Of a DNA stretch of 64,000 nucleotides, positions 1 through 64,000 are shown one piece after another; the stretch's first letter is position 1; each line of letters starts with the position of its first letter. Source of the DNA: Sphingobacterium zeae (GTDB lineage Bacteria; Bacteroidota; Bacteroidia; Sphingobacteriales; Sphingobacteriaceae); NCBI RefSeq assembly GCF_030818895.1, contig NZ_JAUTBA010000001.1:5146001-5210000 (forward strand), read 5' to 3'. Made by a program: the position numbers and the translations under genes. The notes below the pieces were generated by a model. That model saw only the letters and a list, made by a program, of their open reading frames with translations. It ran no database searches and was not told the DNA's origin.

Positions 1-263
1 TCAATTGCTTCATCGCTTCCATTTCCCAAAAAGATATTTTCTGCGGGTACGCCTTTTATTTTAGAAAGCTTTGCTTTGAGTTGATGTTGGAGAGGGTCTG
101 GGTATCGGTTGTAATCATGGCTTAGTGGGGATCCAAAAGGATTTTCATTGGCATCGATCAATATAGATGCCTCCCCTTTAAATTCATCTCTTGCGGATGA
201 ATAAGGTACGAGCTTCTTAATATTTTCCCGTAATAGGTTGTTTAAGTTGAATGGATTATCCAT
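1..263 (-). CDS. hisC: Histidinol-phosphate aminotransferase, N-terminal part
   Basis: Only the first 87 or so codons are in the window; the gene runs off the left edge. The ATG is at 261-263. The translation has an N-terminal helix, the substrate-binding DANENPFG motif (about residues 36-43) followed by a YPDP motif, and the GNGSDEAI motif of fold-type I, PLP-dependent HisC. The enzyme transaminates imidazole acetol phosphate with glutamate in histidine synthesis. It lies 82 nt after the ribonuclease Z gene on the same strand. A weak -7-like box (TAAGTTTA) sits about 20 nt upstream of the start. Family identity is clear from the motifs; the catalytic lysine lies outside the window. Confidence 0.9.
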
Positions 264-345
264 TATAAAAAAATTAGAGCCGTAAACTTAGATAAATTGT
301 TCATCATATGCAATATAATAAGCAATTATTCATCGGAGCGCTTAT

Positions 346-1257
346 TTATACTGAAAACCATTTCCCCTCTATCGAAAGCTCTGTATTGGGGAATACCGAC
401 CTCGCTTCTTCCAATAGTGGATTTAAATCTCTATATCGTGCTGAGTAATGCCCCAAAAGTAATTTTTTGGCATGAGTTTCTTTCGCTATCTCGCCAGCTT
501 CAAAGGCTGTTGTATGAAATGTCTCTTTAGCACGATCCACCATATCATGCAAGAATGTAGACTCATGATACATGAGATTTGCCTTCTGAACAAAAGGGAG
601 ATAGTCTGCTGTACGTACCGTATCCGAACAATAGACATAGCTGCGCGAACGTGGTGCGGGGAGACTTAAATCATCTGCAGCATATACTTTGCCGCTTTCG
701 TCGACATAATCCATCCCCTTTTTTATCATAGGATAATAAACGGTCGGAATATTTAAGGCCTGTACCACATCGGCAAGTAAAGTTCGTGCCCGCGGCCCCT
801 CATCAAAGCGAAATCCCGTACAGGCAATCCGATGTCTCAGCGGGAATGTACTTACCTTTAATGTCCTATTCTCAAAAATAACACCCGGCGCGTCAGGTGA
901 AATTGGATGAAAAACAAGATTATAGCGTAAAACTGTTTCAGAATGTAGAAACTGTAAGTCTAAAATTTCTTTTAACGCGGCAGGGCCATACAGATGGAGA
1001 TCACTTTTTCTGCCGACAAGGTGCATGGATGACAGCAAACCCACCAGGCCCAAATAATGATCTCCATGTAGATGGCTAATAAATATATGTCCGATACGAT
1101 TGCTCTTGATACCATATCTGCTGAGCTGCATCTGTGTGCCTTCTCCGCAATCGATCAAAAACAATTGCTCATTAAAGTTCAACACCTGGCTGGTCGGATG
1201 ACGATCAAACATGGGCGTTGCCGAGCTATTTCCTAATATCAGAACTTCAAACTTCAT
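346..1257 (-). CDS. rnz: Ribonuclease Z (tRNA 3' processing endonuclease)
   Basis: Metallo-beta-lactamase-fold endonuclease of 303 aa that removes 3' trailers from tRNA precursors lacking an encoded CCA. The zinc-binding HxHxDH motif is at H62, H64, D66 and H67, and the family N-terminus (LGNSSATP) and a C-terminal LLGHYSARY motif are present. I chose the ATG at 1255-1257, where family homology begins; an in-frame extension upstream would run into the STAS gene. The STAS gene ends 1 nt upstream, so the two are surely co-transcribed. Its presence fits the tRNA-Asp genes at 30.2 kb, two of which do not encode CCA. Length is normal for the short, ElaC-type form. Confidence 0.93.
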   Translation of the reverse strand: MKFEVLILGNSSATPMFDRHPTSQVLNFNEQLFLIDCGEGTQMQLSRYGIKSNRIGHIFISHLHGDHYLGLVGLLSSMHLVGRKSDLHLYGPAALKEILDLQFLHSETVLRYNLVFHPISPDAPGVIFENRTLKVSTFPLRHRIACTGFRFDEGPRARTLLADVVQALNIPTVYYPMIKKGMDYVDESGKVYAADDLSLPAPRSRSYVYCSDTVRTADYLPFVQKANLMYHESTFLHDMVDRAKETFHTTAFEAGEIAKETHAKKLLLGHYSARYRDLNPLLEEARSVFPNTELSIEGKWFSV

Positions 1258-1258
1258 A

Positions 1259-1639
1259 TTAATCCTCAATCGCCCCCCGATACGCAGATTCCAGTTCGTG
1301 TGCAAAGATTAAATCCTCGGCAACCTTCAATGATGGTGCAATCTTTAGCGATTTATCTAAATGTGATACACGAACCATATCCATTAATGTAGGACAAAGA
1401 TTCACCAGAATAAATATGCCACCAACCGATTGACACAACCGATGTGCGAGTACCCCTAACCGGATGCCAACTTCGTCTGTTTTTTTAACATGAATCATAT
1501 CCAGCACAATATTTCGTTGTCCAATCGTATTCCGCAACAAAAACTCTCCTTTGAGTTTAGCTGCATTATCCGCATCTATCACATCGACATGTGGTTCTAT
1601 GACAATATAGCGATCGTGTTTATCAATGGTATACTTCAT
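1259..1639 (-). CDS. STAS-domain protein (anti-sigma factor antagonist-like)
   Basis: A 126-aa protein with a single STAS fold: a central strand-turn segment IVLDMIHVKKTDEVGIRL where SpoIIAA-type proteins carry the DxSS-like phosphorylation site, then a conserved ILVNLCPTLMDMVRVSHLD stretch. The usual phosphorylatable Ser/Thr pair is not obvious (KKTDEVG, with one Thr), so phospho-switching is uncertain. It lies 1 nt upstream of ribonuclease Z and is probably translated with it. No anti-sigma kinase (RsbW/SpoIIAB type) is in the window. It could alternatively be a partner of a transporter or a general scaffold; the fold call is firm, the role is not. Confidence 0.75.
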   Translation of the reverse strand: MKYTIDKHDRYIVIEPHVDVIDADNAAKLKGEFLLRNTIGQRNIVLDMIHVKKTDEVGIRLGVLAHRLCQSVGGIFILVNLCPTLMDMVRVSHLDKSLKIAPSLKVAEDLIFAHELESAYRGAIED

Positions 1640-1672
1640 GAGCTGATCTCCTTTATTTGAGGATACAATGTA

Positions 1673-2623
1673 CTAATAATTTAGCGTTTTTAAGGCGTTT
1701 GCCACATTTCTTTCTACCCGTTCAAGCACATTTTCCTGTTCTGGGTAAACAAACTTTTCTCCGACAATATGTTCATATAGTTCAATATAACGTTCAGAAA
1801 TGGAAGCTACAATTTCATCCGTCATTTCCGGAACAGTTTGTCCGTCTTTTCCTTGAAAACCGTTTTCGATCAACCATTTCCTTACAAACTCTTTCGATAG
1901 TTGCTTTTGTGGCTCATTTTGATCTTGGCGTTCTTGATAACCTTCGGCATAAAAATAACGCGAAGAATCCGGTGTATGAATTTCGTCAATCAACACGATT
2001 TGACCATCCTTTTTACCAAACTCATACTTCGTATCCACCAATATTAAACCGCGTTGTGCTGCAATTTCAGTTCCTCTTTGGAATAAAGCTTTTGTATATT
2101 GCTCGAGCTGAACATAGTCCTCCTCACTTACGATGCCCTTATTCAAAATATCAGCACGTGAGATGTCCTCATCGTGGCCGACCGCAGCTTTAGTTGTCGG
2201 CGTAATAATAGGTTCCGGCAACTTGTCGTTTTCCTTTAACCCTTCTGGCAATGATTCACCACAAACTTCACGTTTACCTGCCGCATATTCACGCCAGGCA
2301 TGGCCGGATAAATAACCACGGATAACCATTTCCACTTTAAACGGCTCACACATTTGCCCAATTGTCACACTTGGGTCCGGAACAGATACCACCCAGTTTG
2401 GAATAATATCAGCAGTAGCCTTTAAAAATTTGGCTGCAATTTGATTCAGAACTTGCCCTTTATACGGAATAGGACGAGGAAGCACCACATCGAATGCTGA
2501 AATACGGTCGGAAGCTACCATTGCCAAATACGTATTGGCAATCGTATACACATCACGCACCTTTCCTCTGTAAAAAGCAGTCTGGTTTTCAAAATTGAAA
2601 TTTGTTTCTTTTATAGCATTCAT
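1673..2623 (-). CDS. purC: Phosphoribosylaminoimidazole-succinocarboxamide synthase
   Basis: SAICAR synthetase of about 316 aa, which joins aspartate to CAIR in an ATP-dependent step of purine synthesis. Visible motifs are the N-terminal [10 protein letters not shown] nucleotide loop, the [12 protein letters not shown] signature, and the LVDTKYEFG and [10 protein letters not shown] motifs of the active site. This is the longer form common in Bacteroidota and eukaryotes. I took the ATG at 2621-2623; the frame stays open 24 codons further up, but that stretch is not family sequence and has a near-match -7 box (TTACTTTG) just before the chosen ATG, so any leader would be very short. It stands alone rather than in a pur cluster. 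Confidence 0.95.
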
Positions 2624-2773
2624 GTTCAAAGTAAAATACACCTGTAAATAATTATTATAATCTGCGAATGGCGCCTTTATGCCAGGCAGGATCATACCGC
2701 ATTTATTTTATGAGCTCGCTGTACTCATTTGTTTCTAGCGGGAAAACAATACCTTTCTTTCGGCATCAGCCTA

Positions 2774-3739
2774 TTAAATGTCGCCATATGCTTCTAATAT
2801 GCGACGCACCAATTTATGGCGCACCACATCTCCGCCGCTGAGGTGAACAATATCTATCCCTTCGATATTGTCTAATAAGCGAATCGCCGTTGACAATCCC
2901 GACTGATTTTTCTTCGGCAAATCCACTTGTGTCATATCACCAGTAACAATAAATTTGGCCGTAGGCCCCATCCGCGTTAAAAACATCTTCAACTGCATAT
3001 CTGTTGCATTCTGAGCTTCATCCAAAATGACAAAACAGTTGTCGAGCGTACGTCCCCGCATAAACGCCAATGGTGCCACCTCGATGGTGCGGTTTTCCAA
3101 ATAACCTTTGAGTTTTTCGGCAGGAATCATATCGTCCAAGGCATCATAAAGGGGCCTCAAATAGGGATCTACTTTTTCCTTTAGATCGCCTGGAAGAAAT
3201 CCCAGATTTTCTCCCGCTTCAACAGCTGGCCGCGTCAAAATGATTCTTTTAATTTCTTTATTCCGGAGTGCCCTAACAGCCAAAGCAACGGCAGTATAGG
3301 TTTTTCCCGTTCCTGCCGGTCCGATAGCAAATAAGATATCATTTTTGGAAATACTCTCTACCATCTTCCGCTGGTTGGGGGTACGTGCACGTACAATCAG
3401 ACCATTAGGCCCATATACGATTGGTTCGGATCCAAAAGCAGCATTCTTGGAAGCGAGTTCCTTTTCCTGTTGAGCGGCAGAACCTGCACTTGCTCCCAGC
3501 AGATTTTCAAAATCCAACAAGGTAATGTTGTTAAATTTCTCCAAATGGGCCACAACTTCCTGAAAAGAGTGTTCAAACAGGTCCAATTCCTTCGCATCTC
3601 CTAGCACTTTCATTTCACTTCCGCGAGCTACAATCCGCAGTTTAGGGAATTGCTTCTTCAAATAATCGAAGTGCTCATTGTCTGCTCCCCACAATACGGG
3701 CAAATTCAGACCATCTAATGCAATTAGTAATTCGTTCAA
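2774..3739 (-). CDS. PhoH-family ATPase
   Basis: A 321-aa cytoplasmic protein with an N-terminal KH-like segment (residues about 15-65) and a C-terminal superfamily I helicase-like P-loop ATPase. Walker A is GPAGTGKT (residues 140-147) and Walker B/DEAQ is FVILDEAQN (about 234-242); TGDMTQVDLP and the terminal DVVRH motif are typical of PhoH. The family is tied to RNA metabolism and phosphate or stress responses in other bacteria; the exact role here is not shown by the sequence. It is followed on the same strand by purC after a gap of about 150 nt, and divergent from the SAM hydroxide adenosyltransferase gene. Confidence 0.92.
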   Translation of the reverse strand: MNELLIALDGLNLPVLWGADNEHFDYLKKQFPKLRIVARGSEMKVLGDAKELDLFEHSFQEVVAHLEKFNNITLLDFENLLGASAGSAAQQEKELASKNAAFGSEPIVYGPNGLIVRARTPNQRKMVESISKNDILFAIGPAGTGKTYTAVALAVRALRNKEIKRIILTRPAVEAGENLGFLPGDLKEKVDPYLRPLYDALDDMIPAEKLKGYLENRTIEVAPLAFMRGRTLDNCFVILDEAQNATDMQLKMFLTRMGPTAKFIVTGDMTQVDLPKKNQSGLSTAIRLLDNIEGIDIVHLSGGDVVRHKLVRRILEAYGDI

Positions 3740-4091
3740 ATTTTATCTATTTAGAATTAATTAGATTGTAGCCATTACACAATATCATTCCTGTATAACA
3801 CTATTCAAAATTAACGTATTCTAACGAAACCACCAAGAATATAGCGCGTACAAACAACGCGAATAAGAATGCGTATCTGGAGGGCAATGTCTATGGTGCA
3901 AACATGTCAATATACGTGAAATTTACGCTATGTCGGTGTATATCAACCGAAAAAAAAAGATAATCAAAATAAGTTCTCCAATTAGCTTTACAAATCACCT
4001 GATAAATAGTAATTTTGTTCTCTATTTGGATAAATTACGGGGTATATTTTACGGGAATTCGACAGCAATTCAATCTAGGATTTAGATTATA
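3740..4091. other. Divergent intergenic region, no gene
   Basis: About 350 nt between phoH (minus) and the DUF62 gene (plus). AT-rich, with no open frame of note and no strong hairpin. It must hold promoters for both genes; the best -7 match is listed separately. I see no riboswitch-like structure. Confidence 0.6.
4010..4017 (+). promoter_or_regulatory. Candidate -7 box for the DUF62 gene
   Basis: TAATTTTG matches the Bacteroidota consensus TAnnTTTG exactly, 74 nt before the ATG at 4092. No clear -33 TTTG is seen at the usual 19-21 nt spacing, so this is only a candidate. Confidence 0.35.
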
Positions 4092-4889
4092 ATGGCAGTA
4101 ATTACATTAACAACAGACTTAGGACATAAAGATTTTTATCAAGCGGCGCTAAAAGGGAGTCTTTTAACGCAGTTATCTGATGCCAATATTGTTGATATTA
4201 CTCATGAGATCCCAGCATTTAATATTCCTCGAGCCGCATTTGTATTGGGCAATGCTTATCACTATTTCCCGAAAGGAACTGTCCACATCATCGGGATCAA
4301 CACCTTATTTCATGAAGAATCCAGGTATATCGGCATGAAATATAATGATCACTATTTCGTTGGAGCCGACAACGGTATCTTCAGTCTATTGTTGAATGGC
4401 AATGAACCACAAGAACTCTACGAACTCAACTTAATGCAGGATTTGCGGTATCTACATTTTCCATTAGCAGACATTCTATCTAAATCTGCCTGTCACATCG
4501 CCAAAGGGGGAAAACTAAAAGATGTCGGAACGCCAATGCAACAGCTGATTGAAAAAATGACCTTGCAGCCCATCTTTGATAAAGATATGATCAGAGGCAA
4601 TGTCATTTATGTGGATGCCTTTGGCAATGCCATCACCAACATCTCCAAAGATTTATTCAATAAGGTACAGAAAGGCCGGCATTTTGTACTCTACTTCAAA
4701 CGCAATGAGACCATCACCAACCTTTCCTGGCACTACAATGAAGTAGGCGAAGGAGAAAAACTGTGCTTATTCGGCATTTCCAACTATCTCGAAATCGCCA
4801 TCAATAAAGGCAATGCAAGCCAGCTCCTTGGACTTCATGACGATGACTCCAACGTAATTCGCATAGAATTTAAAGATTCGGTATTATAG
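4092..4889 (+). CDS. S-adenosyl-L-methionine hydroxide adenosyltransferase family protein (DUF62)
   Basis: A 265-aa protein of the family that includes SAM hydrolases and fluorinase/chlorinase. Members of the hydrolase branch split SAM to adenosine and methionine using an activated water. Visible family marks are the N-terminal LTTDLGHKDFY motif with the nucleoside-binding Asp, FVGADNGIFSLL in the middle, and YVDAFGNAITNI that starts the C-terminal beta-barrel domain. The extended loop of fluorinases is absent. The gene stands alone with its own likely promoter, and is followed by a large hairpin element. Physiological role in the cell (SAM turnover or detoxification) is not established by the sequence. 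Confidence 0.9.
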   Translation: MAVITLTTDLGHKDFYQAALKGSLLTQLSDANIVDITHEIPAFNIPRAAFVLGNAYHYFPKGTVHIIGINTLFHEESRYIGMKYNDHYFVGADNGIFSLLLNGNEPQELYELNLMQDLRYLHFPLADILSKSACHIAKGGKLKDVGTPMQQLIEKMTLQPIFDKDMIRGNVIYVDAFGNAITNISKDLFNKVQKGRHFVLYFKRNETITNLSWHYNEVGEGEKLCLFGISNYLEIAINKGNASQLLGLHDDDSNVIRIEFKDSVL

Positions 4890-4904
4890 AACAATTAGCT
4901 AGCG

Positions 4905-5150
4905 TCAACCCGCGGTCATCGTTACTGGTAATCGCTTCGCTACCTGTTCGCACTTGCTTCGCCCCTTATTCGGGGCCGCTCCACGCTGCGCCCACTGACT
5001 GTCCACCTTGGGCCCACTGATTAGGTGGACAATCAGTGGGCCCAAGGTGGACCCAAGTTGGACAGGCGGTAGACAATTCCCGAACAAAGGGCGAATAGAT
5101 GGCGAACGAAGGGCGAAGTGAGCTACGACCGGATTACTGCACGATAATAA
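4905..5150. repeat. GC-rich long inverted-repeat element with a perfect 22-bp core
   Basis: Positions 5001-5022 and 5031-5052 are perfect reverse complements (22 bp), separated by the 8-nt loop AGGTGGAC, which is itself repeated at 5045-5052 and imperfectly (AGTTGGAC) at 5056-5063. The flanks (about 4910-5000 and 5053-5145) are also imperfectly complementary to each other, with repeated GGGCGAA and TTCGC units. Base composition is visibly richer in GC than neighbouring spacers. No coding potential is convincing. It may act as a terminator for the DUF62 gene, but the size and layered repeats look more like a REP/MITE-type element. Confidence 0.7.
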
Positions 5151-5216
5151 AACAAAATCTTACCGCAAACGTTAGTTTTAAATTCGATATTTGATTATAC
5201 AAATTGTTCAACATAC

Positions 5217-5777
5217 ATGAGATCTATAAAACTCCTTTTTCTGCTCACAATGCTATCCGGCTTCCTGAAACAAGTCAACGCTCAAACCAATCCAGATTCC
5301 AGCGCTTATGAAGTACAGCGGAGCCATGTAAACGAGCTACTCAATGCCAGGCAACAAAAGTTCGGTGCTTATGACACCAGTCTTACCAAAAAAACGGGCC
5401 TTTTTGGTCTATTTAAATCAAAAGGAGATATGCAAAAGAGTATCGATATCCTTAAAGATATTGTGATTACCGATAATAATATCTTTCTCGAAACACAAAA
5501 ACTCCTTAAAATCAAAGATTTTGAGAAAGATAAATTTCAGCAGCTGGCAACAGATTATGACAAACAGGTATCTGCTTATATCGGCACCATAAGCAAGCTT
5601 CAGAAAGAAAACGAAAAATTACGTAGCCAAGTTGACAAAACATCAGGTAACGGAGGTTTAGGCAATATTCTCCTTTATATTGCTTTACTTGTGATCGGGG
5701 TCTTAGGTTATCTACTCTACACGGCCAAAGCTAAACAAACCGTGCAAAGCAAGCCTTTGCAAAACGACAAAGTATAG
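5217..5777 (+). CDS. Unknown exported coiled-coil protein with C-terminal membrane anchor
   Basis: I do not recognise this 186-aa protein. It begins with a clear signal peptide (LLFLLTMLSGFLKQVNAQ, cleavage after about residue 22), then a mostly helical segment with an LFGLFKSKGD turn, a coiled coil at about residues 95-142 (heptads ending in LQKENEKLRSQV), a glycine-rich hinge, and one membrane helix near residues 152-168 followed by a short basic tail. The predicted layout is a periplasmic coiled coil held in the inner membrane by its C-terminus. It follows the repeat element and precedes an ABC exporter after 164 nt, so a partner role is possible but unproven. Confidence 0.7.
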   Translation: MRSIKLLFLLTMLSGFLKQVNAQTNPDSSAYEVQRSHVNELLNARQQKFGAYDTSLTKKTGLFGLFKSKGDMQKSIDILKDIVITDNNIFLETQKLLKIKDFEKDKFQQLATDYDKQVSAYIGTISKLQKENEKLRSQVDKTSGNGGLGNILLYIALLVIGVLGYLLYTAKAKQTVQSKPLQNDKV

Positions 5778-5904
5778 AATAGAATAGGCAAATACCAGTT
5801 TCAACATAATAGCCGACAAGTCAAATTAGCCCCTAGGTTATCAAAAAGTCAGCTTACTAGTAAAAATTGACTATAGTATGATAGCAAATTCCTTTTAATC
5901 TCGT

Positions 5905-5912
5905 TACATTTG
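5905..5912 (+). promoter_or_regulatory. Candidate -7 box for the ABC exporter
   Basis: TACATTTG is an exact TAnnTTTG match 30 nt before the ATG at 5942. No TTTG is present at the ideal -33 distance. Confidence 0.4.
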
Positions 5913-5941
5913 TCCTCGCAACAAAATTTGAAGTAGCGGAT

Positions 5942-7777
5942 ATGGCAAGAGGATTCAACAGCGGTAATAAACAAGAAGAGGATCTACCAAAACCAAAATT
6001 GAATAAGGAGCTCCTATTGAGAGCTGCAAAATTATTGACCTATTTAAAACCTTATCGGTTTAAATTTGGAATAGGCATGTTTTTCTTGGTATTATCCAGT
6101 CTAGCCATGTTGGCGTTCCCAGCACTGCTTGGGGCTATGATCGATGCTGCTCAAGGGAAGCAAAAATATCTCTGGCTTCCTCCAGAAGTATATTATATCG
6201 GTGGCATTGCATTTATTATATTATCTTTTCTATCGGTCGTTTCTTTTTTTCGCATCCGTATTTTTGTTGAAATCGCAGAACGTACATTGGCTGCCCTCCG
6301 CAAGGATACTTATCTAAAACTGATTTCATTACCGATCGAATTTTTTGCCAACCGCCGAGTTGGCGAATTAAACAGCCGTCTGTCTGCAGATCTTTCGCAG
6401 ATCCAGGATACCTTGACCACCACACTAGCTGAAATCCTAAGGCAGTTGATCAGCCTTTGTTTTGGTGTTTTCCTATTGGTTTGGGTATCGCCCAAACTTG
6501 CTCTCATGAACCTTTGTATTTTACCGATCATCGTTGTGGCGGCCATTATCTTTGGAAAATTTATCCGTGAACTATCCAGACAGGCCCAAGACAAAATGGC
6601 TGAATCAAACAGTATCGTTCAGGAGACTTTATTAGGCATCAGCAATGTGAAGGCTTTTGTTAACGAATATTTCGAGTTTAACCGTTATAGCAGACAGATG
6701 GATTCTGTCGTCAAACTTGCCGTTAAAGGTGCAACCTTTCGGGGTGCATTTGCTTCATTTATCATCTTCTGTATTTTTGGAGCAGTAATCGCTGTTATAT
6801 GGTATGGAGCTGCACTAGTTGCTATCCACGAAATGACTGTCGGCGACCTGACGACCTACATCCTATATTCGATGTTTGTTGCAGGATCCATGGGCAGTTT
6901 TCCTGAACTCTACGCCAATATCCAACGCTCCTTAGGGGCAAGTGAACGCATTTTGGAAATTCTGGATGAGCCTCAAGAAAACCTCAATGTGAAACCGACT
7001 TGTAAAGAAGTTCACGAAATAATGACCGGCAAACTAAGCTTCAATCATGTTTCCTTTGCCTACCCAAGTCGTCCCGATATTGAAATTCTAAAAGACATCA
7101 ATTTTACAGCCAATGCTGGAGATAAAATTGCCATAGTTGGACCAAGTGGAACAGGAAAATCAACAATCGCTTCATTGATCTTACAATTCTACACGGTCAA
7201 TACAGGTGAAGTCTGCTACGACGACAGACCAGCATCCGATTTTGAATTATGCGATATCCGTAATCAGGTCGCTATTGTACCCCAGGATGTATTGCTGTTT
7301 GGAGGTACTATCCGCGAAAATATTGCGTATGGCAAACTCGATGCCTCAGAAGATGAAATTATAGCCGCTGCTAAACGTGCCAATGCACATCAATTTATCT
7401 TAAATTTCCCGGAAGGCTATAACACCCTCGTTGGGGAACGTGGCGTAAAACTCTCTGGCGGGCAACGCCAGCGTATTGCCATTGCCCGCGCACTGTTAAA
7501 AGACCCTGCCATTCTTATCTTAGATGAGGCCACTTCGTCACTAGATTCAGCGTCTGAGCGCCAGGTACAAGAGGCATTGGAAGAATTAATGCGCGGACGT
7601 ACTTCGATTATCATTGCGCATAGATTATCTACTATTATCGATGCCGATAAAATTATCGTTGTCGAGAACGGCATCGTATCGGAAAGCGGCACCCACTTTG
7701 AGCTGCTTCAAAAAGAAAGTGGGCTCTATCAACACCTCTACAACCTCCAGTCGAAGCAGCAAAAGATTGATATGTAA
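5942..7777 (+). CDS. ABC exporter, fused permease and ATPase (MsbA/LmrA type)
   Basis: A 611-aa half-transporter that works as a homodimer in the inner membrane. Residues about 40-330 are a six-helix type IV exporter domain; the ATPase follows with Walker A GPSGTGKS (about 399-406), Q-loop IVPQDVLLFGG, signature LSGGQRQRIAIARA (from about 504), Walker B ILILDEATSSLD and H-loop IIIAHRLST. The extended N-terminus is charged and cytoplasmic. Family members export lipids, drugs or peptides; closeness to MsbA suggests lipid A core flipping, but the substrate cannot be read from the sequence, and Bacteroidota carry several such paralogues. Length is typical. Confidence 0.93.
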   Translation: MARGFNSGNKQEEDLPKPKLNKELLLRAAKLLTYLKPYRFKFGIGMFFLVLSSLAMLAFPALLGAMIDAAQGKQKYLWLPPEVYYIGGIAFIILSFLSVVSFFRIRIFVEIAERTLAALRKDTYLKLISLPIEFFANRRVGELNSRLSADLSQIQDTLTTTLAEILRQLISLCFGVFLLVWVSPKLALMNLCILPIIVVAAIIFGKFIRELSRQAQDKMAESNSIVQETLLGISNVKAFVNEYFEFNRYSRQMDSVVKLAVKGATFRGAFASFIIFCIFGAVIAVIWYGAALVAIHEMTVGDLTTYILYSMFVAGSMGSFPELYANIQRSLGASERILEILDEPQENLNVKPTCKEVHEIMTGKLSFNHVSFAYPSRPDIEILKDINFTANAGDKIAIVGPSGTGKSTIASLILQFYTVNTGEVCYDDRPASDFELCDIRNQVAIVPQDVLLFGGTIRENIAYGKLDASEDEIIAAAKRANAHQFILNFPEGYNTLVGERGVKLSGGQRQRIAIARALLKDPAILILDEATSSLDSASERQVQEALEELMRGRTSIIIAHRLSTIIDADKIIVVENGIVSESGTHFELLQKESGLYQHLYNLQSKQQKIDM

Positions 7778-7880
7778 AATTTTGTTAATTATTGATTCTT
7801 TTTAAACAAAATCACCCTGTGATTGTTCATTTGGTATCATACTTGATTATCATTTGAATATATAACAAAATAGAAGAATT

Positions 7881-8279
7881 ATGAAAAATAGCAAAAATGG
7901 ATTAGTGGCATTTGCTTTGGTAGGATTGGCTGCGGGAGCTGCTGCATGGTACCTTTTAGGAACTGATGACGGAAAAAAACAATTAGATCGTGCAAATGAT
8001 GGCATTAAGAGCTTAACTAAGTCATTGAAAGATCTTTCTAAGAAAGAAGCTAAAAAGGCGCAAAAATTAGCCAATAAAGCTTCGTCTGAATTAGATAACT
8101 TAAAATCGAAAGCTCAGGCTGCTTTCAGCAAGGCCACAGAAGATGCGGATGCACTAAAAAACAAGGCGAAAGAAGCTGGCAGAGAAGCTTTGGAACACGC
8201 CAACGGTGCAGCTCAAAACTTGGCAGGCAAAATCGATGATACAACTGATGCTGCGAAGTCAAAAATTTCTAACGTATAA
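7881..8279 (+). CDS. YtxH-domain-like membrane protein
   Basis: A 132-aa protein with one N-terminal membrane helix (GLVAFALVGLAAGAAAWYLL), immediately followed by GTDDGKKQL, the usual YtxH boundary, and then a long Lys/Ala-rich amphipathic helix with repeats such as KAKEAGREA that resemble LEA or apolipophorin repeats. Such proteins are often induced by stress and coat or stabilise membranes, but no biochemical role is fixed. It lies alone between the ABC exporter and the ccm cluster. The start is the only sensible ATG. Family call firm, function unknown. Confidence 0.8.
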   Translation: MKNSKNGLVAFALVGLAAGAAAWYLLGTDDGKKQLDRANDGIKSLTKSLKDLSKKEAKKAQKLANKASSELDNLKSKAQAAFSKATEDADALKNKAKEAGREALEHANGAAQNLAGKIDDTTDAAKSKISNV

Positions 8280-8313
8280 GTAAAAATAACGTCTTTTTTA
8301 GGAATTGATGTTG

Positions 8314-8343
8314 TTGCTCACTATCGCGGTTAAAATACATTTG
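8314..8343 (+). promoter_or_regulatory. Candidate promoter of the ccmBCD cluster
   Basis: TTG at 8314-8316 and TACATTTG at 8336-8343 are 19 nt apart, matching the Bacteroidota -33/-7 arrangement. A second TAnnTTTG match (TATCTTTG, 8344-8351) follows directly. Either choice puts the transcript start within a few bases of the ATG at 8358, so the leader is very short. Confidence 0.5.
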
Positions 8344-8357
8344 TATCTTTGCTGCAT

Positions 8358-9017
8358 ATGACGCTGATGCAACAAGTAAAAACCTTAGTTCTTAAAGACA
8401 TCATTCTGGAATGGCGTTCAAAATATGCTATTAACGGAATTCTACTATATGTCGTATCAACTGTTTTCGTCTGCTATCAAGCATTTAAATCAGTTGATAC
8501 GACTACTTGGAATGCATTATTTTGGATCATTATGCTCTTCGCTTCGATCAATGCAATCAACAAAAGCTTCGTCCAAGAAAACCCCAATCGGCAATTCTAC
8601 TACTACATGCTGGTTGACCCAAGAGCGATTATTTTAGCAAAAATTATCTACAATACCATGGTGATGACACTGCTGGCGACCATCGCCTATTTTGTGTATT
8701 CAACCATATTCAAAAACCCCATTGGCGACCCGACACTCTACTTCTTATCGGTCATGCTCGGAAGCATTAGCTTTTCAACTGTATTTACCATGATTTCTGG
8801 AATTAGCGCTAAAGCAGGAAACAACAGCACGCTAATGGCAATACTTAGTTTCCCGGCAATTATCCCCTTATTGATCGTATTAATAAAACTATCACGCAAT
8901 GCTATTGAAGGTTTGGAAAGAGCTTCAAGCAGCAAAGAAATAATCGTATTACTCGCAATTAATGTAATCACCATCACTATTTCTTTGTTGTTATTTCCGT
9001 ACCTTTGGCGAGATTAA
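8358..9017 (+). CDS. ccmB: Heme exporter protein CcmB
   Basis: A 219-aa inner-membrane protein with six predicted helices, the permease part of the CcmAB heme-handling ABC complex of system I cytochrome c maturation. It keeps the family N-terminus (VLKDIILEWRSKYAINGILLY) and the FxxxxNxxF-like segment SINAINKSFVQENPNRQFYYY, where the substrate-near region lies. The ATG at 8358 is preferred over an upstream TTG. ccmC follows after 37 nt. No ccmA ATPase gene is next to it, which is common in Bacteroidota but means the energy partner is elsewhere. CcmC and CcmD neighbours support the call. Confidence 0.88.
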   Translation: MTLMQQVKTLVLKDIILEWRSKYAINGILLYVVSTVFVCYQAFKSVDTTTWNALFWIIMLFASINAINKSFVQENPNRQFYYYMLVDPRAIILAKIIYNTMVMTLLATIAYFVYSTIFKNPIGDPTLYFLSVMLGSISFSTVFTMISGISAKAGNNSTLMAILSFPAIIPLLIVLIKLSRNAIEGLERASSSKEIIVLLAINVITITISLLLFPYLWRD

Positions 9018-9054
9018 ATATGAGCATTGAAGACAAATTAAATTCAATATAACC

Positions 9055-9720
9055 ATGAGAAAAAAATGGTGGAAAGTATTAGCGGTATTGATTATCTGTG
9101 GTGTTATTATCAATGGACTTTTAGGTCCTGTTCCCCGCCTATTTATCCTACATGAAAGCATACGTAATGTCTATTTTCATGTTCCGATGTGGTTTGCTAT
9201 GATTTCGATGTATTTGGTTTCTGTGGTATACAGCATTAAATACCTCAACACCGGAAAACAAGCCTATGATTTAATGGCTATAGAGGCTGTAAATACGGGT
9301 ATCACATTCTGCTTTTTGGGACTTGCGACGGGTATGTTATGGGCAAATATCACCTGGGGTGAACCGTGGCCAAACGACCCGAAACTAAATGGCTCTGCGA
9401 TCGCAACATTGATGTATCTCGCATACCTTGTTCTCCGCAATGCATTGGAAGAAGAACAAAAAAGAGCGAAGATTTCTGCAGTATACAATATTTTTGCCTT
9501 TCCGATTATCATTGTACTTATCTATATCTTACCTAAACTAACAGATTCCCTACACCCAGGTAGTGGTGGGAATGGGACATTTGCTGATCTTCAGATGAGT
9601 AACGAGCTACGCCCGACGTTCTACAGTTCTGTCATTGGATGGATTTTAATAGCGACCTGGATCTGTACAATGCGCTATAGAATGCGTTTATTAGAGAGAA
9701 AGCAAGAATTAGGCGCATAA
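9055..9720 (+). CDS. ccmC: Heme-handling protein CcmC (cytochrome c biogenesis)
   Basis: A 221-aa inner-membrane protein of the heme-handling (CcmC/CcmF/CcsA) family, which loads heme onto the chaperone CcmE. The two heme-ligand histidines are visible in YFHVPMWF (after the first helix) and in DSLHPGSGG. The tryptophan-rich loop is reduced to WGEPWPNDPKLNG, keeping only two Trp where E. coli has a denser WWD pattern; I recall this reduced form in other Bacteroidota. The gene sits between ccmB and ccmD. Six helices are visible. No ccmE is adjacent. Confidence 0.9.
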   Translation: MRKKWWKVLAVLIICGVIINGLLGPVPRLFILHESIRNVYFHVPMWFAMISMYLVSVVYSIKYLNTGKQAYDLMAIEAVNTGITFCFLGLATGMLWANITWGEPWPNDPKLNGSAIATLMYLAYLVLRNALEEEQKRAKISAVYNIFAFPIIIVLIYILPKLTDSLHPGSGGNGTFADLQMSNELRPTFYSSVIGWILIATWICTMRYRMRLLERKQELGA

Positions 9721-9806
9721 GTATCAAAGATTTGTATCCATAAAACACATGTTATGTTGCGCATAAAAATAGGCAACAACTCGAATAATAATTTATAGCA
9801 ATAGAA

Positions 9807-10016
9807 ATGAAAAAAATAGCATTGTCAATCGTCTTACTCATGTTATCGACCCTGAGTACATTTGCGCAAGAAGATGTCGATATGGCGACCGGATTGCGTA
9901 GCGAAGGAAAAATCTACGTCGTAGTATTGGTCATGTTGGTCATTTTTCTGGGCTTGGCTTTCTTCCTTTTTCTGCTTGACCGTCGCATTAGCAAATTGGA
10001 AAAAAAGAATACATAG
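9807..10016 (+). CDS. ccmD: CcmD-like small membrane protein
   Basis: A 69-aa protein with a signal-like first helix ending in TFAQ, a short periplasmic segment, one strong membrane helix (YVVVLVMLVIFLGLAFFLFLL) and a basic cytoplasmic tail DRRISKLEKK. This layout and its place right after ccmC match the CcmD family found in Bacteroidota, in which CcmD helps release heme-loaded CcmE from CcmABC. Too short for sequence proof alone, so the call leans on context. Confidence 0.75.
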   Translation: MKKIALSIVLLMLSTLSTFAQEDVDMATGLRSEGKIYVVVLVMLVIFLGLAFFLFLLDRRISKLEKKNT

Positions 10017-10034
10017 TAGCTATCTATCAAGATC

Positions 10035-11018
10035 ATGATTATTAGTCAGTTTAGGAATTATTCACCCATTAATATTGTATTTCTATCGCTCGTAGGCTTT
10101 GTGCTATGTTTAGGGATTTTTTTGCACCTTCCGGATAAACTTGACTCTGTAATTTTTGAACCGGCATTAGGCAATTTATTGGGAGAAAACAACTTAATCA
10201 ACCTTTCTCCTGCCACCAATGTTTTTATCACGCTGATCTTGACGATCTTCCAGGCGACAATACTCAATCGCATTACAAGCCATTTTAACTTACTCGGGAA
10301 ACCGAGCTTTCTGGTCGCTTTGATGTATATGACATTGGCCAGCTTGTTTTTACCATTTTTGGTGCTGTCTCCAACGCTGATCTGTAATTTTATTTCGATA
10401 TGGATGTTAAGCAAGTTGCTCTCCCTCTATCGGCAGACGGATGTTAAAGCCGAAATGTTTGATCTGGGTATGATTGTAGGCATCGGAAGCTTGGTTTACT
10501 TTCCATTCTTGAGTATGTTTGGCTTATTATGGATAGGCCTACTCATTTTCAGGCCGTTCAACTGGCGCGAATGGATCACCCCACTCCTTGGCTTGGCCAC
10601 GGTGTATTTTATCTTGGCGGTAATCTATCTTTGGATGGGCAAAATGCAGCAGTTTTATACGATTTGGCTGCCGTTTACGTACAAATTTCCTACGGCTATC
10701 CGTATTCAATTGGTCGACTATCTGGTACTCGTGCCGGTCTTTTTTACTTTAATACTCTTCTTAATGGTCTTAAAAGATAACTTTTTTAAAAGTGTCGTGC
10801 ATATCCGCAAGTCATTTCAATTATTGTTCTTTATGTTATGCCTGGCGGTAGTGTCGTTCTACTGGAATAAAAAACTAACAGAAGCCCATTTTTTACTTTG
10901 TGCACCTTCTATCGCCATCTATATGGCTTATTATTTCACTTATGCCAAAAAGAAATGGTTTTTTGAGGTCGTATACGCCATTATAACACTCACTATAATC
11001 TACTTTCAGTTTTTCTAA
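10035..11018 (+). CDS. DUF6427-family polytopic membrane protein
   Basis: A 327-aa protein with about ten membrane helices, starting with FRNYSPINIVFL and containing GLLWIGLLIFRPFNWREWITPLLGL, a conserved motif of DUF6427 proteins that are confined to Bacteroidota. No function is known for the family. It starts 18 nt after ccmD on the same strand and may be in the same transcript. The abundance of helices and the absence of catalytic motifs argue for a transport or assembly role, which is inference only. Confidence 0.8.
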   Translation: MIISQFRNYSPINIVFLSLVGFVLCLGIFLHLPDKLDSVIFEPALGNLLGENNLINLSPATNVFITLILTIFQATILNRITSHFNLLGKPSFLVALMYMTLASLFLPFLVLSPTLICNFISIWMLSKLLSLYRQTDVKAEMFDLGMIVGIGSLVYFPFLSMFGLLWIGLLIFRPFNWREWITPLLGLATVYFILAVIYLWMGKMQQFYTIWLPFTYKFPTAIRIQLVDYLVLVPVFFTLILFLMVLKDNFFKSVVHIRKSFQLLFFMLCLAVVSFYWNKKLTEAHFLLCAPSIAIYMAYYFTYAKKKWFFEVVYAIITLTIIYFQFF

Positions 11019-11193
11019 GCCACTGTACAATAAGCGTTTAACCTTTTTTAACAAAATCGGCTTAACAAGCTCGCAAAAATTGAATAGTTTTGTATGCGAT
11101 TAAAAGCAAAAAACATTTAATATCAGAGTCAAATAACTCGAAAATTTCACTAAAACTAAATAAACATTAGTTTCTCAATTTTATAGATTGACC

Positions 11194-12519
11194 ATGCAGA
11201 AACGCTTTACAAGCTCTCTAAAAAATAAATCACTCCAACTGTTGTTAGCAGGGGGAATTTTAGCTAGTTCTACTACCGCATTTGCCCAAAAAACGACATC
11301 CGCATCACCCTACTCTCAATTTGGACTTGGTCAGATGCGAGAGGATTTATTGCCACAATATAGAGGTATGGGGGGGGTGAATACTGCTATTCGAAGAATC
11401 AATGGCGTATACAACACCAACCCGAGCAATCCTGCATCTTACTCTGCCACACAGTTCACCACCTTTGATGCTGGTCTATATGGCAATTACACGCAATTAA
11501 ATTCGACAACCAGATCAGATAACACGGCTGACTTTGCCTTTAGCCACATCACCATGACTTTCCCCATGAAACGATTCGGAGGGATCAGTTTGGGTATTCT
11601 TCCCTACTCCGATATTGGTTATCGGACATCTTCAACGGGAACTTCAAATGCGGATCCTTACACAAAAGTTTTCACCGGCGAAGGTGGTTTAACAAAAGCC
11701 TATGCTGGTTGGGGGGTACGCATCGTGAAAGGCCTGAGTATCGGTGCCAACATGTCTTATCTATTTGGAACCTTAAATGATTATAGCCGTGTAGAATTTC
11801 TCCCTTCATCGGGAGCATTGAATACCCAGCAACAGAATAAACGCGAAATACAAGGTATTATCTTTGATTATGGTTTACAATACGAGCAACCATTAAATAA
11901 GGAATATTCGCTGACCTTTGGTTACTCCGGTTCATTGAATAATGATATTAAAGAGAGAACAACAATATTTAATACAAGAACTACCCCTTCTTCCGATCCG
12001 GACAACCAAAATATCCCGTTGGACAGTACCTTTATTTCTGACCGCAGTAGCAGACATTTGACCCTTCCACTGAAGCATAATGTCGGTATCACGCTTGCGC
12101 GTAGCAACCGCTGGTTAGTTGGTGCTGATTTTAAATACGCAGATTGGTCGAGATTTCAGACTAGAAAAGGAGAAAATGAGCTTCGCAAGAATTACGGCGT
12201 AGCGATTGGCGGTCAAATTACCCCCGATGTCACTTCGCTTAGGTATTTGAACCGAGTAGATTATCGGCTTGGATTTAGATATAACCAAACACAATATTTC
12301 CTAAGTAACCAAAATATCAACGATATGGCTGTTACTGTTGGTGTTGGTTTTCCATTTGCAAGAAATCAATTTTCGGGAGCTTTCTCTAAAATAAACTTTT
12401 CGGCAGAATTTGGGCAAATGGGCAAAATCAGCAATAGCCTCTTACGTGAACGTTATATTAACTTTAATATAGGCTTTACCTTAAATGACCGCTGGTTTAG
12501 AAGAACACAATTTGATTAA
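11194..12519 (+). CDS. Outer-membrane beta-barrel protein (unknown function)
   Basis: A 441-aa exported protein with a signal peptide ending AFAQ (about residue 32), then many alternating amphipathic strands with glycine/aromatic girdles (YGNYTQLNS, FAFSHITMTFPM, LTFGYSGSLNN) and a C-terminal strand close to the end. The start SPYSQFGLGQM with RGMGGVNTAIR resembles Bacteroidota PorV/FadL-like barrel proteins. I chose the ATG at 11194 over a TTG two codons earlier. The lptC gene begins 5 nt after its stop, so both are co-transcribed and probably both serve the outer envelope. Ligand or role is not visible. Confidence 0.75.
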   Translation: MQKRFTSSLKNKSLQLLLAGGILASSTTAFAQKTTSASPYSQFGLGQMREDLLPQYRGMGGVNTAIRRINGVYNTNPSNPASYSATQFTTFDAGLYGNYTQLNSTTRSDNTADFAFSHITMTFPMKRFGGISLGILPYSDIGYRTSSTGTSNADPYTKVFTGEGGLTKAYAGWGVRIVKGLSIGANMSYLFGTLNDYSRVEFLPSSGALNTQQQNKREIQGIIFDYGLQYEQPLNKEYSLTFGYSGSLNNDIKERTTIFNTRTTPSSDPDNQNIPLDSTFISDRSSRHLTLPLKHNVGITLARSNRWLVGADFKYADWSRFQTRKGENELRKNYGVAIGGQITPDVTSLRYLNRVDYRLGFRYNQTQYFLSNQNINDMAVTVGVGFPFARNQFSGAFSKINFSAEFGQMGKISNSLLRERYINFNIGFTLNDRWFRRTQFD

Positions 12520-12523
12520 TCCG

Positions 12524-13153
12524 ATGGTACGCAAGACATTTGCTTCAACCATAATCCAAAATATATCGCCCCTAGTAATCGTATCTTTACTAGGGGCGCT
12601 CTCATTGACCTCGTGTGAACCTGATTTAAAAGAGGTCGACCGGATTGCCAACATGAAAAAGGAAGAGGCGGTCGACATCTCACGTCATGTAGACATCATC
12701 TACAGTGATTCGACTCGGGTAAAAGCCAATCTTACAGCGCCAGAAATGCGTATCAAACACGATAGTACCGAAGTATATGAATTTCCCAAAAGCATAAAAA
12801 TCATCTTTTATGATGACAATTTAAAGGAAACTCAGCGCATCACCTCCGACCACGCCATCCGTAGGGAAAAAGAAAAGACGACCACTTTCACAAAAAATGT
12901 TGTAGTAACGATGGCTGACGGATCTATCATCAAAACTGAAGAAATCATCTATGACGAAAGTCAAGTTGATAGCAACAGCAACAGGATATTTTATAATCAC
13001 GTTCCGATAACGGCTTTCTTTCGCGATAATCGGGGTAACTTACAGGGGTCATCATTTACTTCTGATAAAGATTTCAAACATGTCAATATAGCAAATGCCA
13101 CTGGCTACACCATTATTACCAACAACAATCTATTCCCTTCTTTGGGAAAATAA
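12524..13153 (+). CDS. lptC: LPS export periplasmic protein LptC (lipoprotein form)
   Basis: A 209-aa LptC-domain protein, the bridge between the LptB2FG transporter and LptA in LPS export. The N-terminal hydrophobic segment ends in the lipobox LTSC (Cys about residue 31), so this is probably a lipoprotein, unlike E. coli LptC, which keeps a membrane helix. The jelly-roll repeats are recognisable (ARDI-type pattern: RVKANLTAPEMRI, VYEFPKSIKIIFYD, KTTTFTKNVVVT). The frame extends upstream into the preceding gene; the ATG at 12524 is chosen for its 5-nt spacing and signal peptide. Its neighbour PpiD-like foldase fits the usual Bacteroidota order. Confidence 0.85.
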   Translation: MVRKTFASTIIQNISPLVIVSLLGALSLTSCEPDLKEVDRIANMKKEEAVDISRHVDIIYSDSTRVKANLTAPEMRIKHDSTEVYEFPKSIKIIFYDDNLKETQRITSDHAIRREKEKTTTFTKNVVVTMADGSIIKTEEIIYDESQVDSNSNRIFYNHVPITAFFRDNRGNLQGSSFTSDKDFKHVNIANATGYTIITNNNLFPSLGK

Positions 13154-13398
13154 TCGGGTTCAACCCTAGCCTATCGATCGTTTGATTGTACAATTAACTC
13201 TTTTATAACGAATCTATTAAACAAAAAAGAAAGAAAAAACTCCAGTTTATACAATTATTTTTCAAATTTGTTTTGCTACATTCAGGAAAATATTCCATTT
13301 TTTTTTATAAAAATTGTATCTTGCACCGCATTTTGCTATGCTATGCATAAATTAACGAAATACAAGTATTTACACAATATAAACACAATAAGCAGACT

Positions 13399-15498
13399 AT
13401 GGGATTAATGGGCTTTTTGCGTAACAAAGCGGGTGTCATCTTGACCGCAGCTATGGCTATCGCAATTTTAGCATTTTTACTAGGCGATGTCGTTCGGGGA
13501 GGAGCTCCTTTTTGGGCGAGACATCAAAATCGTGTAGGGGAAGTCAACGGAACTGAAATTGAATATCCTGCGTTCAATCAACAAGTTGAACAAACAGAAG
13601 AAATGTTCAAACAACAAATGGGAGGTGCAGTAACTCCTCAAATGAGAACATACGCTGTTCAACAAGTGTGGAATCAATTTTTGTCAAGAGAGATCTTGAA
13701 AAAAGAGATTGAAAAAATCGGTTTGACTGTCGGTAAAGAAGAGTTAAATGATTTAGTAAAAGGGCCAAATCCTTCACCTCAAATCGTTCAAGCTTTTACT
13801 AACCCACAAACGGGACAGTTTGACCATAGTCAATTGATGACCTTCTTAGGACAGGTAAATAATAATCCTGCTGTCTACGACCAATGGAATACCTTACTTG
13901 AAGGCGTCAGAGATGAACGTTTAAGCAGCAAATATGGCGAGTTGCTTTCCAATAGCGTATACGTTACTTCATTGGAAGCAAACGAAGAATACCAAGAGCG
14001 CAATAAATTGGCAAACTTCAAATACATTCTTTTGGATTATGCTTCTGTCAAAGACGCAGATGCTAAATTGACGGATGCTGATTACCAAGAATATTATGAT
14101 GAACATAAAAACATGTTCAAAACGCAAGAGGAAACTCGTGCAATTCAATATGTAACTGTAGATGCAAAACCTCTTGCTAAAGATTCTTTGGCGGTAAAAG
14201 AGACCATCAACAAATTGAAACAGGATTTAATTGTTGCCAAAGACGACTCTTTGTTTGCTTCGATCAATTCAGACAACAAATATCCGTTCACGTATGTGAA
14301 AAAAGGACAGTTGAGCCCTTCTTTAGATTCCGTTGTATTCAATGTGGCTGCTGGCACGACAGTCGGACCTTTTTTAAACAACAATGCGTATGAAATTGCA
14401 AAAGTTGTTTCTACGACCGTAAGTCCTGACTCCGTAAAAGCTTCTCATATCTTATTGGATCCTGCAGCTGAAGGTGGCGTTGATAAAGCCTTGGCGAAAG
14501 CAGATTCTATCAAAGGATTGATTCAAAAAGGAGACAATTTTGCTGCTTTAGCCGTTCAGTTCAGCAAAGATCCCGAAAGCAAAACAAATGGTGGCGAACT
14601 AGGGACATTCACAAGAGGTCGTATGGTTCCTGAGTTTGAGAATGCCGTATTCGAAGGAAAAACGGGTGATATCAAAGTTGTAAAATCTCAATTTGGCGTG
14701 CATGTCATTAAAATTGAGAAACAATCAGGTAGCTCAAAATATGCGAAAGTTGCCATCATTGATAAAGTGATCAGCAGTGGAAAAGAAACGTTGAACAATG
14801 CGCATAGCAAAGCAACAGCATTCTTATCTGCCGCTACAGCACAGAACTTTGCTCAAGAAGCCAAAAAACTTGGTCTGGAAGCAAAAACAGCTTCACGCGT
14901 AACAGCGATGGACAATGTATTAGATGGTAATGAAGCGCCGCGTGATTTAATTAAATGGGCTTTTGATGCTAAAAAAGGTGATATCTCGGACAAAGTATTT
15001 GAGACTGAAACTTCTTACATCTTAGCAAGTTTGGTTGATATACAACCTAAAGGAACGCTTTCTTTGGAAGCCGTTAAAAAAGATATCGAGCCTGCAGTAA
15101 GAAATATGGTTAAAGCGAAGATTTTGAAAGAGAAATTTGGCAAAGCTTTAGCAGGTGCATCTTCTATCGATCAGGTTGCTCAAAAAGTGGGTAAATCAGC
15201 TATTCACGTTGAGAATGTTGTCTTCGCAAACCCAGTTATCCCTGGCGTTGCATTGGAAAACAAGGTTGTAGGAACAGTTTTTGGACTTCAACCAAACAAA
15301 CCTTCCAAAGCGATTGAAGGAAGTACAGGTGTATATGTAGTACAGGTAAACGGCTTTACCAATCCTGCCGCTATTTCCGATATCAATGGACAAAAGAAAC
15401 AAATGCTTGCAGCTAAAGCACAACGCGCTTGGGGATCTATTTTCCGTGCATTACAAGACAAAGCTGAAATCATTGACAATAGAGTGAAATTCTTTTAA
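13399..15498 (+). CDS. PpiD-like periplasmic peptidyl-prolyl isomerase/chaperone
   Basis: A 699-aa membrane-anchored foldase. One N-terminal helix (residues about 13-34) holds it in the inner membrane, followed by a SurA_N-type chaperone domain (about 40-200), a parvulin domain (about 345-440, with VKASHILL, GGELGTFTRGRMVPEFE and SQFGVHVIKIE), and a second, degenerate parvulin-like region toward the C-terminus. It helps newly exported proteins fold at the SecYEG exit and in the periplasm. It has a 245-nt upstream spacer and a strong terminator directly after. The protein is longer than E. coli PpiD (623 aa), which is usual in Bacteroidota. Confidence 0.9.
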   Translation: MGLMGFLRNKAGVILTAAMAIAILAFLLGDVVRGGAPFWARHQNRVGEVNGTEIEYPAFNQQVEQTEEMFKQQMGGAVTPQMRTYAVQQVWNQFLSREILKKEIEKIGLTVGKEELNDLVKGPNPSPQIVQAFTNPQTGQFDHSQLMTFLGQVNNNPAVYDQWNTLLEGVRDERLSSKYGELLSNSVYVTSLEANEEYQERNKLANFKYILLDYASVKDADAKLTDADYQEYYDEHKNMFKTQEETRAIQYVTVDAKPLAKDSLAVKETINKLKQDLIVAKDDSLFASINSDNKYPFTYVKKGQLSPSLDSVVFNVAAGTTVGPFLNNNAYEIAKVVSTTVSPDSVKASHILLDPAAEGGVDKALAKADSIKGLIQKGDNFAALAVQFSKDPESKTNGGELGTFTRGRMVPEFENAVFEGKTGDIKVVKSQFGVHVIKIEKQSGSSKYAKVAIIDKVISSGKETLNNAHSKATAFLSAATAQNFAQEAKKLGLEAKTASRVTAMDNVLDGNEAPRDLIKWAFDAKKGDISDKVFETETSYILASLVDIQPKGTLSLEAVKKDIEPAVRNMVKAKILKEKFGKALAGASSIDQVAQKVGKSAIHVENVVFANPVIPGVALENKVVGTVFGLQPNKPSKAIEGSTGVYVVQVNGFTNPAAISDINGQKKQMLAAKAQRAWGSIFRALQDKAEIIDNRVKFF

Positions 15499-15510
15499 AA
15501 GATTTTTAAG

Positions 15511-15518
15511 TAAATTTG
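15511..15518 (+). promoter_or_regulatory. Candidate -7 box for the DUF2480 gene, lying before the terminator
   Basis: TAAATTTG is an exact TAnnTTTG match 41 nt before the DUF2480 ATG and 2 nt before the hairpin of the ppiD-like terminator. Transcription would start inside the hairpin. No clear -33 element. Confidence 0.35.
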
Positions 15519-15519
15519 T

Positions 15520-15550
15520 AGCCGGACGAATTATCGTCCGGCTTTTTTTT
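15520..15550 (+). terminator. Rho-independent terminator of the PpiD-like gene
   Basis: A 10-bp perfect stem (15520-15529 with 15534-15543), loop ATTA, followed by a run of eight T. The stem is GC-rich (AGCCGGACGA). The next ATG is only about 9 nt after the T run. Confidence 0.92.
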
Positions 15551-15558
15551 GATGTAAT

Positions 15559-16080
15559 ATGGATATTCAAACAAATATTGTCAACAAAGTTGCGCAAAGT
15601 GGGTTAGTCACAGTCGACTTGGCCAACTATCATCCTCAAGCAGACAATGTGGTATATGATATTAAGGATAATCTCTTCCATGGCTTGATCCTTAAAGAAA
15701 AGGATTTCCGCGAGTTCATTAAGACAAACGACTGGTCGCAATACGCGGATAAACATGTAGCCATTACTTGTAGTGCAGATGCCATTGTGCCCACCTGGGC
15801 TTACATGTTATTGGCCAATAAATTGGAACCGTATGCAGCAACAATCATCTTCGGAGACGCGGATGAACTATTACGTATGCAGTATGCTGCGGCTATTGAA
15901 CAGATTGACATGGAACAATTTCGGGATCAGCGTGTCGTTGTAAAGGGCTGTGGCGACACCTTTATTCCAGAATCCATATTTGTGCTGTTTACGGTAAAAC
16001 TTAGCAAGGTGGCAAAAAGCATTATGTATGGTGAGCCTTGTTCTACCGTACCTGTATTTAAACGAGTACAGCCTAAGTAA
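15559..16080 (+). CDS. DUF2480-family protein
   Basis: A 173-aa soluble protein of DUF2480, a family known only in Bacteroidota. Marks are VDLANYHPQADNVVYDIKDNLF near the start and RVVVKGCGDTFIPESIFVLFTVKL near the end. No catalytic motif is evident; the conserved CGD and ACSADAIVPTWAY-like (here TCSADAIVPTWAY) segments could be a binding site. It follows the ppiD-like gene's terminator almost at once, so it needs its own promoter or read-through. No function is known. Confidence 0.8.
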   Translation: MDIQTNIVNKVAQSGLVTVDLANYHPQADNVVYDIKDNLFHGLILKEKDFREFIKTNDWSQYADKHVAITCSADAIVPTWAYMLLANKLEPYAATIIFGDADELLRMQYAAAIEQIDMEQFRDQRVVVKGCGDTFIPESIFVLFTVKLSKVAKSIMYGEPCSTVPVFKRVQPK

Positions 16081-16198
16081 TCCAATCACACCGATCTATA
16101 AGTCATTGTCTATGAACGTCTCATTTAATGCCAAAAGTTAAATTTATTTGAATGAAATTAACATTTCTTTTTCAAACAAATTTCGTAAACTTACCTAT

Positions 16199-16984
16199 AT
16201 GAAACTTATATCGACTTTGCTCTTTTACTTATCCGTGGTAGTAAGTACTGCTTTTGCTCAAGAATTACCGCATCTTAAAGAATCTGCGTTTAAAGGCGGT
16301 GAGAAATTAAAGTATAAACTCCGCTATGGTTTTATTTCCGCCGCAACTGGAACATTAACTGTTGAAGATACAAAGGATGGAACTGGAAACCCTTCCTTTC
16401 ATTTATATGCTGCAGGTAAGACAGCAGGTGCCTTTGCGATATATACGGTACGCAATGAATACAATTCGTATATTAACAGTAAAACATTTTTACCCTATTA
16501 TTATACCGAAAACATTCGCGAAGGAGGGTACAGAAGAAATGATAAGGTACGCTTTAACCAAGCGACAAATACCGTTGTCGGTAATAAAGGAACATTTAAT
16601 TCGAAGGTTGATCAGACTTTTGACTTGCTTTCCTCCTACTATTTTGCGCGCAACCTGGATCTGTCAACGGTTAAACCGGGGGAATCTTTTAAGCTGACTT
16701 ATTTTCTGAATGATGAGATTGCGACCTTAGGCATACAATATATTGGAATAGAAAAGATAAAAACAGAATTAGGCACATTAGAATGCCTCAAATTCAGTCC
16801 CGAAATCAAACCGGGACGGATATTTAAAAAAAATAGCAAGCTTTATTTGTGGGTAACCAATGATGGCAACCGTATTCCGGTCAAAGCCAATGTAGATATT
16901 TTAATCGGTTCAGTAACATTAGAATTACTGGAAGCAAGTGGATTAAAGTACAAATTGGGACAACGAGCAAGCTACTCAAAATAA
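16199..16984 (+). CDS. DUF3108-domain exported protein
   Basis: A 261-aa protein with a signal peptide (LLFYLSVVVSTAFAQ) and a single DUF3108 beta-rich domain: GEKLKYKLRYGFISAATGTL, FAIYTVRNEYNSYIN, LPYYYTENIREGGYRR and LKFSPEIKPGRIFK are typical. The fold is thought to resemble a lipid- or ligand-binding barrel of periplasmic proteins, but no function is settled. The ATG at 16199 begins the signal peptide; an earlier TTG start is unlikely. The DUF3109 gene begins 5 nt after the stop, so the two share a transcript. Confidence 0.82.
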   Translation: MKLISTLLFYLSVVVSTAFAQELPHLKESAFKGGEKLKYKLRYGFISAATGTLTVEDTKDGTGNPSFHLYAAGKTAGAFAIYTVRNEYNSYINSKTFLPYYYTENIREGGYRRNDKVRFNQATNTVVGNKGTFNSKVDQTFDLLSSYYFARNLDLSTVKPGESFKLTYFLNDEIATLGIQYIGIEKIKTELGTLECLKFSPEIKPGRIFKKNSKLYLWVTNDGNRIPVKANVDILIGSVTLELLEASGLKYKLGQRASYSK

Positions 16985-16989
16985 TTAGA

Positions 16990-17556
16990 ATGATTGAAGT
17001 AGGAAATGTATTGGTACACGAAGATCTCATCAACAATGACTTTGTGTGCAATTTGTCAAAGTGCAAAGGAATCTGTTGTATAGAAGGCGACTCAGGCGCG
17101 CCTTTATTGGAAAGTGAAAAGGCCATCTTGGAGGAGATTTATCCTAAAGTAAAGCCCTATATGACAGCGAAAGGTATTGAAGCGATTGAGGAGCAAGGCA
17201 AATATGTGATTGATGTCGATGGTGATCTGACGACTACCTGTGTCGATGGCAATAAAGAGTGCGCCTATGTGACCTGGGAAAATGGCATTACAAAATGTGC
17301 TATTGAAAAAGCTTACGAACTTGGCGAGATCCATTGGCGTAAACCTGTATCATGTCACCTATACCCTATACGGACAACACATTATCCCGAATTTGACGTG
17401 CTTCACTATGACCGTTGGCATATCTGTAAAGATGCCTGTTCATTCGGTAAAGAATTGCAGGTCCCTGTATTTAAGTTTTTAAAAGATCCACTGATCCGCA
17501 CCTACGGTGAGGAATGGTACAAAAATCTGGAGAGAGCAGCCGAAGAGTTGTCATAA
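16990..17556 (+). CDS. DUF3109-family cysteine-rich protein
   Basis: A 188-aa cytoplasmic protein with a cluster of cysteines: CNLSKCKGICC near residue 18-28, then CVDGNKEC, CAIE, SCHLYP and CKDAC further on. The pattern resembles YkgJ-type putative zinc or iron-sulfur proteins. It contains the family HYDRWHIC motif. Function unknown; a metal cluster is inferred from cysteine spacing only. It is co-transcribed with the DUF3108 gene, and the polyprenyl synthase gene starts 46 nt downstream. Confidence 0.82.
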   Translation: MIEVGNVLVHEDLINNDFVCNLSKCKGICCIEGDSGAPLLESEKAILEEIYPKVKPYMTAKGIEAIEEQGKYVIDVDGDLTTTCVDGNKECAYVTWENGITKCAIEKAYELGEIHWRKPVSCHLYPIRTTHYPEFDVLHYDRWHICKDACSFGKELQVPVFKFLKDPLIRTYGEEWYKNLERAAEELS

Positions 17557-17602
17557 AATCACTATCTTTAAGCTTTACTATTTTGGTATTTCACCCTAAT
17601 TC

Positions 17603-18574
17603 ATGTCAAAATTAAGAGAGATTCAACGTCCTATTGTCCATGAACTTGAAGCTTTTGAGAAAAAATTCAAAGCTTCGATGAAAAGCTCCGTCCCCTTGTT
17701 GGATCGCATCACACAATACTTGATCAAACGTAAAGGCAAACAAATGCGGCCGATGTTTGTGTTCTTTTCAGCGGGCATATGTAACGGAATTAATGAATCC
17801 ACATACCGAGGTGCTGCTCTTGTGGAGTTGTTGCACACGGCCTCTTTGGTACACGACGATGTGGTGGACAATGCCTACGAACGTCGTGGTTTTTTTTCGA
17901 TCAATGCACTATGGAAAAATAAAATTGCTGTTTTGGTGGGTGATTTTCTATTGTCAAGAGGTTTACTCCTTTCTGTAAAACATCAGGATTATCACTTACT
18001 CAAAATTGTCTCTGAAGCTGTTGAACAGATGAGCGAAGGGGAATTGCTTCAGATCGAAAAGGCCCGTAAACTGGATATTGAAGAGTCTATTTATTTTGAA
18101 GTGATCCGAAAAAAAACGGCCTCCCTAATCGCTTCTTGCTGTGCTTGCGGAGCAGCTTCGTCAAATGCAGATCAGGGAACAGTAAATAAACTTCATCAAT
18201 TTGGTGAAAAAATTGGAATTGCATTCCAGATCAAAGACGATTTGTTTGACTTTGGTTTAGATGACGTCGGCAAACCGCTCGGCAATGATATCAAAGAGAA
18301 GAAAATAACTTTACCGCTTATTTATGCATTACATCAAGTTACTGCAAGCGAAAAACGAAGAATCATTAATTTAGTTAAAAACCACAATGAGGATGCTCAA
18401 AAAGTTGCTGAAGTCATTGATTTTGTGCGCAAGAGTGGTGGGTTAGCATACGCGACAAATAAGATGCTGGAATACCAACAAGATGCATTTCGAATATTGG
18501 AAGACTTTCCAGACAGCGAATACAAAGCCGGATTGGAACAATTGGTAAAATACACAACAGAAAGAAAAAAATAA
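17603..18574 (+). CDS. Trans-polyprenyl diphosphate synthase
   Basis: A 323-aa all-helical isoprenoid chain-elongating synthase. Both aspartate-rich motifs are intact: HDDVVDNAYERRG (first DDxxD) and KDDLFDFGLDDVGKPLGND (second). It condenses isopentenyl diphosphate onto an allylic starter to make the C30-C40 side chain, here most likely for menaquinone. Chain length cannot be read with certainty: no bulky pair right before the first motif (LVHDD with small residues upstream) suggests a long product. It ends 1 nt before the terC gene. Confidence 0.9.
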   Translation: MSKLREIQRPIVHELEAFEKKFKASMKSSVPLLDRITQYLIKRKGKQMRPMFVFFSAGICNGINESTYRGAALVELLHTASLVHDDVVDNAYERRGFFSINALWKNKIAVLVGDFLLSRGLLLSVKHQDYHLLKIVSEAVEQMSEGELLQIEKARKLDIEESIYFEVIRKKTASLIASCCACGAASSNADQGTVNKLHQFGEKIGIAFQIKDDLFDFGLDDVGKPLGNDIKEKKITLPLIYALHQVTASEKRRIINLVKNHNEDAQKVAEVIDFVRKSGGLAYATNKMLEYQQDAFRILEDFPDSEYKAGLEQLVKYTTERKK

Positions 18575-18575
18575 A

Positions 18576-19628
18576 ATGAGTCACGAATTAATGTTTTTTG
18601 GTGGGTTCCTCATCTTTATTGCACTGATGCTTGCAATAGATCTTGGGTTATTTTCTAAAGGCGACAAACCTGTCAGCCTGAAGATGGCGAGTATTATGAG
18701 TGCCATTTGGGTCTTATTCTCTTTAGGCTTCTATTGGCTGCTACGTCACTATGGATTTGAACTGCACAATATCCATGATTTGAATCACCTCCAAGAGGTC
18801 ATCGCCAAGCACCACCACGATATTAAAATTATTCCCGGCGATCTAGCGGCCAGTCTCGATGTCTATAATAAGAATCTTGGCCTGGAATATCTTACCGGTT
18901 ATGTTGTGGAATACGCCTTGTCAGTAGATAATATCTTTGTGATGGTCTTACTGTTTACCTCTTTCGGTATTCCAGAGCGTTATTATCATAAAGTTTTGGT
19001 TTGGGGTATTTTGGGCGCAATCATTATGCGTTTCCTATTTATATTCCTTGGTGCCACCCTTATTGCTAAGTTTGGCTGGATTCTTTATGTTTTTGGCGCT
19101 TTCCTAGTCTTTACAGGTGTCAAAATGTTTATTAACCGCAACCAGGAAGAGGAAGTCGATCCACAGAATCACCCAGTCGTTAAATTCGCTTCCCGCTACT
19201 TTAAAGTAACTCCGAAATTAGATGGTGGGCACTTTTTCCATGTCGAGAACGGTGTAAAATACATGACTCCGCTCTTTCTTGTATTGCTGGTGATTGAATT
19301 TACCGATCTTATTTTCGCAGTGGATTCTATTCCTGCGATTTTCTCCGTTACCAAAGACCCCTACGTCGTATTTTTTTCGAACATTTTTGCGATTCTAGGC
19401 TTACGGTCAATGTTTTTCCTATTGGTCAATATCATACACAAGTTCCAATACCTCAAAGTAGGTTTAGCCTTTTTACTGGTCTTCATTGGACTAAAGATGC
19501 TGCTACACCATTGGTTGGCTGAAGTTGGCTTTACGACAACACATTCACTGATTGTGATTATCGGTATCCTCGCTTTAAGCATTATTGCTTCGCTGCTTTT
19601 TCCAAAAAAGTCCTCCATCACGGATTAG
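18576..19628 (+). CDS. TerC/Alx-family integral membrane protein
   Basis: A 350-aa polytopic membrane protein with about nine helices. Family marks are AIDLGLFSKGDKPVSLKMA near the start, the YALSVDNIFVMVLLF segment with conserved acidic residues in the membrane, and FTDLIFAVDSIPAIFSVTKDP. Members are linked to tellurite resistance and, more recently, to manganese export to exported metalloproteins and to pH response. The insertion HNIHDLNHLQEVIAKHHHDIK is His-rich and could bind metal. It starts 1 nt after the prenyl synthase stop. Exact substrate is inferred, not shown. Confidence 0.88.
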   Translation: MSHELMFFGGFLIFIALMLAIDLGLFSKGDKPVSLKMASIMSAIWVLFSLGFYWLLRHYGFELHNIHDLNHLQEVIAKHHHDIKIIPGDLAASLDVYNKNLGLEYLTGYVVEYALSVDNIFVMVLLFTSFGIPERYYHKVLVWGILGAIIMRFLFIFLGATLIAKFGWILYVFGAFLVFTGVKMFINRNQEEEVDPQNHPVVKFASRYFKVTPKLDGGHFFHVENGVKYMTPLFLVLLVIEFTDLIFAVDSIPAIFSVTKDPYVVFFSNIFAILGLRSMFFLLVNIIHKFQYLKVGLAFLLVFIGLKMLLHHWLAEVGFTTTHSLIVIIGILALSIIASLLFPKKSSITD

Positions 19629-19709
19629 GCGAAACAGACTGAAAAACTATGCTAATCGTTGTAAAATGTTGCAGCAATGGCCAGCACATGATAGACTAAA
19701 CACGATATA

Positions 19710-19738
19710 ATGGTCAGAATGAAAATTCTGACCATTTC
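19710..19738 (+). terminator. Probable terminator after terC
   Basis: Perfect 11-bp stem (19710-19720 with 19725-19735), GAAA tetraloop, weak T tail (TTTCTA). Placed about 80 nt after the terC stop. Confidence 0.6.
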
Positions 19739-19894
19739 TATTGAACCTGAGGAAACTGTCATCATTTCTTTGCCTAGCAGTACATTAAGATAGAAATTAA
19801 AGATTTTTCAGCACAATTATTTTACAGAGGAATTGATCTTACTCAATTTTATTTATTTATTTTAGCACCACATTAAATTAACAACATACTAACT

Positions 19895-21082
19895 ATGAAT
19901 TGGAATAAAACGATTGTACTAGCCGCTTCACTTTTTGCAGCGTCTTTCCAAGTACAAGCACAAGACAATTTGATCAATGCGCTAAAAGCAAATCAAAATG
20001 ACAATAGCAAATCTGGATTTACCTTTACTGAAGTCATTAATCTAGGCAATACATCCATCAAAAATCAAGGTTCATCAGGTACTTGTTGGTCTTATTCAGG
20101 TAATTCTTTTCTAGAGTCTGAGATGATTCGTATGGGTAAAAAACCAGTTGAAATATCCCAGATTTACACTGCGCGGAACACATACTTAGACAAAGCACGT
20201 ACCTATGTACGCCTTCATGGTGGATTGTCTTTGGGCGAGGGCGGTCAATTTCATGATGTTTTGAACTCCTTTCGTAAATACGGGACAATGCCACAATCTG
20301 CGTATACAGGTCTCCACTACGGCACTACCCGTAACAACTTTGGCGAAATGACTTCTATGTTGGACGCTATGTTGGGGGCAGTAGTGAAGGGCAAAACATT
20401 GACACCAAACTGGGAGAAAGCCTATACCGCTGCCATGGATTCTTACCTTGGAGAGGTTCCTGAGAAATTTGACTATAACGGTAAATCCTACACACCACGT
20501 ACCTTTGCAGATCAGGTAATCGGTATCAATCCAGACGACTATGTCGGTATTGCTTCCGTAACCGATCATCCGTATTACAGCCAGTTCGTATTGCTGATTC
20601 CAGACAACTGGTCATTCGACCGTTTTTACAACGTTAAAATGAACGATTTAACGGATATCATTGACAACGCTTTACAAAAGGGTTATACCGTGGCTTGGGC
20701 AACTGACGTGTCTGAAAAAGGTTTCTCCTGGAAAAACGGGGTTGCTTATGTACCTGAAAAACCTTTCGAGGAAATGACAGAGCAAGAGAAATCAACCATG
20801 TTCGTGGGTCCTAAACCGGAATTAAAAGTTACAGCCGAAGAAAGACAAAAAGCTTTTGACAACTGGCAAACAACTGATGACCATGGTATGCACATTGTCG
20901 GTCTTGTGAAAGATCAAAACGGAAAAGAATATTACATCGTTAAAAATTCTTGGGGCACAACAAATGACTACCACGGTTACTTATATGCCACAAAAGAATT
21001 TGTACGTTATAAAACAACTTCTTTGATGTTACACAAAGACGGCCTAACAAAAGATTTAAAGGCTAAGATAAATATCAAATAG
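19895..21082 (+). CDS. Secreted C1-family cysteine peptidase (PepC/bleomycin hydrolase-like)
   Basis: A 395-aa papain-clan peptidase with a signal peptide (ending QVQAQ). The catalytic triad is present: Cys in NQGSSGTCWSYSG (about residue 65), His in DDHGMHIVG, Asn in VKNSWGTTNDYHGY. The C-terminal region ends close to the last strand, as in PepC, where the C-terminus blocks the cleft and gives aminopeptidase activity. Unlike cytosolic PepC, it is exported. It has its own 266-nt upstream spacer and a terminator after it. Possible role: trimming peptides in the periplasm. Confidence 0.9.
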   Translation: MNWNKTIVLAASLFAASFQVQAQDNLINALKANQNDNSKSGFTFTEVINLGNTSIKNQGSSGTCWSYSGNSFLESEMIRMGKKPVEISQIYTARNTYLDKARTYVRLHGGLSLGEGGQFHDVLNSFRKYGTMPQSAYTGLHYGTTRNNFGEMTSMLDAMLGAVVKGKTLTPNWEKAYTAAMDSYLGEVPEKFDYNGKSYTPRTFADQVIGINPDDYVGIASVTDHPYYSQFVLLIPDNWSFDRFYNVKMNDLTDIIDNALQKGYTVAWATDVSEKGFSWKNGVAYVPEKPFEEMTEQEKSTMFVGPKPELKVTAEERQKAFDNWQTTDDHGMHIVGLVKDQNGKEYYIVKNSWGTTNDYHGYLYATKEFVRYKTTSLMLHKDGLTKDLKAKINIK

Positions 21083-21100
21083 ACGATTTATCAATCCGCA

Positions 21101-21140
21101 AAAACACCTCTGAAATTAAAACATCGGAGGTGTTTTTGTT
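21101..21140 (+). terminator. Terminator after the C1 peptidase gene
   Basis: Stem 21101-21110 with 21127-21136 (AAAACACCTC and its complement), 16-nt loop, then a T-rich tail. Confidence 0.8.
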
Positions 21141-21193
21141 TTCAGATTAATTTGATAACTTAAGCATAATTATGAATCTTTTGTTGAGTGAGT

Positions 21194-22432
21194 ATGAGAA
21201 GTATAATCGCATTGTGCCTTACGATTTTATTCGGGAATTTGGCTCATGCCCAGACTAAGGGTGTGAAATTTATAAATGGATTGAGTTGGAAACAAGTAAA
21301 GGAGCGCGCAGAAGCCGAAAACAAATTTATCTTAATGGAGCTATTTGCGACCTGGTGTGGTCCATGCCAATACATGAGTAATGAAATCTTTCCGCTAGAA
21401 CAGGTTGGGCAGCCCATCAATCAAAACTTTATGAGTGTTAGGGTACAAATGGATTCCACAGAATCTGATAATACCAACGTCAAAAAATGGTATGCCGATG
21501 CGCGTGCTATTTCCAATGAATACAATATTCAATCGTTTCCCACATTTCTTATTTTTAATCCCAATGGACAAGCTGTACACCGCATTGTTGGAGCAAGCGA
21601 TGCGCCTGAATTTGTCGGCCATGTAATGGATGGGCTAAATCCCGAAACACAGTATTACACCCTGTTAAAAAAATTCGATAAAAGACCGCAGGATATCTAC
21701 ACGGCAAAGCAGATGCTAAAAGCAGCGAATATCGCCTACGATGAAAACACTGCGCGCAAGGCGGAAAATACATTAGCAAATTCATTAGGAACAGATGAGT
21801 TGTTCAAAAAGGAGAACGTGCATATTCTATTGGCTGCAGCAAAATTTACCAATTCGAAAGCTTTTAATCTGATCCGGAACAATAAAGAAAAAATTGATAT
21901 CCTATTGGAGTCACCCGGTATTGCCAACCGTACGCTGGCAAATGTTGTTGTCAACGAATTATTCCAGATTAAAATAGATGCCAAGCACGAACCTAATTGG
22001 GATAGTTATCAAAATGAACTGACAGCAAAATATCCGGACATCGATTTCGTTCCGATGTTCAAGAAGATTAGAGCACACTATTACCTTCAGGTGAAAAATT
22101 ATGTGGCGATGAAAAATACCATTAATGATTATCTTTCATCAGAAGATTTTACGCCACATCAATTAAACACTTTTGCCTGGACTATCTTTAACAACAGCAG
22201 CGATCCGGCCTGTATCGAATCCGCACTAAGCTGGAGCAAAAAATCGATCATTGAAGATCCGAGCAGCGCATTCTTGGACACCTACTCCAATCTACTCTAC
22301 AAAAAAGGTGAAAAAGAAAAAGCGATAAAGTGGCAAAATAAAGCCGTGGAAATGGCCAGTGAGGACGATCGTCCAATCTATCAAGAGACGCTTGAAAAGA
22401 TGATCAAAGGAATAAAAACTTGGGAAAACTAA
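21194..22432 (+). CDS. Exported thioredoxin-fold protein with C-terminal helical repeats
   Basis: A 412-aa protein with a signal peptide (cleavage after HAQ, residue 20), a thioredoxin domain with a true active site WCGPC (C55, C58) and the cis-proline loop SFPTFLIF, followed by about 250 residues of helices that resemble TPR-like repeats (WSKKSIIEDPSSAFLDTYSNLLYKKGEKEKAIKWQNKAVEM at the end). I start at ATG 21194, not the GTG two codons upstream. It probably acts as a periplasmic disulfide reductase with a helical docking surface. The next gene is convergent. Confidence 0.82.
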   Translation: MRSIIALCLTILFGNLAHAQTKGVKFINGLSWKQVKERAEAENKFILMELFATWCGPCQYMSNEIFPLEQVGQPINQNFMSVRVQMDSTESDNTNVKKWYADARAISNEYNIQSFPTFLIFNPNGQAVHRIVGASDAPEFVGHVMDGLNPETQYYTLLKKFDKRPQDIYTAKQMLKAANIAYDENTARKAENTLANSLGTDELFKKENVHILLAAAKFTNSKAFNLIRNNKEKIDILLESPGIANRTLANVVVNELFQIKIDAKHEPNWDSYQNELTAKYPDIDFVPMFKKIRAHYYLQVKNYVAMKNTINDYLSSEDFTPHQLNTFAWTIFNNSSDPACIESALSWSKKSIIEDPSSAFLDTYSNLLYKKGEKEKAIKWQNKAVEMASEDDRPIYQETLEKMIKGIKTWEN

Positions 22433-22470
22433 ATGAAAACATAAGCGGCTATCCTGATTGTCAATAAAAA

Positions 22471-22505
22471 AAAAAGTCCCGATCCTTAATTGGATCGGGA
22501 CTTTT
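22471..22505. terminator. Bidirectional terminator between convergent genes
   Basis: Perfect 14-bp stem (22472-22485 with 22492-22505), loop TTAATT, A-run on the left and T-run on the right, so it works for both the thioredoxin-fold gene (plus) and the oligopeptidase gene (minus). Confidence 0.9.
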
Positions 22506-22546
22506 ACATAGCTATAGACCTCATATTGAAGCTTCAAGCTGTTGGG

Positions 22547-24670
22547 CTACTTTAATGCCTTTATTCCCATGTTCCAAAGCGCAAAAGCATACTTATCCAC
22601 CGTACTATTGATCAGAACATCTGTAGACCTTCCAGCACCATGACCCGCTTTGGTCTCAATACGGATCAATACAGGATTATCACACGCTTGCTTTGCCTGC
22701 AGCTCCGAAGCAAACTTATAGGAATGCGCCGGCACCACACGATCATCATGATCTCCGGTTAAGACCATTGTTGCCGGGTAACAAACGCCAGATTTCACAT
22801 TATGCACCGGAGAATACGCTTTCAGATAATCAAACATTTCTTTGCTATCACTGACCGTACCATAATCATAGGACCAACCTGCGCCCGCCGTGAAAGTATG
22901 GTAACGCAACATATCCAAAACACCAACCTCTGGAAGAGCCACTTTGGCAATTTTGGGATCGATTGTCATTGTCGCCCCAACAAGCAAGCCACCATTGGAT
23001 CCCCCGTTTAAAGCGGTATACTCCGGTGATGTATACCCATTCTCCTGCAGGTAACGGGCTGCTGCAATAAAATCATGAAAGACATTCAATTTGTTGAACT
23101 GCCTGCCGCCATCATGCCATTTCTGACCATATTCGCCGCCTCCACGGAGATTCGGAACAGCATAAACACCACCATTTGCTAACCACACCGCAACGGAAGT
23201 ACTGAAGCCAGGGGTTAAGCTGATATTAAAGCCGCCATAACCATACACAATCGTCGGGTTTTTACCGTTCAGAGCGATCCCCTTTTTGTAGGTAATAATC
23301 ATCGGAACTTTTGTGCCGTCTTTCGATGTGTAGAACACCTGTTTGGATTCATACTGATCCGAGTCAAACTTTACTTTAGGCTTGATATAAAGTGTAGAGC
23401 TTCCAGAATTTACGTCAAACTTATAGCTCGAAGACGGTGTAATGTAATTTGAAAAACCAAAATAGATCTCTTTTTCTGTCTTTTTACCCGAAAAGCCACT
23501 CGCTGTACCAATGCCAGGCAATTCTATTTGTCGGATCTTCTTACCGGTATAATCGTATTGGATCACGACAGAAACGGCATCCTTCAGATAATTTGCAAAA
23601 AGATATCCCCCTCCAGTACTGATCGAAAGGACATTTTCAGTCTCCGGAATAACATCCTTCCAGTTCTCCTTTGCAGGATTCTTCAAATCCACTTTAACCA
23701 AACGGTTGTTGGCAGCCTTATAATTTGTCTCCAATAAGAAACTGTCCCCAATATTGTCAACGACACCTGTATTGGCATCAAAATGGTCCTGCAAGCAAAC
23801 AATTTTGCTATTCGGCTGCTTAAGATCCTGATAATACAGTTCATTTCCCGTCGTCGTATTTGCTGCGGAGATAATTAGGTACCGTTGATCATCTGTCAAT
23901 GAAGCTCCTACATAACGCCTTGGTGTTGCAGAACCTCCAAAAATCAATTTATCGTCAGACTGTGCGGTGTTGAGTTTATGGTAAAATAATTTATGTTGGT
24001 CTGTTTTTTCAGAAAGCTCAGACCCCTTTGGCTTATCGTAGCTTGAATAATAAAACCCGTCATTTCCTTTCCAAGCGATACCGGAAAATTTAACATCTAC
24101 GAGGGGATCCCCCACAGGTGACTTATCTTTGGCATTCAGTACAATGACTTTCCGCCAGTCCGATCCGCCTTCAGAAATAGAATAGGCGATCAGGCTACCA
24201 TCTTTAGAAAATGAAACGTCCGCTAATGAAGTCGATCCATCTTTCGAAAAGGTATTTGGATCCAAGAAAACTTCCTCTGTCCCTTTCTCCCCTAGTTTAC
24301 GATAAAGCACCGCATGCTGCTGTAAGCCATTATTTTTAAAAAAATAAGTATAGCCACCTTCCTTAAAAGGTGTTCCTATTTTTTCATAATTCCATATTTC
24401 TGTTAATTGATCTTTCAGTTTTGTGCGGAACGGGATTGCATTCAAATAGTCAAATGTGACCTTATTCTCAGCCTCTACCCAGGTTTTTGTTTCCGCTGAA
24501 CGATCATCTTCCAGCCAGCGATAGGGGTCCGCAATCTTTTCTCCCCAAAATTCATCCACAACGGTTCCTTTCGTTGTCGTGGGATATGTTAACCGTTGTC
24601 CATAACCAGTTGTCGCTGTACCTGCCATACCTATCATCATGAGGATAAGACCAAAATTTTTCTTTTTCAT
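22547..24670 (-). CDS. Prolyl oligopeptidase family serine peptidase (S9A)
   Basis: A 707-aa exported peptidase that cleaves short peptides after proline. It has a signal peptide (FGLILMMIGMAGTATTGYGQ), an N-terminal region with IADPYRWLEDDRSAETKTWVEAEN, a seven-bladed propeller, and the alpha/beta-hydrolase domain. The triad is Ser558 (NGGSNGGLL), Asp near 642 (TGDHDDRVVPAHS) and His677 (KAGHGAGRS). I prefer the ATG at 24668-24670; the upstream in-frame TTG would add seven residues before the signal peptide. Length matches the family. Confidence 0.95.
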   Translation of the reverse strand: MKKKNFGLILMMIGMAGTATTGYGQRLTYPTTTKGTVVDEFWGEKIADPYRWLEDDRSAETKTWVEAENKVTFDYLNAIPFRTKLKDQLTEIWNYEKIGTPFKEGGYTYFFKNNGLQQHAVLYRKLGEKGTEEVFLDPNTFSKDGSTSLADVSFSKDGSLIAYSISEGGSDWRKVIVLNAKDKSPVGDPLVDVKFSGIAWKGNDGFYYSSYDKPKGSELSEKTDQHKLFYHKLNTAQSDDKLIFGGSATPRRYVGASLTDDQRYLIISAANTTTGNELYYQDLKQPNSKIVCLQDHFDANTGVVDNIGDSFLLETNYKAANNRLVKVDLKNPAKENWKDVIPETENVLSISTGGGYLFANYLKDAVSVVIQYDYTGKKIRQIELPGIGTASGFSGKKTEKEIYFGFSNYITPSSSYKFDVNSGSSTLYIKPKVKFDSDQYESKQVFYTSKDGTKVPMIITYKKGIALNGKNPTIVYGYGGFNISLTPGFSTSVAVWLANGGVYAVPNLRGGGEYGQKWHDGGRQFNKLNVFHDFIAAARYLQENGYTSPEYTALNGGSNGGLLVGATMTIDPKIAKVALPEVGVLDMLRYHTFTAGAGWSYDYGTVSDSKEMFDYLKAYSPVHNVKSGVCYPATMVLTGDHDDRVVPAHSYKFASELQAKQACDNPVLIRIETKAGHGAGRSTDVLINSTVDKYAFALWNMGIKALK

Positions 24671-24991
24671 AAAATCGTATACTTGTTTCAACTAACCTAA
24701 GTTCAATTCACCTAGTATCTGAATATTTGAGTTGAATATAAACAAATTTATCGACCTCCTATGCTTCTCAGCCTGTATTTATCTTGGAAAGCTTACCTTA
24801 AAAAGCGCAAATTTATCCTTACCCGACGACCAAAATATGGTGCTTAAAGTGCTACAACGAGATCGCTGTCCGATTATCAGCGATAGCGCAATCGAGAAAA
24901 CATCCAACAGCAGTTGCAAATTTCTTCGCAGCATATTTCTAGGACAGCCGAAATTTCTTTAGATTTATTTAAATCTTGATTTACTAAAACC
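24671..24991. other. Divergent intergenic region, no gene
   Basis: About 320 nt between the minus-strand oligopeptidase and the plus-strand metallopeptidase. It contains one open frame of 76 codons, which I reject (no similarity, no start signal). It must carry promoters for both genes, but I see no convincing exact -7 match. Confidence 0.5.
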
Positions 24992-27160
24992 ATGTTCAAA
25001 AAAATCATATATCTTTTAGTAGGAATTTCCATGCTGCAAACGGGTGTCAGCAATGGTCAGCAACTACCGGTGGACCAACAGTATAGAGCCACTCCTACCA
25101 AGATCAACAATCTTGTGCACACCAAGCTGGATGTGCGTTTTGACTATACAAATCAATTCCTCCATGGAAAAGAGTGGGTTACATTGCAACGCCATTTTTA
25201 CCCGACAGACTCCCTTCGCCTCGACGCAAAAGGAATGGATATCAAACAGGTGTCTTTGGTTAATGATCAGCAGCTGGTTCCATTAAAATACAACTATGAT
25301 AACAACTCGCTTTTGATCAAGCTCGACCGCAAGTATCTCGCAAAAGAAAAGTACACGATATACCTCGATTATACTGCAAAGCCTAACTTATTAAAAGCAC
25401 AGGGAAGTGCAGCAATCAATGATGCAAAAGGACTTTATTTTATCAATCCTGATGAGCGTACGCCAAATAAGCCGCGCCAGATATGGACACAAGGCGAAAC
25501 AGAAGCGTCTTCAGCATGGTTTCCAACCATCGACCGTCCAAATCAAAAGACCACGGCCGAAATCTCCATGACTGTCCTTGATAACTATGTGAGTTTATCG
25601 AATGGAGCATTGATTAACCAACAGAAGAATCAGGATGGTACACGCACGGATACCTGGAAAATGGATCTACCACATGCCCCCTACTTGTTTATGATGGCCG
25701 TTGGCGATTTCAAAATCTATGCCGATAAGTACAATAATATCCCTGTTGACTATTACCTAGAGCCGAAATATGCGCCTTATGCGAAGGATATTTTTGGGAA
25801 GACGCCGGCCATGATGGACTTTTATAGCAAAACACTGGGTGTCCCTTACCCATGGAATAAATATGCACAGATCGTCTGCCGTGATTATGTTTCAGGTGCG
25901 ATGGAAAACACCAGTGCAACATTGCACGGTGAACATGTACAAAAGACGAGACGTGAATTGTTGGACGATAATCAGGAGGGAACGATTGCACACGAACTGT
26001 TTCACCAGTGGTTTGGCGATTTGGTCACAGCAGAATCTTGGTCCAATCTGACCATGAATGAATCTTTCGCCACTTTCGGCGAGGTTATCTGGCGTGAACA
26101 CGACGGAGGTAAAGATCGTGGCGATAAATCGAGGTTTGAAAAACTCCAGTCTTACCTTAACACGACTAAACATGGAAAGAGCCCAGCTTTAGCACGCTAT
26201 TATTATCACGATAAAGAAGATATGTTCGATAACATCAGCTATGCGAAAGGATCATTGATTCTGTATGCCCTAAAGGCGCAGATGGGGGACGAAGCATTCT
26301 ATCAATCGCTAAAAAAATATTTGACAGACAATTCTTTTAAGACCGGCGAACCGCAACAGCTGCGTCTCGCTATGGAAGAGGTGACCGGAAAAGACTGGGC
26401 TCCATATTTCAATCAATGGTATTACCAAGGTGGGCATCCAATGTTAAAAATCACGACAAGAACGGGAGAGAACAGTGTCATACTGAACGTAGCCCAAATT
26501 CAAGATTCTAGCGTGCAGACATTCCAGCTTCCTTTGACCGTCGATATCTATACAAAAAATGGGAAGATCAGACAGACCTTTCAACTCAACAAGCGGAATG
26601 CCCAATTTATGATTCCGTTACCTGCTGCTGTTGAATTTATCGATATTGATCCCGAAAAAGTGCTCGTTGGCCAAATTGAAATCGATAAGTCAGCTGCCGA
26701 CTATCGGTATCAATATGAGTATGCACCTTCCTTTGCCAACCGCGTCGGCGCGATTGCCTACGCCTCAAAAAATCCGGCGAATACCATCAGCCAGCAAATC
26801 TTAACTGAAGCTTTAAAGGATACCGATCCCGACCTTGCTGCAACAGCAATTCAAGGTCTCGATCTAAGCAATCCCGCAGTCCGCAAATCAACAGAAAAAA
26901 CAATCTCGACACTTGCAGAGAAATCCGAAGCCTCTGTTATCCGTGCCTCTGCGATCCAAAAGCTCGCGCAGACAAAAGATAAAAAATACAAAAGTCTAAT
27001 ATTGAATGCTGTAAACGACAAATCCTATATGGTTATCGCAAGTTCGATCATGGCGATAAAAAGTGCTTATCCCGATCAACTTCAGCAGTCTTTAAAGCGC
27101 ATTGATCCCGATGCCATGGATTATCTAAAGGCGCTCATCACCGAATTATCTAAATCATAG
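24992..27160 (+). CDS. M1-family zinc metallopeptidase (aminopeptidase N-like)
   Basis: A 722-aa exported peptidase. After a signal peptide (VSNGQ), the M1 exopeptidase motif GAMEN and the zinc site HELFHQW (H334, E335, H338) with the distal NESFATF glutamate are intact, so it should be active. The C-terminal 200 residues form a helical, HEAT-like domain (KSEASVIRASAIQKLAQTKDKK). It removes N-terminal amino acids from peptides in the periplasm or on the surface. A terminator follows 10 nt after the stop. It forms, with the neighbouring C1 and S9 peptidases, a group of three peptide-trimming enzymes. Confidence 0.95.
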   Translation: MFKKIIYLLVGISMLQTGVSNGQQLPVDQQYRATPTKINNLVHTKLDVRFDYTNQFLHGKEWVTLQRHFYPTDSLRLDAKGMDIKQVSLVNDQQLVPLKYNYDNNSLLIKLDRKYLAKEKYTIYLDYTAKPNLLKAQGSAAINDAKGLYFINPDERTPNKPRQIWTQGETEASSAWFPTIDRPNQKTTAEISMTVLDNYVSLSNGALINQQKNQDGTRTDTWKMDLPHAPYLFMMAVGDFKIYADKYNNIPVDYYLEPKYAPYAKDIFGKTPAMMDFYSKTLGVPYPWNKYAQIVCRDYVSGAMENTSATLHGEHVQKTRRELLDDNQEGTIAHELFHQWFGDLVTAESWSNLTMNESFATFGEVIWREHDGGKDRGDKSRFEKLQSYLNTTKHGKSPALARYYYHDKEDMFDNISYAKGSLILYALKAQMGDEAFYQSLKKYLTDNSFKTGEPQQLRLAMEEVTGKDWAPYFNQWYYQGGHPMLKITTRTGENSVILNVAQIQDSSVQTFQLPLTVDIYTKNGKIRQTFQLNKRNAQFMIPLPAAVEFIDIDPEKVLVGQIEIDKSAADYRYQYEYAPSFANRVGAIAYASKNPANTISQQILTEALKDTDPDLAATAIQGLDLSNPAVRKSTEKTISTLAEKSEASVIRASAIQKLAQTKDKKYKSLILNAVNDKSYMVIASSIMAIKSAYPDQLQQSLKRIDPDAMDYLKALITELSKS

Positions 27161-27170
27161 CAAAATATAT

Positions 27171-27207
27171 AATGGAGGCGAATTTTGTATTCGGCTCCAT
27201 TTTTTTT
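27171..27207 (+). terminator. Terminator after the M1 peptidase; also sets the lpxH start
   Basis: A 13-bp stem with one mismatch (27171-27183 with 27189-27201), 5-nt loop and an eight-T run. It begins 10 nt after the peptidase stop. The lpxH frame stays open through this hairpin, which shows that an earlier TTG start is wrong. Confidence 0.85.
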
Positions 27208-27219
27208 AGTTTTGGCCAC

Positions 27220-27975
27220 ATGTCAACAAGAACAAAAATTTATTTTGCCTCCGACTTTCATCTTGGATCGTATCCCTTGGAACGCTCACGGGAAAGGGAG
27301 CTGCAAATTATACAGTGGCTAGACCAGATCAAAACAGATGCTGCACAGCTCTATCTTGTTGGTGATATTTTTGATTTCTGGTTTGAATATACCACGGTTG
27401 TCCCGAAAGGCTATATCCGCTTTTTGGGTAAATTAGCCGAAATTTCGGATCTTGGCATTCCCATTACTTTATTTAAAGGAAACCACGATATGTGGATGTT
27501 TGATTACCTCAAAAAGGAATTAAATGTTCGGATCATCGACAATGAGCTGGAGTTAGAGCTCAACGGAAAACACGTTTATATTCACCACGGCGATGGATTA
27601 GGTTCGGGAGATTACAAATACAAGATACTCAAGAAAGTATTTCGGAGCCGTTTCTGCCAATGGTTATTTGCACGTTTACATCCAAATCTTGGCATTGGAA
27701 TCGCGACACGCTGGTCAAAACATAGCAGGCTTTCGAATAATGAGGACGAAAAGTTTTTGGGCGAAGACAAAGAATGGCTAATTGGCTATGCGAAGGAAGT
27801 TGAGTCCATACAGCATCACGACTATTATATTTTTGGACATCGACATCTGCCCTATGATATTAAGCTGAATCCCAATAGCCGCATCATAAATTTGGGCGAA
27901 TGGATAAACTACCATACCTACGCAGTATGGGATGGTGAAAATTTACGTTTGGAGAAATGGGTGGGCAGATCTTAA
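27220..27975 (+). CDS. lpxH: UDP-2,3-diacylglucosamine diphosphatase (LpxH-type)
   Basis: A 251-aa calcineurin-like metallophosphoesterase that hydrolyses UDP-2,3-diacylglucosamine to lipid X in lipid A synthesis. The metal-binding motifs are in order: SDFHLGS, GDIFDFW, GNHDMW, HHGDG and GHRH. The FEYTTVVPKG and WSKHSR stretches are typical of Bacteroidota LpxH. I use ATG 27220, since the upstream in-frame sequence is the previous gene's terminator. The Crp-type gene overlaps its end by 19 nt. It works together with lptC in outer-leaflet LPS supply. Confidence 0.9.
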   Translation: MSTRTKIYFASDFHLGSYPLERSRERELQIIQWLDQIKTDAAQLYLVGDIFDFWFEYTTVVPKGYIRFLGKLAEISDLGIPITLFKGNHDMWMFDYLKKELNVRIIDNELELELNGKHVYIHHGDGLGSGDYKYKILKKVFRSRFCQWLFARLHPNLGIGIATRWSKHSRLSNNEDEKFLGEDKEWLIGYAKEVESIQHHDYYIFGHRHLPYDIKLNPNSRIINLGEWINYHTYAVWDGENLRLEKWVGRS

Positions 27976-28547
27976 TTTCATTATCGGATTGCCTCCATGG
28001 CTATCACTCTCTTTCGGGGGAAAGCACTTCAAAATTGGAGCAGCTTAGTCAAAAGATCACCGTGAAAAGAAATAGCCTATTAATCGAACAGGACAAAACG
28101 CAAAAAGACATCTATTTTTTGGCCTCGGGTTTAGCACGGGTTTATTACGAGACGCCCAAACGTCAGATTACCCTTGATTTTGTTTCCCCCGGAGGAACAC
28201 TTATTTCCATGAATAGTTATGTGCATGATACCCCAGGTTACGAAAACATCGATCTGCTGGAGGACAGTGTAGTCTATCGCATCAACCAGCAACAGCTTTT
28301 TGAGCTCTACGAAAGTGATATCGCGATTGCCAACTGGGGGAGAAAGATGGCTGAACTCGAATTTATAAAAGCCGAGCACCGCACAATGGCGAAGCTTTTT
28401 AATACTGCGCAGGAGCGTTATGCAGAACTCCTTCAAAAATACCCCCAATATATCCAGCGCATCAAACTGGGGTACATCGCCTCCTATCTCGGTGTTAGTC
28501 AAGTTACTTTAAGTCGGATTCGCGCGAATATTCATACAAATTTTTAA
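27957..28547 (+). CDS. Crp/Fnr-family transcription regulator
   Basis: A 196-aa regulator with an N-terminal cNMP-binding-like beta-roll (about residues 30-120; QDKTQKDIYFLASGLARVYY, SPGGTLISMNS) and a C-terminal winged helix (IKLGYIASYLGVSQVTLSRIRANI). No cysteine cluster for FeS sensing and no canonical cAMP pocket arginine-serine pair is visible, so the ligand is unknown. The start overlaps lpxH by 19 nt; no later ATG fits. It lies 61 nt upstream of an SMR transporter gene, with an inverted repeat between them, suggesting local control of that pump. Confidence 0.85.
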   Translation: MGGQILISLSDCLHGYHSLSGESTSKLEQLSQKITVKRNSLLIEQDKTQKDIYFLASGLARVYYETPKRQITLDFVSPGGTLISMNSYVHDTPGYENIDLLEDSVVYRINQQQLFELYESDIAIANWGRKMAELEFIKAEHRTMAKLFNTAQERYAELLQKYPQYIQRIKLGYIASYLGVSQVTLSRIRANIHTNF

Positions 28548-28555
28548 CATTTGTA
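28535..28555. promoter_or_regulatory. Inverted repeat TACAAA-N9-TTTGTA, candidate regulator site
   Basis: Positions 28535-28540 and 28550-28555 are perfect inverted halves around a 9-nt spacer. The site overlaps the stop of the Crp-type gene and lies 54 nt before the SMR gene, where a regulator operator would be expected. Confidence 0.35.
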
Positions 28556-28608
28556 AAAACTATTATCGCCCAAAAGAAGGAACTTTGTCTGTAAACAAAG
28601 AAAAGGGT

Positions 28609-28938
28609 ATGAACTGGATATTTTTAATATTGGGTGGATTATGTGAAATTGGTTTCACCACCTGTTTGGGTAAAGCGAAAGATGCAACCGGGACTGGACA
28701 ATGGCTCTGGTATGGGGCCTTTGTGGTCTTCCTTTTTGCGAGTATGGGCTTATTGATCAAAGCTACACAGACACTTCCGCTGGGTACCGCTTATGCTGTT
28801 TGGACGGGGATCGGTGCCGTAGGAACAGTTTTAATGGGAATCATTTTCTTCAAGGAGCCAGCAGATTTCTGGCGCATATTCTTTATTTTCACACTCATTG
28901 CCTCTATTGTGGGACTAAAAGCAGTTTCCTCTCATTAA
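28609..28938 (+). CDS. Small multidrug resistance (SMR) transporter, SugE/Gdx-like
   Basis: A 109-aa four-helix membrane protein that works as an antiparallel dimer. The central glutamate is in GLCEIGFTT (residue about 13), and the LPLGTAYAVWTGIGAVGTVLMGIIFFKEP segment matches the Gdx (guanidinium exporter) branch closely. The usual Gdx start WxxLxxAGxxE is conserved in form. I use ATG 28609, which has an AAAAGGG stretch upstream; a TTG eight codons earlier overlaps a small hairpin. No guanidine riboswitch is visible upstream; instead a Crp-type gene precedes it. Confidence 0.88.
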   Translation: MNWIFLILGGLCEIGFTTCLGKAKDATGTGQWLWYGAFVVFLFASMGLLIKATQTLPLGTAYAVWTGIGAVGTVLMGIIFFKEPADFWRIFFIFTLIASIVGLKAVSSH

Positions 28939-28975
28939 TAGCCGGCTAGGTAGTTTAAAAGCAACAAAATTTCCT

Positions 28976-28983
28976 TACTTTTG
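28976..28983 (+). promoter_or_regulatory. Candidate -7 box for prfA
   Basis: TACTTTTG is an exact TAnnTTTG match 54 nt before the prfA ATG. No ideal -33 element. Confidence 0.4.
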
Positions 28984-29036
28984 TACACTCAATAGTAACC
29001 TAGGGCATACATTCCTAGAAGAAGCATTTTTGAAAT

Positions 29037-30110
29037 ATGTTAGATAAATTACAAGCGATAAAGGAAAGATGGGAAGAAGTGGAAGCTGAATTGAGCAACC
29101 CTGAAACCATGCAAGATATGAAACGTTTTGCCAAATTGAATAAAGAATACAAAGATTTGGGCAAGATTGTGGATCAGTACCATATTTACAGAAATATGGT
29201 CAGTAATATTGACACCAATAAGGACATCATCATGAACGAGAAGGATCAAGAACTTCGTGAGATGGCTAAAGAGGAATTGGATCTTTTATACGTAGCAAAA
29301 GAAGAAAAAGAAGAAGAAATTCGCTTAATGTTGATTCCAAAGGATCCTGAAGACGCGAAAAACGCCATTATCGAAATTCGTGGTGGATCGGGCGGTGATG
29401 AAGCAGCTTTATTTGCTGGCGACCTCTATCGCATGTACACACGTTATTTTGAGACCAAAGGCTGGCGTAATGAGGTCATGGATGTTACCGAAGGAACTTC
29501 TGGCGGTTATAAGGAGGTAATATTAAAGGTAATCGGTGAAGACGTTTATGGACAACTGAAATACGAATCAGGTGTACACCGCGTACAACGCGTTCCAGAT
29601 ACGGAAACGCAAGGTCGGGTACATACGTCCGCAGCGTCGGTAGCAGTTCTTCCTGAGGCGGAAGATGTAGATGTTGAAATTAATCCTGGTGACATTGAAT
29701 TACAGACGTCCCGTTCGGGCGGTGCCGGTGGACAGAACGTCAACAAGGTAGAAACAAAAGTACAATTAACGCATAAACCGACGGGTATCGTTGTTGTTTG
29801 TCAGGTCGAACGTTCCCAATTAGCCAACCGTGAGTTAGCGATGGAGATGTTGCGTAACAAACTTTACGAGCTTGAGCTGAACAAAAAGAACGGCGACATC
29901 GCCGCAAAAAGAAAAACATTGGTATCAACAGGAGACCGTTCGGCAAAGATCCGTACCTATAATTACCCACAAGGTCGCGTAACAGAGCACCGTATCGGAA
30001 TGACCATGTACAACTTGCCGGCAATTATGGACGGTGATATTCAAGGAATTATCGATGCACTGCAATTTGCGGAGAATGCAGAGAAGATGAAAGACGGTCA
30101 AGTAGATTAG
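29037..30110 (+). CDS. prfA: Peptide chain release factor 1
   Basis: A 357-aa class I release factor that reads UAA and UAG. The catalytic GGQ is at residues 231-233 and the codon-reading PxT motif is PDT (187-189) in [15 protein letters not shown]; this PxT form, not SPF, separates it from RF2. The N-terminal helical domain, [22 protein letters not shown] and the [19 protein letters not shown] motif are as expected. The promoter of the tRNA-Asp cluster starts 19 nt after its stop. Length is normal and the frame is complete. Confidence 0.97.
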
Positions 30111-30128
30111 TTTTTTTTTCAAAAAATC

Positions 30129-30159
30129 TTTGCAGATACGTAAACAAACGCTATATTTG
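30129..30159 (+). promoter_or_regulatory. Promoter of the tRNA-Asp cluster
   Basis: TTTG (30129-30132) and TATATTTG (30152-30159) are spaced 19 nt, a full match to the Bacteroidota -33/-7 consensus. It sits 19 nt after prfA and 25 nt before the first tRNA. Confidence 0.75.
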
Positions 30160-30184
30160 CACACCTTCTGAGGAGAAGGGTTGA

Positions 30185-30258
30185 GGTCTGGTAGTTCAGC
30201 TGGTTAGAATACATGCCTGTCACGCATGGGGTCGCGGGTTCGAGTCCCGTCCAGACCG
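30185..30258 (+). tRNA. tRNA-Asp (GTC), copy 1
   Basis: 74 nt. The 7-bp acceptor stem pairs GGTCTGG with CCAGACC, the anticodon loop is CTGTCAC (anticodon GTC), the T-loop is TTCGAGT, and the discriminator is G. No CCA is encoded: the G is followed by CTT, so it must be added after transcription. Confidence 0.97.
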
Positions 30259-30317
30259 CTTCAAAAGAGAAAGCAATCTCTTACGTTCTTTAACAAAATA
30301 AGTTTTTAAGATTTTTA

Positions 30318-30394
30318 GGTCTGGTAGTTCAGCTGGTTAGAATACATGCCTGTCACGCATGGGGTCGCGGGTTCGAGTCCCGTCCAGACCGCCA
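30318..30394 (+). tRNA. tRNA-Asp (GTC), copy 2, CCA encoded
   Basis: Body (30318-30391) identical to copy 1. The three bases after the discriminator are CCA (30392-30394), so here the 3' end is genome-encoded. It is 59 nt from copy 1. Confidence 0.97.
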
Positions 30395-30425
30395 AAAATT
30401 GTTAAAAACAATCTTTAAGATTTTA

Positions 30426-30499
30426 GGTCTGGTAGTTCAGCTGGTTAGAATACATGCCTGTCACGCATGGGGTCGCGGGTTCGAGTCCCGTCCAGACCG
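30426..30499 (+). tRNA. tRNA-Asp (GTC), copy 3
   Basis: Body identical to the other copies. It is followed by CTA, so CCA is not encoded. The lead-in TAAGATTTTA matches that of copy 2, pointing to tandem duplication. Confidence 0.97.
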
Positions 30500-30523
30500 C
30501 TAAAATTTTAAAAACACATTGTT

Positions 30524-30600
30524 GGTCTGGTAGTTCAGCTGGTTAGAATACATGCCTGTCACGCATGGGGTCGCGGGTTCGAGTCCCGTCCAGACCGCCA
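30524..30600 (+). tRNA. tRNA-Asp (GTC), copy 4, CCA encoded
   Basis: Body (30524-30597) identical to the other copies and followed by CCA (30598-30600). The spacer to copy 3 is only 24 nt. A terminator starts 3 nt later. Confidence 0.97.
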
Positions 30601-30602
30601 AC

Positions 30603-30640
30603 AAAAAAGCATCATTTATAATTAAGTGATGCTTTTTTTT
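30603..30640 (+). terminator. Terminator of the tRNA-Asp cluster
   Basis: A 12-bp stem (30603-30614 with 30627-30638; AAAAAAGCATCA and complement), 12-nt loop, and a T run. It ends the tRNA transcript. Confidence 0.88.
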
Positions 30641-30768
30641 TGCTTTAATAAGCCAACTTCTACTTTTTTAATTCGTATTGACAAGCATCCGCAGAGTCGT
30701 CCAGTTTTGAGAAGCTGCGGCGAATCTCCCAATTGTGTTGCGCTGACAAAAGCTATATACTGTGCGAA

Positions 30769-30805
30769 TAAAAAAGCCGGTATGCTGTCGTTGCAGCATA
30801 CCGGC
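30769..30805 (-). terminator. Terminator of the beta-galactosidase gene
   Basis: A 12-bp perfect GC-rich stem (30776-30787 with 30794-30805), 6-nt loop, followed on the minus strand by a TTTTTTATT run (plus-strand A run at 30769-30775). It is 22 nt after the stop of the GH2 gene. Confidence 0.88.
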
Positions 30806-30827
30806 CGGTACACATCAAGTTATCTAT

Positions 30828-33800
30828 TTACTCCGCTATCACCATAAATTCAGCACATGATGCATAATCATCCCCCCGTTGTGCGTTAAGTCCTGTAAAA
30901 CGGATATAACGTCCCTTAACAGGCTGCTCAAATCGAACCGTTTTTAGTTTTTTATTCCGTTCAAAAGATCCCGACATCACATCTTCCCAGTTCTTCCCAT
31001 CTTTACTCACCTGAATTTTGTAATCCTTAATATCACCATTCGGTCCATCCTGTCTTGGCAGGAAAGTGAAGCCCTTAATTGTTTTGCTACTTCCAGCGTC
31101 AAAATCAACCCAATGTGGATACTGTGCTACGGTAACCGAATACATCGTATGCCAAATCGAGGAAGGATCTCCATCCAATAGGTTCTTGGCATCACCTTCA
31201 CCAGTTTCCTCACTTGAAGCAAAGACCACTTCCATTGGAATAGTCTCGATTTTTGTGTATTGCTGTGTTACCTTTAATTTCTCATTATGCTGATACCAAG
31301 CGGTTAGGGTACCACCGGCCCGTAAATCAAAAGGTGCTTTGTAGACACTTGCTTTTGCGTTGTTCAAACGGTACAATACAGGCTCACTTTTATTTCCTGC
31401 CAGCATGGAAACCTCACCATTGGAACTTCTCACGATTGAAATTGGCGCATCTCCTGCAGTCGCTACCTGAACCTTCTCCATCATATCATTGTTCTGAATC
31501 GGACGGATAATAAAGCCTATAGACGTAGGCATCGCTTTCACGCGGTCTCTTTCCAACGGCGGCCCTTGTCCGCAGCTGTTGCCACCAAGCCCTGTTACGG
31601 CTGCATCAAGATGAACGTGTACCGCCCGAACTCTTTGGTAATTGATAAGGGTGCGGAGCAAAGGTCAACTCAAGCTCACTATAGTCCAAAGCGGATGTTG
31701 ATAAATGCTCTTTCGCAACAAAAACAACTCCCTGTCCGGCATTATTTGTCAATGCTGTCCAACGCACATCCTCATTGTTGCTCATATTTTGTGGATTAGG
31801 CCATGGCACGAACTGATCTTTTACGGTGCTTTTGTGCCATTCAATAAATTGTGCTGTTTTCCGATCAGCATAATTGTTGATCGGTCCACGTCCATAATAA
31901 CTATAGTTGCTGTATTCAGCAGGCAGTTGCAAAGAATAGCCGAGCCGCGCTAAAACCACACTCGTATTATTGGATGTAATACGCGAAGATAATTCTATGG
32001 AGCCATCCTTATAGATTGTCCAGATCTGATTGCTTGTAAATTTAAAGTCGTCCTCACCAAAAGGCTTATCTGTATGCTCTTTAAGGGTGTAGGTTCCCGA
32101 AGTTCCCCCCAACAAAGACGCACCATAAGGGGCTTGCGATTCAACCGTAAACGCCAATACAACTGTTCCATCTTTCTTGGTATAACTGTTTGAAGACAAA
32201 ACCTTATGTTGCAGGTTATGCAATCCTTTTTCAAACCATTGTTGGTAAGCCCAGTTGTCATTGTCAACCGGAGCACGTAGTGCATCCAATTTTGGTCCTT
32301 CGCCATCGCGGATAACGTGTTTACCGGCATATGTTAGATTATATATCGAGCCTGTTTTATTATCAAACTTCGCGATAAACTGATCTCCCTTCACCACCTG
32401 CAAATCACCTTCTTTGGAAAGTACCGGAGCTCCACCTTTTGCAACAGATGAAATCAGCGGTTTCCTTTCAGCAGCTTTAACAAAAAGCTGTTCCTCCATC
32501 TGGACAAAACCTTTTGTTGCCCATGGCCTATCTTCTTGGAGTATAAACTGCACTTTCACAAAATATTCCGACCCCGCATCTAACTGCGCATAATTTATCG
32601 GCAATGTAAGCTGCTTGCGTTGGCGCGCTGTCGGCAAATCCGCTGTGCTGATCGTGCCTTTGCTATTTGTTACTTCTACACCGTCTTTGAATAACGACCA
32701 CTGTACCTGATAATCGGATAGATCCTTAAAATAATTTTTATTAAATAGTTCAATTTTACCCTGCTGCATATCAACAGCCTTTACGCCCGCATTTTGGTAC
32801 ACTTTCTTTACCTCATAATACTGCGGTTTAGGTCTCATATCGGCAAAGATCAACCCGTTGTTAACAAAGGTGCCGTCATTGGGTTTATCTCCAAAATCAC
32901 CACCATAGGCCAGGAAGCGTTCTCCGGTCTTTTTATCATAATAGTACATGGCCTGATCGATCCAATCCCATATGGCGCCGCCCATAAAGAAGTTGGTCGA
33001 TTCGATGGCTTCCCAATAATCAATTAAGTTACCAACAGCATTCCCCATGGAATGTGAATATTCAGAGATATGGTAGGGATATTTTAATTTATACGTCCCC
33101 TTTACAGCACCTCTGACCCAGTCAATCGAGGGATATTGGTTGGACCCCATATCTACGATTGCATTGTTACGTTCGTATTGAACAGGTCTTGATGTATCAA
33201 TTTTCTTGATGGCCTGATAGGCTGCTACAAAATTATCGCCGGGACCAGCTTCGTTTCCTAAAGACCAGATGACGACAGCCGGATGGTTAATGGTCGAATG
33301 CACCATTTCAATATTACGGGCCACATGTGCATTCTTCCATTCAGGAACATGCGAGAGAGATTCTTTGCCATAATAATACTCATGACTTTCAATATTGGCT
33401 TCATCCTCCAGATAAATTCCATATTTGTCGCATAGGTAATACCAATACGCAGGTTCAGGATAATGCGAATTACGAACGTGGTTGATATTGGCCCTTTTCA
33501 TCAACTTTACCTCAGCTTCCATCTGTTCTCTCGTCACCACTTTCCCATGCTCCGGGTTAGTCTCGTGCCGGTTGACCCCTTTTAGCTTAACTGTTTTGCC
33601 GTTGATATAATAATAACGGCCAGCTAGCCCAAATTCATCATCCTCCGCTTGGGTATCTTTAATTTCAACCTTTCTAAATCCAACATAGGTGGAAACAGTC
33701 TCAACAGTTTTGTTGTTCTTATCCTTCAACTCAGCCACCAAAGTATACCGATACGGTAACTCTGCCGACCATTTATTCGGATGTTTAACATTCAGTGTCG

Positions 33801-34875
33801 CGGCTACGCTATTAGAAGCCTGACTGCCCAGGGTAGGAACAAGTGTAGATGCTTCGGTTTGGTCTACAAGCGTATTTTCGTCACTATATAGCTTATTCTT
33901 ATAAAGTGAATACACTAGTTTATAGCCCTCGGCCTGCTTGCTGCTAAGATTGCGTATCGTGCTGGTAATTTTCAACGAACCATTTTCGTAGTTGCTATCC
34001 AAATCTGGAATAGCTGCCAGATCACGAATCTGCACTTTTGGCGTAGAAGTCAGGGAAACATCGCGAAATATACCGGGCAGCCTGAACATATCCTGAGCTT
34101 CCAAAAAGGAAGCATCGGAACTACGATAAACTTCAACAGCCAACACATTTTCAGCACCCTTTTTTAAGTAAGGTGAGATGTTAAAAGACGCAACATTTCT
34201 TGAATTTTTAGAAAAACCGACATATTTGCCATTGATCCATAGGTAGAAAAAAGAATCCACCCCATCAAAATTGATAAATACCTCGCGGCCGTCCCAGTCG
34301 GTAGGGACTGTAAAATTGCGTCGATAAGATCCAACTTCATTACGATAAACATAGGTCGTCCAATCCGCCGCTGGTGTACGCATTACACCACCTTTCCAAT
34401 CGCCGACCTTTACCTGATGATGAAAGATAACTCGCTGGTTGGTATAAATAGGCACGCCATACTTTAAGCTTCCATCTTTTTGTATACCAAAAATATTCCA
34501 GCTCATGGGCACAGGCACCGATTCCCAGCCACCAACATCATATGTAGGATGATAAAAATCCTTTGGCCGCTCCTCCGGAGTCTTCACCCAGTTGAATTTC
34601 CAGGATCCATTGAGCGAAATCCAATAGTTACTGTGCTCGGGAAGTACTTTTCTTGCACTTTGCACGTTTTTAAAAGAATAGAACGAAGCATGTGGCAGTT
34701 CTTTATTCAATGATAATAGTTGGGGCGATTCCCATTCATTCCCTTTTGGAGACTGTGATGCTCCATACTGAAAACCGTCGATAGCAGATGTGGTGGTCTG
34801 CCCTATCGTGAAACTTGTGTTCAGAGATAGCAAGGAGGCTAGAATCGTCGAAAAAATAAGAGATGTTCTTAACAT
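30828..34875 (-). pseudogene. Beta-galactosidase (GH2) with C-terminal discoidin domain, one frameshift
   Basis: A large exported glycoside hydrolase of about 1,350 aa when read through a frameshift. From ATG 34875: signal peptide (LLSLNTSFTIGQ), GH2 sugar-binding and Ig-like domains, TIM barrel with acid/base E542 (SLGNEAGP) and nucleophile E605 (ISEYSHSMGNA), a C-terminal small-chain beta-sandwich, then an F5/8 type C (discoidin) domain. The frame breaks near 31625: the first part ends with an unrelated tail GGTRSS and a stop, while the next frame supplies the family continuation AVHVHLDAAVTGLGGNS. Removing one C from the plus-strand CCC at 31625-31627 rejoins them. Either a real mutation or a sequence error. 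Both active-site residues lie before the break. Confidence 0.88.
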
Positions 34876-34905
34876 AATGTCGTTGAGCAATTTAGACTAG
34901 GAAAC

Positions 34906-34936
34906 CAAATGTAACTTCATTTTATAGTAATAACAA
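34906..34936 (-). promoter_or_regulatory. Promoter of the beta-galactosidase gene
   Basis: On the minus strand TTG (34934-34936) and TACATTTG (34906-34913) are 20 nt apart, a good match to the -33/-7 consensus, 31 nt before the ATG. Confidence 0.6.
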
Positions 34937-35201
34937 GCAGATTATGAAAGCACTCGATTGCGAAACTTTTTCGATACAATCGAAGATCCTTTTGCTCACT
35001 TTCGTGTGCTTCAACAGTCGAGGAAAGTTCTTCTGGCGGATATGCTGCAAAGCGAATAACAACATCAAAAAAAGATCCCAAGAAAAACTTGCCGCGCTGA
35101 GAAATAGACTGCACTATTCCAATAAAAAACAAATGCTTTCGGTTATCAGGAATAAGCAGTATTTTTGGATAGATTTCGCTTTAAACAAATAAAAATTGGC
35201 G

Positions 35202-35232
35202 TTTGAAATTATTTCGAATAATTTTATTTTTC
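35202..35232 (+). promoter_or_regulatory. Candidate promoter of the ECF sigma factor gene
   Basis: TTTG (35202-35205), 19-nt spacer, then TATTTTTC (35225-35232), 7 of 8 matches to TAnnTTTG. It puts the transcript start about 30 nt before the GTG start. A sigma-specific (autoregulated) promoter is also possible. Confidence 0.4.
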
Positions 35233-35267
35233 AAAGGGTTACAATTTAAGCATTAAGGTATTAATAG

Positions 35268-35842
35268 GTGAGTAAATTCAGTAAATCAGTCCTGCTAGAA
35301 AATGATGAGCAAATCATTGAAGGCATCAAAGACGGCAACAGCTTCGCGATAGATGCTATCTATAAGCGTTATTATCCGTCTATAAGCCATATGATCTTGC
35401 AAAATAATGGAAGGGAGGATGAAGCGAAAGATATCTTTCAAGAAGCTGTCATTGTGCTCTACGATAAAGTTTCCAAAGGGAACTTTGAGCTCAGCAGCAA
35501 ACTTAAAACATATCTCTACTCGATTTGCAGAAGGCTTTGGCTTAAGCAACTCAATCGTGCTGGTTTTGGCAATAGTGACATTCGCGGTTATGAAGATTCC
35601 TTGTTTGAGGAAGAAGATCTACACAACAGCATCAAGAACTTGAAAAAAAGTTCGACCAAATGGAGCTTGCCTTAGAGAAAATGGGAGAACCCTGTAAGAC
35701 AATCTTACACGATTTCTACATCTTGAACCATTCGATGCAGGATATCTGTGAAAAATTTGGTTATACCAATACAGATAATGCCAAGACTCAGAAGTATAAA
35801 TGCCTGCAACGGCTGAAAAAAATATTTTTTTCAACAGATTAA
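35268..35842 (+). pseudogene. ECF-type sigma-70 factor, frame broken in this sequence
   Basis: A sigma factor with both parts readable but in two frames. The first frame (GTG start at 35268) has region 2: IIEGIKDGNSFAIDAIYKRYY and EDEAKDIFQEAVIVLYDKV, up to LYSICRRLWLKQL. The second frame, joined near 35620-35650, supplies region 4: LEKMGEPCKTILHDFYI and the helix-turn-helix SMQDICEKFGYTN, ending CLQRLKKIFF. In the second frame, sensible helix sequence (QQHQELEKKFDQME) begins at about 35627, so loss of 2 nt from ACACAAC (35621-35627) or gain of 1 nt would restore the gene. A7 at 35643-35649 is another possible slip site. The start codon GTG is the only one that fits. It lies 15 nt upstream of an anti-sigma-like protease, its likely partner. 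Confidence 0.82.
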
Positions 35843-35857
35843 AATTTGAGTAACACC

Positions 35858-36973
35858 ATGGGAACAATGAATCAAAAAGAATTTTTCGAATTAGCAGATC
35901 AATATCTTCGCGGCGAATTATCGACCGAGGAACAGGCTGCATTTGAATCTTTCTGCGCTGAACACCCCTCCTATGCTGCCCAATTACAACAACACCGCGA
36001 ATTTGTTGCCCATATGAAAGAAACTAACCATCGTCTAGATTTTAAAAATGCATTGGCACAATCAGCAAAAGAATACCATAAAACCCAAAGTAAAACGACC
36101 AAGGTCGTACCAATGAAGCAATCAACGGTGATTTCACTTTGGGAACGTATCAAAGCCAGTTCTTTGGTCGCTGCAGTAGTCGCGGTATTTGCGGTATTTG
36201 GCACATTATGGTTGAGCGGTTATTACAGCACCCTCGAAAAGGCTTCTTCCGATTACAGTGCATTGCGTAGAGACATGAACAATGTCAAAAAGAACGTCAA
36301 TGCCCACAATGCTGCAATCAAAGATATCAACGACAAAAAATCAGTAAAAGGTACGGAGAGCCAATTTGGCGCAACAGGCTTTATGTTGACAACAGATGGT
36401 TATGTTGTCACTAATTACCACGTCGTTAGTGGTGCCGATTCGATTTATTTGCAAAATAATAAAGGCGAATCCTATAAAGCACAAATCGTACATACTGATC
36501 CAAGCAAAGACTTGGCTATTTTGTACATCGCTGATAAGAACTTTAAGAAAGTTAAAAGCTTACCGTACACATTCAAAACATCAACTTCAGATCTTGGGGA
36601 AGATATCTACACCATCGGCTTTCCCCGAGATGAAGCCGTATATGGTCAGGGATATTTAAGTTCATCAACAGGTTATGCCGGTGATACGATTGCATATCAG
36701 ATATCCGTACCGGTTAATCCAGGTAATAGTGGCGGTCCTGTATTGGATAGCAGAGGTAACGTTATTGGTATTATTTCTGGAAAGCAACGCGGAATTGATG
36801 GTGCAGCCTTTGCTATCAAAACAAAATCAATCTTGAATGCTTTAGCGGACATTCCAACGGATTCTTTGGTTACGGGTCTTAAGATCAACAAAAAGAACAG
36901 TTTGGCAGGTTTACCAAGAACAGAACAAATCAAGAAAATGCAAGACTATATCTACATGGTTAAAGTCTATTAA
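35858..36973 (+). CDS. Membrane-bound HtrA-type serine protease with anti-sigma-like N-terminus
   Basis: A 371-aa protein with three parts. Residues 1-90 are cytoplasmic and anti-sigma-like (FFELADQYLRGELSTEEQAAFESFCAEHP, no zinc motif). A membrane helix follows (about 100-121), then a short coiled coil (to about 155), then a trypsin-like S1C domain with the full triad: H188 (TNYHVV), D218 (SKDLAI) and S291 (GNSGGPV). No PDZ domain is present. ATG 35858 or 35867 are both possible. It starts 15 nt after the sigma factor gene. The inference is that the N-terminus holds the sigma factor and the periplasmic protease links its release to envelope state. A strong terminator follows. Confidence 0.85.
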   Translation: MGTMNQKEFFELADQYLRGELSTEEQAAFESFCAEHPSYAAQLQQHREFVAHMKETNHRLDFKNALAQSAKEYHKTQSKTTKVVPMKQSTVISLWERIKASSLVAAVVAVFAVFGTLWLSGYYSTLEKASSDYSALRRDMNNVKKNVNAHNAAIKDINDKKSVKGTESQFGATGFMLTTDGYVVTNYHVVSGADSIYLQNNKGESYKAQIVHTDPSKDLAILYIADKNFKKVKSLPYTFKTSTSDLGEDIYTIGFPRDEAVYGQGYLSSSTGYAGDTIAYQISVPVNPGNSGGPVLDSRGNVIGIISGKQRGIDGAAFAIKTKSILNALADIPTDSLVTGLKINKKNSLAGLPRTEQIKKMQDYIYMVKVY

Positions 36974-36982
36974 GCTGCATTT

Positions 36983-37036
36983 ATAACCCATAAAAAAAGG
37001 CAACGTTGAAAAACGTTGCCTTTTTTTATGGGTTAT
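36983..37036. terminator. Bidirectional terminator, 25-bp perfect inverted repeat
   Basis: Arms 36983-37007 and 37012-37036 are perfectly complementary around a GAAA loop, with A and T runs inside the stem. It separates the convergent protease (plus) and peroxiredoxin (minus) genes. Confidence 0.92.
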
Positions 37037-37051
37037 TTCGAACCCCTCAAC

Positions 37052-37687
37052 CTACAGATTTGGTTGCGGCGTTGTTCTCAAATATGGTTTGACCTCTTTA
37101 TATCCTTTCGGGAATTTCGCCGGGATGTCTTCAGTCTTTATCGCTGGAACAACAATAACATCTTCGCCATGCTTCCAATCTGCAGGTGTAGCTACTTGAT
37201 AATCTGCGGTTAACTGCAACGAATCAATAACCCGTAAAATTTCATCAAAATTACGACCTGTTGAGGCCGGATATGTCAAGGTCAATTTAATCTTTTTATC
37301 AGGGCCTATAATGAATACCGAACGCACAGTACTTGTTGCAGAAGCATTCGGATGGATCATATCGTATAATTCGGATACATGATGATCTTCATCGGCGATA
37401 ACCGGGAAATTCACTTCTGTATTTTGTGTCTCATTGATATCCTTGATCCAGTTTAAGTGATCGTTTACATTATCTACACTCAGCGCAATCGCCTTTACAC
37501 CCCTTTTGTCAAATTCAGATTTTAACTTTGCTGTACGCCCCAACTCTGTGGTACATACCGGTGTATAATCTGACGGGTGCGAAAAGAAAACGACCCAGCT
37601 ATCTTTAATATAATCGTGAAAGTCTATTTCACCAATGGTAGTTTGCGCTTTAAAATTTGGCGCTTCATCTCCTAATCTTAAACTCAT
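37052..37687 (-). CDS. Peroxiredoxin, Prx6 (1-Cys-like) type
   Basis: A 211-aa thiol peroxidase that reduces hydrogen peroxide and alkyl hydroperoxides. The peroxidatic cysteine is C45 in HPSDYTPVCTTELG, and the family extension after residue 150 (ATPADWKHGEDVIVVPAI) with a PKGY(K)EVKPYLR end is typical of Prx6. No resolving Cys is seen, so it needs an outside thiol. A promoter with both elements lies about 40 nt upstream. It is a single gene. Confidence 0.94.
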   Translation of the reverse strand: MSLRLGDEAPNFKAQTTIGEIDFHDYIKDSWVVFFSHPSDYTPVCTTELGRTAKLKSEFDKRGVKAIALSVDNVNDHLNWIKDINETQNTEVNFPVIADEDHHVSELYDMIHPNASATSTVRSVFIIGPDKKIKLTLTYPASTGRNFDEILRVIDSLQLTADYQVATPADWKHGEDVIVVPAIKTEDIPAKFPKGYKEVKPYLRTTPQPNL

Positions 37688-37726
37688 AATCTTATTTTTT
37701 TAAAGGTGTTTACATTCTATAGTCTA

Positions 37727-37757
37727 CAAATATAGTAGATTAAATTTAGCAAACAAG
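37727..37757 (-). promoter_or_regulatory. Promoter of the peroxiredoxin gene
   Basis: On the minus strand CTTG (37754-37757) and TATATTTG (37727-37734) are separated by 19 nt, a near-full consensus match, giving a leader of about 35 nt. Confidence 0.65.
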
Positions 37758-37977
37758 TAATTCTTCATTTTTTTAAATTAATATGAAAAAACTACGCTCA
37801 TCTCATCTACCGTGTATATATGCAGTATATGTTTTATCTGGGTTGTGGCATGTCTTGAACTGATGATGTGCACTCAAAATCAGTGGAAATTCTACGATTT
37901 CATTATCCGTTCGCATTAGGCTTAAAAGCACAAAAAGTTAATCGCGCAATTACTATGCTTGCATAATATATATTTTG

Positions 37978-37985
37978 TATATTTG
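37978..37985 (+). promoter_or_regulatory. Candidate -7 box for the acyl-CoA dehydrogenase gene
   Basis: TATATTTG is an exact consensus match, with a TTG 16 nt upstream (a little short). It would give a leader of about 115 nt. Confidence 0.3.
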
Positions 37986-38105
37986 AGTATAGCTTTACTT
38001 TGAGCTTCTAAACGGATGATGTGTTGAGAAAAACGCTTTGAAAGCAAACCTTATGAGATAACTAGTTATCGGCTCGGTAAATGATAAACCAAAAATAGGA
38101 ATACC

Positions 38106-39242
38106 ATGAATTTTGAATTAAGCGAAGAACATAAAATGATCCGCGATGCAGCGCGGGAATTCGCCCAGGAACTAAAGGCTGGGGCAATAGAACGCGATGA
38201 ATCCGCTAAATTTCCCACCGATTTTGTCAAACAGATGGGCGAACTTGGATTTATGGGTATCATGACTCCGGAAATTTATGGCGGAGCTGGTATGGATACG
38301 TTAGCCTACGTGCTCGTACTGGAAGAAATTGCCAAAATTGATGCCTCTGCGGCCGTTATTGTCTCCGCTCACAATTCCCTAGTATTATATGGACTTAATG
38401 CTTTTGGGACGGAAGAACAGAAACAAAAATACCTGGTTCCATTAGCAAAGGGGGAGAAATTGGGTGCATTTGCGCTATCCGAACCCGAAGCCGGTTCTGA
38501 CGCCTCGTCACAACATACAACTGCAGAAGATAAAGGGGATCATTATTTACTAAATGGCACAAAAAACTGGATCACGAATGGGGGGCATGCAGATATCTAT
38601 CTTGTCATTGCACAGACACATCCTGAAAAAGGTCATAAAGGAATCAATGTATTGATCGTCGAAAAAGGACTGCCTGGATTTACCGTTGGCCCGAAAGAAA
38701 ACAAATTGGGTATCCGCAGTTCGGATACGCACTCACTCCTATTTTCCGATGTTCAGGTTCCGAAAGAAAACCGTATCGGAGAAGATGGCTTCGGATTTAA
38801 ATTTGCGATGAAAACACTCGATGGCGGTCGTATTGGCATCGCTGCGCAGGCCTTGGGAATAGCTGCTGGCGCCTATGACCTTGCTTTGGCTTACTCAAAA
38901 GAGCGAAAGACCTTTGGAAAGCCGATTTCCGAACATCAGGCCATACAATTTAAATTGGCCGATATGGAGGTCGAGATCGAGGCCGCCCGGCTTTTGACAT
39001 ATAAAGCTGCCTGGACTAAAGATCAAGGACTTCCTTACGGTAAGGAAGCAGCAATGGCCAAATTACATGCGTCTGAAGTTGCCATGAAACACACGGTGGA
39101 AGCTGTACAGATCCACGGTGGCTATGGGTACGTAAAAGAATATCATGTTGAAAGGTTAATGCGCGACGCAAAAATCACGCAAATCTATGAAGGGACCTCT
39201 GAGATTCAACGTCTGGTGATCGCGCGCGAGATCTTGCGGTAG
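38106..39242 (+). CDS. Acyl-CoA dehydrogenase (short-chain type)
   Basis: A 378-aa FAD enzyme that oxidises acyl-CoA to the enoyl form in beta-oxidation or branched-chain amino acid breakdown. The three domains are present: N-terminal helices ([19 protein letters not shown]), the central beta domain with [13 protein letters not shown] and [10 protein letters not shown], and the C-terminal helices with the catalytic Glu at about residue 362 ([14 protein letters not shown]). Close in form to butyryl-CoA dehydrogenase. No electron-transfer flavoprotein gene is adjacent. A terminator follows. Confidence 0.94.
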
Positions 39243-39269
39243 CATTCCGTTAAAAATCCCTTAATAAAC

Positions 39270-39310
39270 GGGAGCTGCCAGTTTAATAACTGACAGCTCC
39301 CATTTATTTT
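39270..39310 (+). terminator. Terminator after the acyl-CoA dehydrogenase gene
   Basis: A 14-bp stem with one mismatch (39270-39283 with 39288-39301), TAAT loop and a T-rich tail. Confidence 0.8.
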
Positions 39311-39398
39311 CTCTGCTAAGCGCAGTATCGTTCATATCACAACTCGAAGTTTCTATAGCACTTCAATACTACATGAACTTAGCAGACACTTCGCTGCC

Positions 39399-39806
39399 CT
39401 AGTGTATAGTTTTCAATTTATCATCAATCATGGCTAAATACTGGTAATCCTGAAAGGCAAAGCTCGCCGTTTCAGCCATGGCTAGATTCAAAATTAACTT
39501 TGCTTTACGAAGCAGATTTTCCTGGCTGCCATCCGTAGCATTCAACCCATCAAATAATAGCGTTAGCGCCAGTGGATGTAATTGTTGTGCATCCAGGTCA
39601 TTTTTTGCATAAGCTGTGAGCTCAGCCTCGGAAATACTCAAATAAAAACTCCGATCCTTTTCAAAAAACTTCTGATAGGCTTCGGCAAACTGGGCCGGAT
39701 CTTCTGGTTCAGCAAAAGCATCGTAACCATCAATCCATATCCGCAGAAACTTGCCGATGTCCTCCACCCAGCGTACCATCAAATCTCTTTTAAAACTTAT
39801 TCCCAT
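39399..39806 (-). CDS. Unknown small helical protein downstream of proBA
   Basis: A 135-aa, mostly helical, acidic protein starting MGISFKRDLMVRWVEDIGKFLR, with no signal peptide or membrane helix. I do not recognise it with confidence; the opening resembles DUF6483-type proteins of other bacteria, which is only a guess. It starts 12 nt after proA on the same strand, so it is in the proBA transcript. A weak repeat of helix-turn units (residues about 70-110) is reminiscent of a TPR pair. A role in proline metabolism is suggested by position only. Confidence 0.6.
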   Translation of the reverse strand: MGISFKRDLMVRWVEDIGKFLRIWIDGYDAFAEPEDPAQFAEAYQKFFEKDRSFYLSISEAELTAYAKNDLDAQQLHPLALTLLFDGLNATDGSQENLLRKAKLILNLAMAETASFAFQDYQYLAMIDDKLKTIH

Positions 39807-39818
39807 CGTATAGATCTA

Positions 39819-41069
39819 TTATCGAATCTGACCGTTGCCACGGACAATCCATTTTTCTGTTACCAACTTTTCCAATGCAAATGGCCCCCGTGCATGCAAT
39901 TTTTGAGTAGAAATTCCTATTTCAGCGCCAAGTCCAAATTCTCCGCCATCTGTAAAGCGTGTCGACGCATTGGCATACACCGCAGCGGCATCCACTGTAT
40001 TTAAAAACTGTTCAATATGAAGTTCATTGGAAGAGACGATGCACTCCGAATGTTTGGAAGAATATTTTCCAATATGTTCCAGCGCTTCATCCAAACCGTC
40101 AACGGTTTTTACCGAACATTTCAAATCTAAAAATTCCCTTCCAAAATCCGCCTCTTCTGCTCGCTTTAAATTTGAAAAATTCTCATTTTTTAGTACCTGA
40201 TAGGTAGTAGCGTCAGCAAACACTTCAACTTGAGCCTCTTCGAGATACGGAGCCAGTTTAACTAAAAATTCCGTTACAACATCCTTATCGATCAAAACTG
40301 TATCTAAGGAGTTACAGACAGAAGGTCTAGAAATTTTAGCATTCGCGACAATCCTCGCTGCCATATCCAAATCTGCGGTACTGTCGACATACGTATGGCA
40401 TACTCCTGCCCCTGTCTCAATCACAGGTACCTTGGCGTTTTCCCGCACAAAATTGATTAATGACTGCGACCCACGTGGGATGATAATATCCACATAAGAC
40501 GTCGCTTCCAACAATTCCGAAACATGTTTTCTATCGACAGGCAACAGTTGTACAATAGTTGTTGCAATACCATGCTGTTCCAAGATATCGTGAATAACTT
40601 TCAAAAGCGCTTCATTGGTATGTAATGCATCGGAACCACCCCGCAATAAGCAAACATTGCCCGACTGAATACATAAAGCAGCAACATCAATAGTCACATT
40701 AGGCCGCGATTCATAAATCACCCCAACAACGCCAAGCGGAACAGTGATCTTTTCTATTTCCAATCCATTGGGTAATTGCTTTTTCAATAATAACTGATCT
40801 GTTGGGTCCGCCAACTGTGCTATCTGCTTAACACTATCGGCCAAACCTTTTAGGCGATCACTGTTGAGCAAGAGACGGTCTTTTTTTGGATCTTCATCAG
40901 ACATGCGGTCCAAATCACTTTTATTGGCCTGTAATATAACCGACTCCTGTTCGACAAGCGCATCTGCAATAGCATTTAAAAGCGTTATTTTGGTTTCAGG
41001 TGCTAGCTTCTGCAACAAATTTTTAGCTTTGGATGCTGCCTGAAGTTGTTCTATAATGGATTTACTCAT
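39819..41069 (-). CDS. proA: Gamma-glutamyl phosphate reductase
   Basis: A 416-aa NADPH-dependent enzyme, second step of proline synthesis. It has an aldehyde dehydrogenase fold with the catalytic cysteine in SRPSVCNSLDT (about residue 273) and the family motifs GVVGVIYESRPNVTIDVAAL and RFTDGGEFGLGAEIGISTQKLHARGP. Its ATG overlaps the proB stop in an ATGA arrangement (41066-41069), so the two are translationally coupled. Length is normal. Confidence 0.96.
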   Translation of the reverse strand: MSKSIIEQLQAASKAKNLLQKLAPETKITLLNAIADALVEQESVILQANKSDLDRMSDEDPKKDRLLLNSDRLKGLADSVKQIAQLADPTDQLLLKKQLPNGLEIEKITVPLGVVGVIYESRPNVTIDVAALCIQSGNVCLLRGGSDALHTNEALLKVIHDILEQHGIATTIVQLLPVDRKHVSELLEATSYVDIIIPRGSQSLINFVRENAKVPVIETGAGVCHTYVDSTADLDMAARIVANAKISRPSVCNSLDTVLIDKDVVTEFLVKLAPYLEEAQVEVFADATTYQVLKNENFSNLKRAEEADFGREFLDLKCSVKTVDGLDEALEHIGKYSSKHSECIVSSNELHIEQFLNTVDAAAVYANASTRFTDGGEFGLGAEIGISTQKLHARGPFALEKLVTEKWIVRGNGQIR

Positions 41070-42097
41070 AACAAGACGATATCATTTGCGTGTGCAATTT
41101 CTATATTTTTTTTACTGGACTGAGATAAAGCGGATGAATCCATTTTTGCCCGGGCAACGGCCACGGTTAAGCCTTCTAGATTGACAATATTTAACACTTC
41201 TCCCTTTTCAAAATGCTCGACGATGCGTGTAACACCGACGGCCAGTAGACTTTTGTGCTTCAATAACGCTTCCTCTGCTCCGCGGTCAACCATCAATTCT
41301 CCTTTAATTAAACTCCCGCTCGCAAGCCACTTCTTGCGGGAAGAAATCTTCTTACTTTGCGCCAGACACAAGGTACCAGTCTCATGTTTCACTGCTTTCT
41401 GGATGGCATCCTCAGTTTGCATGCTAAAAATCACAACAGCAATCCCCATCTGATTGGCTAATCGGGCAAAATTCAATTTCGAGGTCATTCCACCCAATCC
41501 AACGGACGACTTATCTTTTCTCGCTAAACCTAAAATATCCCTATCAATAGTTTCGATTTGGGGTATAATTTTGTTGTTTGCATCCAACACGCCGGGTACG
41601 GAAGTGCTAAATAGCAATTTTTCAGCCCCAAAACCAACGGCAATTAACGTGGCCAGTTCATCATTATCTGAAAATTTCAGTTCCTTATTACTCACCACAT
41701 CATTTTCATTGGCGATGGGAATAACGTTGTTCCGCCACAATTCCTCATAGGTATTTTTCAATTGCAGAAATTGATCCCGGTTTGAAAAATGATGTCGCTC
41801 ACATAAACTTTGCGCCAACGAAATTTTAAACGGTCTGAAGTAGGTTGAATACGTATTAATCAATATGGGGTTACCGATGGCGGCAGCAGCTTTACGTTGC
41901 GATAATGTTCCTGTATAACTGGGTAGAAAACGTTTACCGGCGGCAACAGCACCCGAAGAGACCAAGACAATATTGTATTTCTTTTGTAAGGAAGCAATTT
42001 GTCTAGCGATCTCCAAAACAATACGTTCATCAACTTCTCCCTCTTTCGTGGTAATAGAAGCCGATCCAAATTTGACAACAAGAATTGGCTTTTTCAT
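41066..42097 (-). CDS. proB: Glutamate 5-kinase
   Basis: A 343-aa amino-acid kinase, first step of proline synthesis, which phosphorylates glutamate. The kinase domain (residues 1-245) has VVKFGSASITTKEG and LVSSGAVAAGK, and KSSVGLGGMTSKLNFARLA. The C-terminal part (about 255-330) is a PUA-type domain (DRGAEEALLKHKSLLAVGVT), as in E. coli ProB. It is translated ahead of proA with a 4-nt overlap. It could be feedback-inhibited by proline like its relatives. Confidence 0.95.
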   Translation of the reverse strand: MKKPILVVKFGSASITTKEGEVDERIVLEIARQIASLQKKYNIVLVSSGAVAAGKRFLPSYTGTLSQRKAAAAIGNPILINTYSTYFRPFKISLAQSLCERHHFSNRDQFLQLKNTYEELWRNNVIPIANENDVVSNKELKFSDNDELATLIAVGFGAEKLLFSTSVPGVLDANNKIIPQIETIDRDILGLARKDKSSVGLGGMTSKLNFARLANQMGIAVVIFSMQTEDAIQKAVKHETGTLCLAQSKKISSRKKWLASGSLIKGELMVDRGAEEALLKHKSLLAVGVTRIVEHFEKGEVLNIVNLEGLTVAVARAKMDSSALSQSSKKNIEIAHANDIVLL

Positions 42098-42245
42098 TTT
42101 CTAGTATGCTTTAGTTTAGATTTGAGCACTAATTTACTGAGAAGAATTTGATTTTCGCAAAATATGTTAACAATTGAACAAGATAATTTTACAGAAAAAA
42201 AACCACTTCACCCGCAAAAAATAGGCACCTGAAAACAAAAGCCCT

Positions 42246-44279
42246 TTAGAAGGAGAACCGTTCTTCATAAAGCTTCTCGAGGGAGAACATTTCATCACGG
42301 TATTTGGCAGCTTCCAAGAAATCCATTTCTTTCGCGGCTTTATCCATTTTTTTACGCACGTTATCAATCGCTTTTTTCAAATCTTTTTCACTGAGATACT
42401 GCATGACAGGATCAGCTGCAACAGCCTGCGATGGATCCGGCTCGACATAAATTTTAGGTTCAATACCGGAGAAATCGGCGACAGAAGTCTGCTCCAATAT
42501 TTCCTCTCTAGTTTTGCCGACTGTACGCGGAGTAATGCCATGTTCCTGGTTATATTTCATCTGTTTGTCTCGGCGTCGATTGGTTTCATCGATCGTCACA
42601 CGCATACTGTCGGTCATTTTGTCTGCATACATAATAACCCGACCTTTATCATTCCGGGCAGCACGACCGATCGTCTGAATAAGCGAACGTTCAGAACGCA
42701 AAAAACCTTCCTTATCCGCATCGAGAATAGCAACCAGTGTAACCTCCGGTAAATCAAGTCCCTCACGCAATAAGTTCACGCCGACCAAAATATCAAATTC
42801 ACCTAATCGAAGGCCGCGTAAGATCTCTACCCGCTCCAAGGTTTTAATTTCCGAATGTATATAACGGACTTTTAAGTTCAGCTTGGTCATATATTTGGAA
42901 AGTTCTTCCGCCATACGTTTCGTCAAGGTAGTTGCCAGCACACGCCCTCCTTCTTTGATGGTCTTATCCACCTCTTCCAAGAAATCATCGACTTGATTGA
43001 TCGCTGGCCTCACTTCAATAATCGGATCTAGAAGCCCCGTAGGACGAATCACCTGTTCAACCACCACGCCTTCTGTCTGTTGCAGTTCATAATCACCAGG
43101 GGTAGCTGACACATAAATTGTCTGGTTTGTCAAGGATTCAAACTCCGGAAAGTTTAAGGGTCTGTTATCCAAAGCCGCAGGCAATCTAAACCCATGTTCT
43201 ACCAAGGAAACTTTTCGCGATCGGTCGCCACCATACATCGCACGTAATTGTGGTAAGGTCACGTGACTCTCATCAATGACCAACAGGTAATCTTCCGGAA
43301 AATAATCCAGCAAACAGAAAGGACGCATCCCCGGTTGTCTACCATCAAAAAAGCGGGAATAATTTTCAATCCCCGAACAATAGCCCAGTTCACGCATCAT
43401 TTCCAGATCATAATTGACCCGCTCCTCTAAACGCTTCGCCTCCAGCATTAAGCCCTCGTCTTCCAGTTGCGTTTTCCGTTGCATCAATTCATCTTGAATG
43501 GCCCAAATCGATTCTTTAAATTTTTCCTTCGGCGTAACGAAAAGATTTGCCGGAAAAAGGGCTAAATCTTCCATTTTATGGAGCGTTTTACCAGATACAG
43601 GATCTATCTCACTCAATTCATCAATTTCATCCCCAAAGAAGGACACACGAATTGCAAAATCCAGATACGCTGGATAAATATCCACAGTATCTCCTTTAAC
43701 GCGAAATGTACCACGTTTAAACTCTGTTGTTGTGCGTGAATATAAAATTTCAACTAATTTATGCAGAAAAGCATTTCTCGTAACCGTCATTCCTACGCCG
43801 AATCGAAAGATAGAACGGGAGAAATCTTCCGGATTTCCCATACCGTAGATACAAGACACTGAAGAAACCACAACGACATCACGACGCCCCGACATCAAAG
43901 CGGAAGTGGTGGCCAAGCGCAACTTTTCAATTTCTTCGTTAATCGCCAAATCCTTCTCGATGTAAGTGTTTGTAGAAGCAATAAAAGCTTCGGGCTGATA
44001 ATAATCGTAATAGGATACAAAATAGTTGACTGAATTATTGGGGAAGAACTGCTTGAATTCACCATACAATTGAGCCGCCAAAGTTTTATTATGGCTTAAA
44101 ATCAATGTTGGCTTTTGCGTTTCCTGAATCACATTGGCCACCGTAAAGGTCTTACCCGATCCCGTCACCCCCAAAAGCGTTTGATATTGCTCTGCCTGCT
44201 CTACTCCAGCAACCAATTGCCGAATTGCTTCTGGCTGATCGCCGGTCGGCTTATACTCTGATGTCAATTCAAATTTCAT
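42246..44279 (-). CDS. uvrB: Excinuclease ABC subunit B
   Basis: A 677-aa DNA helicase-like subunit of nucleotide excision repair, which verifies damage and recruits UvrC. Walker A is GVTGSGKT (residues about 38-45), the beta-hairpin region has YYDYYQPEAFI, and helicase motifs ATTLTKRMAEEL, DILVGVNLLREGLDLPEV and QTIGRAARN are present. The UvrB/UvrC (UVR) domain is at the end (KAIDNVRKKMDKAAKEMDFLEAAKYRDEM). Complete and of normal length. It is divergent from upp. Confidence 0.97.
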   Translation of the reverse strand: MKFELTSEYKPTGDQPEAIRQLVAGVEQAEQYQTLLGVTGSGKTFTVANVIQETQKPTLILSHNKTLAAQLYGEFKQFFPNNSVNYFVSYYDYYQPEAFIASTNTYIEKDLAINEEIEKLRLATTSALMSGRRDVVVVSSVSCIYGMGNPEDFSRSIFRFGVGMTVTRNAFLHKLVEILYSRTTTEFKRGTFRVKGDTVDIYPAYLDFAIRVSFFGDEIDELSEIDPVSGKTLHKMEDLALFPANLFVTPKEKFKESIWAIQDELMQRKTQLEDEGLMLEAKRLEERVNYDLEMMRELGYCSGIENYSRFFDGRQPGMRPFCLLDYFPEDYLLVIDESHVTLPQLRAMYGGDRSRKVSLVEHGFRLPAALDNRPLNFPEFESLTNQTIYVSATPGDYELQQTEGVVVEQVIRPTGLLDPIIEVRPAINQVDDFLEEVDKTIKEGGRVLATTLTKRMAEELSKYMTKLNLKVRYIHSEIKTLERVEILRGLRLGEFDILVGVNLLREGLDLPEVTLVAILDADKEGFLRSERSLIQTIGRAARNDKGRVIMYADKMTDSMRVTIDETNRRRDKQMKYNQEHGITPRTVGKTREEILEQTSVADFSGIEPKIYVEPDPSQAVAADPVMQYLSEKDLKKAIDNVRKKMDKAAKEMDFLEAAKYRDEMFSLEKLYEERFSF

Positions 44280-44563
44280 ATACTTCCTATTTCTTAAACT
44301 AAACTATCTCGGCCTTTTCCAGCAAACATTGCACCAGTAATAGTTTGAGCGGCAAGCACAAAACTGTTCTTTTTAAACCGATGATTTTAAATCTGCAAAC
44401 AGGACGTTTTTCGAGATGCGATCCAGGCCAAATCCAGTAGTGTTGCAAAACAAATTTACTAAAAATTTTACCATTTGAGCGCAAACTATAATAATACCAT
44501 AGATGTTATTACTTTCAATTGATTATTTATTATCTTTAGCTTCACTGAACTAGCACACACGTC

Positions 44564-45211
44564 ATGGTTACTATTCTATCTACCCAAAATAGCATTGCAA
44601 ATCATTTTATCGCCGAGTTGAGAGATATTCATATTCAACAGGATCGCATGCGTTTCCGCCGGAATTTGGAACGATTGGGTGAAATTTTTGCTTATGAGAT
44701 CAGCAAAACGATGACCTATACGCCCATTGAAGTTGAAACTCCGCTGGGTGTGGCCAAAACTCAACTCCTGATGGAACAGCCCGTACTCGCTACGATTCTG
44801 AGAGCGGGTCTTCCCTTTCATCAAGGGCTATTGAATGTATTTGACCGCGCCGACAATACGTTTATTGCCGCCTACCGACATACCAAAAAAAGCGGCGAGT
44901 TTGAGATCCACAAGGAATATGTGAATACTCCCAATTTAGACAACCGCACCGTGATTGTAGTGGACCCCATGTTGGCGACCGGAAAAAGCCTGGTGTTATG
45001 CTGCAGAGATCTCTTGACCGAGTATGACATCAAAGAATTGCACATTGTTGCGGCTATCGCTTCCGAAGAAGGAATAAATCATGTGCAGGCGTTCATTCCA
45101 ACAGCGCACATCTGGGTAGGTGACGTTGATCGCGAACTGACCTCCAAAGCCTATATTGTACCGGGGCTCGGCGACGCAGGAGATTTGGCCTATGGTGCAA
45201 AACACCACTAA
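44564..45211 (+). CDS. upp: Uracil phosphoribosyltransferase
   Basis: A 215-aa pyrimidine salvage enzyme that makes UMP from uracil and PRPP. The PRPP-binding loop is VVDPMLATGKSL, and the uracil-binding C-terminal part is YIVPGLGDAGDLAYG, with ATILRAGLPFHQGLL as the family motif. Its start is the ATG at 44564. The next gene follows after about 100 nt. With carB, the window holds both a de novo and a salvage entry to UMP, though far apart. Confidence 0.95.
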   Translation: MVTILSTQNSIANHFIAELRDIHIQQDRMRFRRNLERLGEIFAYEISKTMTYTPIEVETPLGVAKTQLLMEQPVLATILRAGLPFHQGLLNVFDRADNTFIAAYRHTKKSGEFEIHKEYVNTPNLDNRTVIVVDPMLATGKSLVLCCRDLLTEYDIKELHIVAAIASEEGINHVQAFIPTAHIWVGDVDRELTSKAYIVPGLGDAGDLAYGAKHH

Positions 45212-45315
45212 TGTGGATAAATTATTTAAAATTAAATTAACACTTAGCTCATTGAAATTCAGTAAATTTATGTCAATGATGAAGTTGAATTTTGTTATAT
45301 CTAATTTATATCGCT

Positions 45316-45789
45316 ATGAGATGGCAAAAATACAATGGCGAATCCATTCGCTCCACAATTTTCGATGCTGTTGAAGAAGTCATAAAACGCGAAGAGGCCC
45401 TCGGGAATAAGCTCAAAGTTTATATCGGCACCGATTCCCAAGTCAAGCGGGGCATCATCGACTTTGCCACAGTCATCGTCTTTCTCCGGGAACATAAAGG
45501 TGGATTTATGTTTATCCAACGTGACAAAAGGCACCACCGAATGAGCATTAAAGAGAGGATGCTGCTCGAAGTGCAAAAATCCATCGACATAGCCTATCAA
45601 CTCTGCCCCCTCCTCGAAAAACACAAAGTGGACCTTGAAGTCCACGCCGACATCAACACCAATCCAAATTTCCAGTCAAACGTCGCTCTAAAGGAAGCCA
45701 TGGGCTATATTATGGGGATGGGATTTGTCTTTAAGGCCAAGCCGGAGTCTTTTGCCAGTACCAACTGTGCCAATAAACAGGTTCAATAA
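45316..45789 (+). CDS. YkuK-type RNase H-like protein (DUF458)
   Basis: A 157-aa RNase H-fold protein. Motifs include VYIGTDSQVKRG (an acidic residue at the end of the first strand), HHRMSIKERMLLEV and the DLEVHADINTNPNFQSN segment, which carry the acidic residues of the family. I use ATG 45316; an upstream TTG adds eight non-family residues. The family is found in Firmicutes and Bacteroidota, and no activity is known. It could be a nuclease or a binding protein. Confidence 0.82.
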   Translation: MRWQKYNGESIRSTIFDAVEEVIKREEALGNKLKVYIGTDSQVKRGIIDFATVIVFLREHKGGFMFIQRDKRHHRMSIKERMLLEVQKSIDIAYQLCPLLEKHKVDLEVHADINTNPNFQSNVALKEAMGYIMGMGFVFKAKPESFASTNCANKQVQ

Positions 45790-45841
45790 TCGTCTATTGG
45801 ATAAACAATTACTGACTATTGGCTGGACTTTGTATATTTAG

Positions 45842-45861
45842 GGTGTAATTTTTAATACACC
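45842..45861. promoter_or_regulatory. Inverted repeat GGTGTA-N8-TACACC before pnuC
   Basis: Positions 45842-45847 and 45856-45861 are perfect inverted halves, 3 nt before the pnuC ATG. It may be an operator or a leader hairpin that covers the start. A near-match -7 box (TATATTTA) lies just upstream. Confidence 0.3.
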
Positions 45862-45863
45862 AC

Positions 45864-46467
45864 ATGCAGGATTTTTTTCAGCAGATTGCACGTCAATTTG
45901 CCCAGACCTCTTGGCTAGAATGGTTAGGTACACTGACAGGCTTTCTTTGTGTCTATTTGGCCGCTAAGCAAAATATATGGAATTGGCCGATTAGTATCAT
46001 CAGCGTGGCGTCCTATGCTATTCTGTTTTATGATGCCAAACTATACGGAGACACCGTCCTGCAATTCTACTTTTTGTCTACTGCTGTTTATGGCTGGTAT
46101 TATTGGATAAAGCGAAAAGAGGAAAAAAAAGGAACCCATCGTCAAAGCCAGCAAGGGGCAGTTGCTCCTTTGCCTCCTGGCCATCCTCTTCCTAACCCTG
46201 TCAATCGGTTACCTCCTCGATAACAAGACCAATTCCGATGTTCCTTATATTGATGCTTTCTGCACGTCCATAAGTTTTGTTGCTCAATTTCTGATGACAC
46301 GCAAAGTACTTCAAAACTGGCTCTTATGGGTATTTGTTGATCTTTGTTATATCCCGCTCTATATCCATAAAGAACTTATGCTGACAGCCGTTCTTTATTT
46401 TGTCTTCGCAATCATCGCCTGGAACGGCTACCGTGACTGGCAGAAAACCTATAAAAATTTTGCGTAA
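45864..46467 (+). pseudogene. pnuC: PnuC-type nicotinamide riboside transporter, frame broken in A8
   Basis: A seven-helix SWEET-like transporter that brings nicotinamide riboside into the cell. The first frame gives WLEWLGTLTGFLCVYLAAKQNIWNWPISI and STAVYGWYYWIKRKEEKK; the second gives SVPYIDAF-like PYIDAFCTSISFVAQFLMTRK and WVFVDLCYIPLYIHK. They meet at the A8 run at 46123-46130; removing one A joins them into a single protein of about 200 aa (EEKKEPIVKASKGQLLL) of normal length. A homopolymer read error or a slip mutation are both likely. It is followed 2 nt later by the NadR-type kinase, its functional partner. Confidence 0.85.
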
Positions 46468-46469
46468 TA

Positions 46470-47024
46470 TTGCCTATCAAAACGATCGATGTGGGAAAAG
46501 ATTTCATAAAAATTGCCGTTGTTGGTCCCGAGTCAACGGGAAAATCAACGATGGCACAATTTCTTGCCAAGGAATTTCAGACGGTATGCGTGCCCGAATA
46601 TTCACGTTATTATTGCCAAAGCCTCAACAATAAATACACCTTACAGGACGAAATCAATATGTTTTATGGACAGGTCGCCTTGGAGGAAGCGCTGGTCCCT
46701 TTAGCCCAAGGACAGCTCCTGATCTGTGACACGACCTTCCTTACCGTAAAAATCTGGTCTGATTATCTATTTGGCCATACTCCAGAGGAAGTGACTCATA
46801 AAATTCAACAACATCGCTATGACCTATATTTACTTATGGATATCGACCTTCCTTGGCAAGACGATCCGTTACGGGATTTTCCCGAACAGCGTGAACATTT
46901 CATGGGGATCTGGAAAAGTGAATTAACAGCTCTTAGTGCACCATATCGCATTGTGTCGGGGCTCGGTGAGCAACGCCTTGAAAATGGCCTTCATGCGGTA
47001 AATGATTTTCTGACATTGATTTGA
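46470..47024 (+). CDS. NadR-type ribosylnicotinamide kinase (AAA family)
   Basis: A 184-aa P-loop kinase with Walker A VGPESTGKST (about residues 19-28) and PEYSRYYCQ and DTTFLTVKIWSDYLFG motifs of the kinase half of NadR. It phosphorylates nicotinamide riboside to NMN, trapping the substrate of PnuC in the cell. Unlike NadR of enteric bacteria, it lacks the DNA-binding and adenylyltransferase domains. Starts are TTG 46470 (2 nt after the pnuC stop) or GTG 46491; no ATG fits. Coupled translation with pnuC is likely. Confidence 0.85.
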   Translation: MPIKTIDVGKDFIKIAVVGPESTGKSTMAQFLAKEFQTVCVPEYSRYYCQSLNNKYTLQDEINMFYGQVALEEALVPLAQGQLLICDTTFLTVKIWSDYLFGHTPEEVTHKIQQHRYDLYLLMDIDLPWQDDPLRDFPEQREHFMGIWKSELTALSAPYRIVSGLGEQRLENGLHAVNDFLTLI

Positions 47025-47034
47025 GACAAGCATC

Positions 47035-47065
47035 TTGACGAAGCTGCCTTTTACAGCTATATTTG
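47035..47065 (+). promoter_or_regulatory. Promoter of the bacilliredoxin gene
   Basis: TTG (47035-47037) and TATATTTG (47058-47065) are 20 nt apart, a good consensus match. It gives a leader of about 97 nt that has a 7-bp hairpin (47091-47097 with 47104-47110). Confidence 0.6.
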
Positions 47066-47168
47066 TACAAGTGAAATAGCATTTATGGTGCCTGACCCGA
47101 TCTGGTCAGGGATAGGAAGTTTATCATTCACAATTGAAATAGAATATTAACATTTTACTTAAGAAATA

Positions 47169-47579
47169 ATGTATCCAGAATATTTAGTAGCTCCAATGCG
47201 TCAAGAATTAGTTGATGCAGGATTCGAAGAATTAAAAACACCTGAAGCAGTTGATCAGGCTATTGCATCAGAAGGAACAGTTTTTGTGGTTGTCAACTCT
47301 GTTTGTGGCTGCGCTGCAGCAAATGCACGTCCAGCTGCAAAAGCTGCTGTAAAAAACGAAAAACACCCAGCTAAATTGGTAACTGTTTTTGCAGGTATGG
47401 AAACGGATGCAGTAAACACTGCACGTAACTACATGTTGCCTTACCCTCCATCTTCACCTGCAATGGCTTTATTTAAAGACGGGAAATTGGTACACATGAT
47501 TGAAAGACATATGATTGAAGGTCGCCCGGCACAAATGATTGCTGACAATTTAGTTGCAGCATTTGACGAGTACTGTTAA
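47169..47579 (+). CDS. Bacilliredoxin (BrxA/BrxB family)
   Basis: A 136-aa thioredoxin-fold protein of the BrxA/YphP family. The active site is CGC (C46, C48) in VVVNSVCGCAAANARP, the usual CxC of the family, and IERHMIEGRPAQMIADNL is the C-terminal motif. In Bacillus the family removes bacillithiol from protein thiols; Bacteroidota have bacillithiol-type thiols in some groups, so the thiol partner here is inferred only. It stands alone with its own promoter and terminator. Confidence 0.9.
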   Translation: MYPEYLVAPMRQELVDAGFEELKTPEAVDQAIASEGTVFVVVNSVCGCAAANARPAAKAAVKNEKHPAKLVTVFAGMETDAVNTARNYMLPYPPSSPAMALFKDGKLVHMIERHMIEGRPAQMIADNLVAAFDEYC

Positions 47580-47602
47580 TCACGTATTTTGATTTTTGAA
47601 TT

Positions 47603-47639
47603 AAAAAGGCTTTCCAAGTTATTTTGGATAGCCTTTTTT
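47603..47639 (+). terminator. Terminator after the bacilliredoxin gene
   Basis: Hairpin AAAAAGGCT paired with AGCCTTTTT and an inner TCC/GGA pair around one mismatch, then a T run. About 23 nt after the stop. Confidence 0.8.
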
Positions 47640-47873
47640 GTATTTTTAAAATGCAGCAGCATACAGTTTATCTCCTTATCTTTCCTTCAAGTTACGTTTC
47701 ATATTTCATCACATAACAGGCTATCTTCTTCCTAGCCATACACCATGAAATAGCCTAGGGTGTTTGCCAAAGACCATGGCACCAAACTGTCAAATATCTC
47801 AGTCCTGAGCTTGAGTATACCCCGCCAGTAACTCAGATGCAGTTTATTAAAAGCTTTTTCTTATTTTTAGGCT

Positions 47874-49508
47874 ATGAAAACCTTCCCAATCATCATTTTT
47901 TTATTCTGTTTGACGATCATATCATGTTCACCGCAAACTAAAGTGGACCTTATTGTTTATCATGCGCAAGTATATACCGTAGATTCCACGTTTAGCACGG
48001 CACAGGCATTTGCGGTCAAAGATGGTAAATTTATTGCCATCGGTTCAGATGATGAAATACAGCGAAAGTACGAAGCAATAGAAAAAATTGACGCACAGGG
48101 GAAGGCCATTTATCCGGGATTCTACGATGCCCATGCGCATTTATTTGACGAAGCCGAACTAATGGATCAAGTTGACCTAAACGGCGCCGATTCTTTCGAG
48201 GAGGTCATTCAACGTGTCAAAAATTACAGGCAGAAGAATCCTGATAAACCCTGGCTAATCGGTGCGGGTTGGGACCAAAATCGCTGGAAAGATAAAGCTT
48301 TTCCTACCAAAGACTTGTTGGATAAAGCATTCCCTGATATTCCCGTTTATCTCATGCGGGTAGATTATCATGCGGCGGTTGCCAATTCTAAGGCGCTTGA
48401 ATGGGCAAAATTAACGAGTATCCCTATCATTCGCGGTGGTGTGGTCGGCGGGACTAATGATACGCCCAATGGTCTTTTGATCGACAATGCAATGGATCTT
48501 GTCAATAAGACAATTCCGGTTCCGAGTGAAAAAGAATATTTAAGAATGCTCAAGCGAACGCAAGACTCCCTCCTTTCCGTCGGTCTTACCTCCATTGTAG
48601 ACGCAGGTTTATCAAAAGAAAGACTCGATCTGCTCAAGAAATACTATCGGGAAGGGCAGTTGAAAATTAGAGATTATGCCATGATCCTAGGCAATCCGCA
48701 AAATATCAAGTCATTTATCGATGAGGGCTTCTATGAAACAGACCGTTTCGAGATCAAAGGATTTAAACTGCTCGCGGATGGCGCATTGGGATCCCGTGGT
48801 GCATGCCTCCTTGCACATTACCACGATGCGCCTACACATGGTTTTCTCCTCCATAGCCCTCAAGAATACGAAGCCATGATCAAACAGATTGCCGAAAGTA
48901 AGTTTCAGGCAAATACCCATGCGATAGGCGATTCGGCCAATCGTATTATATTGGATATTTATGGCAAATACCTCCACAATAATGGCGATCGTAGATGGCG
49001 AATCGAGCACGCCCAAATTATATCGCCTGCAGATTTTGATAAGTTTCGAAAATATCAAATCATACCATCTGTACAACCCACACATGCCACCTCCGATATG
49101 TACTGGGCCAAAGATCGACTCGGTGAAGAACGCATGAAAGGTGCTTACGCTTATAAGCATCTGTTGGAAGAATATGGAAAACTCGCTTTGGGGAGTGATT
49201 TTCCGGTCGAACATTTCAATCCCTTATATGGTTTCCACGCGGCAGTAGCCCGCGTCGACAAAAAAGGATATCCTAACCACGGATTTCAGATGCAAGACGC
49301 GATAAGCCGTGAAGACGCTTTGAAAGGAATGACAATCTGGGCGGCATACTCCTGTTTTCAGGAGAAAAAAAGAGGAAGTATCGAAATAGGAAAAGATGCG
49401 GATTTTATTATCCTCGAAAAGGATATCTTGAAAATTCCGAATGAGCAACTGCGAAATGTAAAAACAGCACGAACAGTAATTGCAGGTGAGACTGTGTTTA
49501 AAAGATAA
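47874..49508 (+). CDS. Lipoprotein amidohydrolase (YtcJ-like)
   Basis: A 544-aa amidohydrolase-superfamily protein with a lipoprotein signal (lipobox IISC, C18). The metal-binding HxH is in PGFYDAHAHLFDEAE; other marks are IGAGWDQNRW, KLLADGALGSRGA, HAIGDSANR, RIEHAQI and LGSDFPVEHFNP, typical of the YtcJ branch (amidohydrolase_3). These enzymes hydrolyse amides or related bonds; the substrate is unknown. Anchoring to the inner or outer membrane is likely. Its 294-nt upstream spacer carries no clear promoter match. Confidence 0.9.
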   Translation: MKTFPIIIFLFCLTIISCSPQTKVDLIVYHAQVYTVDSTFSTAQAFAVKDGKFIAIGSDDEIQRKYEAIEKIDAQGKAIYPGFYDAHAHLFDEAELMDQVDLNGADSFEEVIQRVKNYRQKNPDKPWLIGAGWDQNRWKDKAFPTKDLLDKAFPDIPVYLMRVDYHAAVANSKALEWAKLTSIPIIRGGVVGGTNDTPNGLLIDNAMDLVNKTIPVPSEKEYLRMLKRTQDSLLSVGLTSIVDAGLSKERLDLLKKYYREGQLKIRDYAMILGNPQNIKSFIDEGFYETDRFEIKGFKLLADGALGSRGACLLAHYHDAPTHGFLLHSPQEYEAMIKQIAESKFQANTHAIGDSANRIILDIYGKYLHNNGDRRWRIEHAQIISPADFDKFRKYQIIPSVQPTHATSDMYWAKDRLGEERMKGAYAYKHLLEEYGKLALGSDFPVEHFNPLYGFHAAVARVDKKGYPNHGFQMQDAISREDALKGMTIWAAYSCFQEKKRGSIEIGKDADFIILEKDILKIPNEQLRNVKTARTVIAGETVFKR

Positions 49509-49704
49509 CAAGAACTAATGTGCCTAGCGATGCCCACTAAACTTATAACTGCTAACGAAACAACATAGTTAACAAAAAAATCGCTAAAAAATCAAGCATT
49601 TCTTCACCTCCAACAACCTCCTATAGGAAGGATTACTAGGAAAAATTTACATAAACTTTTATTAATACGAATATTTCGTATATTTACGATATAAACATAC
49701 ATTT

Positions 49705-50610
49705 ATGAAATATTCATTATCACTTCTATTATCCTTAGCGACGCAGCTGTTATTTGCACAAGAACGTACTCCAGCAATCGCTAAAGTACATTACGAATTC
49801 AAGCATGTAAATGACAGCACCCAACGGGATCAATTTATACGCGACGAGACAGTCGTTTACCTGAATCAAGAGGCCAGCTACTACACATCATATTCATCCA
49901 AGCGCATGCAAGATGAGGTCAAAAAACAAATGGAGGGCCCCAGTTTCGACGGTACACTAAACATTACTACGCGCTCGACACCATCAAGCTCTTCCTATTT
50001 ATTAGACGCCAATCAAAACAAAATGATCGAAGTGGTCAGCGTTGCCAGTGACAATTTTGCCATTCCACAGGCTTACCCTACTCAAGATTGGGAAATACTG
50101 AGTGATCGCAAAGAAATTGGTGGCTACAATTGCCAGAACGCAAAAACAACATTCAAAGGCCGGACCTATATCGCCTGGTTTACAACCGAACTTCCGTTTC
50201 CCTATGGCCCCTGGAAACTCCATGGTCTTCCTGGCCTAATTCTGGATGCCCGTGACACAAAAAATGAGGTGATTTTTGCTTACGCCGGATTCGACAAAAT
50301 TGAGGATGGCAAAACATCGGTGGCCCTGCCGCAAAACGCCATCGTAAGTACTGCAGAAGAGGTAAAAAAAGTTCAGGAAGCCTTTAAGGCCAATCCACAA
50401 GCTTATATGCAAGCCCAATCGGGAAAAAACAGAACCATTAGTATAGGTGCATCGGGAAGTATGGTTGCAGTTAGATCCAGTTCCGGCTCTGGAGGAGGCT
50501 CCCCTGCTGGTGCTTTGGATCCGTCAAAAATAAAGAGTTTCAATATTTTAAAAGACGATAAATACAAACCTTCAAAAGTTACCAACAATCCCATAGAGCT
50601 GACGCCTTAA
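49705..50610 (+). CDS. GLPGLI-family exported protein
   Basis: A 301-aa protein with a signal peptide (ending LLFAQ) and the family motif HGLPGLILDA at residue 173, preceded by AWFTTELPFPYGPWKL. The family is specific to Bacteroidota and has no settled function. It ends in a Ser/Gly-rich stretch (VRSSSGSGGGSP). Its stop overlaps the start of the next gene by one base, so both are made together; such GLPGLI and TonB-receptor-like pairs are common in the phylum. Confidence 0.9.
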   Translation: MKYSLSLLLSLATQLLFAQERTPAIAKVHYEFKHVNDSTQRDQFIRDETVVYLNQEASYYTSYSSKRMQDEVKKQMEGPSFDGTLNITTRSTPSSSSYLLDANQNKMIEVVSVASDNFAIPQAYPTQDWEILSDRKEIGGYNCQNAKTTFKGRTYIAWFTTELPFPYGPWKLHGLPGLILDARDTKNEVIFAYAGFDKIEDGKTSVALPQNAIVSTAEEVKKVQEAFKANPQAYMQAQSGKNRTISIGASGSMVAVRSSSGSGGGSPAGALDPSKIKSFNILKDDKYKPSKVTNNPIELTP

Positions 50611-53270
50611 TGAAAGTATTTCTATGTTTATTTATAGTCGTTTTGCTTGGGCAAATAACCTTTGCCCAGCAAACGATTAGTGGAACGGTGCAAGTGGATA
50701 AGACACAGCATCCCGTACCCTTTGCCAGTGTCAACATCCTTTCAGACGGTAAAATCATCGCTTTCAAGCCGACAGATAAAGATGGGCGTTTCACAATCAC
50801 ATTGACAAAGGAATATGCAAGCCTTTACCTGCAGATCAATCACCTTACTTACGAAAAATTTGAACTCAAACTTGGCACACAGACATCCAATCTTCGGATC
50901 GCACTCGTTCCAAAAACCAACCTACTACAAGATGTCATTGTAAAGAGCAAACCTAAAGTGAGCCGTTCAAATGATACGATTTCCTACGACGTCGGATCTT
51001 TTGCCAAAGAGGAGGATCGCAATATAGGCGATGTAATCAAACGCCTTCCGGGTATGGAAGTTACTGAATCGGGTCTTATAAAATACCAAGATAAAACCGT
51101 TTCTAAACTTTACATTGACGGTGACGATCTATTGGAAAATCGCTATGGTATAGGTACGCGGACAATCCCGCATAAAATGGTAAAGGACATTCAGGTACTC
51201 GACAATCACGAACATTATAAAGTCCTTAAAAATAAAAGATTTACAGACGACGTCGCCATAAATCTCGTTATCAAAGAGGAAGCAAAGCTAAAACTCACTG
51301 GACAGGCCAAAATTGGCGCCGGCACCCCCAATCTCTATGATCCTGAGTTAAATTCAATCCTATTCAACAAGAAAGTAAAGATGTTGAATGTCCTCAGCGG
51401 TAATAATACCGGCAATGATCTTTCCGGAGATATCATCGGCGCCAATCAGTCCTCTTTACTGGCTAAGTTTGGCAGCTCGCCCATCAACAATCTCCTGGCG
51501 ACGAGCACAACAGGCAGTCCAAATATTCCTAAAAACAACTATTATTTCAACAATACAGGTTCGCTAAACACCAATAACCTATATAACCTTAAGCATCACT
51601 GGCAGCTAAAATCCAATATTCAGGTTTTATACGACAACGATAGGCAAAATAATGCCTCAAGCACACAATACCTGCTCGATGATGGCGACGTCTATTTTAA
51701 TGAGCAAAATCAGCTGAAAACAGCGCGATGGCTTGGCGCAGCCAGACTTTCGGCATCCACCAATACGGAAAAGAAATATGCGAGTAATGCCTTGTCATTT
51801 GAGTATGAAAAAAAAGATATTACAGCATTGTTGGCAAACTCCTCCGGCCAGATCGAGCAGTTCCAAAAACACCACATCAAGGGATTCAGCAACTTGTTTA
51901 GCTATATACCCCAACTTAAAAACAACGACATTATTGCAATCAACTGGTCTTTAAATTATGGCAATAAACCACAGACATTACAGATCTATCCCGGTGTTTT
52001 TCCAGAAATACTCAACGATAGCATTCCCTATAAAAGTAGCCGCCAGCAAATTGAAGTTCCATCCTTTTTTACGGAGATCAGCACAGGGTATCGCTTCAAT
52101 AAAGGCAGAATAAAGCAGAACTATCAAATTGGCTTCAATACAGATCGCCAACACTTCAACTCGCTCCTTACACTGGAGGATAATGATGAACATATTCGAA
52201 TACTGGGTGATAATACCAGTAATAATCTGCATTGGAGCAGGTCCCAAGCATTTATTACTCCGCAATATTCCTGGAAAACAAATCGGCTTGAAACCCAGCT
52301 CGACATCCCGGTCATCTATTTATTTACACATTATGAAGACGTCAGTCATCGACTGTCCACGTCCAAAAATTCCGTGCTGATCAATCCCAATTTAAAAGCA
52401 AGATGGCAGGTTTCGCAAGAAGACTATCTTCAATTTAACTATCAATTTGCGCAGGATATTGGTAACATAGAAGATATATACCGTGGTCCGATATTACGGA
52501 ACTATAGAATGCTTAGCCAAAATAATGCAGCGCTAAATGAATCCAAAAAACATACGTTTAATCTCAATTATAATTGGGCCCGCACCCTAAAAGTATTATT
52601 TGCAAATGCAGGCATTAGCTATACAAGATCCCTTTCCAACACGATATTATCTTCCGTTATAAAAAATAATATCACCGAAAATATCTTGGTCAATATGGAT
52701 AACCTACAGGATCGATGGTCTTCTCAGATTGGATTTGATAAATACATTTTCCCCTTGGCAAGTACCCTCAAACTAAAAGGAAGCATTTCTTACTTCAAAT
52801 ACAATCAATTGTTAAACAATGCCCTGGTCCCTATTCGAAGTATGAGCTATCTATTTCAGCCCAGTATTGAAGCTAAAGTATTTAAATCGTATAATATATC
52901 CTATTCAGGACTCTTCAATTGGAGCAGGAGCAAACAACAGGGCATTGACCATGTGATCCAAAATAAAACCACCGCCATGATGCATAACATAGGTTTTCCG
53001 GCCAGCCCCTTCAAAAATGGCTTTATACGGCTAAACCTCCGCAATCTTTCCACCTTTCAAACAAACATGAAGAATGCAAGTTATAATTTCATCGACTTTT
53101 TTACGCGCTACAAGGTCAACAAGTGGAAAATGGACCTCGAATTGGAAATGAATAATTTGGCCAATATCAAAAACTACCGCACCTACCTGATGACGGCCAA
53201 TATGATTTCACAGCATGAATTTGAACTTCGCGGAAGAACAATTTTACTTCGTACAGTTTTCAACCTTTAA
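50610..53270 (+). CDS. TonB-dependent receptor-like outer-membrane protein
   Basis: An 886-aa exported protein: signal peptide (ITFAQ), an N-terminal carboxypeptidase-regulatory-like domain (about 22-100, QTISGTVQV..PFASVNI), a plug-like domain with SNDTISYDVGSFAKEEDRNIGDVIKRLPGMEV, then a long beta-barrel ending in an aromatic-terminal strand (TVFNL). The start overlaps the GLPGLI stop by one base. Its ligand is unknown; typical substrates of such receptors are peptides, glycans or metal chelates. No SusD-like partner is present. Confidence 0.85.
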   Translation: MKVFLCLFIVVLLGQITFAQQTISGTVQVDKTQHPVPFASVNILSDGKIIAFKPTDKDGRFTITLTKEYASLYLQINHLTYEKFELKLGTQTSNLRIALVPKTNLLQDVIVKSKPKVSRSNDTISYDVGSFAKEEDRNIGDVIKRLPGMEVTESGLIKYQDKTVSKLYIDGDDLLENRYGIGTRTIPHKMVKDIQVLDNHEHYKVLKNKRFTDDVAINLVIKEEAKLKLTGQAKIGAGTPNLYDPELNSILFNKKVKMLNVLSGNNTGNDLSGDIIGANQSSLLAKFGSSPINNLLATSTTGSPNIPKNNYYFNNTGSLNTNNLYNLKHHWQLKSNIQVLYDNDRQNNASSTQYLLDDGDVYFNEQNQLKTARWLGAARLSASTNTEKKYASNALSFEYEKKDITALLANSSGQIEQFQKHHIKGFSNLFSYIPQLKNNDIIAINWSLNYGNKPQTLQIYPGVFPEILNDSIPYKSSRQQIEVPSFFTEISTGYRFNKGRIKQNYQIGFNTDRQHFNSLLTLEDNDEHIRILGDNTSNNLHWSRSQAFITPQYSWKTNRLETQLDIPVIYLFTHYEDVSHRLSTSKNSVLINPNLKARWQVSQEDYLQFNYQFAQDIGNIEDIYRGPILRNYRMLSQNNAALNESKKHTFNLNYNWARTLKVLFANAGISYTRSLSNTILSSVIKNNITENILVNMDNLQDRWSSQIGFDKYIFPLASTLKLKGSISYFKYNQLLNNALVPIRSMSYLFQPSIEAKVFKSYNISYSGLFNWSRSKQQGIDHVIQNKTTAMMHNIGFPASPFKNGFIRLNLRNLSTFQTNMKNASYNFIDFFTRYKVNKWKMDLELEMNNLANIKNYRTYLMTANMISQHEFELRGRTILLRTVFNL

Positions 53271-53446
53271 GACTCGAACCATCGGAAAGAAATAATTACA
53301 TTAGACTAATGTTCGTCTATTGTTGATCTTATTGCTGGTTCTTACAACAAAATCTTGCTGTTTTAGCAAATTCATCAATGATGAACGGGAGTAGTAGGTT
53401 TTTCATCCCCTAGCGGCAGCCCATTTCATAAAAAAAGCAGAAAAGA

Positions 53447-53481
53447 GAAGCCTGAGCAAAAAATCACTCAGGCTTCTTTTT
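53447..53481. terminator. Bidirectional terminator between the TonB-like gene and lipA
   Basis: Stem of 10 bp (53447-53456 with 53467-53476), 10-nt loop, with A-rich sequence before and a T run after, in a convergent position. Confidence 0.8.
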
Positions 53482-53528
53482 ATACCTTTTGAAAAGTATT
53501 CTTTGTTAAAAAACTTTAGAACTGTTTT

Positions 53529-54410
53529 CTATTGCATATCGAATAAATGTTTCTCAGCATGATAAGAAGAACGAACCAGCGGCCCAGACTCCACATACTT
53601 GAATCCCATTTCCAAACCAATTTTCTGATATTTCTCAAATTGGGCCGGTGTAATCCATTCGATGACAGGATGGTGCGCTTTCGTAGGCTGTAAATATTGA
53701 CCCAGTGTCAAAATATGCACCCCAACGTTATATAAATCTTGCATTGCCTCGATAACATCTTCCTCTGTTTCACCCAAACCAAGCATAATACCTGATTTTG
53801 TACGGAGTCCAGCTTCAGAAATTCGGCGAAGACATTCCAATGAACGATCATATTTAGCTTGTACACGAACTTCTCTTGTCAGACGACGAACCGTTTCCAA
53901 GTTGTGTGAAACAACTTCGGGGCGAACTGCGATCACGCGGTCCAAATTATCCCATTGTCCTTTAAAATCCGGCAGAAGTGTTTCCAATGTCGTTTCAGGG
54001 CTTTCTCTGCGGATAGCGCTGATGGTCTCGGCCCAAATAATTGAACCACCATCCTTTAGATCGTCACGATCCACCGAAGTAATCACACAGTGTTTTACCT
54101 GCATCAACTTGACAGAATTGGCTACACGATTAGGTTCATCCAAATCAACCGCCAGAGGACGGCCAGTTGCTACCGCACAAAACGAACAAGAGCGTGTACA
54201 GATATTTCCCAAAATCATGAAGGTTGCCGTTCCCGCCCCCCAACATTCGCCCATATTCGGACAATTTCCACTCTCACAAATTGTATGTAATTTATGCTCG
54301 TCTACAAGACTTCTGACATGTCTATATTCTTTACCAACAGGCAATTTGACACGCAACCAATCAGGCTTGCGCTGTGCAGGAGTTGCCGGAATAACTGGAA
54401 GTTCAATCAT
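53529..54410 (-). CDS. lipA: Lipoyl synthase
   Basis: A 293-aa radical SAM enzyme that inserts two sulfurs into octanoyl-protein to make lipoate for pyruvate and 2-oxoglutarate dehydrogenases. The radical SAM cluster is CTRSCSFC; the auxiliary cluster is [12 protein letters not shown]. The C-terminal RSSYHAEKH motif is intact. An exact -7 box lies only 5 nt upstream of the ATG, so the transcript may be leaderless or nearly so. Confidence 0.96.
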
Positions 54411-54414
54411 ACAA

Positions 54415-54422
54415 CAAAGTTA
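54415..54422 (-). promoter_or_regulatory. -7 box overlapping the lipA start
   Basis: On the minus strand TAACTTTG, exact consensus, ends 4 nt before the ATG. The next TTTG upstream is 27 nt away, too far for an ideal -33. Confidence 0.4.
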
Positions 54423-54559
54423 AGGATTAAAAATGTAATTTCTAACCGCCAAATTGTTGGTTTTATATCATAAAAAATGACCGATTGTATGCGATAATGC
54501 AATAATGAAACAAAAATTAAGATATTTGTGTTGGTTATCATTAATCTAATAACAAAACT

Positions 54560-56818
54560 ATGCGACTGAGCCAATCTTTATCCATATTGTTACTTGGGGG
54601 TGCCTCTATCTTTGCTGCACAGGCCCAAACCAACTTTGACATTATACCCAAACCTTCGAAAATCACATTGGCTACGGGAACATACGCTATCCCTGCACAT
54701 CTTCGAGTTATTGTTTCAGATGAATTTGAGATGGCGGCACAACTATTAACGGAACACCCTGCTATCAAAAGCCTAGCTGTCGAAGTAGTCAAGAAAAATA
54801 AAAAAGCCCCAAAAGAAGGCTTTCGTATCATCAAAGCCGTCGATGCAGATAATCTGAGTAAGAACGCCTATTCCATCCAAATCGATGAAAAAGGTCTGCT
54901 ACTCAGGGCATGGAATGTGCCTCAGGTTATCAATGGGATTTATACTCTCATTCAATTAGGCTACCTACAAGCTGACCCAGGTAAAATAGCCTATGCGACA
55001 ATAGTCGATGAGCCTCGCTTTGCTTATCGTGGCTTACATCTTGATGTATCACGCCATTTTATGCCGCTATCTTTTGTAAAAAAGTATATCGACGTTATGG
55101 CTATTTATAAATTCAACAACTTTCATTGGCATTTAACCGACGGCGCTGGATGGCGGCTCGAAATTAAAAAATATCCTGAATTGACGCAAAAGGCCGCCTG
55201 GCGTACGCATACAAGCTGGAAAGATTGGTGGAACAATGGTCGCCAGTATGTAGACAAAGGTACGCCTAATGCCAGTGGTGGTTTCTATACGCAGGAAGAG
55301 GCTCGCGATTTGGTCGATTATGCCGCCAGAAAGGGAATCAATGTCATCCCTGAGATTGAAATGCCAGGGCATTCGGAAGAAGTATTGGCTGTCTATCCCG
55401 AACTCTCTTGTTCAGGAAAGCCCTATAGTCAGGCAGAATTCTGTATCGGCAATGAAAAAACCTTTGAGTTCCTAAAAAATGTCTTAGATGAAGTCCTCAC
55501 AATATTCCCTTCCCAGTACATTCATATCGGCGGTGACGAAGCTGAGAAAAAGCATTGGGAAACCTGTCCAAAAGATCAGGCACTCATGCAGAAAGAAGGA
55601 TTAAAATCTGTCGATGAACTGCAAAGTTATGCGATCAAGCAAATGGACGTATATTTGCAGTCCAAAGGGAGGAAACTGATCGGTTGGGACGAAATCCTGG
55701 AAGGAGGCCTCACTGAAGGGGCAACGGTTATGAGCTGGCGCGGTGAAGATGGAGGCATAAAGGCGGCTAATGCCGGTCACGATGTGATCATGACCCCAGG
55801 GTCACACCTCTATTTTGATTCTTATCAGACAGACCCTCGTACTCAGCCTGAAGCCATCGGCGGCTACTTGACTTTGGATAAGGTCTATTCCTATGATCCA
55901 ATTCCAGCAGCGATACAGGGAGATAAAGCCAAGCATATTCTCGGTGCACAGGCCAATATATGGACAGAATATGTCCCTACCACTGAACATCTCGAATATA
56001 TGGTATTTCCGCGTGCACTGGCTTTGGCTGAAGTCAACTGGACCAACAAAGATGCGAAGAACTGGACAGATTTTCAGCGACGGCTACAATCACATTATAA
56101 GCTATTACAGGATCTGAACGTTAACTATTATCGCCCTTCTTATAATGTCGCTTATAAGGCAACATACCATGCAGCAAAAAACAGCAATAAAATCACGTTA
56201 ACAACAGAACAACTTAAAACAGATCAGATCCGATATACGATAGATGGCAGTGAACCTACGATCCAGTCAACACCCTATACGGGGCCATTTGAATTGAGCT
56301 CAACAGGACATATCAATGCCGCTTATTTTCAAGATTCGATCAAAATTGGTCCAACCCTATCATTTGATATTGACATTCATCGCGCTATCGGAAAAAAAGT
56401 AACGTACAACACAGCATGGTCGGGATATCCGGCACAAAAAGATTCGACCCTAACAAACGGAATCATGGGCGGGCTCTCCTATCACGATGGCCAATGGCAA
56501 GGATTCACCAGTCCGATTGATGTGGTCGTGGATATGGAACGTAGAGAAGAAATACGCCAGGTAGCCATGAATTTTATGCAGCTTATTGGACCGGGTGTGT
56601 ATATGCCCGGAGAAATGGAAGTGCTGCTTTCGGATAATGGCCGTACCTTTAGATCCGTCGGAACGGTCAAAAATGACATCTCGGATAAAGAATCAAAATT
56701 GACTTTTAAAAGGTTTGAACTTAAGCTGGACAAAGCACAGCAAGCGCGCTATATAAAAATCAAAGCGAGCAACCCTAAAAAGGGTTTCCTATTTACCGAC
56801 GAAATAATCGTTTATTAA
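54560..56818 (+). CDS. Exported beta-N-acetylhexosaminidase (GH20)
   Basis: A 752-aa enzyme that removes terminal GlcNAc or GalNAc from glycans. After a signal peptide (IFAAQAQ) come a GH20b domain (PKPSKITLATGTYAIP), a TIM barrel with the catalytic pair D326-E327 (HIGGDEAEKKHWETC), a CHB_HEX_C-like domain (IRYTIDGSEPTIQST) and a C-terminal F5/8 type C domain (PIDVVVDMERREEIRQV). The GH2 enzyme and the GH109-type protein in this window could act on the same glycans. Full length, no breaks. Confidence 0.95.
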   Translation: MRLSQSLSILLLGGASIFAAQAQTNFDIIPKPSKITLATGTYAIPAHLRVIVSDEFEMAAQLLTEHPAIKSLAVEVVKKNKKAPKEGFRIIKAVDADNLSKNAYSIQIDEKGLLLRAWNVPQVINGIYTLIQLGYLQADPGKIAYATIVDEPRFAYRGLHLDVSRHFMPLSFVKKYIDVMAIYKFNNFHWHLTDGAGWRLEIKKYPELTQKAAWRTHTSWKDWWNNGRQYVDKGTPNASGGFYTQEEARDLVDYAARKGINVIPEIEMPGHSEEVLAVYPELSCSGKPYSQAEFCIGNEKTFEFLKNVLDEVLTIFPSQYIHIGGDEAEKKHWETCPKDQALMQKEGLKSVDELQSYAIKQMDVYLQSKGRKLIGWDEILEGGLTEGATVMSWRGEDGGIKAANAGHDVIMTPGSHLYFDSYQTDPRTQPEAIGGYLTLDKVYSYDPIPAAIQGDKAKHILGAQANIWTEYVPTTEHLEYMVFPRALALAEVNWTNKDAKNWTDFQRRLQSHYKLLQDLNVNYYRPSYNVAYKATYHAAKNSNKITLTTEQLKTDQIRYTIDGSEPTIQSTPYTGPFELSSTGHINAAYFQDSIKIGPTLSFDIDIHRAIGKKVTYNTAWSGYPAQKDSTLTNGIMGGLSYHDGQWQGFTSPIDVVVDMERREEIRQVAMNFMQLIGPGVYMPGEMEVLLSDNGRTFRSVGTVKNDISDKESKLTFKRFELKLDKAQQARYIKIKASNPKKGFLFTDEIIVY

Positions 56819-56972
56819 ACAAAATCAAACACCCTTATCCGATACGAGTTGGAGCACATTTTACTTATGTTTTTCAACTCGTTTTTCCATTTTAAGCCAC
56901 ACCTTTCTAACAAACCAAATGTTTTTTTTAAATATTCTTAAAATAAATACTAAGTTTTCAAATTTTAAAATG

Positions 56973-56980
56973 TAACTTTG
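56973..56980 (+). promoter_or_regulatory. Candidate -7 box for carB
   Basis: TAACTTTG is an exact consensus match. It would give a leader of about 95 nt that starts with a small hairpin (listed next). No clear -33 element. Confidence 0.45.
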
Positions 56981-56983
56981 CAC

Positions 56984-57001
56984 TCCGACAAAGCAGTCGG
57001 A
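56984..57001 (+). promoter_or_regulatory. Hairpin at the 5' end of the carB leader
   Basis: TCCGAC (56984-56989) pairs with GTCGGA (56996-57001) around a 6-nt loop, 3 nt after the -7 box. It may stabilise the transcript's 5' end; no T run follows, so it is not a terminator by itself. Confidence 0.3.
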
Positions 57002-57081
57002 ATGACCCTTCCCCATGAGCTATTTTTGATTGTCTTTGCTCAGATTTACAATAGGAAATTTAATTTTTTGAACTAGATATA

Positions 57082-59901
57082 ATGCCAAGAAACACTTCCA
57101 TTAAGTCGGTTTTAATCATCGGATCAGGTCCCATCGTTATCGGTCAAGCTTGTGAATTTGATTATTCTGGATCTCAAGCATCCCTTTCGTTGAAAGAAGA
57201 AGGTATTGAAGTATCCATCATCAACTCAAACCCTGCAACAATCATGACGGATAAAGTTGTTGCAGACAATGTCTACTTACTTCCATTAACTTGCGAAAGT
57301 ATTGAAGAGATTTTGCAAAAACACAACATTGACGCTGTACTTCCTACCATGGGTGGCCAAACAGCTTTGAACTTATGTATCGAAGCTTCCAACCTAGGCC
57401 TTTGGGAAAAATACAATGTAAAAGTTATCGGTGTTGATGTTGCTGCCATTGAAAAAACTGAAAACCGTGAAGAATTCCGTCAATTAATGGTTGATATCGG
57501 TGTGGGCGTCGCAACATCCAAAATTGCAAACTCATTCCTTGAAGGTAAAGAAGCTGCGCAAGAAATTGGCTATCCGCTTGTTATACGTCCATCTTATACC
57601 CTTGCAGGTACAGGAGGTGGATTTGTTCACAGAAAAGAAGATTTTGACGCAGCCTTAAATAGAGGTTTACATGCATCACCAACACATGAAGTTTTGGTTG
57701 AACAAGCTGTATTGGGCTGGAAAGAATTTGAGTTGGAATTACTTCGTGATACCAACGACAATGTTATCATCATCTGTACCATTGAAAACTTTGATCCAAT
57801 GGGTATCCACACTGGAGACTCGATCACTGTTGCACCAGGCATGACATTATCAGATAAATGTTATCAAGATATGCGTAATCAGGCTATCCTGATGATGCGT
57901 TCAATTGGTACATTTGCAGGTGGTTGTAATGTTCAGTTCTCTGTAAACCCAGAAAACGAAGAAATTATTGCCATCGAAATCAATCCACGTGTATCACGCT
58001 CTTCAGCGTTAGCTTCGAAAGCAACGGGTTATCCTATTGCGAAGATTGCAGCTAAGTTGGCGATCGGTTACAACTTGGATGAATTGCAAAATCAGATCAC
58101 AAAGACAACATCCGCGTACTTTGAGCCAACGTTAGACTATGTGATCGTTAAGATCCCGCGTTTCAACTTCGATAAATTCAAAGGAGCAAACAAGGAATTA
58201 GGTCTACAGATGAAAGCAGTAGGTGAAGTCATGGCTATCGGCCGTACATTTATCGAAGCTTTACAGAAAGCATGTCAATCCATGGAGACCGGCCGCGCTG
58301 GTTTAGGTGCCGATGGTCGTCAATGGAGAAACCTTGACGAAATCATGGATAGTCTGGAACATCCAAGTGGTGACCGTTTATTCCATATTAAAGATGCTTT
58401 CGAATTAGGCGTTCCTTTGGAATCTATCCGTAAGGCAACCCGTATCGACAAATGGTTCTTAGTGCAGATCCAAGAGTTGGTACACCTTGAGCAAGAATTA
58501 CGTCGTTATCAGTTGAATAATATTCCACGCGATTTCTTCATGACCTTAAAACAAAAAGGTTATTCAGATGTACAGATCGCATGGTTACTAGGAAATGTAA
58601 CAGAGGATCAAGTTTACGACCGTCGTAAGGAGTTAGGCATCAACCGTGTTTACAAAATGGTCGATACTTGTGCCGCAGAATTCCCTGCACAAACACCGTA
58701 CTACTATTCGACATTCGAAGAAGAAAACGAATCCATCTCTTCAGATAGAAAGAAAATCATCGTTTTAGGTTCAGGTCCAAACCGTATCGGTCAGGGTATC
58801 GAGTTCGATTACTCCTGTGTACACGGTTTATTGGCGGCTAAAGAATGTGGTTACGAAGCGATTATGGTCAACTGTAATCCGGAGACTGTATCGACAGACT
58901 TCAATATGGCTGACAAATTATACTTCGAGCCCGTATTCTGGGAGCATGTACGTGAGATCATCGAATTAGAAAAACCAGAAGGTGTTATCGTTCAGTTGGG
59001 AGGGCAAACGGCTCTTAAAATGGCTGAGCGTCTAGAGCAACTTGGCGTAAAAATCATCGGTACTTCATTTGAGAATATGGACTTGGCAGAAGACCGTGGC
59101 CGTTTCTCCGATCTATTGAAAGAATTGGAAATTCCATATCCAAGATACGGTGTAGCGACCTCAGCAGAAGAAGCATTGCAAGTTGCAAACGAAGTTGGCT
59201 ATCCAGTATTGGTGCGTCCTTCATACGTATTGGGTGGACAAGGCATGAGCATTGTCATCAACGATGAAGATTTAGAAAAAGCTGTTGTCAACTTGTTGAA
59301 AAACCTTCCTGGAAACCATATCCTGATCGACCACTTCTTGGATCGTGCAGAAGAAGCTGAATCAGATTCAATCTGTGATGGTGAAGAGGTACACATCATT
59401 GGTATGATGGAACACATTGAACCTGCTGGTATCCACTCAGGAGACTCATCGGCGGTATTGCCTCCATTTGGCTTGTCACAAGCTGTTCAGGATAAAATGG
59501 AAGAATACTCGATTAAATTGGCAAAAGCGCTAAACGTAAGAGGTTTATTAAACATTCAGTTTGCTGTCAAAGGCGAGAATGTATATGTTATCGAGGCTAA
59601 TCCACGTGCATCACGTACCGTTCCTTTCATCGCGAAAGCGTATGATGTTCCTTACATCAATATTGCAACTAAAGTTATGTTAGGCGCTAATAAATTGAAA
59701 GATTTCACAATCGAACGTAAACTGAAAGGATACGCGATTAAAGAACCTGTATTCTCTTTCAATAAATTCCCGGAGGTAGACAAACAATTAGGACCTGAGA
59801 TGAAGTCAACGGGTGAAGCAATTCGCTTTATCAAAGATCTTCAAGATCCTTATTTCAGAGAATTGTACAATCAAAAATCAATGTTTTTGAATGCACAATA
59901 A
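57082..59901 (+). CDS. carB: Carbamoyl-phosphate synthase large subunit, MGS domain absent
   Basis: A 939-aa ammonia-using synthetase that makes carbamoyl phosphate for pyrimidines and arginine. Both tandem ATP-grasp halves are present (first [18 protein letters not shown] and [17 protein letters not shown]; second [17 protein letters not shown] and [18 protein letters not shown]). Compared with E. coli (1073 aa), the C-terminal 130 residues, the MGS-like allosteric domain that binds UMP and ornithine, are missing; the protein ends after [16 protein letters not shown] recall this short form in other Bacteroidota. The glutaminase subunit gene carA is not adjacent. Confidence 0.95.
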
Positions 59902-59910
59902 GACATATCA

Positions 59911-59954
59911 ATCAACTAGAAAAGGCTTGCAAATGCAAGCCTTTTCTAGTTGAT
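59911..59954. terminator. Bidirectional terminator between carB and the FGE-type gene
   Basis: A 20-bp perfect stem (59911-59930 with 59935-59954) and AAAT loop. Its right arm covers the stop codon and last codons of the minus-strand gene (stop at 59946-59948). Confidence 0.85.
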
Positions 59955-60983
59955 ATCTTTTACACAGCGGAACCCTACATTATTTGTAGGACTGTTGACC
60001 TCTCCTTTTCCTCTGCTTCCGGCTTTATACCTTTCGCAATATTGATCATTACAAAGAAATGACCCTCCCCGCTGAACGCGTTTTTCAAGATTTGGTTCCT
60101 GCGGATCATAAGAATCTTGTGGTCCTTTGGGGTTAGCCGTTGTACTATGCTGATAATAATCGGGTCTATAAAAATCAGCACACCATTCCCACACATTCCC
60201 TTCCATATCGTACAGTCCCAACGCATTTGCCTGAAATGATTTTACAGGCGCAGTCCCCTCAAAACCATCCTCCTTTGAATCTTGTACAGGAAACTTTCCC
60301 TGGTAAATATTGGCGGTCCATTTACCATTAGGCTTCAAGTCCTTGCCCCAATAATACAAGTCATCGTTTGCATCTTTACGTCCTCTAGCCGCATATTCCC
60401 ATTCCGCTTCCGTAGGCAATCGCTTGCCTGCCCATTTCGCATAAGCTGTAGCATCTTCATAGGCAACCTGGACAACCGGATAATTCATTTTGTCTTTTAT
60501 CGAGCTATTGGGTCCTTCTGGATGCTGCCAATTTGCACCAGGGACGTACACCCACCACATCAGATAATTATTTAATGAATTCAGTTCCTTGGGTTTGGAG
60601 AATACGGCTGAACCAGCGACTAACATTTTAGGATCAACTCCTGGAAAATCTTTCGGATCAAGCTCTCGCTCAGCAACAGTTACATAACCTGTCTCCTTGA
60701 CGAACTCTGCAAATTGCGCATTTGTGACCTCGTGTTCATCCATATAAAATGAATTTAGTTCAACCTGATGTAAAGGCTTACTATCTTCAAAATTCGAACT
60801 TCCCATCAAAAATTTACCCCCTTCGACTAATATCATCTTGTCCGTAGTCTTACTTTTTAACTGGGCAATTTGGGATTTTATCATCCCTGCGCGCGTCGGT
60901 ATATTTTCCCCAACACAACAGGAAAGTGTATCCTTGGTGGAAAATAACGATAAACAGGTCATTAGGGTTAGATTGAATAACAT
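59946..60983 (-). CDS. Formylglycine-generating-enzyme-type protein (SUMF1 family)
   Basis: A 345-aa protein with an N-terminal signal-like segment and a SUMF1/FGE domain: MILVEGGKFLMGS, FYMDEHEVTNAQFAEFVKETGY, LPTEAEWEYAARG, LYDMEGNVWEWCAD and NNVGFRCV. In the active-site region RGGSFLCNDQYCERY, C311 and C316 keep the spacing of the two catalytic cysteines of true FGE, so it may oxidise a sulfatase cysteine to formylglycine. Many SUMF1 relatives lack these, so this is notable. No sulfatase gene is in the window. It lies downstream of the GH109-type gene after a terminator. Confidence 0.85.
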   Translation of the reverse strand: MLFNLTLMTCLSLFSTKDTLSCCVGENIPTRAGMIKSQIAQLKSKTTDKMILVEGGKFLMGSSNFEDSKPLHQVELNSFYMDEHEVTNAQFAEFVKETGYVTVAERELDPKDFPGVDPKMLVAGSAVFSKPKELNSLNNYLMWWVYVPGANWQHPEGPNSSIKDKMNYPVVQVAYEDATAYAKWAGKRLPTEAEWEYAARGRKDANDDLYYWGKDLKPNGKWTANIYQGKFPVQDSKEDGFEGTAPVKSFQANALGLYDMEGNVWEWCADFYRPDYYQHSTTANPKGPQDSYDPQEPNLEKRVQRGGSFLCNDQYCERYKAGSRGKGEVNSPTNNVGFRCVKDIN

Positions 60984-60999
60984 AATTAAAGATAAACAT

Positions 61000-61029
61000 A
61001 AAAGGGGAACATTAAAAAGTTCCCCTTTT
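61000..61029 (-). terminator. Terminator of the GH109-type gene
   Basis: An 11-bp perfect stem (61000-61010 with 61019-61029; AAAAGGGGAAC and complement), 8-nt loop. It is 21 nt after the gene's stop on the minus strand and 17 nt before the start of the FGE-type gene. Confidence 0.75.
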
Positions 61030-61049
61030 ATAATTACTTACACACCGAG

Positions 61050-62456
61050 CTATACACCCAATTGTATATTTTCATTTTTCGCTGATCTCGAACGGATAGG
61101 CGTATTACCACCGCCTTTCAACGTGATTTCTACCGGCATATTATTTTTCCATGCACCCTTTGTGAAATCTGGCACATCAACTGTTTTACAGTTCTTTTCT
61201 ACAGATTCGAAACTCAATGGCACGATACAGCTCCATGAAGCAGCATCATAAACATCCTGGTCCAAAGGTAATCCATTACGCAAACAGTCAATCAGACGCC
61301 AGTCCATCATAAAATCCATCCCACCATGTCCACCAACCTGTTTTGCCTGCTCACCAATATATTTCACCAATTCTGGTGTGTATTTATCGTACAGTTCTTT
61401 TAATTTCTGTTCTGTAATGAATTCATGGCCAAACGCAATATTCTCCGTAGGATACTTTTGTGCAAACCCTTTGGTTCCACTTAGCGTATGTAATCTAGAA
61501 TAAGGTCTAGGAGAAGTGACATCATGCTGCAGCATAATCGTTTTTCCTTTTGCGGTGCGGATAAGCGTTGTATTCATATTGCCACGGTATTTCTTTCCGA
61601 CAAATTTCTGAAAAAAAGAATCCTTGGCCGCTAGCTCTTTTGCTTTTTCTCCCATCATAAAATCATTGGAAGACATTGCCACAAGATGATCCATCTTATC
61701 CCCTCTATTGATATTTAAGCATTGTGCCACAGGCCCAAGTCCATGAGTAGGGTATAGATTTCCATTTAATTTTATATTTTCTCTCAAGCGCCACATGTTA
61801 TCATAACCATTCTTTGCAAAATTCAGATCCAGTAAATCATGGATATAAGCACCTTCTGCATGGATAAGTTCACCAAACAAGCCTTGGCGTACCATATTCA
61901 ATGTCAGCATTTCGAAGAAATCATAACAGCAGTTCTCCAGCATCATACAATGCTTTTTAGTCGCTTCAGATGTCTTCACGACCTCCCAACAATCTTTGAT
62001 TGTCAAAGCGATCGGGACTTCACAAGCCACGTGATTGCCCGCTTTCATTGCAGCAATGCTCATCGGAGTATGATAATCCCAAGGCGTACAAATATAGACG
62101 AGATCGAGTTTCTCTTCTTTCAACAAGAATTTCCAGCCATCTTCACCTGAATACGCTTTCGGAGCTGCTAGACCTTTCGATGTAACGATTTTTGTTGCGC
62201 GCTCCACCCGGTCTGAATGCTTGTCACAAAGTGCGACAATTTCGCATCCCTCAATAAAGGACAAGCGTTCAACAGCTCCCGGGCCACGCATACCAAGTCC
62301 AATTACGGCTACCCTTACCTTATCAATTTTTGGAGCCGCATAGCCACACATATTAAACGATTCTGCTGCCGTTTTGGCATTGACCAAAGTAGGGAGTGAA
62401 ACAGCCAGTGATGACAATATTCCGGCTTTTTTTAGAAAATCTCTTCTAGAATCCAT
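61050..62456 (-). CDS. Gfo/Idh/MocA-fold protein, GH109-type glycosidase
   Basis: A 468-aa protein with a Tat-type signal (RRDFLKKAG, residues 4-12) and a Rossmann fold (VRVAVIGLGMRGPGAVERL). The middle has AEGAYIHDL, YDNMWRLRENIKLNGNLYPTHGLGPV and LNINRGDKMDHLV, which are marks of GH109 enzymes (NAD-dependent alpha-N-acetylgalactosaminidases). They cleave by an oxidation-elimination path with bound NAD. The Tat signal fits export with cofactor already bound. Operator-like palindrome 25 nt upstream. Family firm, GalNAc substrate inferred. Confidence 0.88.
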   Translation of the reverse strand: MDSRRDFLKKAGILSSLAVSLPTLVNAKTAAESFNMCGYAAPKIDKVRVAVIGLGMRGPGAVERLSFIEGCEIVALCDKHSDRVERATKIVTSKGLAAPKAYSGEDGWKFLLKEEKLDLVYICTPWDYHTPMSIAAMKAGNHVACEVPIALTIKDCWEVVKTSEATKKHCMMLENCCYDFFEMLTLNMVRQGLFGELIHAEGAYIHDLLDLNFAKNGYDNMWRLRENIKLNGNLYPTHGLGPVAQCLNINRGDKMDHLVAMSSNDFMMGEKAKELAAKDSFFQKFVGKKYRGNMNTTLIRTAKGKTIMLQHDVTSPRPYSRLHTLSGTKGFAQKYPTENIAFGHEFITEQKLKELYDKYTPELVKYIGEQAKQVGGHGGMDFMMDWRLIDCLRNGLPLDQDVYDAASWSCIVPLSFESVEKNCKTVDVPDFTKGAWKNNMPVEITLKGGGNTPIRSRSAKNENIQLGV

Positions 62457-62480
62457 AATTTAAAGTTCATATAAATTTAA

Positions 62481-62498
62481 AGGGACCAATTGGTCCCT
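62481..62498. promoter_or_regulatory. Perfect 18-bp palindrome, candidate operator of the GH109-type gene
   Basis: AGGGACCAATTGGTCCCT reads the same on both strands and lies 25 nt upstream of the ATG. Size and placement suit a repressor dimer. The binding protein is unknown. Confidence 0.55.
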
Positions 62499-62640
62499 CT
62501 AAAAATCACCTATTTTAAAACAAACTAAACAGTCAATAGAAAAATCCTTTTGGATTAGATTTATATTTGGTTCTTATGTAAGAACTTAATCGCTGTGACA
62601 ATAATAGGGCACTTTTTTTAAAATAAAAAATGAAATATGA

Positions 62641-62677
62641 AAGCAATCGTTTGCTCAATTTACACAAACGATTGCTT
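62641..62677. repeat. 13-bp inverted repeat with LacI-operator-like arms
   Basis: Arms 62641-62653 and 62665-62677 (AAGCAATCGTTTG and complement) around an 11-nt loop. The first arm with one more base reads AGCAATCGTTTGCT, a near-palindrome with a central CG as in LacI-family operators. It could instead be a hairpin of the GH109 5' region. Confidence 0.4.
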
Positions 62678-63091
62678 GATAGGTTATATTTATTGCTTTT
62701 TGCTATTAGCCATCACGAATTGTTTCGCCATAAAATCTGGATTACCAAAATACAATTATAGTCATGTTGGCCATTCGAGCTAGATTGTCTAGATGGATAT
62801 TATGCTGGTATACCACATAGAAGAGAGACCCCTTGTCGATGAAAAATGTTGCTATACCGCTATGGGATCTTGAAACCATGTTCCGGAACCAATAAACTAT
62901 TTACATCTTTTCACCCAGATACAGTTATAAAAGATTCGTGTAGCCACTACTGGAAATAGCAATGATAATAGAACATAGAAAGTGGATCATCACTGGTCCT
63001 GAAGCGGGTAAGGATGGGAAAGTTACACGGCAGATGACTGCCCTCCGCTGGACCGGCCTCACCCACGGTCGGGGGCAGCATACAAACGAAA

Positions 63092-63122
63092 GAAGCCCTT
63101 GACTGTTTCCAGCAAGGGCTTC
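63092..63122 (-). terminator. Terminator of the rRNA operon
   Basis: A 10-bp perfect stem (63092-63101 with 63113-63122; GAAGCCCTTG and complement), 11-nt loop, followed on the minus strand by CTTTCGTTTG. It lies 12 nt after the 5S gene. Confidence 0.7.
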
Positions 63123-63133
63123 CGTGTAAAAAA

Positions 63134-63241
63134 AGGCACCGACCTACTCTCCCACCTGTTACGGCAATACCATCGGCTCTGGCGGGCTTGACTGCTCTGT
63201 TCGGAATGGGAAGAGGTAGACACCGCCGATATAGGCACCTA
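63134..63241 (-). rRNA. rrf: 5S ribosomal RNA
   Basis: About 108 nt on the minus strand. Its two ends pair (GGTGCC with GGCACC), and the conserved inner segment CCATTCCGAACAGAG is present, as is the closing GGGAGAGTAGGTCGGTGCC. Ends are estimated to a few bases. It is the last gene of an rRNA operon whose 23S gene begins to the right. Confidence 0.92.
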
Positions 63242-63374
63242 AAAATCTTTATTGGCTGATATATGATATCCATATCATGTTATCCATGCCAAATGACATA
63301 TATACTGAAAGAGTTACGTTTCTGCTTTGTTATTCTTTTCGTTTCTAAAAATTAAAGAGGAAGACAACAGTGTC

Positions 63375-64000
<626 letters not shown>

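Follow-up and report, generated by a model that had tools for sequence, protein, structure and literature searches.

An ECF sigma factor gene of this Sphingobacterium genome is followed directly by a gene that encodes, in a single chain, a likely anti-sigma domain, one membrane helix and an HtrA-type protease with an intact catalytic triad. The pair is conserved in four Bacteroidota families, and its predicted promoter is shared with genes for small PG1828-like lipoproteins. The genome analysed, that of a Sphingobacterium close to S. siyangense and S. multivorum, is a single contig of 5.6 Mb, and the window, the whole stretch of 64,000 nucleotides that was studied, covers its positions 5,146,001-5,210,000 (Table 1). 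On balance, and only just, we favour a self-contained envelope-stress switch as the explanation of the locus as a whole.

The sigma gene lies directly upstream of the fusion gene in 186/186 loci from the four families; 187 loci were read, and the one left out of the adjacency count ends with its contig. H188, D218 and S291 are invariant in all 187 sequences. Within the family to which this genome belongs, a search of 151 genomes yielded strong matches (E ≤ 1e-75) in 135 and two more as pieces at contig ends; the rest comprised 11 genomes with a general HtrA-like match only and three with nothing. Across 395 genomes of the phylum, long matches were restricted to this family and to families f2, f9 and f10, and in the remaining members the profile mainly matched protease domains of the HtrA type, of which a few also had the C-terminal tail. 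The pairing is more than a chance arrangement, as it is found in nearly all sampled members of the family, with the sigma gene upstream wherever the contig reaches. Retention of the pair outside this genome, on which the original prediction had been staked beforehand, was thus observed. At the two f10 loci read (L104 and L109, from two genera), helices 1 and 2 of the N-terminus are missing and the sigma gene is still adjacent. Separately, L122 and similar proteins (for example in G284, G226 and G488) match in the protease and the conserved tail and not in the N-terminus; L122, the one read, begins with a signal-peptide-like segment, and a search of it for a sigma gene found none.

Judged by its sequence features, namely regions 2 and 4 and an ECF-type promoter, the upstream gene classes as an ECF sigma factor (sigma-70 family, group 4). 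Region 2 matches PF04542 (Sigma70_r2) with an E value of 2e-8, above the cut-off, as it does in the intact relatives, whose sigma factors are 180-204 aa long. TIGR02937 matches both pieces of the gene, which is frameshifted in this assembly. Region 4 superposes on region 4 of SigL and SigW (Z of about 10, rmsd 1.8-1.9), and the Pfam region-4 models match it below threshold only.

A de novo search for spaced words recovered GGTT-N17-GTAT upstream of the sigma gene in 91 of 108 non-redundant loci, and almost never in shuffled sequences. Expressed as a regular expression with a spacer of 14-16, the promoter consensus is present at 175 of the 186 loci, with a spacer of 15 in 161. Only 4 nt separate the end of GTATTA from the start codon in the window, and the element lies 3-4 nt ahead of the sigma start codon in 155 loci, suggesting that the sigma mRNA is leaderless. 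A scan for sigma-70 promoters gave fewer matches than in shuffles.

The 12 fixed bases of the promoter (GGTTAC-N15-GTATTA) occur exactly three times in the 5.6-Mb genome, once ahead of the sigma gene (35237-35263) and twice at 1.34 Mb, ahead of two neighbouring lipoprotein genes. The latter are tandem paralogous PG1828-like genes of 74 aa outside the window (G000:C1:1340283-1340915; L215 and L216), each with its own promoter copy. Scored against the NCBIfam model for PG1828 (NF050142, cut-off 50), one copy reaches 70 bits and the other 44. None of the other 15 sites in the genome, each with one mismatch, lies ahead of a convincing target, and most fall inside genes. The predicted target lipoproteins are 60-75 aa long and contain a lipobox and D-[ST]-rich repeats that differ strongly between species.

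Among relatives, a divergent lipoprotein gene with its own promoter copy lies beside the sigma gene at 90 of 186 loci, and 107 of the 113 opposite-strand promoter sites lead into a lipoprotein gene. Within Sphingobacterium, where lipoprotein and sigma genes are not linked, 38 of the 40 sites read precede such a lipoprotein gene. Linked and unlinked promoters agree, so linkage by itself does not account for the motif they have in common. Because the promoter recurs ahead of lipoprotein genes across relatives, linked or unlinked, both this target and autoregulation of the sigma factor through its ECF-type promoter are well predicted. At least one exact site was found in 68 of 69 sampled genomes with the system, versus 2 of 12 without it, a contrast that is expected in part, because genomes without the sigma gene also lack the sigma gene's own promoter. 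The sigma factor appears to control little besides its own operon and the small PG1828-like lipoproteins. PG1828 of Porphyromonas gingivalis is a triacylated, immunostimulatory lipoprotein (PMC10126205, PMC7352132), and no description of its control by a sigma factor was found in the literature searched. In two other genera (L275, L277), the gene for a DUF4294-like secreted protein, assigned to its family by eye, carries the full promoter motif and is perhaps a lineage-specific member of the regulon. As a general member it was rejected, the motif being absent before the DUF4294 gene of this genome.

Table 1 Features of the sigma factor and protease unit, in positions of the window
Feature	Position	Strand	Basis
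ECF-type promoter of the sigma gene (predicted), GGGTTAC-N15-GTATTAA	35236..35264	+	De novo motif
ECF sigma factor gene, frameshifted	35268..35843	+	Sigma70_r2, TIGR02937, six-frame reading
Private 2-nt insertion breaking the sigma frame	35621..35622	+	Alignment with relatives and genome G142
Putative anti-sigma/HtrA fusion gene, 371 aa (P0001)	35858..36973	+	
Cytoplasmic N-terminal domain, residues 4-80	35867..36097	+	AlphaFold2 model, NF052375
Single membrane helix, residues 103-121	36164..36220	+	Hydropathy 2.2 over 19 residues; model helix 90-119
Periplasmic coiled coil, residues 126-159	36233..36334	+	Model and heptad positions
S1C (HtrA/DegS-like) protease domain, residues 165-335	36350..36862	+	Trypsin_2, Foldseek, triad
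Triad codons H188, D218 and S291	36419, 36509 and 36728	+	
Conserved C-terminal tail occupying the PDZ position, residues 336-371	36863..36970	+	Conservation, model
Terminator-like hairpin of 20 pairs, end of the two-gene unit	36987..37032	+	

The fusion gene has an alternative start at 35867, which is favoured by relatives. An AlphaFold2 model of the protein, built from 40 relatives, predicts three helices in the N-terminal domain (residues 6-17, 23-35 and 37-80), with a pLDDT that is mostly at or above about 90 in residues 1-70 and is 79 in residues 71-80. The zinc motif Hx3Cx2C, which is optional in class I anti-sigma factors, is absent, with one Cys present. The single membrane helix of the original prediction agrees with the hydropathy profile, in which no hydrophobic stretch precedes residues 103-121, and the coiled coil that it placed behind the helix was recovered both in the model and in the conservation of the heptads. 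Hydrophobic residues occupy the core positions 133, 136, 140, 143, 154 and 157 in 94-100% of the 187 sequences, and the coiled coil fits an oligomeric protein.

A complete trypsin-like domain without PDZ, with the triad at the three residues named above, had also been described, and both points held. Trypsin_2 matches residues 172-305 (E = 5.5e-26), and a Pfam scan of the fusion protein found no PDZ domain. The best Foldseek match of the protease fold was DegS delta-PDZ, with Z of about 20 to HtrA1 and DegS. The domain has the trypsin fold, the His-Asp-Ser triad and the GNSGG motif by which HtrA/S1C proteases are recognised, and it departs from them in the missing PDZ domain. The 36-residue tail that stands in the PDZ position contains a helix (354-362) and a strand (365-370), with pLDDT of 90-96, and its mean column conservation is 0.72, compared with 0.75 for the protease and 0.60 for residues 1-30. 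This conserved tail may substitute for the regulatory part of a PDZ domain. As a side observation, PHROGs family 11383 (phage proteins, function unknown) matches residues 64-335 of P0001 with an E value of 1.1e-25, a span that begins ahead of the membrane helix and takes in the protease; this suggests that proteins of similar layout are borne by phages.

Weak profile similarities mark the N-terminus of the fusion as a likely anti-sigma domain, which would bind the sigma factor. The NCBIfam anti-sigma model NF052375 matches 11 of 40 members, below its cut-off (best E value 1.1e-6, residues 13-119), and zf-HC2 matches 3 of 40. When the whole genome was searched with a profile built from the N-terminus only, the gene itself came first (E = 5e-29), followed by three matches at E values of 0.6-1 that are individually insignificant. 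All three fall in the N-termini of membrane proteins whose genes directly follow an ECF sigma gene; two of these are FecR proteins, and the third carries CarbopepD_reg_2 and TonB_C domains. These matches, together with the helical model, are in line with the anti-sigma-like segment that had been proposed. Profile comparison of the N-terminus with E. coli RseA gave no match. A profile search of the N-terminal alignment against solved structures was set aside, since only nuclear receptors were among the best matches, a coiled-coil-like chance similarity.

A joint model of the sigma factor and the N-terminus was obtained by reading through the sigma stop in a close relative, where both genes lie in one frame; it reached a pTM of 0.75, a value that carries no interface score. 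A fold search with this model matched sigma chains, with no anti-sigma chain among the matches listed, and rmsd was about 9-25 Å where both sigma domains were aligned. Of the 25 top-ranking inter-protein pairs from mean-field DCA, 16 fell in residues 1-90, where 5.9 were expected. In an MI test that used entropy-matched protease columns and shuffling within clades, 41 of 50 were observed versus shuffle means of 37-41, which is no excess. Coevolution of the sigma factor and the N-terminus was dropped as an argument, as it gave no signal above shuffles once clade structure was controlled.

The anatomy of the fusion fits a form of regulated intramembrane proteolysis in which the anti-sigma factor contains its own site-1 protease. 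The ECF sigma factor would be kept at the inner membrane by the single-pass fusion, with the cytoplasmic three-helix domain acting as anti-sigma factor and the periplasmic part forming a coiled-coil-mounted HtrA-type protease. An envelope signal, probably an unfolded or mislocalised envelope protein, would stimulate the protease; disturbed lipoprotein export could alternatively be the signal. The protease would then cleave its own stalk or that of a neighbouring subunit, between membrane and protease (site 1), followed by cleavage of the membrane helix by an RseP-type protease (site 2). Finally, the freed sigma factor would act on its own operon and on the PG1828-like lipoprotein genes through GGGTTAC-N15-GTATTAA promoters. 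The pair, the domain order, the intact triad, the shared promoter, the predicted lipoprotein targets and a site-2 protease gene can be read directly from the DNA, and the genome contains two site-2-protease-like genes, one of them RseP-like with PDZ domains. The binding of sigma, the signal, self-cleavage and the site-2 cut are inferred.

Self-cleavage has a known parallel in HtrAw of Brevibacillus, a membrane-anchored HtrA protease that sheds its own N-terminal membrane anchor when given substrate (PMC5359297). HtrAw differs in having a PDZ domain, on which its autoprocessing depends, and in that no anti-sigma domain is described for it (PMC5359297). That no PDZ domain is present here is what speaks most strongly against carrying the HtrAw model over unchanged. 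No cut site was recognisable. Coevolution at the level of shuffles, the failure to match RseA and the f10 proteins without helices 1 and 2 also count against the switch.

The fusion could instead be an anti-sigma factor whose protease works but does not cut itself, sensing or degrading an envelope protein while a conformational change or a different site-1 protease frees the sigma factor. The FecR-type anti-sigma factors of this genome, which have no fused protease domain, and the other HtrA-type proteases present are consistent with this account, as is RsgI9, in which the S1C-like domain is described as polysaccharide-binding and autocleavage takes place in a separate periplasmic domain (PMC12203970). 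A triad invariant in 187 sequences would be unexpected in a pure sensor, yet it fits any active protease, and we consider such a non-self-cutting protease unlikely, though worth keeping in view.

In a lipoprotein homeostasis loop, the PG1828-like lipoprotein would be a substrate or an inhibitor of the protease; its excess would keep the protease quiet and the sigma factor bound, and its shortage or a block of lipoprotein transport would free the sigma factor. The strong divergence of the lipoprotein repeats between species speaks against a loop of this kind, and the lipoprotein being practically the sole target besides the operon itself speaks for it. Taken as a separate account we find it improbable; the loop may instead form a step within the envelope-stress switch and be no rival to it. 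The strict adjacency at 186/186 loci, the helical cytoplasmic domain ahead of a single membrane helix, and the position of all three next-best N-terminal matches behind ECF sigma genes weigh against a further alternative, namely that the N-terminus is not an anti-sigma domain and that the fusion is a membrane protease co-operonic with the sigma gene and only a member of its regulon. To this last account, for which the anti-sigma profile scores under the curated cut-off, the unmatched RseA and the f10 proteins without helices 1-2 could be cited, we give very little credence.

The envelope-stress switch that we favour resembles the RseA/DegS/RseP system with sigma-E of Escherichia coli in its ECF sigma factor, its single-pass inner-membrane anti-sigma factor, its DegS-type protease, the site-2 protease in the genome and the envelope proteins in its predicted regulon. 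Unlike that system, it has one chain, lacks PDZ and carries the 36-residue tail instead, and its N-terminus is not alignable to RseA. The fusion protein scored 64 bits against the DegS equivalog TIGR02038 (cut-off 423) and 94 bits against the MarP equivalog NF033740 (cut-off 250), which places it outside both. The original prediction held that anti-sigma factor and protease are always separate in known systems, a claim contradicted by RsgI9 of Clostridium thermocellum, a membrane anti-sigma factor with an S1C-peptidase-like domain outside (PMC12203970); the fusion of the two as such thus has a precedent. RsgI9 differs in being of the SigI type and not ECF, with its cognate SigI not identified, and in having a separate autocleaving periplasmic domain; in other RsgI proteins, CBM or GH domains are present (PMC12203970). 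No RsgI model was found among the Pfam and NCBIfam matches of the present protein and its partner is an ECF sigma factor, which sets it apart from the RsgI family. The Bacteroidales barrel anti-sigma factors of the EcfO type are alike in their Bacteroidota ECF sigma factor and large extracytoplasmic domain, and differ in a barrel that reaches the outer membrane and in that no protease is described (PMC9308784).

In the literature searched, we found no description of the pairing with an ECF sigma factor, of a triad invariant in 187 sequences, of the lack of PDZ, or of the narrow regulon and its promoter. A survey places a class I anti-sigma domain next to just 6% of the ECF sigma factors in Bacteroidetes (PMC7406223). 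We propose tentatively, as a possibility somewhat short of an even chance, that anti-sigma factor and site-1 protease are united here in one molecule with a self-cutting stalk and a minimal regulon, forming a lipoprotein-homeostasis or envelope-stress circuit in several Bacteroidota families. In one family the pair is near-core; its promoter is defined, its predicted regulon is tiny and the active site of its protease is known, which makes sigma release a simple question to test with a single point mutation and a reporter. The pair further offers a first candidate for the regulator of PG1828-type lipoproteins, which in an oral pathogen from this phylum are known to stimulate the immune system strongly (PMC7352132).

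The original prediction had placed an ECF sigma factor gene 15 nt before the fusion gene. The order and the distance (stop at 35843, first ATG at 35858) stand; in this assembly, however, the sigma gene is split between two frames. Six-frame reading located region 2 in 35268-35675 (135 aa, GTG start) and region 4 in a different frame that ends at the same stop. The break is a 2-nt insertion at 35621, by which CTACAACAG of the relatives becomes CTACACAACAG in the window. The sigma gene is a single unbroken frame in all relatives read, including a genome with a 98% identical fusion protein, and a programmed frameshift was ruled out, as each relative read has one intact frame. Nearby, a GH2 gene on the minus strand (30828-34890) is split by a private 1-nt insertion at 31622, and its counterpart in genome G142 runs through 1355 codons in a single frame. 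A base-level assembly error is suggested by the presence of two private frameshifts within 4 kb; for both, assembly error or recent decay is possible. Between genes, the interval 30181-30604 is a locally repeated stretch of about 0.1-0.3 kb with overlapping self-similar matches to G142.
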